DNA from: Desulfobacterales bacterium | Lineage (GTDB): Bacteria > Desulfobacterota > Desulfobacteria > Desulfobacterales > Desulfosalsimonadaceae | Direction of reading: 5' to 3' | NCBI GenBank assembly: GCA_018334555.1 | Contig: JAGXLR010000006.1 | Span: 1-41,672 of the forward strand | DNA length: 41,672 bases | Shown here: positions 1-41,672 of the stretch, piece by piece | Position numbering within the stretch: position 1 is the first letter of the stretch | Layout: each line of letters opens with the position of its first letter | The notes under the pieces: model-generated | Seen by the model: only the letters and a program-made list of their open reading frames with translations | Databases searched by the model: none | Told to the model about the DNA's origin: nothing | Position numbers and translations under genes: made by a program

Positions 1-35
1 AAGATAATATTAAATATTGTCGAGTTCCTTGGAAG
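1..35 (-). repeat. Family B repeat edge, cut by the window start
   Basis: These 35 bases are the exact reverse complement of 7546-7580, which form the left flank of the family B copy upstream of rfbA. The window therefore probably opens inside another family B copy in the opposite orientation, most of it lying outside the window. The family A copy at 34-182 begins right at its edge. Confidence 0.6.
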
Positions 36-182
36 TCCAATATCTGTGTTGCGCTTCCGTCCCTCGGAATTTCACGTACAGCTAAGTACGCTGCATTCCT
101 CGGGATTTTGCGCGCCCCCGGATCTTAGCTGGGGCTTGAACCTTTTACTTTGCCATCCTAAAATCGACTTTTTACGAGGTTG
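34..182 (-). repeat. Family A dispersed palindromic repeat, copy A1
   Basis: This is a reverse-orientation copy of a ~150-bp element also seen at 12554, 28047, 35286 and 41547. The ends are the inverted motif CGTAAAAAGTC, and the core is GTAC-loop-GTAC with loop TTAGCT read in element orientation. It is more diverged than the other copies in its right half (around 115-150). No coding capacity is credible. It lies upstream of the first gene and, with the AT-rich stretch 183-326, accounts for the non-coding start of the window. I see no confident promoter in 183-326. Confidence 0.85.
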
Positions 183-326
183 TCAACATTGGTTACTAAA
201 TGACGTAAACATTTTTACATAATAATGTCAATGACCCAAGGCGGTTTTCAAATAACTATCTGATTATTTATTATTTTTATTCTTGGCAGGAATATTGCTA
301 TATTTAGAGACTTTGAGGAGAATATT

Positions 327-647
327 ATGTGGATAGAAGCCATCACCGTACGCACCGCCAGGCCCATGCAGTGCTCGGCCTGCCTGGAAGAGTTGGCCGC
401 TTTCGGTAAAGAAAGGGGTATTCCCGCGCCAAAATGGGTGGCCTGTTACCAGAACCTGGAGGTGGAAAATGAAATCAGTATTCATTTGGCCTGGGAAGAA
501 GAGGTCCGGTCACCGGGCAAGACTGCCTGCGGCCTCCTTATTGCCAGGCGTCTTGACCCGCATGGCCTGGTTCATCACACCCTGTGGAAACTGTCGATGG
601 GTTCTTCCGGGGAAGAGGCATGGGCGGATTCCCAGGAACGCTTTTGA
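327..647 (+). CDS. Small conserved-looking hypothetical protein upstream of RND pump
   Basis: This is a 106-residue soluble protein with no signal peptide or membrane segment. The start is supported by GAGGAG at 315-320, six bases before ATG. Two cysteines lie close together (CSAC, residues 16-19), and the second half is rich in Trp and His (HLAWEEE, GLVHHTLWK). The length and alternating hydrophobic pattern would fit a small ferredoxin-like or dimeric alpha/beta barrel fold, but I do not recognise the family. It ends 76 bases before the fusion-protein gene on the same strand, so it may be transcribed with the pump. No function is assigned. Confidence 0.65.
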   Translation: MWIEAITVRTARPMQCSACLEELAAFGKERGIPAPKWVACYQNLEVENEISIHLAWEEEVRSPGKTACGLLIARRLDPHGLVHHTLWKLSMGSSGEEAWADSQERF

Positions 648-723
648 CATTTTCATATTAATCTTCTATTCACGACTTTCGATATTTTTACCTTTTATAC
701 TTCTCATATGGAGGACACATAAC

Positions 724-1869
724 ATGAGAGCCGCTTTGTCGATTTTGCTCATTTATTTCATGATGCTTCCGGCAGCCGGGTTTGCCGGGCCGGGGGGGGA
801 GGGTAAGCAGGCGCCCCCGCCGCTGGTCAAGGTATCGGCGGTTGCCCTCAAAGACGCCAACAAGCCCGAAAAATACGTCGGTCATGTGGAGGCCATCGTT
901 TCCATAGATCTTCAGGCCAGGGTGGAGGGTTACCTCGAAACGGTCAATTTTCAAGAGGGCGCCTTTGTCGAAAAAGGCCAACTCCTGTATGTGATCGAAC
1001 AGCCGCCATATAAAGCCCGTGTGACATCGGCTGAAGCCAAGGTGACCCAGGCCAGGGCCAGTCTCTTCAAAGCCGAAACCCGGCTTCGCCGTCTGCGCTC
1101 CGCCCAGCCGGAAAGCGTGCCGCAGACCCAGCTAGACGATGCCAAGGCGGCCCGGGATCTGGCGCAGGGGCAGCTTGAAGAGGCCCAGGCCAACCTGGAA
1201 CTGGCACAGATCGATCTGGATTACGCCACGATTGAGGCCCCGCTGGAGGGGCGTATCGGCAAAAGTTTTTATAAAAAGGGCGACCTGGTCAGTCCGGCCT
1301 CAAAGCCGCTGGCGGAAATTGTGAGCGTGGATCCCATCCGGGTGGTCTTTTCTGTCAGCGAAAAACAGCTCGACATTATCCAGAAGGCCTTTATCGATGC
1401 GAAGACCGAAAAGGACCAGGGCGTTTTAAAGGTGCAGCTCGAATTTCCGAATAAGACGAAATATCCGCAAAGCGGACGCATCGCGTTTGTTGACAATAAA
1501 ATGGACCCGGATACGGGAACCATTGCGGTCTGGGCCCGGTTTGACAACCCAAAGGGACGGCTGGTTCCCGGGGAATACGTCAATGTCTTTGTCCGCTCCG
1601 CCGAGCCGGATATGCAGCCCGCGGTTGCCCAGCGGGCGGTGCAGACGGACCGGGAGGGTGACTTTGTCTATGTCGCGGATGACACCAACACGGTAAAAAA
1701 ACGCCGGATCCGGATTGGCCCGGCATTAGAGGATCAATTTATTGTCGAATCCGGCCTCAGCAAGGGGGATCGGGTCATCGTCCAGGGGCTGCAGAAGGTG
1801 CGTCCGGAAATGAAGGTGAAGACCCGGGGCGACGAAGGGCCCGCAGCAAGGAAGAAAGAGGACAGCTAG
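724..1869 (+). CDS. RND efflux periplasmic adaptor (membrane fusion protein)
   Basis: This 381-residue HlyD/AcrA-type adaptor bridges the inner-membrane RND permease and the outer-membrane channel. The reading frame is open from 469, but I place the start at 724: GGAGG at 710-714 precedes it and residues 1-21 then form a clean signal peptide ending in AGFA. Next come a beta-barrel/lipoyl half (VEGYLETVNFQEGAFVEKGQ), a coiled-coil hairpin over roughly residues 95-165 rich in Ala, Gln and Glu, and the second lipoyl half (IEAPLEGRIGKSFYKKGDLV). There is no lipobox Cys, unlike AcrA. The stop lies three bases before the permease start, so translational coupling is likely. Confidence 0.92.
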   Translation: MRAALSILLIYFMMLPAAGFAGPGGEGKQAPPPLVKVSAVALKDANKPEKYVGHVEAIVSIDLQARVEGYLETVNFQEGAFVEKGQLLYVIEQPPYKARVTSAEAKVTQARASLFKAETRLRRLRSAQPESVPQTQLDDAKAARDLAQGQLEEAQANLELAQIDLDYATIEAPLEGRIGKSFYKKGDLVSPASKPLAEIVSVDPIRVVFSVSEKQLDIIQKAFIDAKTEKDQGVLKVQLEFPNKTKYPQSGRIAFVDNKMDPDTGTIAVWARFDNPKGRLVPGEYVNVFVRSAEPDMQPAVAQRAVQTDREGDFVYVADDTNTVKKRRIRIGPALEDQFIVESGLSKGDRVIVQGLQKVRPEMKVKTRGDEGPAARKKEDS

Positions 1870-1872
1870 ACC

Positions 1873-4800
1873 ATGATTTCGAAAATATTTATCCAGCGGC
1901 CCCGACTGGCAATGGTCATCTCCATCGTGATCACCCTGTCCGGGCTCATCGCCGTTTTTGCCCTCCCGGTGGCGGAGTATCCTTCCATCACCCCGCCGGT
2001 CATCCGGGTGAGCGCTGCATATCCGGGCGCCAGTGCCGATGTCGTCAAGGATACCGTGGCCGCCCCGATTGAACAGGAGATGAACGGCGTCGAGGATATG
2101 CTGTATATGCATTCGAACTGCAGCAACGATGGCAGGTTCTCCCTGGAGGTGACCTTTGATGTGGACTCCAATCCGGATATCGACCAGGTCAACGTCCAGA
2201 ATAGGCTGCAGCTTGCCAAATCGCAGCTCCCCCAGCAGGTCGTGGACCAGGGCATTGATGTGCGCCGGCGTTCTTCGGACATGCTGGGCGTAGTCTCCTT
2301 TACCTCGCCTGACGGCAGCCGGGACCGGTTGTTTATAAGCAACTATGTGAGCCGCACGATCAAGGATGCCGTGCAGCGCATTGACGGGGTAAGCGACGTC
2401 TATATATTCGGGGAGACGGAATACAGCATGCGCATCTGGATGGATCCGGATAGGCTGACCGCCCTTGGGATGAACCCCGATGAAGTCATTCAGGCCATCC
2501 GGCAGCAGAACATCCAGGCCACGCTGGGCTCGGTCGGCACCGCCCCCAGTATCCCCGGCCAGGAGATGCAGTATACCCTAAACGCCCATGGGCGTCTTAA
2601 GGATCCGGAAAAATTCGGCGATATCATCATCCGGGCCAATGAAAAAGGGGGCCTGGTGCGGGTCCGGGATGTGGCCCGGGTGGAGCTGGGCAGCAAGGAC
2701 TACAGCGCTTTCGGTAAATTCAGCGGTCGCACGGCCATTAACATGGCGCTTTACCGGTCCTCTGATGCCAATGCGCTCGAGGCCATGCAGGCGGTGCGGG
2801 CGGAGCTTAAAAACCAGGCCGAACGGCTGCCCGAAGGCATTACCTACGTCATTCCGTATGATACCACAGAATACGTAAAAGAGGCGATCCATGAAATTGC
2901 ATTTACCCTGGGACTGACCTTTCTGCTGGTGGTCCTGGTCATTTTTATTTTTCTGCAGAATATAAGGGCCACGCTGATCCCGGCGGCCGCCGTACCGGTC
3001 TCCATCATCGGTACATTTGCCGCTTTGCTGGCCCTGGGTTTTAACTTAAATACCATCAGCCTGTTTGCCCTGATTCTGGCCATCGGGCTGGTTGTGGATG
3101 ACGCCATCGTGGTGGTGGAGAATGTCCACCGCATCATGGAGGAGGAAAATTTAGGGGCAAAGGAGGCGGCCATCAAGGCCATGACCCAGGTGACCGGCCC
3201 CATTATCGCCACCACCCTGGTGCTTTTGGCCATATTCGTGCCTGTTGCCTTTATGCCGGGCATTACGGGCCTTCTTTACAAACAGTTCGGCGTTACCCTG
3301 TGTGTTTCCGTACTGATCTCCTCCATATGCGCCCTGACCTTGAGCCCGGCGCTCTGCGGGGTCCTGCTGAAAGCGGCCAAACCCCACAGACGGGGGCCGT
3401 TCGGCTGGTTCAACACATTTTTGGGCGGCACGCGCAGGGGCTATATTGCTGTTGTGGGCTGGCTGATCCGACACCTGGTGGTCGGCCTTTTGTTTTTCCT
3501 GATTGTGGCTGGGGGCGCCTGGCTTTTTTCCGGCCATATTCCTACCAGCTTTCTCCCCCAGGAGGATAAGGGGGGCTTTCTCATTGACGTTGAACTCCCG
3601 GAGGGCGCCACCCTTCAGCGAACCGATCGGGTTACCGCCCGGGTAACAGAGAAGCTGCTGGATATGGCGGGCGTGGAACACGTGTTGGCGATAAACGGGT
3701 TCAGCCTGCTAAGCGGCAAGGCCGAAAACGTGGGATTCGTCATTGCCGACTTAGACCCGTGGGAAGAGCGCAAGGCGCCGGCGCTTCATATAAACGCGCT
3801 GGTGCGCAAGGCCGCCATGGAGTTAAACGCCATAACCACGGCCACTATCCGCCCCTTTATACCGCCGCCGATTCATGGGCTGGGCGTCACCGGTGGATTT
3901 GATTTCCGACTCCAGGCGACAAAAGGCCAATCCCCGCAGGAACTGGCCGCCGCCGCCATGGGGCTGGCCGGCGCCGCCAACCAGGAGCCGGAATTAACCC
4001 GGGTGTATACCACCTTTTCGGCGGATACGCCCGAAATATTCCTTGATTTGGACCGGACGCGGATGCAGGAGCTGGGCATTCCGGTCAGCCAGCTGTTTGC
4101 GACCCTCAGCCAGCAGCTGGGGTCCCGCTATGTCAACGATTTCAACCTCTACGGCCGCACCTATCAGGTCAAAGTCCGGAGTCAGGCGAAATACCGGACG
4201 ACCCGGCAGGATATAAAGGACCTGTATATAACGAACAAAAATGGCAAAGAGGTGCCCGTGGAAAATTTGCTGAGCATGACCACCACTCTGGGGGCCCGGG
4301 TGGTCAACCGGTACAACCAGTTTACCAGCGCCGCGATTAAAGGCGAGGCCGCGCCGGGGTACTCCTCCGGTCAGGCCATGGCCGCAATGGCCCGCCTGGC
4401 CAAAGAGACCCTTCCGGAGGGGTATGCCTTTGAATGGTCCAGCATGTCCTACCAGGAGCAGAAAGCTTCAGGCACGGTCGGCTACCTGTTCGCCCTGGCA
4501 ATCGTTTTTGCCTATCTGTTTCTGGTCGCCCTCTATGAATCCTGGAATCTTCCTCTATCCATCGTGCTTTCCGTGATTGTGGCCACGCTGGGGGAATTTA
4601 TCGGGCTTTGGATAACCGGCCATCCATTGTCCATATACGCCCAAATCGGCATGGTATTGCTGGTTGCCCTGGCGGCCAAAAACGCCATTCTGATCGTTGA
4701 GTTTGCCAGGGATCGAAAAAATGAGGGCCTTTCAACGTATAAAGCCGCGATCGAAGGCGCAGAGATCCGTTTCCGGCCGGTTCTCATGACCGCCCTGACC

Positions 4801-5001
4801 TTTATACTGGGCGTGGCCCCGCTTGTATGGGCCATGGGCGCAGGTGCGGCAAGCCGCCGGCATATCGGCACCGTTGTATTCTCGGGTATGATAGCGGCGA
4901 CCACCCTGGGCATATTGATTATTCCGACCCTCTACTTCTTCTTCCAGCGGATGGGGGAAAAGCGCCGGGATTCGCGCAATAAAACGGAACAATCCGACTA
5001 G
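1873..5001 (+). CDS. RND multidrug efflux permease, AcrB/HAE1 type
   Basis: This 1042-residue inner-membrane proton/drug antiporter has the usual family length. It starts MISKIFIQRPRLA, the standard first transmembrane helix. The proton-relay pair is present in TM4 (GLVVDDAIVVVEN, like AcrB D407/D408), and the TM10 lysine is present (LAAKNAILIVEFA, like K940). Long periplasmic loops follow TM1 and TM7, as in trimeric HAE1 pumps. The substrate cannot be read from sequence; hydrophobic or amphipathic toxicants are typical for the family. It sits between its adaptor and outer-membrane lipoprotein genes, which suggests a complete tripartite pump. Confidence 0.95.
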   Translation: MISKIFIQRPRLAMVISIVITLSGLIAVFALPVAEYPSITPPVIRVSAAYPGASADVVKDTVAAPIEQEMNGVEDMLYMHSNCSNDGRFSLEVTFDVDSNPDIDQVNVQNRLQLAKSQLPQQVVDQGIDVRRRSSDMLGVVSFTSPDGSRDRLFISNYVSRTIKDAVQRIDGVSDVYIFGETEYSMRIWMDPDRLTALGMNPDEVIQAIRQQNIQATLGSVGTAPSIPGQEMQYTLNAHGRLKDPEKFGDIIIRANEKGGLVRVRDVARVELGSKDYSAFGKFSGRTAINMALYRSSDANALEAMQAVRAELKNQAERLPEGITYVIPYDTTEYVKEAIHEIAFTLGLTFLLVVLVIFIFLQNIRATLIPAAAVPVSIIGTFAALLALGFNLNTISLFALILAIGLVVDDAIVVVENVHRIMEEENLGAKEAAIKAMTQVTGPIIATTLVLLAIFVPVAFMPGITGLLYKQFGVTLCVSVLISSICALTLSPALCGVLLKAAKPHRRGPFGWFNTFLGGTRRGYIAVVGWLIRHLVVGLLFFLIVAGGAWLFSGHIPTSFLPQEDKGGFLIDVELPEGATLQRTDRVTARVTEKLLDMAGVEHVLAINGFSLLSGKAENVGFVIADLDPWEERKAPALHINALVRKAAMELNAITTATIRPFIPPPIHGLGVTGGFDFRLQATKGQSPQELAAAAMGLAGAANQEPELTRVYTTFSADTPEIFLDLDRTRMQELGIPVSQLFATLSQQLGSRYVNDFNLYGRTYQVKVRSQAKYRTTRQDIKDLYITNKNGKEVPVENLLSMTTTLGARVVNRYNQFTSAAIKGEAAPGYSSGQAMAAMARLAKETLPEGYAFEWSSMSYQEQKASGTVGYLFALAIVFAYLFLVALYESWNLPLSIVLSVIVATLGEFIGLWITGHPLSIYAQIGMVLLVALAAKNAILIVEFARDRKNEGLSTYKAAIEGAEIRFRPVLMTALTFILGVAPLVWAMGAGAASRRHIGTVVFSGMIAATTLGILIIPTLYFFFQRMGEKRRDSRNKTEQSD

Positions 5002-5022
5002 ACTAAAACGGCGGGATTTCTT

Positions 5023-6579
5023 ATGCAGGCAAACAGCAATAAAAACAACAGGGTGCCAAACCCGAAACGCATCGGGCTTGTGTTGTGCCTGGCGATGATC
5101 TTTTTTCCGGTATTCATCAGCGGATGTGCGGTGGGGCCCGACTATACAGGGGTTCAGCCTGAACCCCGCAAGGACTGGGTCGCCCAAATGGAGAAGGGCC
5201 TGGAGGCCAGCCAGCCCGAGAGGGACAGCGTATCCAAATGGTGGGAGGTATATGGTGATCCGGTCCTTGCCGAATTGGAAAAACGAGCGGTTGAAGGGAA
5301 TCTGGATCTTAAAACGGCCTATTCCCGGCTCTGTCAGGCAAGGATTAATCGGGGGATCAGCCGGTCCGAATTCTATCCCGCTTTGGACGGCAGCGGCAGC
5401 GCCCAAAGACTACAAAGCAGCGAGTCGATGCCGACGGTTTACGGGGCAGATGATATGGATCATTATATCGCCCAGTTCGATTCTTCCTGGGAGCTCGATG
5501 TATTCGGCGGTATCCGGCGATCCGTTCAAGCGGCGCAAGCCGAGCTCGAGGCCAGCCGGGCGGATGTAGACGATGTAATGACAAGTCTGATGGCCGAAGT
5601 CGCGCTTAACTATATAGAGGTCCGGACCTATCAGCACAGACTGGAGATTACCCGGGAGAATATAGAAATTCAGCAGAAAACCTATGAAATGAATACCTCC
5701 AGGTATGAGGCCGGTTTAATCGATGAACTGGCCGTTAAGCAGTCGCTCAGGAATCTGGAGCGCACCCGGTCCACGGTTTCAAGGCTGAAGAGCGGATTGC
5801 GCGCGGCCAAGAACCGACTGGCGGTCCTTTTAGGCCTTGAACCCGGCTTGATCGATGAAAAGCTGACGCCTGCCGAGCCGATTCCACAGGTGCCCGCCGA
5901 AGTGGCGGTGGGGATTCCGGCAGAGGCCATGCGGCGTCGTCCGGATATCCGTCGGGCTGAGAGGCGGGTTGCCGCCCAAACCGCCAGAATTGGCATGGCT
6001 ACGGCCGAACTATATCCCAAGTTTCATCTGCTCGGCACTATAGGATTGGAGGCCCTGGATGTGGAAAGCCAGTTTTTTGATGCCCGGAGCCAGTTCTGGA
6101 ATATCGGACCGGGCGTTTCCTGGAAGATCTTTCACGGCCGGGCGCTTCGGTTAAATATCGAGCTGCAGACGGAAAAACAAAAAGAGGCCCTGATTCAGTA
6201 TAAGTCCGCGGTGCTCCATGCCCAGGAGGAGATTGAAAATGCCTTGACCGCTTATGCCAAGGAGCAGATGCGGGAAGCATCCCTGGCAAAAGCCGTTTCA
6301 GCGGCCAAACGCACCGAATTTTTGGCCAGGGATCGTTTCAAAGCCGGTCTGGCGGATTTCTATAACGTCATGGACGCCCAGCGGTCCCTGCTTGAGCTGG
6401 AGGATGAGCTGGTCCAGTCCAGGGGGCAGGTAGCCTCCAATCTGGCCGGCCTTTACAAGGCACTTGGCGGCGGCTGGCAGTATTACGGTCAAACCGTGGG
6501 GCAAACAGAGGCAGCCGGGAATCCTGCCGGGAGCGGAGACGGTGATGGGGCACCCAAAAAAACCCGCGGTGCGCCGTAA
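5023..6579 (+). CDS. Outer-membrane efflux lipoprotein, OprM/NodT type
   Basis: This is a 518-residue TolC-fold channel. After a basic N-terminus, the hydrophobic stretch ends in the lipobox FISGC, followed by AVGPDY, the hallmark start of mature OprM/NodT proteins. Two outer-membrane efflux repeats follow, with long coiled-coil helices (for example residues 155-265 and 375-470). The MRRRPDIRRAERR motif in the middle is diagnostic of this family. The start is 21 bases after the permease stop. The last 25 residues are Gly-, Asp- and Lys-rich and look like a disordered tail. It completes the first tripartite pump. Confidence 0.94.
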   Translation: MQANSNKNNRVPNPKRIGLVLCLAMIFFPVFISGCAVGPDYTGVQPEPRKDWVAQMEKGLEASQPERDSVSKWWEVYGDPVLAELEKRAVEGNLDLKTAYSRLCQARINRGISRSEFYPALDGSGSAQRLQSSESMPTVYGADDMDHYIAQFDSSWELDVFGGIRRSVQAAQAELEASRADVDDVMTSLMAEVALNYIEVRTYQHRLEITRENIEIQQKTYEMNTSRYEAGLIDELAVKQSLRNLERTRSTVSRLKSGLRAAKNRLAVLLGLEPGLIDEKLTPAEPIPQVPAEVAVGIPAEAMRRRPDIRRAERRVAAQTARIGMATAELYPKFHLLGTIGLEALDVESQFFDARSQFWNIGPGVSWKIFHGRALRLNIELQTEKQKEALIQYKSAVLHAQEEIENALTAYAKEQMREASLAKAVSAAKRTEFLARDRFKAGLADFYNVMDAQRSLLELEDELVQSRGQVASNLAGLYKALGGGWQYYGQTVGQTEAAGNPAGSGDGDGAPKKTRGAP

Positions 6580-6648
6580 AGACTTATGGCTCGGTTGCTA
6601 GTCCGTCGGGCAGGTACAGGGCTGCCTGTCCCGGGGATCGTCGGATCG

Positions 6649-7536
6649 TCATTGGACCAGTTCCGCCCGTTTAAATGTGGATATATCTTTTAAATAGGCC
6701 CCGTATTCATTTTTGTTCATGGCCTCGGCCAGGGATTCCAAATGCGCTTTGCTGATATAGCCCAGGCGATAGGCGATCTCTTCAACACAGGCGATTTTGA
6801 AGCCCTGGCGTTTCTGGATGGTCTGGACATAACTGGCCGCCTGCTGCATGGATTCATGGGTCCCCATATCCAGCCAGGCAAACCCCCGGCCGAGAAGCTC
6901 GACTTTTAGGGCACTTTCTTTGAGGTATGCCCGGTTGACGTCGGTGATTTCAAGCTCCCCCCTGTCTGAAGGCTTGAGGCCTGCGGCGATATCGATGACC
7001 GCGTTGTCGTAGACGTAGAGGCCGGCCACTGCGTGATTGGATTTGGGTTGCGTCGGCTTTTCTTCAATATCGATGACCATTCCGCTATCATCAAAGGCCA
7101 CGACACCATAGCGGCTCGGGTCCCCCACGCGGTAGCCGAAGACCACGCCGCCGGGATTGGAATTAAACGCCGATTTCAGAATACCGCTTAAATTGTGGCC
7201 GAAAAACAGATTGTCCCCCAAAATCAGGCAGACCGGATCCCCGCCGATAAAAGACTTGCCGATGACAAAAGCCTGGGCGATGCCTTCGGGCCGCGGCTGT
7301 TCGGCGTATTGAATGTGGATCCCCAGCCATGATCCATCGCCTAGAAGGGACTGGAAGTTGGGCAGGTCGTGGGGCGTGGAGATGATCAGAATATCCCTGA
7401 TGCCGCCCAGCATCAGCACCGACAGGGGATAATAGATCATTGGCTTGTCATAGACGGGCAGCAGCTGTTTGCTGGTGACCCGGGTTAACGGGTAGAGTCG
7501 TGTGCCTGATCCGCCGGCCAGTATAATTCCTTTCAT
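6649..7536 (-). CDS. rfbA: Glucose-1-phosphate thymidylyltransferase
   Basis: This enzyme makes dTDP-glucose from dTTP and glucose-1-phosphate, the first step to dTDP-L-rhamnose for O-antigen and other glycans. At 295 residues it is the normal RmlA length. The N-terminus has the nucleotide-binding signature [11 protein letters not shown] followed by [26 protein letters not shown] and [19 protein letters not shown] are also typical. A ribosome site (GGAAGGA, 7544-7550) overlaps the edge of a dispersed repeat. A family B element separates it from rfbB, so it may depend on read-through or on a promoter in the repeat. It is convergent with the pump operon, with 69 bases between stops. Confidence 0.96.
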
Positions 7537-7545
7537 TCGTCTATC

Positions 7546-7730
7546 CTTCCAAGGAACTCGACAATATTTAATATTATCTTAGAAGCTTCCGCTGCTGTCA
7601 TTGCGAGAAACGAAAGTGACGAGGAATCTTGATTGTTAAAGATTTCTCGCTACCGCTCGAAATGACAATGCGGACGCTTTTCAGAGTTACTTTCTGCAAA
7701 AATGGTGCGCCAGCGCAATAAATCGCTTTT
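7546..7730 (+). repeat. Family B dispersed repeat, copy B1
   Basis: The segment 7569-7730 matches 35089-35250 over 162 bases with three substitutions by my reading. The segment 7596-7667 can fold as a long imperfect hairpin, with outer arms TGTCATTGCGAG / CTCGAAATGACA and an inner AATCTT/AAAGATT stem. The left flank 7546-7580 is also found inverted at 1-35. The repeat fills the whole gap between rfbB and rfbA, ends within the rfbB stop codon (7729-7731), and begins within a few bases of the rfbA ribosome site. No ORF of note is present. Confidence 0.88.
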
Positions 7731-8778
7731 AAAAATGATAATGCTGCTCGATCCAGTTTCGGTATTCACCGCTGATGACCCGATCGATCCATTCCTGATT
7801 CTCGATATACCAGTCAATGGTCTCCCGAAGCCCTTTTTCAATCGGGGTCTTCGGCGCCCAGTTCAGATCGGCCATGATTTTTGTCGCATCAATGGCATAT
7901 CGCCGGTCATGGCCGGGGCGATCCGTGACAAAAGTAATCAGGTCTTTTCGGGAGGTATCGAATCCCAGGGACGGATGATTGTCAATAATCCCGCAGATCT
8001 GTTCCACCAGCCGGATATTTTCAATCTCGCAGTTGCCGCCGATGTTGTAAGTCTCACCGATTTCGCCGTTTTCAAGAATCGTCCATAAGGCCGCAGAGTG
8101 GTCCCTCACGTAGAGCCAGTCCCTGATGTTGCGGCCGTCGCCGTAAACCGGCAGCGGCTTTCCCGCCAATGCATTCAGGATCATCAGCGGAATCAGTTTC
8201 TCCGGGAACTGGTAGGGCCCGTAGTTGTTTGAGCAGTTGGACAGGGTAACCGGTAAACCGTAGGTATAAAAATAGGCGCGAACCAAATGATCGGAAGCCG
8301 CTTTTGAAGCCGAATACGGGCTTGTCGGTTGATAGGGCGATGTTTCACTGAAATATCCGTTTTTCCCGAGGCTCCCATAGACTTCATCCGTGCTGATATG
8401 ATGGAACCGCTTGATGTGATGCATGCGTTTTCTGGCAAGCTCGAGCAGGGTGTAGGTGCCGAAGATATTGGTATGGATGAAGGCATCCGGCGCGGCGATG
8501 GAGCGATCCACATGGGATTCGGCGGCAAAATGGCAGACGGCGTCAATGCTGTAGTAATCAAAAATTTTGGCCATTTCCTCCTGATGGGCGATGTCCGCCT
8601 TGACGAAAACATACCGGTCTGAAAAACGGGCTTCGATATCGGAGAGATTCTCCGGGTTGCCGGCATAGGTCAGGCAATCCACATTGATAATCTGACCGTT
8701 GAAGTCCGTTTCAGTCAACAGGTACCGGATGAAATTGCTGCCGATAAATCCGCTGCCGCCCGTAACCAGAAGGTTCAT
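7729..8778 (-). CDS. rfbB: dTDP-glucose 4,6-dehydratase
   Basis: This NAD-dependent extended-SDR enzyme converts dTDP-glucose to dTDP-4-keto-6-deoxyglucose. The frame is open to 8865, but I choose ATG 8778 because it begins directly with the Rossmann signature MNLLVTGGSGFIGSNF and overlaps the rfbD stop as ATGA. It is 349 residues, the usual RmlB length. It has the STDEVYGSLG motif, the catalytic YxxxK (YSASKAASDHLVRAY) and SNNYGPYQFPEKLIPL, all RmlB-specific. The stop codon abuts a family B repeat. It is in an operon with rfbD. Confidence 0.96.
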   Translation of the reverse strand: MNLLVTGGSGFIGSNFIRYLLTETDFNGQIINVDCLTYAGNPENLSDIEARFSDRYVFVKADIAHQEEMAKIFDYYSIDAVCHFAAESHVDRSIAAPDAFIHTNIFGTYTLLELARKRMHHIKRFHHISTDEVYGSLGKNGYFSETSPYQPTSPYSASKAASDHLVRAYFYTYGLPVTLSNCSNNYGPYQFPEKLIPLMILNALAGKPLPVYGDGRNIRDWLYVRDHSAALWTILENGEIGETYNIGGNCEIENIRLVEQICGIIDNHPSLGFDTSRKDLITFVTDRPGHDRRYAIDATKIMADLNWAPKTPIEKGLRETIDWYIENQEWIDRVISGEYRNWIEQHYHF

Positions 8779-9674
8779 GAAAAGGCTCCAGTTGTATTCC
8801 GGGTCAAAGACGCGGTCAATTCCTGACCGTGGGTTCCCAAAAATTCCTGTAGATCCGCCTGCCAATTGTTCATAACATTAAGATTGGCCGTTTTCAAACG
8901 GTTGTTTTCCAGAATCGAATTGCCGGGCCGCGGCGCAGGCGTCGGGTATTCTTGGGTTGTGCAGGGGCTCAGCCGGCCGGATAGGTCAAGCGCCTTTAAA
9001 AGGGCCGTCGCCAGTTCGTACCACGTACAATAGCCTTCGGAAGAGGCGTGGTAGATGCCGCAGGCCGAAGTCGTCAATAGCCGGTCGATCTGCATGGCCA
9101 GTCGACGGCTCCATGTGGGCGAACCATACTGATCATTAACAATTTTAAGCCGGTTCTGCGGCTCATTTAATACCCTGCCCAAAATGGTGCGGATGAAATT
9201 TTTGCCCTTTAACCCATAAAGCCAGGCGGTCCTCAGAATCACATGGTTGTCAATTTTTTCCATGATCCGCTGCTCCCCCTCGAGTTTGCTTTTGCCGTAC
9301 ACGGACAGCGGATGGGGCGCATCAGACTCGGTATAAGCCTCAGGCACCGGCTTTTGGCCGTCAAATACGTAATCCGTGGAAATATGGATCAGGCGGGCCC
9401 CGGTTTTTGCCGCCGCCGCCGCCAGGTTGGCCGGTCCGTCCGCATTGACCCGCCAGGCGCTATCCTTTTGGCTTTCACAGGCATCCACATTTGTAAATGC
9501 CGCACAATTAACAATGATTTCGGGGGATAAGGATTGAACGGCGGCGTCCACTGCTTTTGCGAAGACAATATCGAGTTCATCCACATCAACCGCGGTGACG
9601 CGGTGTCTGCCGCCCAAAACCGCCGCACAATCCTGTCCGAGCTGCCCTCTGGCCCCGGTAATCAATACGTTCAT
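8775..9674 (-). CDS. rfbD: dTDP-4-dehydrorhamnose reductase
   Basis: This catalyses the last step of dTDP-L-rhamnose synthesis, NAD(P)H reduction of dTDP-4-keto-L-rhamnose. It is 299 residues, with the N-terminal dinucleotide motif GARGQLGQD, the STDYVFDGQKPVPEAYTESD segment and the catalytic YGKSKLEGE, as in RmlD. GGGAG lies just upstream of the start. It is the first gene of rfbD-rfbB-(repeat)-rfbA. The epimerase rfbC, which makes its substrate, is not found in the window and is presumably elsewhere. Confidence 0.95.
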   Translation of the reverse strand: MNVLITGARGQLGQDCAAVLGGRHRVTAVDVDELDIVFAKAVDAAVQSLSPEIIVNCAAFTNVDACESQKDSAWRVNADGPANLAAAAAKTGARLIHISTDYVFDGQKPVPEAYTESDAPHPLSVYGKSKLEGEQRIMEKIDNHVILRTAWLYGLKGKNFIRTILGRVLNEPQNRLKIVNDQYGSPTWSRRLAMQIDRLLTTSACGIYHASSEGYCTWYELATALLKALDLSGRLSPCTTQEYPTPAPRPGNSILENNRLKTANLNVMNNWQADLQEFLGTHGQELTASLTRNTTGAFS

Positions 9675-9719
9675 TATTCTCCCGTTAGATCTTTATTGAT
9701 TATTTCAGTAAATTCATCC

Positions 9720-9747
9720 ATTTTATTGTCAGCCAAACTCGTGTAAA
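9720..9747 (-). promoter_or_regulatory. Candidate sigma-70 promoter for rfbD
   Basis: On the minus strand, TTTACA (9742-9747) and TAAAAT (9720-9725) are separated by 16 bases, each one mismatch from consensus. The predicted start would leave a leader of about 35-40 bases before rfbD. Pattern match only. Confidence 0.45.
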
Positions 9748-9772
9748 TGGGTTCTAAAAGTTAGAGCCAGTT

Positions 9773-9799
9773 TTGACATAAAATGGGGGAAAATACAAT
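9773..9799 (+). promoter_or_regulatory. Weak candidate promoter for lnt-prfB
   Basis: A perfect TTGACA (9773-9778) is followed by TACAAT (9794-9799), but with a short 15-base spacer. It lies 67 bases upstream of the lnt start, in the divergent rfbD/lnt gap. The short spacing keeps confidence low. Confidence 0.3.
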
Positions 9800-9865
9800 G
9801 CCGGCTCCGCTGGTTTTATCCCCCTATCCATCATTTTAATACCAATATCCTTTAATTATAAAGAA

Positions 9866-11446
9866 ATGGCACTTTTTCAAACCCTAACTGAGAATTCGGG
9901 GAAAATCATGCTGGCGGTTTTAAGCGGCGTGCTGTTAACCGCCGGTTTTCCCATAATCGGGGTGAGCTATACGGTTTGGGGGGCGTTGGCGCTTCTTTTT
10001 TTCGCCATCCGGGATACAGATGTCCGGAAGAGTTTTCTCCTGGGGTTTTTGGCAGGGCTCTGCCATTATCTGAGCCTGATTTACTGGTTGGCTTTCACCA
10101 TGCGGGTTTACGGGCAGTTGTCATTTAGTCTGAGCATTTTGGCCCTCCTCCTGCTGGCCCTCTATCTTGCCATATATCCGGCCATTTTTGCCGTTTTGAT
10201 GACCTGGACGGCTCGCCGGCCGGTCGTCATGGTTATCATGGCGCCTGTTTTCTGGATCTGCCTGGAATATCTCCGCTCCATCCTCTTTTCAGGATTTCCC
10301 TGGGGAATTGTGGGATACAGTCAGGCGGATCAGCTCGACTTGATCCAATTTGCCGATATTTTAGGCGTGTACGGCGTGTCCGGAATTATTCTGCTCGCCA
10401 ATGCGGCCCTGCTGATGCTGGTGTTGGCGGTCTCGGGCAAGAGGTGGCAGGGAAGGGGGGTCAGCGGCCGGGCTGCCGCCGGGAGCTGCCTGTTCGTTTT
10501 GATCGCCCTGTGCGCTGTCCTGATATATGGAAATGCCCGGGTAAACGAGATGGATGGACGGATGGCGGCGGCCGATACCCTGGATGTCGCCGTGGTCCAG
10601 GGCAATATAGCGCAGATGCACAAATGGGACCGCCGGTTTATGGAGGCCACCGTTGATAAATACTTCGAGCTCTCGGATCGTGCCTCGCATCCGTCGCCGG
10701 AATTGATCGTGTGGCCGGAGACCGCCGCCCCCTTTTATTTCCGGTATAATATGGAGCTGACCGAAAAGGTGACAAACGGCATTGACAAAGCGGAAACGTA
10801 TTTTATTATCGGTGCGCCGTCGGTGGAGTTTGTCAACCGAACCCCTGTGAATTATAACAGCGCCTATCTGATCGGGCCGCAGGGGGAAGTCCACGGCCGC
10901 TATGATAAGGTCCATCTCGTTCCGTTTGGCGAATATGTCCCGTTTAAGAAATGGCTCCCCTTTATCAACAGCCTGGTCGCCCAGGTGGGCGATTTTGACG
11001 CCGGAAGGCGGGGCGATACCATGGGGTGGGCGGACACCCGCGTCGGTATGTTGATCTGCTACGAAGTCATCTTCCCGCCGCTTTCAGTGGAGATGGTGAA
11101 AAACGGGGCGGATTTTCTGATCAATATGACCAATGACGCCTGGTTCGGCAGGACCGGCGCGCCCTATCAGCATTTCTCAATGGCGGTATTTCGGGCGATA
11201 GAGAATCGGCGGACGTTAGTAAGGTCTGCCAATACGGGAATCAGCGGCTATATTGATCCGGCGGGCCGGGCCATGGAGAAAAGCCCGCTGTTCGAAACAG
11301 CCGTTTTATCCCGGCGCATTCCGTTAATAAAGGATTACGAGAGTTTTTATACCCGGCACGGGGATTGGCTGCCGATCGCTTGTTTTATTGTCACCGGGTT
11401 TATAATTGTGTTAAAATTATTGTTTAAAAATAAAGGAGGTAAATAA
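9866..11446 (+). CDS. lnt: Apolipoprotein N-acyltransferase
   Basis: This inner-membrane enzyme adds the third acyl chain to lipoproteins; the pump lipoprotein at 5023 is a plausible client. It is 526 residues with about six N-terminal membrane segments, a periplasmic nitrilase domain (about residue 235 onward) and a final C-terminal helix. The catalytic triad is visible: Glu in VWPETAAPF, Lys in YDKVHLVPFGEYVPF and Cys in MLICYEVIFP. The ribosome site for ATG 9866 is weak (AAAGAA). ATG 9908 with GGGGA upstream is an alternative and would remove 14 residues. The stop overlaps the prfB start as TAATG. Confidence 0.95.
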   Translation: MALFQTLTENSGKIMLAVLSGVLLTAGFPIIGVSYTVWGALALLFFAIRDTDVRKSFLLGFLAGLCHYLSLIYWLAFTMRVYGQLSFSLSILALLLLALYLAIYPAIFAVLMTWTARRPVVMVIMAPVFWICLEYLRSILFSGFPWGIVGYSQADQLDLIQFADILGVYGVSGIILLANAALLMLVLAVSGKRWQGRGVSGRAAAGSCLFVLIALCAVLIYGNARVNEMDGRMAAADTLDVAVVQGNIAQMHKWDRRFMEATVDKYFELSDRASHPSPELIVWPETAAPFYFRYNMELTEKVTNGIDKAETYFIIGAPSVEFVNRTPVNYNSAYLIGPQGEVHGRYDKVHLVPFGEYVPFKKWLPFINSLVAQVGDFDAGRRGDTMGWADTRVGMLICYEVIFPPLSVEMVKNGADFLINMTNDAWFGRTGAPYQHFSMAVFRAIENRRTLVRSANTGISGYIDPAGRAMEKSPLFETAVLSRRIPLIKDYESFYTRHGDWLPIACFIVTGFIIVLKLLFKNKGGK

Positions 11447-12550
11447 TGACAGTCGAACTCAAGCAGACCCTTCAGGATCTCTATAAGCAGCTGGATCAGC
11501 TTAAGGGGTATCTTTGACCTGCCGGGCAAACAAAAACGGCTGGCCGAGATCGAAAATCAGATTGCCCAGGCCGATTTCTGGGAGGATTCCGATGGCGCCC
11601 GATCGATTCTAAAGGAGCGGGCCAGGCTCTCATCAAAAATCGACACCTGGAATGCCCTTTATAAGGAAGTGGAGGACTGTGATGTGCTTTTTGATCTTGC
11701 CGTCGAGGAGTCCGATGAGGCCGCTGCCGGCGAGGCTGAGCGAAAAGCGGAGCGGCTTGAAAAAGAGATCAGCCGCTTCTCCCTTCAACTGGTGCTCGAC
11801 GGCGAAGACGACGAGAACAACGCCATCATGTCGATCAATGCCGGGGCCGGCGGCACGGAAGCCCAGGATTGGGCGGAGATGCTGTTTCGCATGTATGCCC
11901 GCTGGATCGAGCAAAAGGGCTTCAAGATGGAAATGATCGACATGCAGGAGGGGGATGAGGCGGGGATCAAAAGCGTCACATTCTCAGTGGCCGGCCAGTA
12001 TGCGTTCGGATATCTTAAGGTCGAAATCGGGATCCACCGGCTGGTTCGGATTTCTCCGTTTAACGCGAACGGCAAGCGGCATACCTCGTTTGCCTCGGTA
12101 TTCGTCTATCCGGAACTCGACGAGAAGATCGAGGTGGATATTGACGAGAATGATCTGCGCATTGACACCTATCGCGCCCAGGGCGCCGGCGGCCAGCATG
12201 TGAACAAGACCAGCAGCGCCGTTCGGATTACGCATATACCCACCGGTATCGTCGTCCAGTGCCAGCAGGAAAAATCCCAGATCAGAAACCGGGAGCTGGC
12301 CATGAAAGTTTTGCGCGCCAGGCTGTATCAACTGGAAAAGGAGAAACAGGAGCAGCGCATGCAGGAAATGCACGAGAGTAAAGACGAAATCGCCTGGGGG
12401 AACCAGATCCGCTCCTATGTCCTGCATCCGTATCAATTGGTCAAGGACCACCGGGTAAACCTCGAGATCGGCAATGTGGACGGCGTACTGGACGGGGGGA
12501 TTGATCCGTTCATCGAAGCGGTGTTGATGTCCGGTAAGAATCAATTTTGA
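11446..12550 (+). CDS. prfB: Peptide chain release factor 2, programmed +1 frameshift
   Basis: RF2 terminates translation at UGA and UAA. The zero frame starts at ATG 11446 (AGGAGG at 11434-11439) and meets an in-frame TGA at 11515-11517 after 23 codons. The slippery site AGGGGTATCTTTGAC carries the internal Shine-Dalgarno and CTT-TGA-C of the classical autoregulatory frameshift. Reading resumes at GAC 11516, giving join(11446..11514,11516..12550) and 367 residues, against 365 in E. coli. The stop-recognition tripeptide SPF (RISPFNANGKR) and catalytic GGQ (GAGGQHVN) are present. It is coupled to lnt by TAATG. A caller ignoring the shift would report a truncated ORF from 11669. Confidence 0.97.
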
Positions 12551-12553
12551 GGT

Positions 12554-12701
12554 TCTCGTAAAAAGTCGATTTTGGGATGGCAAAGTAAAAAGTTCAAGAT
12601 CAAGGCGTCGCAAATCCCGAGGAATGCAGCGTACTTAGCTGTACGTGAAATTCCGAGGGATGCAGCGCAACACAGATATTGGACTTTTTACGAAGCCATC
12701 A
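12554..12701 (+). repeat. Family A dispersed palindromic repeat, copy A2
   Basis: This is a full-length forward copy. It starts CTCGTAAAAAGTC just after the prfB stop and ends GACTTTTTACGAAGCCATC, with core GTAC-TTAGCT-GTAC. It fills almost the entire gap between prfB and the HD gene; the HD ribosome site follows ten bases later. It is very similar to A3 and shares its loop subtype. Confidence 0.9.
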
Positions 12702-12718
12702 ATTTTGATAGGGGGACA

Positions 12719-13309
12719 ATGGCTAATCAGCCCAAAGAAATCATCCAGGCGCTGTATCCGCCGGGAACCGAAGCGCATGAAATCCTTGTCGCCCATTCAA
12801 GGGCCGTGGCGCGGCGGGCACTGGGCATTGCCGCAAATCTTAGGCATCTCAACCCGGACATGGCATTCATTGAAGAGGCGGCGCTGCTCCATGATATCGG
12901 CATATATTTAACCAACGCCCCCTCCATCGGATGTTCGGGGGCCTATCCCTATATCTGCCACGGCTATCTCGGCCGGCAAATTCTGGAAGAAAGGGGGCTA
13001 TCCCGGCATGCGCGGGTATGTGAACGGCATGTGGGGGTGGGGCTGACGGCCCACGAAATCAGGGCCCACCAACTGCCGCTCCCTGAACGGGATATGCTGC
13101 CTGTTACGCTGGAAGAGCGGATCATTTGTTATGCGGACAAGTTTTTTTCCAAAAAATGGCATCGCAACGGCAAGCCGCTGGAATTCGTATCCGTGGTAAA
13201 AAACATTGAGAGATACGGCCCGGATAAGGTTAACCGGTTTCTTGAATGGGCGGCCCAATTCGAGGGGATTGGGCAGACCGGCCCCATCCAGGCGGGAGGG
13301 GGCCTGTGA
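12719..13309 (+). CDS. HD-domain phosphohydrolase, TIGR00295-like
   Basis: This is a 196-residue soluble protein. The frame opens earlier inside a repeat; I choose ATG 12719 with GGGGG upstream. The metal-binding HD fold is visible: an N-terminal His (VAHSRAVARRA), the HD pair in ALLHDIGIY, a third His (ICHGYLGRQIL) and CERHVGVGLTAHEI, then LPVTLEERIICYADKFFSK. This order matches the HD family catalogued as TIGR00295. The substrate is unknown; nucleotide or phosphoester hydrolysis is the family expectation. The TGA stop overlaps the GTG start of thiE-thiL (GTGA), so the two are probably translated together. Confidence 0.85.
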   Translation: MANQPKEIIQALYPPGTEAHEILVAHSRAVARRALGIAANLRHLNPDMAFIEEAALLHDIGIYLTNAPSIGCSGAYPYICHGYLGRQILEERGLSRHARVCERHVGVGLTAHEIRAHQLPLPERDMLPVTLEERIICYADKFFSKKWHRNGKPLEFVSVVKNIERYGPDKVNRFLEWAAQFEGIGQTGPIQAGGGL

Positions 13310-14904
13310 GAACCGGTTTTGCTGAAAATCTAAGGTTCTATTTTATCACGGATGACCAGGCGCCCGGCACTTCGCCGCTTCAGCAGGCGGAGATAGCCAT
13401 TAAAGCCGGCGCGACCCTTGTTCAGTATAGGAACAAACACTTCTCCATAAATGACATACCGGAGGTAGAGGCCATTCGCGACGCCTGTCGGCGGCACTTT
13501 GTGCCATTCGTGATCAACGACGACGTGCTTCTGGCAAAGGCGGTGGCAGCGGACGGGGTCCATCTCGGCCAGACGGATACGCCGCCGTCGGTCGCCCGCC
13601 GGATTTTGGGGGCGTCGGCGATCATCGGTGTGTCCGTATCCACACCCGCCGAGCTTGACGCCGCTGATCTGACGCCCTGCAACTATATCGGCAGCGGCCC
13701 GGTGTACGCCACCGGGACAAAGGCGGATGCCAAGGCGGTGATCGGCCTCTCCGGGCTAGGGGCGGTTGTTGAAAAAGCCCCCCTTCCCGTAGTCGCCATC
13801 GGCGGTGTCAATGCGCAAAATGTGGCCGATTGTATGGGCCATGGGGCTGCCGGCGGGGCGGTGATCAGCGGTATTACCCGCGCCGAAGCCCCAGCACAGG
13901 CCGCAGTTGGGTTCGCCCGGGCGTGCGGGGCCCGCTCCCGTAAGTTCCTGTCTGCCTGGCAGGACGAGTTCTCCCTGATTGACTCCCTCCTGCCGTCCTT
14001 ACCGATGGATGAATCCATTGTCCGGGTCCCGCCGGGTGATGATGCCGCTCTTTTGAACCGGATCGCGCATCCGGTGGCTACCACTGATACCCAGCGGGAG
14101 TTCGTCCATTTTCGGAGGTCGTGGCAGACAATGGCGGAGCTCGGGCAAAAAGCCGTTGAAATTACGTTCAGTGACCTGGCGGCGTCCTATGCCCGGCCCC
14201 AGGCGCTGTTTGTCAACCTCGGCATACCGCGCGACATGTCAGAGGAATCGATTATTGAGCTGTACAGGGGTATCCGGCAGGGCCTGGAGCGGCACTCGGC
14301 ATGTTCCGGCGGGGGCAATATATCCGCCGCAGGGGAGTTGACGATTGATCTTTTCGCCGTTGGCAGCGGGCGATCGGACATTTTCCCGTTAAGAAAAAAC
14401 GCTCGGCCGGGGGACGGGGTTTACGTGACCGGCCCGCTGGGGCTTGCCCGGGCCGGCCTTAAGTGTTTGGAAACCGGAGATGAAGCATTTCCGGATCTGA
14501 TCCATCATTTCAAACATCCGAAAGCCCGGTTTGATGCCGCGCAGATTCTGGCCGCGCACGGGGTTTCATGCGTAATGGACATGAGCGACGGCCTCTCAGG
14601 TGATGCGGCCCATATTGCCGAAGCCTCGGGCTTGACCATTGCGTTTGACGCCGGGCAAATGCCGGTCGATCCGCAGCTTGCCCGATTCTTCGATAAGTAT
14701 GGGTTTCCGGCCCACGCATTTATGTTCGCCGGGGGCGAGGACTATGAGCTCTTGTTTACCTGCCTCCCGGAAGTCTTCCGCGAAATTAAACGGCACCTGC
14801 CCTCAGCCTTTTGCGTTGGCAGATGCCATCGCCGGCAACGGGATTATTTGATCGATCTGCCGGCAGACGCCGATTCATATCGACACGGGCGCCTAAAAGG
14901 CTGA
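13306..14904 (+). CDS. thiE-thiL: Thiamine-phosphate synthase/thiamine-monophosphate kinase fusion
   Basis: This is a two-domain thiamine enzyme of 532 residues from GTG 13306. I prefer that start over ATG 13246 because GGGAGGGGG precedes it and GTG overlaps the HD gene stop. Residues ~8-208 are ThiE: FYFITDD, a variant QYRNKHF, INDDVLLAKAVAADGVHLGQ, IGSGPVYATGTKADA and VVAIGGV. Residues ~218-532 are ThiL: PPGDDAALL, TDTQREFVHF, FSDLAASYA, MDMSDGLS and GGEDYELLFT. The usual GGDTT loop reads GGGNIS. ThiE joins hydroxymethylpyrimidine-PP and thiazole-P; ThiL phosphorylates the product to the active coenzyme, so the fusion links consecutive steps. No other thi genes are nearby. Confidence 0.92.
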   Translation: MRTGFAENLRFYFITDDQAPGTSPLQQAEIAIKAGATLVQYRNKHFSINDIPEVEAIRDACRRHFVPFVINDDVLLAKAVAADGVHLGQTDTPPSVARRILGASAIIGVSVSTPAELDAADLTPCNYIGSGPVYATGTKADAKAVIGLSGLGAVVEKAPLPVVAIGGVNAQNVADCMGHGAAGGAVISGITRAEAPAQAAVGFARACGARSRKFLSAWQDEFSLIDSLLPSLPMDESIVRVPPGDDAALLNRIAHPVATTDTQREFVHFRRSWQTMAELGQKAVEITFSDLAASYARPQALFVNLGIPRDMSEESIIELYRGIRQGLERHSACSGGGNISAAGELTIDLFAVGSGRSDIFPLRKNARPGDGVYVTGPLGLARAGLKCLETGDEAFPDLIHHFKHPKARFDAAQILAAHGVSCVMDMSDGLSGDAAHIAEASGLTIAFDAGQMPVDPQLARFFDKYGFPAHAFMFAGGEDYELLFTCLPEVFREIKRHLPSAFCVGRCHRRQRDYLIDLPADADSYRHGRLKG

Positions 14905-14935
14905 TCAAGGCTTATGCGGTATGACACGAAGGCAA

Positions 14936-14995
14936 AGCGAAAAATCTATAACAAACAGGATGCCTCGCCGCTTTCGTTTTCCGGAATGACGGCAG
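14936..14995 (-). repeat. Degenerate family B fragment
   Basis: This stretch reads as a diverged reverse complement of the hairpin half of family B (compare 35116-35170): GCGAAAAATCTATAACAA, then CCTCGCCGCTTTCGTTTTCC, then GGAATGAC. It lies between thiE-thiL and the guanylyltransferase gene. Confidence 0.6.
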
Positions 14996-15000
14996 TGAGA

Positions 15001-15030
15001 GGCGCTAATGCGCCAAGCTTTTGATTTTTT
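15001..15030 (+). terminator. Possible intrinsic terminator after thiE-thiL
   Basis: A short GC-rich hairpin, GGCGC-TAAT-GCGCC (15001-15014), is followed by a T-rich run (AAGCTTTTGATTTTTT). The stem is only five pairs and the T tract is interrupted, so this is a weak candidate. It sits between thiE-thiL and the next gene. Confidence 0.35.
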
Positions 15031-15069
15031 TACCCTGAACCGTGAATCTGTTCTGGAAAGGACCCGACG

Positions 15070-16500
15070 ATGATTATCCCGGTAATTCTGGCAGGCGGCT
15101 CCGGTACGCGGCTATGGCCGCTTTCCCGGCGGTTGTATCCGAAGCAGATGCTCAAGTTGACCAATAACCGTACCATGCTTCAGAATACCCTGCTTCGGAT
15201 CAACGGTGTCAAGGATATGGCGCCGCCGATGGTGATCTGCAATGAAAAGCACCGGCTGATTGTTGCCGAACAGTTAAAAGGGATCGGGGTCTTGCCGTCG
15301 GCCATATTCCTTGAGCCGGTAGGGCGGAACACGGCGCCTGCGGTCGCCGTCGCCTCGCTGAAAGCCGCCTCCATTGATCCCGGTGCCTTGATCATGATAC
15401 TTCCGGCGGATCATCTGATCAATGATGTGGCAAAATTTCATCAAGCCATTGGGGCGGGGGCCGATTACGCGGCCGCGGGATCGTTGATTACATTCGGCGT
15501 TATTCCGGATAAACCGGAAACCGGATACGGCTATATTCGAAAAGGCGCGCCGGCCCCCGTATCAGAAGGAAATGGGGGCGGCGGTGACGGCGCCGGCTTT
15601 TATATCGACGAGTTCGTGGAAAAACCGGATCTGGAAACCGCCCGCGGGTATCTGGCCTCCGGCGATTATTGCTGGAACAGCGGTATGTTCATGTTCGCTG
15701 CCGGGGCGGTGATGGCGGAGATGAAACGATTTGCTCCGGAAATCGTCAATGCCTGTGAAGCCGCGTTTCAAAAGGGGAGGGCGGACGGCGACGCTTTCAG
15801 GCTGGATGAAGCAGAATTCGGGGCCTGCCCCTCGGATTCCATTGATTACGCGGTTATGGAGAGAACCGGGCGCGGGGTCATGATCCCATTTGAGGCCGGC
15901 TGGGATGATCTGGGCTCATGGGCCGCCATCTGGGCAGTGGGTGAAAAGGATGGGGATGAGAATGTTATCTCCGGGGACGTGTTGGTATCCGATGTGGATC
16001 ATTCACTGATTTTTTCCAGCCAACGCCTGGTCGCCGGGGTGGGCCTGTCCCGCCAGGTCGTCGTGGAAACGTCGGATGCCGTGCTGGTGGCGTCAATGGA
16101 AAAGGCCCAGGCGGTCAAACACATTGTGGATCATCTGAAGGAAAGCGGACGCCGGGAGGCGGTTAGGCATCCCTGGATATATCTCCCCTGGGGACGGGCT
16201 GAGATCGTTGATCCTAACGATGAACTGTATGTTCGGAAGCTTATGATCAGCCCCAAAAGACGTATCGCGTTTTCCGGCCATGGTCATGGCAATCTTTCCT
16301 GGATTTTCATCGCCGGCGGGGGCTGGCTTTCAATAGACGATGAAAAACGCGAAGTCGGCCCGCCCGATATGCTGTGCATTGATGCCGACGCCGATGTCTG
16401 TTTGGAAAACCCCTATTCGACGGATCTCATTGTGTTGGAAGTGATTCGAAAGGCGGCGCCGGATGCGGATCATTTGACACAGGGCGGGGAGCCGCGCTGA
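15070..16500 (+). CDS. manC: Mannose-1-phosphate guanylyltransferase with degenerate isomerase domain
   Basis: This enzyme makes GDP-mannose from GTP and mannose-1-phosphate for polysaccharides. It is 476 residues, the length of bifunctional ManC/AlgA. The nucleotidyltransferase half is canonical: [14 protein letters not shown] then YPKQ, EPVGRNTAPAVA, FVEKPD (183-187) and WNSGMF. The C-terminal cupin aligns with type II phosphomannose isomerase (PWGRAEIVD, about 374), but its metal-binding block, normally LSLQMHHHRAEHW, reads IAFSGHGHGNLSW at 399-411. The Gln, the Glu and one or two His ligands are lost, so isomerase activity is doubtful. GAAAGGA lies upstream of ATG 15070. Confidence 0.92.
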   Translation: MIIPVILAGGSGTRLWPLSRRLYPKQMLKLTNNRTMLQNTLLRINGVKDMAPPMVICNEKHRLIVAEQLKGIGVLPSAIFLEPVGRNTAPAVAVASLKAASIDPGALIMILPADHLINDVAKFHQAIGAGADYAAAGSLITFGVIPDKPETGYGYIRKGAPAPVSEGNGGGGDGAGFYIDEFVEKPDLETARGYLASGDYCWNSGMFMFAAGAVMAEMKRFAPEIVNACEAAFQKGRADGDAFRLDEAEFGACPSDSIDYAVMERTGRGVMIPFEAGWDDLGSWAAIWAVGEKDGDENVISGDVLVSDVDHSLIFSSQRLVAGVGLSRQVVVETSDAVLVASMEKAQAVKHIVDHLKESGRREAVRHPWIYLPWGRAEIVDPNDELYVRKLMISPKRRIAFSGHGHGNLSWIFIAGGGWLSIDDEKREVGPPDMLCIDADADVCLENPYSTDLIVLEVIRKAAPDADHLTQGGEPR

Positions 16501-16523
16501 AATTGGAAATCCCGGGGGGGATT

Positions 16524-16602
16524 TTTTGATTAAAAAATGATTCAATAGCCTGAAAATAAAATAAAAATTAAATTTTCAGAAAATTGAACGCTCAATTTAG
16601 GT
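16524..16602 (+). repeat. Partial family C (MITE-like) repeat
   Basis: This matches the right three-quarters of the element at 34986-35089: TTTTTTGATTAAAAAATGAT, the A-rich middle ATAAAATAAAAATTAAAT, and the terminal CTCAATTTAGGT (16591-16602). The left terminal repeat is missing. It lies immediately upstream of the uppP ribosome site and could contribute AT-rich promoter sequence. Confidence 0.75.
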
Positions 16603-16618
16603 AGTTTGGAGCCAATCG

Positions 16619-17449
16619 ATGGATCCGGTTCAGGCCGTTATTTTGGGGATCGTACAGGGGCTCACCGAATTTTTTCCGGTCAGCAGCTCAGGGCATTTGG
16701 TGCTGTTTCAACACTTTTTCAACCTAAGGGAGCCGGCGCTTTCTTTTGACATCAGCGTTCATGTCGGCACCCTGCTGGCGGTGGCGGTTTATTTTTTTTC
16801 TGATATCGCCGCTCTTTTAAAATCGGTGCTTCGATTTGGCGGGCAGATGCTTAAACCGAAAGCCGAACGGCCCTTTGGATGGACCGATGATCCGGATTTG
16901 AAAACGCTCGGCCTCATTCTGGCCGGAACACTGCCCACTGCCGCCTTGGGACTTGGTTTTCATCAAATTTCGGATCATCTATTTACCTCCCTGTGGGTTG
17001 TCGGCCTGTCGCTTTTTTTTACCGCCGCACTGCTTGTGGGAACCCGGCTGGTAAAGCCAGGGGAATTGGGAATGGTCGAGTTTACGGTTTTTGGGGCCTT
17101 GATTGTCGGCCTCGCCCAAGGGGTAGCCGTAATCCCCGGCGTGTCCCGCTCGGGGGCCACGATTGCTGTATGCCTGTGTCTGGGGCTTAAACGGGATACG
17201 GCGGCCCGATTTTCATTTCTTTTGGCCATTCCCGCGATTTTAGGCGCCCTTGTGTTGAGCCTGGCCTGCGGAGCGGATGGATGGGGGGAAATCTCGACGC
17301 TATCAATCGCTTTGGGGACCGCCGCCTCGGCCGGGGTCGGCTACATCGCTTTGAGTACGCTGATAAAAATCGTTCGCCACGGTCAGTTTTTTTATTTTGC
17401 GCCTTACTGTGTCCTTGTCGGAATCATCGCCCTGATGCTGGGGTTTTAA
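16619..17449 (+). CDS. uppP: Undecaprenyl-diphosphatase (BacA type)
   Basis: This integral membrane phosphatase recycles undecaprenyl pyrophosphate to the monophosphate carrier used for peptidoglycan and O-antigen; overproduction is known to give bacitracin resistance. It is 276 residues with about eight hydrophobic segments. Both family motifs are present: GIVQGLTEFFPVSSSGH near the N-terminus and PGVSRSGATIAV in the second half. GGAG at 16608-16611 supports the start. Its stop overlaps that of the convergent diguanylate cyclase by four bases. Confidence 0.96.
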   Translation: MDPVQAVILGIVQGLTEFFPVSSSGHLVLFQHFFNLREPALSFDISVHVGTLLAVAVYFFSDIAALLKSVLRFGGQMLKPKAERPFGWTDDPDLKTLGLILAGTLPTAALGLGFHQISDHLFTSLWVVGLSLFFTAALLVGTRLVKPGELGMVEFTVFGALIVGLAQGVAVIPGVSRSGATIAVCLCLGLKRDTAARFSFLLAIPAILGALVLSLACGADGWGEISTLSIALGTAASAGVGYIALSTLIKIVRHGQFFYFAPYCVLVGIIALMLGF

Positions 17450-18489
17450 ACATAATGCCGGGCCATCAAGGTATGGTTCCTCTTTAACGCCGGATCGTCG
17501 AGATACTCGGAGTCGCGAGTGACCACCCGGTTTTTCCCCGTGCTTTTGGCCTCATAAAGCGCCTGATCGGCACAATAGATGAGGTTCTCGGGCTTGATAT
17601 GGGGTTCCGGTATGCAGGTGGCAATGCCGATGCTCACAGTTATCCGGTCGCTGGTACCCGAGGCCTCATGGGCGATGTCCAAAGCCTCAACCTGCTGCCG
17701 TATGTTTTCGCCCAGCCGCTCAGCCGCTTTAAGATCATTTCCGAAAAGTACAATGGCGAATTCTTCGCCGCCATACCGGGAAATAAAGTCGCTTTCCCGT
17801 TTGATCGTCTTATGAAGGTTCTCGGCGATCGTTTTCAGCGCATCATCGCCTGCCAGATGCCCATAGGTATCATTGTAGGGTTTGAAAAAATCAATATCCA
17901 GCATCAACAGGGATAGGGGAATCGACATACGGGTGGCGGATGCCATGAGTTTTTTGAACATAAAATCAAAGTAACGGCGGTTGGGGATACCGGTCAGGCC
18001 GTCGGCATGGGACATGCGTTCCAGCCGCGCGTTGGCGGTTTCCAACTCATCGGTAATTGCGGTCAACTGTTTTTCACGTTCCCGCAGCCGGTCCAGCTGG
18101 CTTTTGAAATGCATGATGGATCTGACGCGGGCGAGCAATTCAAGCTTCTGGACGGGTTTTAACAGAAACTCAATGGCGCCGGCATCAAAGGCCTTGTCAA
18201 TATTTTCGGGCTCGGTATGGGCGGTCATGATCACGACCGGCACATCGGATAGGGCGGGATAGGACTTGATTTTTCGGCAGGCTTCAACCCCGTCCATCCC
18301 GTCAAGTACGATATCCATCAGTATCAGGTCAATGGGTTGGCTGACGGGATCGTCCCTTTCCACGCCGAGGATCTCGAGCCCGCGTTCGGCGGATGCCGCG
18401 GTTATTATGTTATTGTAGCCTCCGGATTCCAGGAAGGCCTGAATAATGTGTCTTACTTCGCGTCGGTCATCAACAACAAGTATCGTCAT
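17446..18489 (-). CDS. Response regulator with GGDEF diguanylate cyclase
   Basis: This is a 347-residue cytoplasmic PleD/WspR-like output protein. Residues 1-125 form a receiver: acidic pair D7 D8, phospho-acceptor D59 (ILMDIVLDG), Thr89 (MTAHT) and Lys111 (LLKPV). Residues 126-160 form a coiled-coil linker. Residues 160-330 are GGDEF: the active loop GGEEF is at 240-244, and an inhibitory c-di-GMP site RESD lies five residues before it (231-234). It should therefore be an active, product-inhibited cyclase switched by phosphorylation. No cognate kinase is adjacent; the hybrid kinase at 25.8 kb is a candidate. A small ORF overlaps its start. Confidence 0.94.
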   Translation of the reverse strand: MTILVVDDRREVRHIIQAFLESGGYNNIITAASAERGLEILGVERDDPVSQPIDLILMDIVLDGMDGVEACRKIKSYPALSDVPVVIMTAHTEPENIDKAFDAGAIEFLLKPVQKLELLARVRSIMHFKSQLDRLREREKQLTAITDELETANARLERMSHADGLTGIPNRRYFDFMFKKLMASATRMSIPLSLLMLDIDFFKPYNDTYGHLAGDDALKTIAENLHKTIKRESDFISRYGGEEFAIVLFGNDLKAAERLGENIRQQVEALDIAHEASGTSDRITVSIGIATCIPEPHIKPENLIYCADQALYEAKSTGKNRVVTRDSEYLDDPALKRNHTLMARHYV

Positions 18490-18566
18490 TTAACATCCCT
18501 GTGCGGCTGGGTTTGTTGTTGTACAGGGCAGAACGGGAATATATGCGGATAAAGATTTAAACTCAT
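18486..18566 (-). CDS. Possible 26-codon leader ORF overlapping the GGDEF gene start
   Basis: On the minus strand, ATG at 18566-18564 is preceded by AGGAGGGC (18567-18574), the strongest Shine-Dalgarno match near this gene. The 26 codons begin MSLNLYPHIF and contain QQQTQP. The TGA stop (18486-18488) overlaps the ATG of the diguanylate cyclase as ATGA. The spacing from AGGAGG to ATG is only two bases, which is short. It may be a translated leader coupled to the cyclase, or chance. Confidence 0.35.
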   Translation of the reverse strand: MSLNLYPHIFPFCPVQQQTQPHRDVK

Positions 18567-18669
18567 GCCCTCCTATCTAAAATATGCGTAAAATACGTAA
18601 CCCCAATTTTTAGAGAAGAGGGGATATTTTGTCAATGTAAAAAGATTAATCCTTATATGCGGTGTGTAT

Positions 18670-20541
18670 TTAATCCGGCTTTAGCCATAATAGCGTGTAA
18701 GGCGCCAAAGACAGGCTGAGAATACCGTCTTTAGCCTTGTATGCGGTGTGCGAGACGATATCGGTGAAACTCGCTGTCAGAGAGAGGCCGGGCAAGCCGG
18801 CGGCGGAAAGCGCCAACGCCGTCTCAAGCGGGGTCTCTGTTACATTGGTCAGGCAGATCAGGCTGCCGGATTTTTCCCCCGTCGTTCGAATCACGGCAAA
18901 AATTTTTTCCGAGAGGTTTAACACCTGCTGGGCGGAGTTGGGATGAAAGGCGGGTTCATGGCGGCGTTTGGCGATCAGCTCGGAAAACGCATAAAAGATT
19001 TTAGCCCTCGTCGTATTTCTACCCCTTAGCTCCTCCTGAAGGCTTTCAGCATGCAATGTTTCGCGGTTGACGCTTCTTGCCACACCGTCGGCCTCAACGG
19101 CCGCCACGGCGTTTTGGCTGCCCAGCAGGCCGTGTATATAGATGCCGGGTACGCCGGCCAGCACGAGGGGGATGGAGCGGAGGGCGAGGTATCGTTTGAT
19201 TTTTATTTCTTCCGACGCTTCCCGACGGTTGTCATCTAGCGCACTGTAGCATGTGATATTGAGCTCATAGGCGCTGGTGGTGCCGTCCCCGGTGTCCTTG
19301 TAGGAAACCAGCCCGCCCCTGTCCTTTACCGTTTGGACCATCCACTCGATTTCCTCATTATTCAGGATCTCCCTGGCCCCGGGCAGCCCGATGCCATCAT
19401 GGCTGTCCATGAAATTGAAAAAAGTGGCGGTATCGGATATTTTTTCAAGCCCCCGGGCCCAGTCCGTGAGTTTTTCGGCGGAGCCGGCGAGAAAGGTGTA
19501 AAGCAGAAGAGGCGGCAGGGCAAAGTTGTAGACCATCTGCGCTTCGTCACGGCCGCTTCCGAAATACGAGATATTCTCCGAATGGGGCACATTGGTTTCA
19601 GTGATCAGCGCCACATGGGGGGCTACTGTATCCAGAATGTCGCGGAACAGCTTGACCACCAGGTGGTTTTCATCGAGATGGACACAGGCCGTTCCGAGCT
19701 GTTTCCACAGATAGGTGACCGCATCCAGCCGGATCACGTCCGCTCCGTGTCGGACATAGAAAAGCAGGAGTCGGATCATGCGGGAGAGAACCGGCCAGTA
19801 TTTGTAATTCAGGTCGATTTGATCCCGGCTGAACGTGGTCCATACGGCCTTCTGGCCGTCAAGGGCATCAAACGTAGACAGCAGCTTGGATGTTCGGGGG
19901 CGGACGATTTTTTTCAGCTGATCGGCCGGGATGGCATCTTCATCCGGGAAAGCGATAAAAAAGTCGGTATAAACCGGATTGGCGTTTAAAAACGCCTGAA
20001 ACCAGCGGTGCTCGGACGATACATGGTTCAGGACCAGATCCACCATCAGGTTAAAGCGCCCCTTGATCCGGGCGAGGTGCGACCAGCCCCCGAGTGCGGG
20101 ATCCACCCGCTCAAAGTCTTTAATCGCAAAGCCACGGTCCGATGAATACGGAAAAAACGGCAGGATGTGGATGGTATTGAAAGTATCCGAGAGGTAGGTC
20201 TCTGCAAAGCGGCATAGCTGGGCAAGCGGCGCCCGGTTTTCGCCCTGGATCATGTCACCGTAAGTGATAAGGATGATATCTTTTTCAGAGAAGCGAGCTT
20301 CCGGATGGCAACTTTTTTCTGCCGCTATCTGTTCGGGGCGCTTGTGTGCATAGTAGACCCTCATGAGCCGTTCAATTTCGGTATAGGCGGCCCTGCCCTG
20401 GGCCTGGCCGTAAATCCGGGTCAGTTTATCAAGGATGCGCGACCGGTTGTCTTCAGGCACCTGAAACACCGGCCGGGAGTAATCCGGAAAAGGCAGGTGC
20501 CCGACCGCGCTTTTTTTCATATCTTCTGGTTCATCAGCCAT
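18670..20541 (-). CDS. GH13 family 18 sugar phosphorylase, probably glucosylglycerate phosphorylase
   Basis: This is a 623-residue alpha-amylase-fold phosphorylase of the sucrose phosphorylase subgroup. The catalytic residues are visible: nucleophile D273 (VIRLDAVTYLWK), acid/base E315 (LITETNVPH) and stabiliser D382 (FMDSHDGIG). LITYGDMIQG and ILPFFPYSSDRGF are subgroup hallmarks. Relatives phosphorolyse sucrose, sucrose-6-phosphate or glucosylglycerate (E. coli YcjM type). I favour glucosylglycerate because the synthase GpgS is encoded at 36488 and no sucrose genes are seen. There is no signal peptide, so it is cytoplasmic. A C-rich low-complexity tract lies just upstream of its start. Confidence 0.85.
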   Translation of the reverse strand: MADEPEDMKKSAVGHLPFPDYSRPVFQVPEDNRSRILDKLTRIYGQAQGRAAYTEIERLMRVYYAHKRPEQIAAEKSCHPEARFSEKDIILITYGDMIQGENRAPLAQLCRFAETYLSDTFNTIHILPFFPYSSDRGFAIKDFERVDPALGGWSHLARIKGRFNLMVDLVLNHVSSEHRWFQAFLNANPVYTDFFIAFPDEDAIPADQLKKIVRPRTSKLLSTFDALDGQKAVWTTFSRDQIDLNYKYWPVLSRMIRLLLFYVRHGADVIRLDAVTYLWKQLGTACVHLDENHLVVKLFRDILDTVAPHVALITETNVPHSENISYFGSGRDEAQMVYNFALPPLLLYTFLAGSAEKLTDWARGLEKISDTATFFNFMDSHDGIGLPGAREILNNEEIEWMVQTVKDRGGLVSYKDTGDGTTSAYELNITCYSALDDNRREASEEIKIKRYLALRSIPLVLAGVPGIYIHGLLGSQNAVAAVEADGVARSVNRETLHAESLQEELRGRNTTRAKIFYAFSELIAKRRHEPAFHPNSAQQVLNLSEKIFAVIRTTGEKSGSLICLTNVTETPLETALALSAAGLPGLSLTASFTDIVSHTAYKAKDGILSLSLAPYTLLWLKPD

Positions 20542-20544
20542 CTC

Positions 20545-20657
20545 AACTACCCTCTCACCCTAAACCCTATACCCTTTATACCCTTTATACCCAATACCCT
20601 ATACCTTAAACCTTACACCCAATACCCAATACCCAATACCCTATACTTTATACCTTA
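20545..20657. repeat. Telomere-like low-complexity tract with G-quadruplex potential
   Basis: The plus strand is built from variants of CCCTATA, CCCTTTATA and CCCAATA. At 20618-20641 it has four CCC tracts spaced by AATA. Read on the minus strand, which is the transcript strand for both flanking genes, this is GGG-TATT four times in register, a classical quadruplex pattern. It fills the whole 113-base gap between the DUF4301 stop and the phosphorylase start. A shorter related tract lies at 38715-38765. Confidence 0.8.
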
Positions 20658-22235
20658 TTGATCTTTTGCCTGGTGCGGATTGCGAAGTAGATCCGTCACC
20701 CGTTTAACCGGATTGAAGGTGATCTGCGGGATTTCGACGAATACCGTATTCCAGTAGGCCATGGCCCCGTTCCAAAGCCCCGGATGCTCAAGGGCTTTTA
20801 AGTCCCTTCCTTCTTCTGATTTATAGGCGATAAATACGGCCTCGGTATCGACATATCGGGATAAATCGAACGGATTGCCGTTTATATCACGGATACTGCA
20901 GACCAGATCCACCGGGTTGAAATGGGTCAACCCCTGCTGAATGGCCTGCTGGCCGTCATCCTCCGGATCAATCTGGCTGGTCTCGACAATCTGGATGGAA
21001 AGATGGCCGTCCCTGTCCTTCACCCAGAAGGGTCCGCCCCCCGGTTCTCCTGAATTGGGGACCATTCCGCAGACACGCAAGGGGCGATTCAACCGATCCA
21101 CAAGATAACGGCGCCGGTCTTCCCTGTCACCGTTATAAAAAGCCTTCGGGGGGGTTACGGAGAGTTCGGTTTCGACGAATCCGGTAACCTCTTCAATCAA
21201 TGGCTCATCGGGCGGATTTTGGCTCAGCGCATCAATATAGTGGAAAATCTTTTCCTGGATGATCAAAAGATAGCCGCAAAGAATCTGCTTGCATTCGATG
21301 GTTTCGGACTTGAACCGGTCGTGAACCACGTTGTCGATATTTTTGATAAATATAATATCGTCTGTCAGGCGGTTAAGGTTTTGGATCAGGGCGCCGTGGC
21401 CGCCGGGTCGGAAAAGCAGTGAACCGTCGTTCCGGCGGAATGGCTGGTTATCCATATCCACAGCGATAGTGTCCGTGGAAGGGCTCTGGACGGAAAAATC
21501 AACCGTGAAACGCGCATCAAAAAGTTTTTCAAACCCGCTTCGGACCGACTCGAGCAGGGATTCAAAATCCTGCCGATGCTCCGGGGAAACGGTGAAATGA
21601 AGCGCGCATTCGCCGGCTTCGGTTTTACTGTAGCCCGCCGCCTCCACCAGGTGTTCTTCAAACGCGGTTCGGGCCGCCTCAGTATATTGGTGAAATTTCA
21701 ATAGCCCTTTGGGTTTGCCGCCATAGCCCAAACCCTTCTCGGTCAACAGGTAGTCCAAAAATGGCTTGAATTCTCCTTTTTCTAAAATACTGGCGGCACT
21801 TATCCCATCGCGCTGCATTGTATCGGCCAGCGCCGGGTAGAAGGCAAACCGTCGGAGTCCATCTATAAATGTGCGGATTTCCGAGGCCTCTGATTCGTCA
21901 TCAAGGATGCCTGCCTTGATATCATCGGCGGTAATCCGGTCATAACGATTATTGGCCTTGATAAGGGTTTTAAACATACGGGTGGCGGCGCCTGAGCTGG
22001 GAACAAATTTTAGCATTCGTCTTTTGACGGCAGCCTCCCGGTATTTTTCAATACAACGCATTTTCAGGCGGTCATCTGGCCTCTTAATGCCGTCGCCGAT
22101 GGTACAGGGGCGATCCAGATTCAGGTAGGGCGTGCCTTTTTTAAACACCGCAATGTGCCTGTTCACCTCATCAACGCTTAAACCATGGGATTTAATCTGC
22201 TCAAGCGCATCTTCCGTAAACTGAGAACCTGCCAT
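20655..22235 (-). CDS. DUF4301 family protein
   Basis: This is a 526-residue cytoplasmic protein with no signal or membrane segments. The segment LKFVPSSGAATRMFK (about residues 75-89) is the recognisable mark of DUF4301. It resembles the GGxGTRM-plus-Lys loop of sugar nucleotidyltransferases, so a nucleotide-sugar role can be suspected but not claimed. RPGGHGALIQNLN and PNSGEPGGGPFWVKDRDG are other glycine-rich blocks. AGAGGA precedes ATG 22235. It is co-directional with the phosphorylase downstream and divergent from the HPt gene. Confidence 0.75.
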   Translation of the reverse strand: MAGSQFTEDALEQIKSHGLSVDEVNRHIAVFKKGTPYLNLDRPCTIGDGIKRPDDRLKMRCIEKYREAAVKRRMLKFVPSSGAATRMFKTLIKANNRYDRITADDIKAGILDDESEASEIRTFIDGLRRFAFYPALADTMQRDGISAASILEKGEFKPFLDYLLTEKGLGYGGKPKGLLKFHQYTEAARTAFEEHLVEAAGYSKTEAGECALHFTVSPEHRQDFESLLESVRSGFEKLFDARFTVDFSVQSPSTDTIAVDMDNQPFRRNDGSLLFRPGGHGALIQNLNRLTDDIIFIKNIDNVVHDRFKSETIECKQILCGYLLIIQEKIFHYIDALSQNPPDEPLIEEVTGFVETELSVTPPKAFYNGDREDRRRYLVDRLNRPLRVCGMVPNSGEPGGGPFWVKDRDGHLSIQIVETSQIDPEDDGQQAIQQGLTHFNPVDLVCSIRDINGNPFDLSRYVDTEAVFIAYKSEEGRDLKALEHPGLWNGAMAYWNTVFVEIPQITFNPVKRVTDLLRNPHQAKDQ

Positions 22236-22380
22236 AATTCTTCCTCTCTCGCTGTAAGCGCCCGCCTATTAATCTTATCAGGGGGCGCCGGTGTTTTTTC
22301 GCTTTTATGCTTTACCCCCAATCATATTCGTATTAGTATTATTATAATTTTATTATGTCGTTTTCGCCAACATTAACCTC

Positions 22381-22417
22381 GTGCCTGTCCATAAATTAGC
22401 CATTTATGGATGGGCAC
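22381..22417. promoter_or_regulatory. Perfectly pairing 15-bp hairpin upstream of HPt gene
   Basis: The arms GTGCCTGTCCATAAA (22381-22395) and TTTATGGATGGGCAC (22403-22417) flank a seven-base loop. In RNA all 15 positions pair, with two adjacent G-U wobbles. It lies 29 bases before ATG 22447, in the divergent DUF4301/HPt gap. It could be an operator, an RNA structure or a small mobile remnant. There is no T tract, so it is not a simple terminator. Confidence 0.6.
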
Positions 22418-22446
22418 GAACCTAAACTATCGAATCTTTGAGCCCT

Positions 22447-22815
22447 ATGCAACAGGACCGACCCATCGGACCGGACACCGAAAGTTTTGCCCTCGATGAG
22501 CTGATCGAGCGCGTTGACGGGGATGAGGGGCTAATTCGGGAGGTATTGGGCATATTTTTGGAGGATGCGCCCAAGGTCCTTGAAAACCTCAGAACAAGTA
22601 TCAAGGGGGGATCACCGGAGGCTGTGGCCAATGCCGCCCATACATTGAAGGGATCTTCCGCCAATATCTCCGCCAACCGATTGCGGGAGAAGGCCTATCG
22701 GCTCGAAATGAAGGCCAAATCCGGAGACCTTGCCGACGCATTCCCTATATATGCAGAGATTGAGGCGGAATTCGGTGAATTGAAGGATCTTCTGAATCAG
22801 TATCTGGGAAAGTAG
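22447..22815 (+). CDS. Histidine phosphotransfer (HPt) protein
   Basis: This 122-residue single-domain HPt protein passes phosphoryl groups between receivers in a phosphorelay. The phospho-accepting His65 lies in NAAHTLKGSSANISA, the exact HPt motif, and the rest is a four-helix pattern with an acidic N-terminal half (FLEDAPKVLENL). The start is uncertain: ATG 22447 has no good ribosome site, and TTG 22438 is in frame. A two-receiver hybrid kinase 3 kb away has no HPt of its own, making it the natural partner. It converges on the kinase-like gene with 20 bases between stops. Confidence 0.9.
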   Translation: MQQDRPIGPDTESFALDELIERVDGDEGLIREVLGIFLEDAPKVLENLRTSIKGGSPEAVANAAHTLKGSSANISANRLREKAYRLEMKAKSGDLADAFPIYAEIEAEFGELKDLLNQYLGK

Positions 22816-22835
22816 CAGCGGCGCTTTTGACCCGC

Positions 22836-24749
22836 CTAGTCCGCTTCCGCCGTGGGCAGCCCCCGCTCTGACCAGGTTGGCCTGTACATGGCATAAAACG
22901 TCCGGTAAAACAGTAGATTCATCAATTCAGCGGCAGTAACCGGTTCCAGCGGAAAGTTCATCAGGGAGCGGGATCGGGTGACCTGCGTTTTAAGTGTTTC
23001 CAGGGTTTTTAAAAACGATATGATGCGTGTCTCCAGCCTTGATGCGTTTTTTGCGGCGGCCTGCTGTTTCTCCCGTTTCAATCGATGCCTGCGGATACTC
23101 TCTGCAGTTGCATTGATCAAGGATTCATGGTTGTTTGGGAATAACTTTTGGCTGTAAACCATTTGATGGATGGCTTCAGTCAGGATGGCGCTTTCCTGAA
23201 CGGCTTCGGCGGAAAGGGTTTTTCGGATATGATGGGTTAAATTGATATGAAGGCCCTCCAGCCGGTATTGATTCGCCTCTAGCCTTTCGGCCAGTTCGAT
23301 TGACGCGGTTTGCCAGAAATTCCAGCTGACCCGTTTAAAAACGTCGGTTAGCCTGCCGGCGTTTTTTTTCTTCAGCCGAATGATTTCCGGCACGAGTTTG
23401 GCCGTTCGGTAGAACAGATGCTGACCGGTGACGATGTTGAAGATGATTCCCAGCGTGGCATACCAGTCCTGCATATAAAGGATTCTAAATATCTGGCTCC
23501 CGAATAATTCTTTTAAAACCGGGTTGGAAAACAGTTGGGAGGGGGTCATGAAAGAGGGGGTGCCCGCCATCAAAGGCTGCTCAAGGGCATTGGGTTGAGC
23601 GGTTTTCAACGATATCGCAGTCTCCAGATCAATCAATCCGAGGGAATAGCCCGACGGGTCGCCCAGTATATGATCCGCCCCATCAAAATTTGTCGCCACA
23701 AAGATGTTATCCGGTTTTAAATCGCGAACCGACACCGCCTGTTCTTTTAATCGGCAGACCAGTTCAAGGGTATTGATAATCAATGCCCCCATTTTCGTCC
23801 GGTTGTTTTCAAAGATTTTTTGCATGACATGGGCATCCACCATCTTTTTATAGCGGGTGATGGCGTTTTTGCCCTTGCCTATAACCGATGGCAGGGCGTT
23901 TTCAATATTTTCGGCGGCGACGGCGGAGTAACCGGCGGCCTGAATATCCGATGCATGGCCGGTTAACTCGTCCATAAACCATTCCGCCTTGAGGTAATCG
24001 GGAATGGAGATAAGCCCCTCGGTATACTCGACCACGCGATCCAGTGTTTTCTGATAGTTTCCGTATAACCGGTTGATCTCGAAGAATATGTCATCATTTT
24101 CGGGGCCATAAATGGTTTCAAAGGCATCCAGGTCAAACAATGCCTCGCGATTTTTATATATGGTCTCAGGTATGCGTGATTTTTTCTCATGCATGGAAAA
24201 CAGCACCTGGTTCAAAAATACGTACCGGGAAAGATCCATAAAAAATGCCAGTCGATCCCCGATTTTTAGATAATTCTGGAGGCCCGGCTCATGGGTCAGC
24301 ATCCGGATATAGTCCTCCTCGGTTTTAAGTATATACCTTTGCCTTTGCTGGGTTTGTGGAATTTTTTTCAGGATGACGGATAGCGTAGGCGACAGACAGA
24401 CGACGTCGGGAGCCAGTTGATTGGCAATTGCCTTTTCCGTCTGAATGAATTTAAGGTACACCTCAAAACTCGGAAATGCCCGGGGCGGTATTTTTATCAC
24501 CAGAAGGTCATCGTAGATGACTTTAAAACAGGTGCTCTTACTTTCCACCGATTCACCGAGCTGTCGGATGCTCATTCGCCGCGTCTTCCATTTCCCGCCG
24601 CATTCGGCCTGGAACTCGAATACCTGGTCCACCCGGCTATGATCGACGACCCTCTGGAAATGGCATCTGGCGTTCTGCCCTTCGGCAAACTCGGTTTGTA
24701 ACCGGAATATATTCAAAAAATATTTTACAATTTTTTCAGTATCAGACAT
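22836..24749 (-). CDS. Divergent Hanks-type protein kinase-like protein
   Basis: This is a 637-residue cytoplasmic protein. Kinase landmarks appear in order: a Lys in LLVIKIP (K86), the catalytic loop VRDLKPDN (341-348), metal Asp in IDLE (374), activation segment GTPSFMTPSQ (396-405), and DWYATLGIIFNIVTG (428-442) matching subdomain IX. Three differences stand out. HRD is VRD, DFG is DLE, and the APE Glu is Ser. About 210 residues of helical sequence separate the Lys from the catalytic loop, far more than usual, and no glycine-rich loop is evident. Catalytic Asp, Lys and Asn are kept, so activity is plausible. It is divergent from an FHA gene, a classical partner of such kinases. No transmembrane or sensor domain was seen. 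Confidence 0.75.
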   Translation of the reverse strand: MSDTEKIVKYFLNIFRLQTEFAEGQNARCHFQRVVDHSRVDQVFEFQAECGGKWKTRRMSIRQLGESVESKSTCFKVIYDDLLVIKIPPRAFPSFEVYLKFIQTEKAIANQLAPDVVCLSPTLSVILKKIPQTQQRQRYILKTEEDYIRMLTHEPGLQNYLKIGDRLAFFMDLSRYVFLNQVLFSMHEKKSRIPETIYKNREALFDLDAFETIYGPENDDIFFEINRLYGNYQKTLDRVVEYTEGLISIPDYLKAEWFMDELTGHASDIQAAGYSAVAAENIENALPSVIGKGKNAITRYKKMVDAHVMQKIFENNRTKMGALIINTLELVCRLKEQAVSVRDLKPDNIFVATNFDGADHILGDPSGYSLGLIDLETAISLKTAQPNALEQPLMAGTPSFMTPSQLFSNPVLKELFGSQIFRILYMQDWYATLGIIFNIVTGQHLFYRTAKLVPEIIRLKKKNAGRLTDVFKRVSWNFWQTASIELAERLEANQYRLEGLHINLTHHIRKTLSAEAVQESAILTEAIHQMVYSQKLFPNNHESLINATAESIRRHRLKREKQQAAAKNASRLETRIISFLKTLETLKTQVTRSRSLMNFPLEPVTAAELMNLLFYRTFYAMYRPTWSERGLPTAEAD

Positions 24750-24891
24750 GATGTCAACCAGGTTTAAGCAAAGTCCTTAAGCTACTTACTGTACTGTTCG
24801 CATTGACTGGAGTCAAACGGATTTTCCCGGATTTTCTTAAAGGGGGGGGTGTCGCATGGGCTGCTTTGCCGGCGGCCCGCCAGTAATATGC

Positions 24892-24920
24892 TTGACCCGG
24901 ATTCCGGGTTTTCATATGAT
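24892..24920 (+). promoter_or_regulatory. Sigma-70 promoter with internal operator-like palindrome, FHA-kinase operon
   Basis: TTGACC (24892-24897) and TATGAT (24915-24920) are separated by exactly 17 bases, each one mismatch from consensus. The predicted leader to the FHA start at 24969 is about 40 bases. The palindrome ACCCGGA-T-TCCGGGT (24895-24909) overlaps the -35 and spacer, a good place for a repressor to block RNA polymerase. It is the strongest promoter-like pattern in the island. Confidence 0.6.
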
Positions 24921-24968
24921 TATTGAATGGATTAACCGATCACCCGATATTTATGGAGCCCGTTATAT

Positions 24969-25766
24969 ATGCCGGTACTGACGCTATATGCAGGTAAAGA
25001 GAAACTGAAAGCCTTCCGTCTGAACCCCGGGGGGGCGCTGACCATCGGGCGTCTGGATAAAAATACGATTGTCCTCGACGACCCGGCGGTGTCGAACTAC
25101 CATGCTGAAATTGAAAGTGAGGGAAAACAATATTTTATTACGGACTATCAGAGCAGAAACGGCACCTTTGTCAATAAAGAGCTGGTCATTTCCCGGCAGC
25201 TCAATCACGGGGATCAGATTACCATCCCCCCCTATACGTTAATTTTCGGCTTTTTGCAGGGGGAGGAAAACGAAGCCTCTTCTCCGGAGACCAGCCAGGC
25301 CACCATGCATATTGACACCTCGGATCATCGTTCCCGGCTTGCCCGGAGCCTGTCGGAAATGGCCGAACCGGATACGAAAAAAGGCAAAGTCGGCTGCCTT
25401 GAGTGTCTCAAGGGGGATCGGGATTCCCTTGTTTTGTCCGAATCCGTGGTTCGAATCGGCAAATCCTCGGATTGCGACATTGTCGTCAAGGGATGGATGG
25501 TCGGCCATACGGCGGCCGAGATCGCAAAGGTCGAAGGGAACAGCTATGTGTTACGCTTTGCCGGAGGCTCCAGAAAGCCCAAGGTCAATTATAAGCCTGT
25601 CTCCAAGGAAGTACGGCTTAATGAGTTCGATATTATAGAGGTCGGCTCTGCGTCCCTTCAGTTTTACTACTGTAAATCAGAAATTCAGCCGGGCAGCCAA
25701 CAGACACAGGAAATCGGCGCCGATGAAATGATGGGGGGGGCGCCGGATGAAAACGGCGGGGCATGA
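24969..25766 (+). CDS. Protein with one canonical and one degenerate FHA domain
   Basis: This 265-residue cytoplasmic phosphothreonine-reader protein carries two FHA-like domains. The first (about 5-95) is canonical: IGR (26-28), SNYH (42-45) and RNGTFVN (63-69), the residues that contact phosphothreonine. The second (about 140-235) keeps the strand pattern (VRIGKSSDCDIVV), but Ser/His is VGHTAAE and NGT is lost, so it probably does not bind phosphopeptide. The linker 100-140 is Ser/Thr-rich and could be phosphorylated. GGAG at 24955-24958 precedes the start. It is divergent from the kinase-like gene and 36 bases upstream of the hybrid kinase. Confidence 0.9.
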   Translation: MPVLTLYAGKEKLKAFRLNPGGALTIGRLDKNTIVLDDPAVSNYHAEIESEGKQYFITDYQSRNGTFVNKELVISRQLNHGDQITIPPYTLIFGFLQGEENEASSPETSQATMHIDTSDHRSRLARSLSEMAEPDTKKGKVGCLECLKGDRDSLVLSESVVRIGKSSDCDIVVKGWMVGHTAAEIAKVEGNSYVLRFAGGSRKPKVNYKPVSKEVRLNEFDIIEVGSASLQFYYCKSEIQPGSQQTQEIGADEMMGGAPDENGGA

Positions 25767-25802
25767 CCCCTTCTTTTCTGGGTTATAAAAACGGGTATAT
25801 CA

Positions 25803-28046
25803 ATGGAAGATCCTCAGACGGCCAATCATTCCAACCAGCAGGCGGCTAATACCAGTCGCTTGTCCAGCTTTCAGCGGCCCCATGAAATCATTCTCTGGAT
25901 TCTTATCGCCGGTATCATGCTGGCGGTTACCGGCTTGTTGTTCCTCCGAAGGGGGCAATTGCCGGGCCCGGCGGCATTGGACATCGCCCTGTGGTCGGCG
26001 ACGATTCTTCTGGTTATCGGTTTGTGCGTGTTTTTGTATCGCTGGTTTATTGCGCCGGCCAAGCAGATGGTATGGTTTATCCTGGCGCGCTACCGCACCG
26101 GCGCCCGAAAACCCTTGCGAAGCGTGCCCAAAAGCTGGCAGCCCTGGTTTCATACGATCGACCGGATGTATTCGAAGATTGAAGACTTGGAGGCGGACTC
26201 GGCCGAAGCCACCCACCATAAACAGCTTGAAAAGAATCTGCTCCGCCGCTTTTCCTGGGTTTTCGAGAGAAACGAGCAGTTGACCAAAGAGGTCGGGGAA
26301 AAAAACAAAGTCCTCGAGCAGGAGATTGAAAGCCACAAAAAAACGGCCCGGGAACTTAAAAAGCATCGCGACCGACTCGATGAAATGGTCAAGGAGCGGA
26401 CTAAGGAGTTAACAGAGGCCAATGAGGCGTTAATCGCCGAAAAAGCCAAAGCCGAAGAATTGGCCAAACAGGCGGATGCCGCCAATCAGGCGAAAAGCCA
26501 GTTTCTCGCCAATATCAGCCATGAAATCCGGACGCCGATGAATGCGATTCTGGGTTTTACGGATATGCTGATTGATACGCCGTTAAACGATAACCAGCTC
26601 GACTACGCCGAGATCATCCGGACCAGCGGGGAAACCTTGATCTCCCTGATCAATAATGTGCTGGATTTTTCAAAGATCGAATCCGGAGAGATCGTACTTG
26701 AGTCCATAGACTTTTCGCCCGAGCTTCTGGCCTATGATGTCTGTGAAATTATTCGGCCGAAAATCGGGGATAAGCCGATCGAACTGGTTTGCAAAATCGA
26801 TGAATCCATTCCGGCCCACCTGAGAGGGGATCCGTTCCGGTTCCAACAGATCTTGACCAACCTGATGGGCAATGCGCCCCGGTTTACCGAGTCCGGCGAG
26901 ATTGCGCTTTCCATGTGGATGGAGACCCGTCAGGACGAAAAGATTAAGCTCCATGTCAGTGTTTCTGATACCGGCGTGGGGATTCCGGAAGACAAACAGA
27001 AAACGATTTTTGAGCCGTTTCATCAGGCTGACAACTCCATATCAAGAAAATTCGGTGGAAGCGGTCTGGGGTTGAGTATCTCCCGGCAGCTGGCCGAGCT
27101 CATGGATGGTACCGTCTGGCTGGAAAGCGAGCCGGAGGTGGGCACCACATTCCATTTTACCGGGTGGCTGGAAAAATCGGAAAAAGCCGCCCCATGGCAG
27201 GATCTGACCGCTTCGCTGGTGGACAAGCAGGTTTTGGTCGTCGATGACAACCAGGTCAATGTGGACATGCTGGTAAACGCCCTCAGTTCAGCCGGAATGA
27301 AAGTCTCCGATCTAAGAAACGGGATGGAGGTGCTGCCCACCCTGGAGCGTGCCCTGGTCGCAGGCAACCCCTTTGATTGTGCGATGATTGATATCCATAT
27401 GCCGGGGATAAGCGGTTATGAAGTCGCGCGTCAAATTCGGGAGTCCGGAAATCAGGATATCGAAAGGCTCCCCTTGATTGCGCTGTCCTACATCACCGAG
27501 CGGGACCCGGATCTGTTTAGTCAGTCCGGTTTTGACAGGTCCATTATTAAGCCGGTTCGGCGGGAAAAACTTTTTCAACTGTTAAACGAATTGATCGGGA
27601 CCGGGCAGAGGACGGACAACGCTACGTCTGAGGCGAAGAAAGCGGATCAAATCGCATCATCATCTGCCGAAAATAAACGGATTCTGGTGGCCGAGGATAA
27701 CGCCGTCAACCAGAAGCTGATCCAGGTGATGCTCGAGAAAGCCGGTTATGCGGTCGAAATAGCGGAGAACGGGATCGATGCGGTGGAGAAATTCTCCGGA
27801 TGCCCGGATGATTTTACGCTTATACTGATGGATATCCAAATGCCGGAAATGGATGGATTCGAGGCCGTCAAGCGGATCCGTAGCAAGGGCTTTGAGGCTA
27901 TTCCTATAATCGCCCTGACCGCGCATGCGCTGGCCGGATACCGGGATGAGTGCCTGGCGGCCGGGATGGACAACTATATCGCCAAACCGGTTAAGCGCCA
28001 GGAGTTGTTTGAGATGTTGGAGAAGTATTTGGCGCCCAATACCTGA
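25803..28046 (+). CDS. Hybrid histidine kinase with two receiver domains
   Basis: This 747-residue membrane kinase has two helices at about 29-48 and 61-81 separated by a very short loop, so there is no periplasmic sensor domain. A long coiled coil (about 120-230) follows. Then come HisKA with His240 ([15 protein letters not shown]) and HATPase with an unusual N box ([14 protein letters not shown]), DTGVGIP and [10 protein letters not shown]. Receiver 1 (476-595) has D530 and K583; receiver 2 (626-742) has D677 and K728. No HPt domain is present, so the separate HPt at 22447 may be its partner. It is in an operon with the FHA gene. The stop codon is taken up by the edge of a family A repeat. 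Confidence 0.94.
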
Positions 28047-28171
28047 TGGCTTCGCAAAAAGTCCAATATCTGTGTTGCGCTTCCGTCTCTCGGAATTTCA
28101 CGTACAGCTAAGTACGCTGCATTCCTCGGAATTTGCGCGCCTTGACCTTGAACTTTTTGCTTTGCCATCTC
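28044..28171 (-). repeat. Family A dispersed palindromic repeat, copy A3
   Basis: This is a reverse-orientation copy lying between the convergent hybrid-kinase and transporter-associated genes; its end TGATGGCTTCG contains the kinase stop codon. The core loop is the TTAGCT subtype. The distal ~20 bases of the element (CGATTTTTTACGAG-type end) are absent. Two convergent transcripts would both read into it, so its hairpin could act as a shared 3' structure. Confidence 0.85.
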
Positions 28172-28179
28172 TAACCCTG

Positions 28180-28473
28180 CTATTCCAGCCTTTGATCCAC
28201 AGGGATTACCAAAGCCTCAAGGTGCCGGTGCGCTGGCTTGGCCTCTTTGAAGGTTTTTAAATCCTTGAATATCGCTTCTACTTTTTCATCCGGCACCTGG
28301 ACTTGATAAATCGTGGTGTTTCCGGGAAATACCTGGGTGCCGAAATGCTTGCCGTCCCGGTCTTTGCCCTCCCGCATCGAATACCGGACGTAATTATCAA
28401 TTTCATGGTCGTCCAGAATTTTTTCAATGGTATCCGAAAATTCGAAATGGATAGTGATGTGCATTATTTTCAT
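28180..28473 (-). CDS. Small RND-transporter-associated protein, PG0541-like
   Basis: This is a 97-residue soluble protein. The frame allows ATG 28479, but the ribosome site GAGGGA (28480-28485) is directly adjacent to that codon and six bases from ATG 28473, so 28473 is preferred. Its size, its alternating strand/helix pattern (MKIMHITIHFEF, TTIYQVQVPDEKVEAIFKDLK) and its place right after an RND permease match the small P-II-like proteins known as the PG0541 transporter-associated family. A regulatory or accessory role for the pump is inferred. It is the last gene of the tetR operon. Confidence 0.65.
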   Translation of the reverse strand: MKIMHITIHFEFSDTIEKILDDHEIDNYVRYSMREGKDRDGKHFGTQVFPGNTTIYQVQVPDEKVEAIFKDLKTFKEAKPAHRHLEALVIPVDQRLE

Positions 28474-28488
28474 GGGCATTCCCTCGTA

Positions 28489-31400
28489 TTAAACCAATAC
28501 ATAGACGGCTACCAGAGCCACAATAAGAAAAGCAATCAGTGCGCTTACGGTCTTGTGCGCCAGAATTTTTTTCTGGAGCGCGTCAAAGAGGGTATACACC
28601 GTCGGAATCACCAGAAGCGTCAAGGCGGTCGCCGCAAACATGCCCATGGAAATGCATACCCCCATGGGCATCCTGGCCTCCCCGCCGGCGCCGTAGCCTA
28701 ATGCAATGGGCAACATGCCAAGGATGGTGGAAATGGCCGTCATCAAAACCGGACGGAACCGAACCATGCCGGCCTCCCGGGCCGCGTCCATGACGGTGTA
28801 TCCGCGGGCTACCAGTACATTGGCATAGTCCACAAGCAGTATGGCGTTTTTGGTAACCAGCCCCAGCAGCATGATAATGCCGATAAATGAAAAAATGTTC
28901 ACGGTCATCCCCAGTGCGTAGAGCGCACCGAAAGCGCCGATGCCCGCAAGCGGAAGCGTTATAAGGATGGTCAGGGGATGGAGAAAGGACTCGAACTGCC
29001 CGCTCATGATCAGGAATATGAAAATGACGGCAAAAACCAGGGCCATGGTGAGGTAGAAAAAGGATTCCTTGAAATCCTGGGAACGCCCCGTAATGTCGGT
29101 ATTGAAATCCGCGGGCAGCTGGGTGTCCAGGTAATTGTTCAGTTTATCCAGGGCGGTGCCCAGGGCCACGCCGGGCGGCAGCTGGGACATGATCGTCAAT
29201 GCCCGCCCCCGGTTGAAATGATGGATTTCGCTGGGGCCAACCCCTTCTTCTATTTCAACCAGGTTTTCCAGAGAAACCATCTGTCCGGATTGATTCCGGG
29301 TATATAGCCGGTAAATGGTATGCGGGACATTCTCTTCGGTTTCGATCTCGGGAATGACCTCGTAACGCTCGCTTTGTCTATCGATCTCCGATATGTCCGG
29401 CTCCCCGAAAATATAGCGCAGGGTGGTTGAAATTTCCGCCACCGTTACCCCCATCTCCTGGGCTTTTTGGCGGTTAACGGCGACTCGGACTTCGGGCTTG
29501 TCAAGCTTCATGTTTGAATGCACGCCCACGAATTCGGGTTGGCTGCGCATCCACTGCATCACGGTTTCCTGTTGCCTGGCCAGCTCATCGATATCCGGAT
29601 TTTCCAGCACGACCTGCAGGGGCGCTTCAGCCCCTACCGGCCCTGATGACTCAAGCACATAGCCCCGGACGCCGGGAATTTTGGCGATTTTTTGCCTGAC
29701 CTCCTGCATGATGGCCTCCTGGTTCCGCTCCCGCTGGGTATGATGAATCAGGCGGACAAAGAAAAAACCCTCATTGGCTTTGCCGGGTCCCTGCTGAGAT
29801 AGGCCGATGGCCATGAAAAAGGAACGGACCTCATCAATGCCGGCCAGGATATCCTCTATCTGGCTGCCATATTTGTCCGTATTGCTGACCGTCGCCCCCT
29901 CGACGGTTTCGTATGAAATCATAAACCGGCTTTTGTCGATATTGGGGACAAACTCCGATTCCATCCGGTTTAAGAAGAAAATGCCCGCAGCAAGTGCCAG
30001 AATGGCAATCATTACAGTCAGAAAGCGCCATCTCAGGGCGCCGGTCAGAATCATACGGTATCCGCCTTCTATTTTATTAAATCCCCGTTCGGTTATCCGC
30101 AGGAGCAAGGGCCTCCCGGTTCCGGTGGCCGCCTTGAGGTACCGGGAGCAGAGCATGGGGGTTAATGTTAATGCGGTAAAGGTCGAGGCGATAACGGTGA
30201 CAGCAACGGTGATACCGAATTCAAAAAAGAAGCGGCCGATCATGCCCGGCATAAAGGCCACAGGGATAAAGACCGCAATCAATGACATGGTATTGGCGAT
30301 GGCGGCAAAAGCGATTTCCGTTGTTCCGGTCCGTGCGGCCGGCTTGGCCTCCGCCCCGTATTCCATGTGCCGGTAGCAGCTCTCCAGGACCACAATGGCA
30401 TCATCCACCACCAGTCCGACCACCAGGATAAAGGCCAGCAGTGTCAGGACATTTAATGAAAACCCGAAGTAATAAATCATGGCCATCCCGGCCAAAAGCG
30501 AGGTTGGAATGGCCAGGCCGGAAATAATGGTGCCCCGAAGGCTTCCCAGGAAGACAAGGATGACCAGCGCAACCAACAGGGTCGCCATAAAAATGGTCGT
30601 TGTCAAATCATCAATACTTTCCTTGACATACAGCGAGTCATCCGATGCAACGGCGTATTCCAGCCCCGGCGGGAACTCTCCGGAAATCCGGTCCAACTCG
30701 GATTGGATCCGTTCCACCACCTCGACCATGTTGGCATCGGACTGCTTGACAACCCCCAGGCCGACGGCTTTTCCCTTGTTGTATCGCGCCACGTTGCGGT
30801 CGTTTTCAACCCCGTCCAATGCCGTGCCCACATCCCCCAACCGCACCGGCGCCCCGTTTCTATAGGTGATAATGATGTCATTGAAAGGCTCGGCCTCCGC
30901 AAACTGGCCTTCGGTTTTTATGAGGAACTCGCGCTCCCTGCTTTCGATGCGGCCGGAGGGAATATCCACATTTTCCGCCTGTATTTTTCCGATGACCTCC
31001 TGAACGGTTAGATGGTGGGCGGCCAGTTTGTCCGGATCCAGCTTGATTCGAACGGCATACATACGTTCCCCGCCGATCAGGATCTGCCCCACGCCAGGCA
31101 AGCGCTCCAGTTGGTCCTTGATCACCCGGTCGGCATAGTCGGTCATCCGAACGGGGTCCCATCGCTTATCCCCCCGCAGGGCAATCCACATCACGGCCTG
31201 GGCGTCCGGGTCGATTTTGAGGATAATCGGCTCTTCGATGTCATCGGCCATCTCCGGCCGCGCCCGGGTGACGCGGTCCCGGACATCCTGGGCCGCAAAA
31301 TCGATATCCCGGTACAGCTCAAATTCTACCGTGACAATGCCTACTTCCTCCCGGCTGGTGGATGTTATTTCTTTGATTCCCTCAATGGTGTTAATTTCTT

Positions 31401-31602
31401 CCTCTAACGGTTCCACCACCTCGGTTTCAATGACTTCCGGGTCCGCCCCCGGCAGTATAACGGAGACGCTTACGATGGGGAAATCGACATCCGGAAACTC
31501 TCTGACAGGCATCTGGTGGTAGCCGTATACACCGAAAATAAACAGGGCCAGAAATACCACCGTCGTCATAACCGGCCGTCTGATGCATAAATTCCAGATC
31601 AT
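28489..31602 (-). CDS. RND efflux permease, HAE1 family (second system)
   Basis: This is a 1037-residue inner-membrane antiporter. It starts MIWNLCIRRPVMTTVVF. TM4 carries GLVVDDAIVVLES, the proton-relay Asp pair, and TM10 carries LGLVTKNAILLVDYAN with the conserved Lys. PVREFPDVDFPIVSVSVILPGADPEVIE is typical of the environmental HAE1 branch rather than of AcrB itself. It differs clearly from the permease at 1873, so this is a second system and not a recent duplicate. It lies 46 bases after its adaptor gene and 15 bases before the small associated protein. Confidence 0.95.
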   Translation of the reverse strand: MIWNLCIRRPVMTTVVFLALFIFGVYGYHQMPVREFPDVDFPIVSVSVILPGADPEVIETEVVEPLEEEINTIEGIKEITSTSREEVGIVTVEFELYRDIDFAAQDVRDRVTRARPEMADDIEEPIILKIDPDAQAVMWIALRGDKRWDPVRMTDYADRVIKDQLERLPGVGQILIGGERMYAVRIKLDPDKLAAHHLTVQEVIGKIQAENVDIPSGRIESREREFLIKTEGQFAEAEPFNDIIITYRNGAPVRLGDVGTALDGVENDRNVARYNKGKAVGLGVVKQSDANMVEVVERIQSELDRISGEFPPGLEYAVASDDSLYVKESIDDLTTTIFMATLLVALVILVFLGSLRGTIISGLAIPTSLLAGMAMIYYFGFSLNVLTLLAFILVVGLVVDDAIVVLESCYRHMEYGAEAKPAARTGTTEIAFAAIANTMSLIAVFIPVAFMPGMIGRFFFEFGITVAVTVIASTFTALTLTPMLCSRYLKAATGTGRPLLLRITERGFNKIEGGYRMILTGALRWRFLTVMIAILALAAGIFFLNRMESEFVPNIDKSRFMISYETVEGATVSNTDKYGSQIEDILAGIDEVRSFFMAIGLSQQGPGKANEGFFFVRLIHHTQRERNQEAIMQEVRQKIAKIPGVRGYVLESSGPVGAEAPLQVVLENPDIDELARQQETVMQWMRSQPEFVGVHSNMKLDKPEVRVAVNRQKAQEMGVTVAEISTTLRYIFGEPDISEIDRQSERYEVIPEIETEENVPHTIYRLYTRNQSGQMVSLENLVEIEEGVGPSEIHHFNRGRALTIMSQLPPGVALGTALDKLNNYLDTQLPADFNTDITGRSQDFKESFFYLTMALVFAVIFIFLIMSGQFESFLHPLTILITLPLAGIGAFGALYALGMTVNIFSFIGIIMLLGLVTKNAILLVDYANVLVARGYTVMDAAREAGMVRFRPVLMTAISTILGMLPIALGYGAGGEARMPMGVCISMGMFAATALTLLVIPTVYTLFDALQKKILAHKTVSALIAFLIVALVAVYVLV

Positions 31603-31648
31603 AGGGAATTATTCCATTTTATTCCCCATAAAACAGGGGAAGCGCGTT

Positions 31649-32815
31649 TTATTGCTGTGAACAAACCGTATCGCCCTCGCTGACCGCAATGTGCCCGGAT
31701 TTAATAATCGTCTCCCCGGGAGTAACGCCTTTTCTGATCTCCACGGTTCCCGGATGACGGAGCCCGATTTTAACATCGCGGCCCAATGCTTTGCCGTCTT
31801 TTATGGTATAGATCATGTAACCGGTGCGTGTTGGCACCAGGGCCTCCTCCGGGACCACCGGCTTCTGTTCGAGGATATCGACAATTAACTCAACGGCGCC
31901 GAATCCGCCGGGAGACAGCCTAAGATTCGGATTGTCCACGTACGCTTTGACCATCAGGCTGCGGGTATCCTCTCGGATCAGGGGGCTCACGAAATAGACG
32001 GCGCCGATAAAGTCCCTGTCTGGAAATGCCGGGGTGCGGAGTTTTATGGTTTGGCCGGTTTTGGCCTGCCCCAGGTATTTCTCCGGAATGGTAAAGGCGA
32101 TTTTAAGGCGGTCGGTTTCTACCAGCGGGGCCAACCGGGTCCCGATATCCACCCATTCCCCCGGATCCACATACCGCTCGCCGATGATGCCGGCAAACGG
32201 GGCTTTGATTTTGGTGTCGGCGAGGGTTTCCTTGATGCCCTCAATCTCCGCTTTAATTCGGTCGATGGTGGCGGAAAGCGCTCTATATTTGGCCCGTGCT
32301 TCATCCCTGGCTTCTTCTGTCCCTAGCTTTTGCCTGTATAGACGCTCACGGCGGTTATAGACCAGTTCGGCGTTTTCGAGGTTCGCCCGGGCTTCGGCCA
32401 GAGCGGCCTGCCGGGCTTGAAGCTGGTCTATAATTTTATTATCGTCCATGGAAAAAAGCAGATCGCCCTTTTTCACCCGGCTGCCCTCCCGGAAATGAAC
32501 GGATTCAATAACGCCGTTGACTTCAGGCCGGATCATCACCTGCTGAATGGCCTCCAGCGTCCCGATACCCTGAACGGTCCGTTCAAGGTCCATCTCTACC
32601 ACCTTTGCGGTTTCAACCGGGATACAACTATTGTCCGCCGCTTTCGCTGAAACGGGCGGCCATCCGGTTGTCGAAACGACGGCAAGCAAGAAAAGGATGG
32701 CGGCCATAGCTGCGCTAACGGCCGACCGGGCAGTCAAAGCATCATCCCGCCGACTTTCCGGCTTCATAAACATCGTTTTCGCGGTTTTTAACCGAAAATT
32801 AATATGCTCTGTCAT
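31649..32815 (-). CDS. RND efflux periplasmic adaptor (second system)
   Basis: This is a 388-residue HlyD-type adaptor. The frame is open to 32863; I choose ATG 32815 because AGGAGC (about 32822-32827) precedes it. The start lies inside the tolC-like gene, overlapping its end by 17 bases. The N-terminus is long and basic before the hydrophobic signal/anchor stretch (about residues 34-52). Lipoyl halves are visible as VNGVIESVHFREGSRVKKGD and IKAPFAGIIGERYVDPGEW, flanking a coiled coil at about 120-185. It links the permease at 28489 with the channel at 32799. Confidence 0.92.
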   Translation of the reverse strand: MTEHINFRLKTAKTMFMKPESRRDDALTARSAVSAAMAAILFLLAVVSTTGWPPVSAKAADNSCIPVETAKVVEMDLERTVQGIGTLEAIQQVMIRPEVNGVIESVHFREGSRVKKGDLLFSMDDNKIIDQLQARQAALAEARANLENAELVYNRRERLYRQKLGTEEARDEARAKYRALSATIDRIKAEIEGIKETLADTKIKAPFAGIIGERYVDPGEWVDIGTRLAPLVETDRLKIAFTIPEKYLGQAKTGQTIKLRTPAFPDRDFIGAVYFVSPLIREDTRSLMVKAYVDNPNLRLSPGGFGAVELIVDILEQKPVVPEEALVPTRTGYMIYTIKDGKALGRDVKIGLRHPGTVEIRKGVTPGETIIKSGHIAVSEGDTVCSQQ

Positions 32816-34160
32816 TGGACAGCTCCTTTGCCAGTAAATCGGTCTGAAAGGTGCCCATTGCAAGCTCTAACCGGATCTGGTCAAGCTGATAGGAATAATA
32901 TGCCTGGGCCAGCCGGTTCTCCGCCTCATTTAAAGCGGTAAAGGCGTCCACCTGGTCGACGGCGGTCACCACGCCCTGTTTAAACTGGGCGGTGACCTGA
33001 CGGTAGTTTCTTTTGGCGGCCTTGACCTGTTTTTCGAGTTGTTGGATTACTTTTTTCTGGGTTTGAATATCCAGGTAGACGCTTCTCACCTGGTTTCGGA
33101 TTTCCTTTCTTAATCGGGAAATGGCGGCCTTCGCCTGGTCGCGTTGGGATTTCGCCTTGCCGACTTCGGCGCTGGTTTTCCAGCCGGTAAACAGGGGGTA
33201 GGATAGTTTAAGGGCAGCCTGCCAGTCGTCATCCTCGTCGAAGAACATATCCGGCTCTTCGGTCCTTATGTATTGGCCTTCTATACTTAAATTTGGAAAA
33301 AAATCAGCCTGTTCAAAGTCCACCCGTTCTTCGGCGGCGTTGACCCGATTTTCCGCCTCAGAGAGATCCTGGCGGTGGGTGAGGGCCTTTTGATACAAAA
33401 CCGGGATCGATGCCGGTCTGATATTTTTTTCAGGGGGCTCGGCGAGTTCGCCCGGCACTGACGCCACCCCCAGTTCCAACGCCAGATTTTCCAATGCGAT
33501 GTCGTATTGGTTTTTGGCCCTCTCCAGCTGCTCCTGGGATTGGGCGACCTGTACCTGGGCCCGCAGAACATCGGTTTGGGTTAATACGCCCACCTCAAAG
33601 CGGGCCCTAGCCTGCGCCATTTGTCGATTGGCCCGCTTCAGAGCATTTTCAGCGATCTCTATGGCCCTTCGGCCCAGCAACGCCTCATAATAGCGGGTGC
33701 TGACGTTGAACAGGATTTCTTTTAGCCGCCGAACATGCCTGAATTTGGAGCTTTTGAAATAATACCGGGCCATTTTCCTGCCGGACCAGACCTTGCCGAA
33801 TTGGTAGATATGCTGGTCAAGTCTTATCGTGAGGGTGCCGTACTCATCGGGGTTGCCGAAGGTGCCCAAATCCCTGCCATCGGCTGTGATTGTCATATCC
33901 TTTTCCCGATTGTAGGCGGCCACGGCGGAGACCTGGGGGTACAGATTGGAAGTGGCAATGGCAATTTCGCTTCTATCCTGCCGGAGTTCTTCTCTTGAAA
34001 TAGCCACATGCTCGTTTTTGTCCAATGCGGTTTCATAGGCCTGATCCAACGTAAACCCTATATTTTGTTGGTCCTGGCCGGCCAGTGCCTGGCCGGCCAG
34101 AAAAAGCAGGAGGGCCAAGCCCAAGCCGGTCCGCCACTTTTTGCGATGCATTGACACCAT
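32799..34160 (-). CDS. TolC-family outer-membrane efflux channel
   Basis: This is a 453-residue protein with a signal peptide (hydrophobic stretch LGLALLLFLAGQALA, cleavage near AGQ) and no lipobox, so it is TolC-like rather than OprM-like. Two homologous outer-membrane efflux repeats with long Ala/Gln/Glu helices are seen (about 50-230 and 255-440). AGGGGAA precedes ATG 34160; an internal ATG at 34151 is possible. It is 21 bases downstream of tetR and overlaps the adaptor gene. Gene order tetR-tolC-adaptor-permease-small protein points to one operon. Confidence 0.93.
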   Translation of the reverse strand: MVSMHRKKWRTGLGLALLLFLAGQALAGQDQQNIGFTLDQAYETALDKNEHVAISREELRQDRSEIAIATSNLYPQVSAVAAYNREKDMTITADGRDLGTFGNPDEYGTLTIRLDQHIYQFGKVWSGRKMARYYFKSSKFRHVRRLKEILFNVSTRYYEALLGRRAIEIAENALKRANRQMAQARARFEVGVLTQTDVLRAQVQVAQSQEQLERAKNQYDIALENLALELGVASVPGELAEPPEKNIRPASIPVLYQKALTHRQDLSEAENRVNAAEERVDFEQADFFPNLSIEGQYIRTEEPDMFFDEDDDWQAALKLSYPLFTGWKTSAEVGKAKSQRDQAKAAISRLRKEIRNQVRSVYLDIQTQKKVIQQLEKQVKAAKRNYRQVTAQFKQGVVTAVDQVDAFTALNEAENRLAQAYYSYQLDQIRLELAMGTFQTDLLAKELSNDRAY

Positions 34161-34181
34161 GCTTTCCCCTATTATTCCAAT

Positions 34182-34778
34182 TCAATCCGTTTCTCGGTAG
34201 GATTTACAGGCGCAGAGCGCACGACGGCAGAACTCGCTGGCACTGGGTTCTAACTCAGGGATCTCCAGCGGGCTCAACAGATTCATATGTATCAGTCCGA
34301 ATACCAGTGCGTTTAAAATATGCGCGGTGTTTTTGATGTCTGATGTATCGACGCTGCCGTCAGCGACGCCGGTTTCCAGGCTTTGTTCAATGATTTTAAT
34401 AACCTGCTCGCCGATGGATTGCACCAGCGCTTTCAGCTTGTTCTCTTTTGAGTCCTTTTTTTCCGGAAAGTCCCTGAGAAAGATCAACAGCTGTTTTGCG
34501 TGGGTCCGGCAGAAGGCGTTGTTGAACCGCAAAACCGCCTCTATTTTTTCAATGCCTTTTGGGTGCCGGCCGACCTCGGACTTCAGGTCGGTTATATAGG
34601 TTTGCCCGGAGCGCCTGAAGATTTCATATATAATGCCTTCTTTGCTTTTAAAATGGTAAAAAATGGTGCCGTGGGCCACACCGGCGGATTCGGCGATATC
34701 CAGGGTAGAGGTTTGATGGAATCCGTTTTCGGCAAACAGCCGGGTGGCTTCCTCAATGATGGCTTCTTTGCGGCTCAA
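34182..34778 (-). CDS. TetR/AcrR-family repressor of the RND operon
   Basis: This is a 198-residue one-component regulator. The N-terminal helix-turn-helix is canonical (ATRLFAENGFHQTSTLDIAESAGVAHGTIFYHFKSKE, residues 11-47). The C-terminal half is a helical ligand-binding and dimer domain of unknown specificity. It is the first gene of the operon, and a palindromic operator candidate overlaps the -35 of its predicted promoter. Repression of its own operon, released by a pump substrate, is therefore the simplest model. Confidence 0.93.
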   Translation of the reverse strand: MSRKEAIIEEATRLFAENGFHQTSTLDIAESAGVAHGTIFYHFKSKEGIIYEIFRRSGQTYITDLKSEVGRHPKGIEKIEAVLRFNNAFCRTHAKQLLIFLRDFPEKKDSKENKLKALVQSIGEQVIKIIEQSLETGVADGSVDTSDIKNTAHILNALVFGLIHMNLLSPLEIPELEPSASEFCRRALCACKSYRETD

Positions 34779-34836
34779 TAATGATCCCCAGTAATTTGAT
34801 GGAGTTTTTATTTCAACTTAAAATTTGGAGATATTG

Positions 34837-34870
34837 AAAATACGCCGAACTGACTGAGTTGTCAATCAGT
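34837..34870 (-). promoter_or_regulatory. Promoter and TetR-type operator for the efflux operon
   Basis: On the minus strand a perfect TTGACA (34860-34865) and TATTTT (34837-34842) are 17 bases apart. A 22-bp imperfect palindrome at 34849-34870, with arms ACTGAcTGA and TCAaTCAGT around GTTG, overlaps the -35. Its size and symmetry are typical of TetR-family operators. The predicted leader to tetR is about 50 bases. Confidence 0.6.
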
Positions 34871-34916
34871 TTTTGAGGCCATTTTTTAGGACTTCTAAGG
34901 AATTTGAAAATATATA

Positions 34917-34985
34917 TTAATATTCCAGAAGCTTAGCTCTCTGTCATTCCGAGAAACGAAAGCGACGAGGAATTTTGATTGTTAA
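34917..34985 (+). repeat. Truncated family B fragment
   Basis: This matches the left half of family B (TTAATATT, then GAAGCTTAGCTCTCTGTCATT and CCGAGAAACGAAAGCGACGA). It breaks off at GATTGTTAAA, exactly where the family C element begins. It is the first layer of the 34.8-35.5 kb repeat nest. Confidence 0.8.
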
Positions 34986-35089
34986 ACCTAAATTGAGCGT
35001 TTCAAATTTTTTGATTTAAAAAATGATCCAATATCCTAAAAATAAAATAAAAATTAAATCTTCAAAAAATTGAAACCCTCAATTTAGGT
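34986..35089. repeat. Family C MITE-like element with terminal inverted repeats
   Basis: This is a 104-bp AT-rich element with perfect 12-base terminal inverted repeats, ACCTAAATTGAG (34986-34997) and CTCAATTTAGGT (35078-35089). Inside, GTTTCAAATTTTTTGA and TCAAAAAATTGAAAC pair with one bulge, so the whole element can fold back. No coding potential. It interrupts a family B sequence. A partial copy lies at 16524-16602. Confidence 0.8.
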
Positions 35090-35250
35090 AATATTATCTT
35101 AGAAGCTTCCGCTGCTGTCATTCCGAGAAACGAAAGCGACGAGGAATCTTGATTGTTAAAGATTTCTCGCTACCGCTCGAAATGACAATGCGGACGCTTT
35201 TCAGAGTTACTTTCTGCAAAAATGGGGCGCCAGCGCAATAAATCGCTTTT
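35089..35250 (+). repeat. Family B dispersed repeat, copy B2
   Basis: This is 162 bases matching 7569-7730 in the same orientation, with three substitutions by eye. The hairpin region is 35116-35187. After GCTTTT it continues as TACGAAGCCATC (35251-35262), the end of a family A element, showing that a family A remnant is joined to it. Confidence 0.9.
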
Positions 35251-35285
35251 TACGAAGCCATCAGATTTGAGATTTGAAATTTAAC

Positions 35286-35434
35286 AGTCTCGTAAAAAGT
35301 CGATTTTGGGATGGCAAAGTAAAAAGTTCAAGATCAAGGCGCGCAAATCCCGAGAAATGCAGCGTACATAGGAGTACGTGAAATTTCGAGGGAAGCAGCG
35401 CAACACAGATATTGGACTTTTTACGAAGCCATCA
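35286..35434 (+). repeat. Family A dispersed palindromic repeat, copy A4
   Basis: This is a full-length forward copy between CTCGTAAAAAGTC and GACTTTTTACGAAGCCATC. The core loop is ATAGGA (GTAC-ATAGGA-GTAC), shared only with A5, which defines a second subtype. It is the last piece of the 710-base gene-free stretch between tetR and moaA, which is otherwise made of family B and C elements plus the tetR promoter. Confidence 0.9.
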
Positions 35435-35488
35435 AATTTCGATTCTCCCTCAGTGTTTTTACCCGGCTTTCCCCTTTCCCCTTTTTTC

Positions 35489-36484
35489 TTAACCACCGAT
35501 ACGGACCATCTCGCCATTGATGGCGTTGGGGTCAAGTTTGACGGGATGCTGGAAGGGCTTTCGTTTGACGGCACGGAAAAAAACATCGGCCAGTTCGGTA
35601 TCCAGGCGGCCGGCCCGAAGGGGGGTTTTAATATCCTCATGGATATCGGCCAGAAGGCAGGGCCGTATACGTCCATCCGCGGTAAGCCGCAGCCGATTGC
35701 ATTCATTACAAAAATGGCGGCTTACCGCACTGATGAAGCCGATTTCACCGATGGCCCCCTTGAATTTGTAGCGCATGGCCGGACCGTCATGGGGGGCTCG
35801 GGCAACCGGAAGCAATTCGCCCAGTCTTTCAAGCCGGCTTCTGATTTGGGGGTAAAGAAGGGGGGCCTTGTCGCAGAGCCGGGTATGGCCGATGGGCATA
35901 TACTCAATGAAACGGATATGAAACGGGTACTGAAAAGAGAGGGCCGCCAGGTCGGTCAGCTCATCATCATTTATTCCGTTTAGGGCCACCACGTTGATTT
36001 TTATCGGATCAATGCCTTTGGTGCGGGCCGCTTCAATTCCCTGCCAGACGCGCTCAAAGGCGTCTACCCCGGTAATCTCTTTGTATTTATTCCGATCCAG
36101 GGTGTCCAGACTGATATTTAGGCGTTTTATCCCGGCGGCGGCGATGGGGTCGATATAATCCGTCAGCAAGACGCCGTTTGTGGTAAGGGAGATATCATTT
36201 AGCCCGCGCAGACGGGTGAGGGCGCCAAGGAACTCACAGCAATCCTTGCGAACAAGGGGTTCTCCGCCGGTAATCCGGATTTTTGAGATTCCCAGGCGGA
36301 TGCCGATCCGGGTAATCCGCAGGATCTCCTCGTATCTCAGGATCTCCCTGTGCTTTAATTTATAGCCGGCCCCGCTGGGCCTGCAGTAAAGACATCTGAG
36401 GTTGCAGCGGTCGGTGATGGATATCCGAAGGTAGTTGAGGTTTCGTTTGTATCGATCGATCAGGTGCGTATTCTTGATTTCCAT
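35489..36484 (-). CDS. moaA: GTP 3',8-cyclase, molybdopterin synthesis
   Basis: This radical-SAM enzyme makes 3',8-cyclo-GTP, the first step of molybdenum/tungsten cofactor synthesis. It is 331 residues. The SAM cluster CxxxCxxC is at C27, C31 and C34 (DRCNLRCLYC), GGEPL follows, and the second cluster is in FCNECNRLRLTADGRIRPCL. The C-terminus ends IGG, keeping the double glycine needed for catalysis. It starts three bases after the gpgS stop, in an M20-like-gpgS-moaA operon; other moa genes are not in the window. Confidence 0.96.
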   Translation of the reverse strand: MEIKNTHLIDRYKRNLNYLRISITDRCNLRCLYCRPSGAGYKLKHREILRYEEILRITRIGIRLGISKIRITGGEPLVRKDCCEFLGALTRLRGLNDISLTTNGVLLTDYIDPIAAAGIKRLNISLDTLDRNKYKEITGVDAFERVWQGIEAARTKGIDPIKINVVALNGINDDELTDLAALSFQYPFHIRFIEYMPIGHTRLCDKAPLLYPQIRSRLERLGELLPVARAPHDGPAMRYKFKGAIGEIGFISAVSRHFCNECNRLRLTADGRIRPCLLADIHEDIKTPLRAGRLDTELADVFFRAVKRKPFQHPVKLDPNAINGEMVRIGG

Positions 36485-36487
36485 AGT

Positions 36488-37477
36488 TTAATCTGCAGGG
36501 GTAAGGGGTTTTTTAAACTTTTCGCAATATTCGGCAATCGTTGTCATGGGAGGGCGTTCATGGCCTTCAATGCGGAATACCTCGGCCTGATACTCGCCGG
36601 GTATCCGATTGTACTGGATCATTTCCTTATACACCGGTTTGGGCAGTTCTATATGACCCAGTTTTTCGATTCGGTTTAAAAATGTTTTCAGGATAACGAA
36701 CGACATCTGCCCCAGCGCCTTGTTATCCTGATTCCGATGGACCCGCTGGTCCAGATCCACCTGGGCGATCACATCAAGCCCCCATTTTTCGTAAATATCC
36801 AGGATCATGCTGGTCTCTACGCCGTAGCCGATGGGAAAGGGGATTTTCTCAAAAAGGTCCCGGTAACCGGCGTACTCGCCGGAGAGGGGCTGCAGGATCT
36901 GGGTGAGTTCGGGGAAAAAAAGCGAGAAAAGCGGTCTTACGATCAGTTCGGTCACCCGTCCGCCGCCGGTGGGACGGGTCTTTTGCTGATCCAGGGTAAG
37001 GGGGCGGTCATAGAAGGCCTTGCTGTATTTAATGGTGTCAGTGGTCAAAAGGGGGCCCAACAGGGCGTAGACAAAGCGGTGGTGGATGTTTTTGATGTCC
37101 GCGTCAAGGTATACGATAATATCGCCGTGGGTAATATACAGGGCCTTCCAGAGGTTTTCGCCCTTGCCGGTGAAGTTTTCAAGGTGCGGCAGAATGCTGC
37201 TTGAATCATATACCGCCGCCCCGTAGCTCTCCGCGATCTCCCTGGTGTTATCGGTTGACCCGGAATCGACGACGATGATCTCATCAATTATCGGAAACCG
37301 TATCATCAGCTCCGATTTCATAATGATGATCTCTTTGGCGATGGTTTTTTCTTCGTTCAATGTGGGCAGGCACAGGGATATGGTCAGGTTTTTCTCGTTT
37401 TTGGCCGCCGCCAGCCGGCTTAAATCGCGAAACGCCGTATGATGGAAGGTGTTTTTTAAAAGCCAGTCATTGTTCAT
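36488..37477 (-). CDS. gpgS: Glucosyl-3-phosphoglycerate synthase
   Basis: This is a 329-residue GT81-type glycosyltransferase that makes glucosyl-3-phosphoglycerate from NDP-glucose and 3-phosphoglycerate, the precursor of the compatible solute glucosylglycerate. The GT-A fold is seen in LCLPTLNEEKTI and EIIVVDSGSTDNT, the metal motif is DADIKN, and the GpgS-specific region includes GRVTELIVRPL, QPLSGEYAG and GYGVETSMILDI. It overlaps the M20-like gene by 11 bases. No GpgP phosphatase is seen in the window. Homologues using GDP-mannose exist, so the exact donor is inferred. Confidence 0.88.
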   Translation of the reverse strand: MNNDWLLKNTFHHTAFRDLSRLAAAKNEKNLTISLCLPTLNEEKTIAKEIIIMKSELMIRFPIIDEIIVVDSGSTDNTREIAESYGAAVYDSSSILPHLENFTGKGENLWKALYITHGDIIVYLDADIKNIHHRFVYALLGPLLTTDTIKYSKAFYDRPLTLDQQKTRPTGGGRVTELIVRPLFSLFFPELTQILQPLSGEYAGYRDLFEKIPFPIGYGVETSMILDIYEKWGLDVIAQVDLDQRVHRNQDNKALGQMSFVILKTFLNRIEKLGHIELPKPVYKEMIQYNRIPGEYQAEVFRIEGHERPPMTTIAEYCEKFKKPLTPAD

Positions 37478-38669
37478 CGCACACCCCCTGGTCCATGGCC
37501 ATAATCACGCCCAGTACCTGCGCAATACCGGTAAAAACAGGGTCGATTTTCATGGATGCGTGGTCGAGATGGATGTTTTTTCCATCTGTGAGCCCCAGCG
37601 TGACCGCCGGAATTTTATTGGCCAGAAAAATAGAGAGTTCGGACTCGCTTGATTCACTGACGGGCGTAATCCCCAGCCGCTTCATTATGGCGACGGTGGA
37701 TTTAACCAGCGGATGCCGGTATTTCAGCGTGCAGGCGTTTAGGGTGCTGATGGGGTTTAGCTTTAGGGCCACGTTGTGTTCATGGCTGATGCCGTCGACG
37801 ATATCCTTAATCTCATTATACATCTGTTTGACCATGGGATCCGAGTCGCTCTGGATCTCAAAGCCGAGCCGGGCATCATAGGCGATCACGCCGTGCTTGA
37901 AGCCGCCGTCGATTTTTCCGATAATCACGCGGGAGCGGGGACGCTGAGGGAGACTCATGGCAAGGATCTCATTGATCACCTCGTTTAATATCAGGATGGC
38001 GTTGGGTTTGTATCGCTCCTCCCAGTTGCCCGGAGCCGGTATCTTGCATTCGATTTCCCCCCGGATGATACCTTCGGAATAGTAGTTGAGACGGCCGAGC
38101 TTTTCGCCTTCCATAATTACGGCTCCCCGAATCGGGCCCTCCCATGTTTTGAGCAGATGGCGGATTCCCTGCAGGTTGCCCTTGCCGATGGACTGGGTAA
38201 CGCCGGCTAGTACGATATCTGATTCAAACGAGAGGTCAAGGCTCTGGCAGATAAACGGTATAGAGGCAAGAACGCCGACGCTCACGGAGTTATCGAGCAC
38301 CCCCGGGCCGGTGATGGAATTTTTCCGGATGGTATAATTGTGGTCCACATCTCCGGCAATAAATGTGTCCAGATGGGCCACCAGGAAAATGGGCGGTTTA
38401 TTGCCGCCGGTCCTGCCTTTGATAATTCCGATGGGGTTGCTGTAATCGTCGGTGGCGCAAATATCGATTTGTGAATCCGAGAGACGCTCCAGAAAAACCT
38501 CCGCGCGGTTGGATTCCTCAAACGTGGGGGCCGGCACCTGGCCGATCAGCAGAATATTGGAGATAATGGTCTCCTTGATGGCGCGCAGCTGCTCCTCGAA
38601 AACCGGGAGTTTTTTAAGTACTTCGCCCAATTGGATGCTGTTTGAGGCTGGAGAAACATTTCTTCTCAT
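37467..38669 (-). CDS. M20-like metallopeptidase homologue lacking catalytic Glu pair
   Basis: This is a 400-residue cytoplasmic protein with the M20 fold. The metal motifs HLD (99-101), D126 (GPGVLDNS), E187 (VIMEGEK) and a C-terminal His (KNIHLDHASM, 365-373) are present. The usual GEEGLG block, which holds the general-base Glu and a metal ligand, reads TQSIGKGN at 158-165, so both Glu are missing. It may be a non-hydrolytic relative or use another residue. No clear ribosome site precedes ATG 38669, and a promoter-like pair ends nine bases upstream, so the mRNA could be leaderless. It overlaps gpgS by 11 bases, suggesting a linked role. Confidence 0.78.
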   Translation of the reverse strand: MRRNVSPASNSIQLGEVLKKLPVFEEQLRAIKETIISNILLIGQVPAPTFEESNRAEVFLERLSDSQIDICATDDYSNPIGIIKGRTGGNKPPIFLVAHLDTFIAGDVDHNYTIRKNSITGPGVLDNSVSVGVLASIPFICQSLDLSFESDIVLAGVTQSIGKGNLQGIRHLLKTWEGPIRGAVIMEGEKLGRLNYYSEGIIRGEIECKIPAPGNWEERYKPNAILILNEVINEILAMSLPQRPRSRVIIGKIDGGFKHGVIAYDARLGFEIQSDSDPMVKQMYNEIKDIVDGISHEHNVALKLNPISTLNACTLKYRHPLVKSTVAIMKRLGITPVSESSESELSIFLANKIPAVTLGLTDGKNIHLDHASMKIDPVFTGIAQVLGVIMAMDQGVCDEQ

Positions 38670-38678
38670 AAGCCTATC

Positions 38679-38706
38679 TATATACCAACATGGAACTTGC
38701 GGTCAA
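38679..38706 (-). promoter_or_regulatory. Candidate promoter giving a very short leader
   Basis: On the minus strand TTGACC (38701-38706) and TATATA (38679-38684) are 16 bases apart. Only nine bases separate the -10 from ATG 38669, so the transcript would start two to four bases before the start codon. Confidence 0.4.
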
Positions 38707-38714
38707 TGGTCTTC

Positions 38715-38765
38715 GCAATCCACGGTATAAGGTGTGTAAGGTATAAGGTGTAAGGTTTAAAGGGA
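38715..38765. repeat. Low-complexity tract related to 20545-20657
   Basis: The plus strand is made of GGTATAAGGTG, GTAAGGTATAAGGTG and TAAGGTTTAAAGGG units. The reverse complement (CCTTACACC, CCTTATACC, TTTAAACC) echoes the tract upstream of the GH13 phosphorylase. It lies just upstream of the M20-gpgS-moaA operon, but with the G-rich strand on the non-transcript side, the opposite of the first tract. Confidence 0.6.
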
Positions 38766-38798
38766 AAGCGCCATTTGTACAATCTATGTAGCGGAAGG

Positions 38799-38820
38799 TT
38801 TTACAGGGGACTGTGTAAAA
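38799..38820. other. Short inverted repeat after cobA-hemD
   Basis: TTTTACA (38799-38805) and TGTAAAA (38814-38820) are perfect inverted arms around eight bases, 20 bases past the cobA-hemD stop. It is AT-rich with no clear T tract in the transcript. A 3' end structure is possible. Confidence 0.3.
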
Positions 38821-38839
38821 ACGGCCAAAAGGTGTGCAG

Positions 38840-40357
38840 CTATCCTTCAAAATATCGGCATATGGCGTCGCATAAGCCTGCAATGGTGTACTCGCCGGCA
38901 ACAAGGTCAACGGAAAATCCGGATTTTTGGGCTGTATCGGCGGTGATTGGTCCGATGGCGGCGATGGCAAGATTCGAGACAAGCTCTTCGAAACGCTCCG
39001 TCGGGAGCAGGGCCTTGAAATTGCTGACCGTGGATGAGCTGGTGAACGTCACCATGTCCACCGTTTTATCGGTAAGCGCGCTAATGAGCGCCTCCCGGTT
39101 TTCATCGGCGGAAATGGTATGGTAGGCGGCGATTTCATCCACATTGGCCCCCATTCTGGTCAGCTCTTCCGGCAGGATGGGCCTGGCCTCCGCCGCTCGG
39201 GGCAGGAGCACGCGTCTGCCGGCAATCGGGATGTTTCTGAAGGCATCCACCACCGATTCTGCGCGGTAGCTTTCCGGGATGATATCACTGAACACCCCGT
39301 AGCTAAACAGCCGCTGGGCGGTAGCCGGGCCGATGCTGGCTGTTTGAATGCGGCCCAGTGCCCGCACATCCTTTTTATTGGCAAACAGCCGGTTAAAAAA
39401 CATGTCCACCCCGTTGACGCTGGTAAATACTAGCCAGTCATATGCGGCCAGCCTTTCGATGGCCCGGTCCAGGTCGCTGAAATCCTCGGGAGGAACGATT
39501 CGAATCGCCGGATATTCCAGGCATTCAGCGCCGAGCGCAGACAGGCGTGAGACCATATCGCTGGCCTGCTTCCGGGCCCGGGTTACCACGATCCGTTTGC
39601 CGAAAAGCGGACGGTTTTCAAACCACTGCATTTTCTCCCGCAGGGAGACGACATCGCCGACAATGATGATGCAGGGCGCTTTCAGTCCCGCCGCTTCGAC
39701 GTTGCGGACAATGGTGGCGAGCGTCCCGGTCACGGTCTCCTGCCCCGGCGTTGTCCCCCAGCGGACCAACGCCGCCGGTGTCGCCTGATCCATCCCGTTT
39801 TCGACAAGACGGCCGGTGATATGGGGAAGGTTTTTAACCCCCATTAAAAAAACAAGCGTGCCCCCTGTGCTGGCAAGGGAGGCCCAGTTGATGCGGGATG
39901 CTTTTTTGCCCGGATCCTCATGTCCGGTGATAAAGGTGACGGTGGAGGCATATTTGCGATGGGTCAGCGGGATGCCGGCATATGCCGGGGCCGCAATGGC
40001 TGAGGTGACCCCGGGAACAATGCTGAATTCGACGCCGGCTTCAATCAGCCCCTCGATTTCTTCTCCGCCGCGGCCAAAGACAAACGGATCGCCCCCCTTC
40101 AGCCGGGCAACCGTCTTGCCTTCAAGCGCTTTAGCAACGAGCAGTCGGTTGATTTCGTCCTGTGAAAGGCTGTGATCCCCGCCTTTTTTGCCGGCATATA
40201 TCAGCTCCGCCGCTTCCCGGGCGTAATTCAAAAGTTTGGTTGACGCCAGATAGTCATAGACCACGACATCCGCGGCCTTAACGGCCTCAATGCCGTTTGT
40301 GGTGATAAGTCCCGGATCACCGGGGCCTGCGCCCACCAGATAGACGCTACCGTTCAT
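38840..40357 (-). CDS. cobA-hemD: Uroporphyrinogen-III C-methyltransferase/uroporphyrinogen-III synthase fusion
   Basis: This is a 505-residue bifunctional tetrapyrrole enzyme. Residues 1-~250 are the SAM-dependent methyltransferase CobA/SUMT: VYLVGAGPGDPGL, LKGGDPFVFGRGGEE and VPGVTSAIAAPAYAGIPLTHR. Residues ~255-505 are HemD, with GKRIVVTRARKQASD, LVFTSVNGVDMFF and VTFTSSSTVSNF. HemD closes hydroxymethylbilane to uroporphyrinogen III, and CobA methylates it to precorrin-2 for siroheme, cobalamin or heme d1/alternative heme. The start overlaps the hemC stop by one base (TAATG). The fusion is common in anaerobic bacteria. Confidence 0.95.
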   Translation of the reverse strand: MNGSVYLVGAGPGDPGLITTNGIEAVKAADVVVYDYLASTKLLNYAREAAELIYAGKKGGDHSLSQDEINRLLVAKALEGKTVARLKGGDPFVFGRGGEEIEGLIEAGVEFSIVPGVTSAIAAPAYAGIPLTHRKYASTVTFITGHEDPGKKASRINWASLASTGGTLVFLMGVKNLPHITGRLVENGMDQATPAALVRWGTTPGQETVTGTLATIVRNVEAAGLKAPCIIIVGDVVSLREKMQWFENRPLFGKRIVVTRARKQASDMVSRLSALGAECLEYPAIRIVPPEDFSDLDRAIERLAAYDWLVFTSVNGVDMFFNRLFANKKDVRALGRIQTASIGPATAQRLFSYGVFSDIIPESYRAESVVDAFRNIPIAGRRVLLPRAAEARPILPEELTRMGANVDEIAAYHTISADENREALISALTDKTVDMVTFTSSSTVSNFKALLPTERFEELVSNLAIAAIGPITADTAQKSGFSVDLVAGEYTIAGLCDAICRYFEG

Positions 40358-41295
40358 TATGGGTGTGCCTCTTCACTTAGCCGGGCGATGATTCGGCCCG
40401 CCCCCCTTTCGATTAATCGTTTTGCCAGATCACGGCCGATCGTTTCGGCCCGGGATACCGCGCCGGAAACCGTATCATGGTACATGATCGAGCCGTCGGT
40501 TTCTGCCACCATGCCGGCAAGGGTTAACACGTCCCTCTCAATCCGGCCGAATGCCGCCATCGGTACCTGGCATCCCCCTTCCAATTGTTTGAGAAATGCC
40601 CGTTCACTGGTGACAATCCGGTTGGACGCCTCATGATCCAGCGGAGCGATCAGTTCATGGATGGATGGGTCATTTTTGCGAACTTCCACGCACAGGGCGC
40701 CCTGGCCGACTGCCGGCATGATAATATCCGGGTCGATATATTCTGAAACCATGTGTTCGAGGTTTAGCCGCTTAACCCCCGCGCCAGCCAGTATGACGGC
40801 ATCCAGGTTTTCAGAGGTTAATTTCTTGATCCGGGTGTCCAGGTTCCCGCGTAATGGCTGTATTTTAAAATCCGGATGCCGGTAAAGCATCTGGGATGCC
40901 CGCCGATAGCTGCTGGTACCGATTCGGGCGCCCGCCGGCAGGTCTTTGATCCGTTTGTTGCCGCGCGATATCAGGATGTCATAGGGCGTCTCCCGTTTGG
41001 GAATCACGCCGATACAGAGGGCCTCCGGCAGAACGCCCGGCATATCCTTCATACTGTGGACGGCAAGGTCAATCCGGCCGTCTATCAGGGCCTGCTCGAT
41101 TTCTTTGACAAAAAGGCCCTTGCCCCCGACTTGGGCCAACGGGACATCGCGTATTTTGTCCCCGCTGGTTTTGATCACCTCAAGCGCTATACTGAAGTCC
41201 GGATACAGGTTTTCCAGTTGGGATTTGATCCAATAGGCCTGCCACAGGGCAAGCTGGCTGCCGCGGGTGCCGATTCGGAGCGTTTTTACGCTCAT
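40357..41295 (-). CDS. hemC: Porphobilinogen deaminase (hydroxymethylbilane synthase)
   Basis: This enzyme polymerises four porphobilinogens into hydroxymethylbilane. It is 312 residues, the normal length. It begins with RIGTRGSQLALWQA, has the SMKDMP and GTSSYRRASQ substrate-binding blocks, and RGNLDTRIKKL. The Cys in LEGGCQVPMAAFG carries the dipyrromethane cofactor. The start overlaps the fmdB-like stop as ATGA and the stop overlaps cobA-hemD, so the three are translated in tight coupling. Confidence 0.97.
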   Translation of the reverse strand: MSVKTLRIGTRGSQLALWQAYWIKSQLENLYPDFSIALEVIKTSGDKIRDVPLAQVGGKGLFVKEIEQALIDGRIDLAVHSMKDMPGVLPEALCIGVIPKRETPYDILISRGNKRIKDLPAGARIGTSSYRRASQMLYRHPDFKIQPLRGNLDTRIKKLTSENLDAVILAGAGVKRLNLEHMVSEYIDPDIIMPAVGQGALCVEVRKNDPSIHELIAPLDHEASNRIVTSERAFLKQLEGGCQVPMAAFGRIERDVLTLAGMVAETDGSIMYHDTVSGAVSRAETIGRDLAKRLIERGAGRIIARLSEEAHP

Positions 41296-41519
41296 ACGCC
41301 GCAGTTGGCGCAGGAAGAGGATGAACAGCCGCTGCAGGCAGAGCCGGCAGAGGCGCTTACCGATTCCCCGCCGTTTCCCTTGCTGACAAATCCGCAGGCG
41401 GAAAGAAGCCGCTTGACGGTTCCCGAGCCGCAGTCCGGGCAGAGCGCTTTTTCATCTCCCCGGATCAGGGCCTCGAATTTTTTTTCGCATTTCTCGCAAA
41501 CGTATTCATGTATGGGCAT
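41292..41519 (-). CDS. FmdB-family zinc-ribbon protein
   Basis: This is a 75-residue small zinc-ribbon protein. MPIHEYVCEKCEKKFEALI is the typical FmdB N-terminus. The CxxC pairs are CEKC (8-11) and CPDC (27-30). A Ser-rich tail ends in CSGC-x4-CANC, a second four-Cys set. AGGAG at 41528-41532 precedes ATG 41519. FmdB proteins are named as putative regulators, but their function is largely open. It leads the hemC-cobA-hemD operon, which suggests a link to tetrapyrrole synthesis. A family A repeat starts 28 bases upstream, so its promoter is in or beyond that repeat. Confidence 0.88.
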   Translation of the reverse strand: MPIHEYVCEKCEKKFEALIRGDEKALCPDCGSGTVKRLLSACGFVSKGNGGESVSASAGSACSGCSSSSCANCGV

Positions 41520-41546
41520 GATGGTATCTCCTTATTACAAGGCCTG

Positions 41547-41672
41547 ATGGCTTCGTAAAAAGTCCAATATCTGCGTTGCGCTGCATTTCTCGGAATTTCA
41601 CGTACTCCTATGTACGCTGCATTCCTCGAAATTTGCGTCGCCTTGATCTTGAACTTTTTTCTTTGCCATCTA
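41547..41672 (-). repeat. Family A dispersed palindromic repeat, copy A5 (cut by window end)
   Basis: This reverse-orientation copy starts GGCTTCGTAAAAAGTCC and runs to the end of the window. Its core loop is the ATAGGA subtype, as in A4. It lies directly upstream of the fmdB-like gene. Confidence 0.88.

Follow-up and report, generated by a model that had tools for sequence, protein, structure and literature searches.

A conserved D-x-E subfamily of kinase-like proteins with a two-part helical insertion in the Desulfobacterales

Closest described kinases

The kinases of the PpkA-Fha and PknQ-MupFHA pairs are of the ordinary Hanks type. In these pairs, as their sources describe them, a Ser/Thr kinase works with an FHA protein, a likeness to the kinase-FHA locus analysed here, and FHA partners are known for Hanks-type kinases (as described in PMC2877116). 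Other described kinases resemble the present one in motif, with Glu at the position of the DFG Gly: LanKC (DFE; a structure of the ThurKC kinase includes ATP and metal, and altering the DFE Glu impairs modification, as described in PMC10604976), maltokinase (DFE, with the His kept in H-G-D, as given in PMC4306142) and methylthioribose kinase (DPE, as given in PMC4702295, where the extended activation segment is described as unique to protein kinases). The LanKC kinase domain also lacks the HRD His, like the family described below.

We analysed a kinase-like gene in a stretch of 41,672 nucleotides from a Desulfobacterales bacterium (assembly GCA_018334555.1, contig JAGXLR010000006.1; hereafter the window). 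Three features set its subfamily apart: the catalytic-loop sequence [A/S]-x-R-D-L-K-P-D-N, in which the HRD His is missing; D-x-E-T where DFG would be expected; and ~160 inserted residues that are helical and fall into two parts. Neither the kinase fold nor any single one of the motif changes is new, but searches of the open-access literature brought up no account of the two together with a constant helical insert in a kinase that stands alone or is putatively membrane-anchored and often has an FHA partner, and no paper that appeared to describe this family. Kinases that break HRD and DFG but keep the catalytic residues test which parts of the motifs matter, and another family that combines these changes as LanKC does, but free of lyase and cyclase, would allow the change from DFG to DFE to be studied in a stand-alone kinase.

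Motifs and predicted fold of the kinase-like protein

The features of the gene are listed from the N-terminus, with conservation given among 75 distinct homologues:

22836..24749, minus strand: kinase-like ORF, 637 aa (ATG start, intact frame; Pfam Pkinase match; predicted kinase fold)
24534..24557, minus strand: putative nucleotide-loop equivalent, residues 65-72 (GESVESKS; S72 in 75/75, K71 in 65/75)
24492..24494, minus strand: K86, ATP-site lysine (75/75)
24435..24437, minus strand: E105, likely alpha-C Glu (19 residues past K86; weak hhalign column match)
24270..24413, minus strand: first insertion, about residues 113-160 (from predicted secondary structure; contains E144, 75/75)
23805..24230, minus strand: second insertion, about residues 174-315 (all-helical by prediction)
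23706..23732, minus strand: catalytic loop SVRDLKPDN, residues 340-348 (R342, D343, K345 and N348 each 75/75)
23622..23630, minus strand: DFG equivalent DLE, residues 374-376 (D374 and E376 each 75/75)
23463..23471, minus strand: subdomain IX QDW, residues 427-429 (Q427 and D428 each 75/75)

The initial annotation had described a recognisable catalytic loop and subdomain IX, a lost HRD His, DLE for DFG, Ser for the APE Glu, and retained catalytic Asp, Lys and Asn, and in each of these it read the gene correctly. SVRDLKPDN, DLE and QDW translate from the DNA, Val occupies the position of the HRD His, Glu replaces the DFG Gly, residues 402-404 at the APE position are T-P-S, and the retained residues (D343, K345, N348) are found in 75/75 homologues. 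The Pfam scan of the 637-aa protein returned Pkinase alone (residues 318-483, E 9.8e-5), with 22.3 bits against a curated cut-off of 31.7. Among 36 members, 35 have a Pkinase match at E 0.1 or better and one, with 36.4 bits, lies above the cut-off; the standard Pfam cut-off mostly misses this family. The kinase motifs are not a product of chance, because the Pkinase match (E 9.8e-5) is accompanied by near-invariance in the 75 homologues.

Structure prediction and fold comparison had been proposed as a check, a model unlike a kinase counting against the annotation, and the outcome was a kinase fold. AlphaFold2 with 36 homologues gave a mean pLDDT of 89.1 and a pTM of 0.87, and the predicted structure of the ORF is that of a bilobal protein kinase. 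Apart from TRIB1, a pseudokinase, the 50 matches listed by Foldseek (best E 7.5e-4, TM to query 0.16) and the 50 listed by VIA-align (best Z 14.8, rmsd 4.6, 240 residues aligned) are all protein kinases; the modest Foldseek E-values are due in part to the inserts. In the predicted secondary structure, strands 53-64 and 73-79 flank the loop 65-72, a position that points to this loop as the equivalent of the nucleotide loop, and K86 lies in strand 81-87. The predicted helix 95-112 carries E105. This helix position and the 19-residue spacing from K86, which is also the commonest spacing between ATP-site Lys and alpha-C Glu in ordinary kinases of the order, favour E105 over E144 as the alpha-C Glu; residue 105 is E in 59 homologues, D in 12, G in three and Y in one, and the invariant E144 is, on conservation, a second candidate.

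K86 and D343 are separated by 257 residues (253-261 across the 75 homologues). For ordinary kinases of the order the corresponding distance has a median of 94 and runs from 91 to 115, as measured in the 17 of 21 pattern-found kinases in which both residues were located; the excess is thus ~160 residues. The insertion of about 210 residues initially annotated is therefore too long, and the excess is also split in two. The first insertion (~113-161) precedes predicted strands 162-172, and the second precedes the helix leading to the catalytic loop. Modelled alone, residues 174-322 form seven helices (pLDDT 86.5); searches with this lone fold gave a best Foldseek E of 1.2 and VIA Z values of at most 7.5, of little weight for a helical bundle. 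The insertion probably offers a surface for docking or regulation.

Conservation, relatives and distribution of the subfamily

The alignment of 75 members was obtained from 102 sequences collapsed by identical catalytic cores. Invariant in all of them are K86, R342, D343, K345, N348, G371, D374, E376, T377, T397, Q427 and D428. The position of the HRD His is occupied by I (35), M (22), V (11) or L (7) and never by His; that of the DFG Phe by V (32), F (22), L (19) or M (2), with Glu at the Gly position in 75/75. Position 404 (the APE Glu) is never Glu, but S in 54 members and H, A, T, L or V in the rest. As a control we used 30 ordinary-kinase loci from ten relatives: the HRD His was present in 23/23 kinases whose catalytic loop was located by pattern, and Glu at the DFG Gly position in 0/19 of those whose DFG was located. 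The changes are, on these alignments, fixed features of a subfamily and not decay, as the initial annotation had proposed in suggesting a structurally distinct kinase subfamily: the motifs and the insertion are fixed in 75/75 distinct homologues, and the insertion together with D-x-E defines a conserved group (Lys-Asp spacing 253-261, Glu in 75/75). Simple decay of an ordinary kinase would need homologues in which the HRD His or the DFG Gly is intact, of which there are 0/75. The motif deviations themselves and the Pfam score under threshold are what such a decayed copy would display, yet the same deviations occur throughout, in homologues down to about 30% identity, and the frame is intact; decay is ruled out by this identity of the deviations, and we give it practically no weight.

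The family resembles Hanks-type (PknB-like) kinases in its fold, the ATP-site Lys, the RD loop with Lys and Asn, the DFG Asp, GT and TP in the activation segment and the subdomain IX Asp; the catalytic Lys, Asp and Asn and the Mg-binding Asp that characterise the Hanks type are present in 75/75. It differs from them in lacking the HRD His, in D-x-E for DFG, in the ~160 extra residues before the catalytic loop, and in extra helices; the window kinase has in addition TPS for APE and a score below the Pfam Pkinase cut-off. Could these changes mark a conserved pseudokinase, one that binds ATP without phosphotransfer and retains its fold for scaffolding or allosteric switching? The HRD His and DFG Gly are lost in 75/75 and residue 105 is not Glu in 16/75, as such a protein might have it, but the residues of the chemistry (ATP-site Lys, RD Asp, Lys, Asn and DFG Asp) are invariant in 75/75, and both changes also occur in LanKC kinases, which are functional. 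Typical pseudokinases are not known to keep this full set of chemistry residues. We consider a pseudokinase unlikely.

The HRD and DFG changes do not count against activity because of the precedents in LanKC, maltokinase and methylthioribose kinase, and the retained catalytic residues together with the DFE of LanKC suggest that the ORF encodes an active enzyme. Given LanKC, the combination of a missing HRD His with D-x-E is unusual and not unprecedented. When the family profile was compared with PDB sequences, GCN2 came first and LanKC class III lanthionine synthetases next, and lanKC genes from plasmid records lack the HRD His in 6/6 cases and carry I-D-[FML]-E in 6/6. LanKC has G-D where the present family keeps R-D, and is fused to lyase and cyclase domains, whereas the family is stand-alone or putatively membrane-anchored: no lyase or cyclase was found by Pfam in the 637-aa protein (Pkinase alone), and its match to the NCBIfam LanL model reaches 18.5 bits against a cut-off of 650, over residues 303-444 only. 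No FHA gene is annotated beside lanKC at 6/6 loci. Membership of LanKC was rejected, since the motif is common to both and the lyase/cyclase architecture is absent. Profile-profile comparison, which took 21 of the 30 ordinary kinases (pattern-found), gave 97.5% to ordinary kinases of the order (residues 320-465) and 96.9% to LanKC (318-438); single-sequence scores against the family profile were weak for both alike. With scores this close, the shared motifs of LanKC and this family may reflect descent or convergence.

These data also bear on whether the kinase might instead act on a small molecule or on a peptide natural product, like LanKC, maltokinase and methylthioribose kinase. D-x-E, as reported for these enzymes, is common to all three (DFE, DFE and DPE); small-molecule eukaryotic-like kinases have, as in this family, Glu at the DFG Gly position and inserts in or beside the core; and the profile match to LanKC is high (96.9% over 318-438). 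The match to ordinary kinases is, however, slightly stronger and longer, protein-kinase features follow DLE (GT with T397 in 75/75, TP, subdomain IX Asp), no lyase or cyclase is matched, and the FHA neighbours described below point to protein phosphorylation. Small-molecule kinases are marked by the absence of an extended activation segment, whereas here 54 residues lie between D374 and D428, with GT and TP conserved in the alignment of 75. Such a substrate is in our judgement improbable.

Family matches were found in 140 of 291 sampled genomes of the order (evidently Desulfobacterales), which makes the kinase a likely common signalling route in the order. In the class sample 85/192 genomes had a match, those listed carrying labels from own, through genus and family, to same order; in the phylum sample, at a stricter profile cut-off (E 1e-20), 7/395 had one, six of them within the order. 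Twelve named contigs with family matches are Desulfobacterales or 'Deltaproteobacteria' records. The family is common in one order and nearly absent elsewhere. The searches of plasmids, phages and viral contigs gave no match, which rejected an origin from mobile elements; a PHROGs search with the kinase and an Rfam scan of positions 22000-26000 gave none either. A role in anti-phage defence would fit weak PADLOC matches (PD-T4-6, E 2.1e-4; C3a189 kinase, 1.3e-3), but these span the generic catalytic part only, the scanned neighbours in the window are signalling, transport and metabolic genes, and plasmid, phage and viral contigs held no match; we regard this role as very improbable.

Twenty-six members have at least 760 residues, with N-terminal extensions of 94-204 residues (one of 352) containing hydrophobic stretches. 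Hydrophobic segments were noted in the extensions of these long members (L052, L053, L054, L056, L060, L117 and others), in several of them at ~5-24 and 110-130. Many of them look like two membrane helices flanking a small domain, which suggests that the long members are membrane-anchored receptor forms of the same kinase.

Gene neighbourhood and proposed signalling role

Three signalling genes lie close to the kinase in the window:

22438..22815, plus strand: stand-alone HPt protein, 125 aa (converges on the kinase gene; Hpt 9.5e-16)
24969..25766, plus strand: FHA-domain protein, 265 aa (divergent from the kinase; Pfam FHA 2.2e-27, two stretches)
25803..28046, plus strand: hybrid histidine kinase with HisKA, HATPase and two receiver domains (36 bases past the FHA gene)

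A simple longest-ORF script supplied the calls of neighbouring genes, and a Pfam check covered 20 neighbours and family members. The locus set omitted L001, L031, L032, L033, L035, L036 and L039 as being either the window or probable duplicates of loci from whole genomes. Leaving the window aside, 66 homologous loci were compared; 18 of them have an FHA gene at most two genes away from the kinase, where fewer than one would be expected by chance (assuming about one gene per kilobase); FHA matches in the genome of the window are confined to five ORFs. The link is not universal, being absent in 48/66 loci within two genes, a few of whose contigs end near the kinase. Three FHA neighbours at distant loci were confirmed as FHA proteins by Pfam. 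The linkage occurs with short as well as long members and at several distinct positions of the tree, the short-form loci needing one change and the long-form loci at least three in a quick tree; the link is thus not one inherited accident. A homologue of the hybrid kinase (>100 bits) was found within three genes in 12/66 loci and an HPt gene within three genes in 10/66; as all of the latter loci belong to the window's own family, the phosphorelay link may be local. The locus is thereby unlike PpkA-Fha and PknQ-MupFHA, its FHA gene being paired, in one lineage, with a hybrid histidine kinase and HPt. The second FHA domain (25449-25646) scores 28.1 bits against 73.4 for the first, and may have lost or changed its phosphopeptide binding.

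Rather than being decayed, the kinase is, on its conserved residues, probably a working signalling enzyme. The reading that we favour, with somewhat better than even confidence, is an active Ser/Thr-type kinase of an order-restricted D-x-E subfamily; the FHA protein would read its product, which possibly feeds the phosphorelay. For this reading we demonstrate the predicted fold, the conserved catalytic set, the constant insertion and the FHA gene linkage, and we infer activity, Thr specificity, the FHA protein as reader, the role of the insert and phosphorelay crosstalk. K86, D374 and N348 would hold Mg-ATP, D343 would be the catalytic base, and E376 would help to position the activation segment, a role that has been proposed for its LanKC counterpart. 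The kinase would place phosphate on Thr (or Ser), either its own or a partner's, and the mark would be read by the neighbouring FHA protein, a protein of a phosphothreonine-recognising type. In the window's lineage a hybrid histidine kinase and HPt are encoded together with this reader, and the phosphorelay may be tuned by the Thr mark. More tentatively, and less likely than not, the D-x-E kinases of sulfate-reducing bacteria could join Ser/Thr signalling to two-component phosphorelays: the kinase would mark Thr on the hybrid kinase, the HPt protein or itself, the FHA protein would bridge the two, the fixed insertion would be a module given over to docking, and membrane-anchored members with an extracytoplasmic domain would be receptors of the same pathway.

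Other genes were observed near the kinase. A full-length DUF4301 protein (689 bits) is encoded at 20655-22235 and found near the kinase in several relatives too, and a sucrose phosphorylase-like enzyme of uncertain substrate at 18670-20541 (219 bits against an NCBIfam cut-off of 334). A protein of ~270 aa recurs beside the kinase in 4/26 loci (L038, L042, L050 and L051), the L051 copy matching a CxxCxxCC putative metal-chelating domain, and a macro-domain protein adjoins the kinase at L062:6622-7092.
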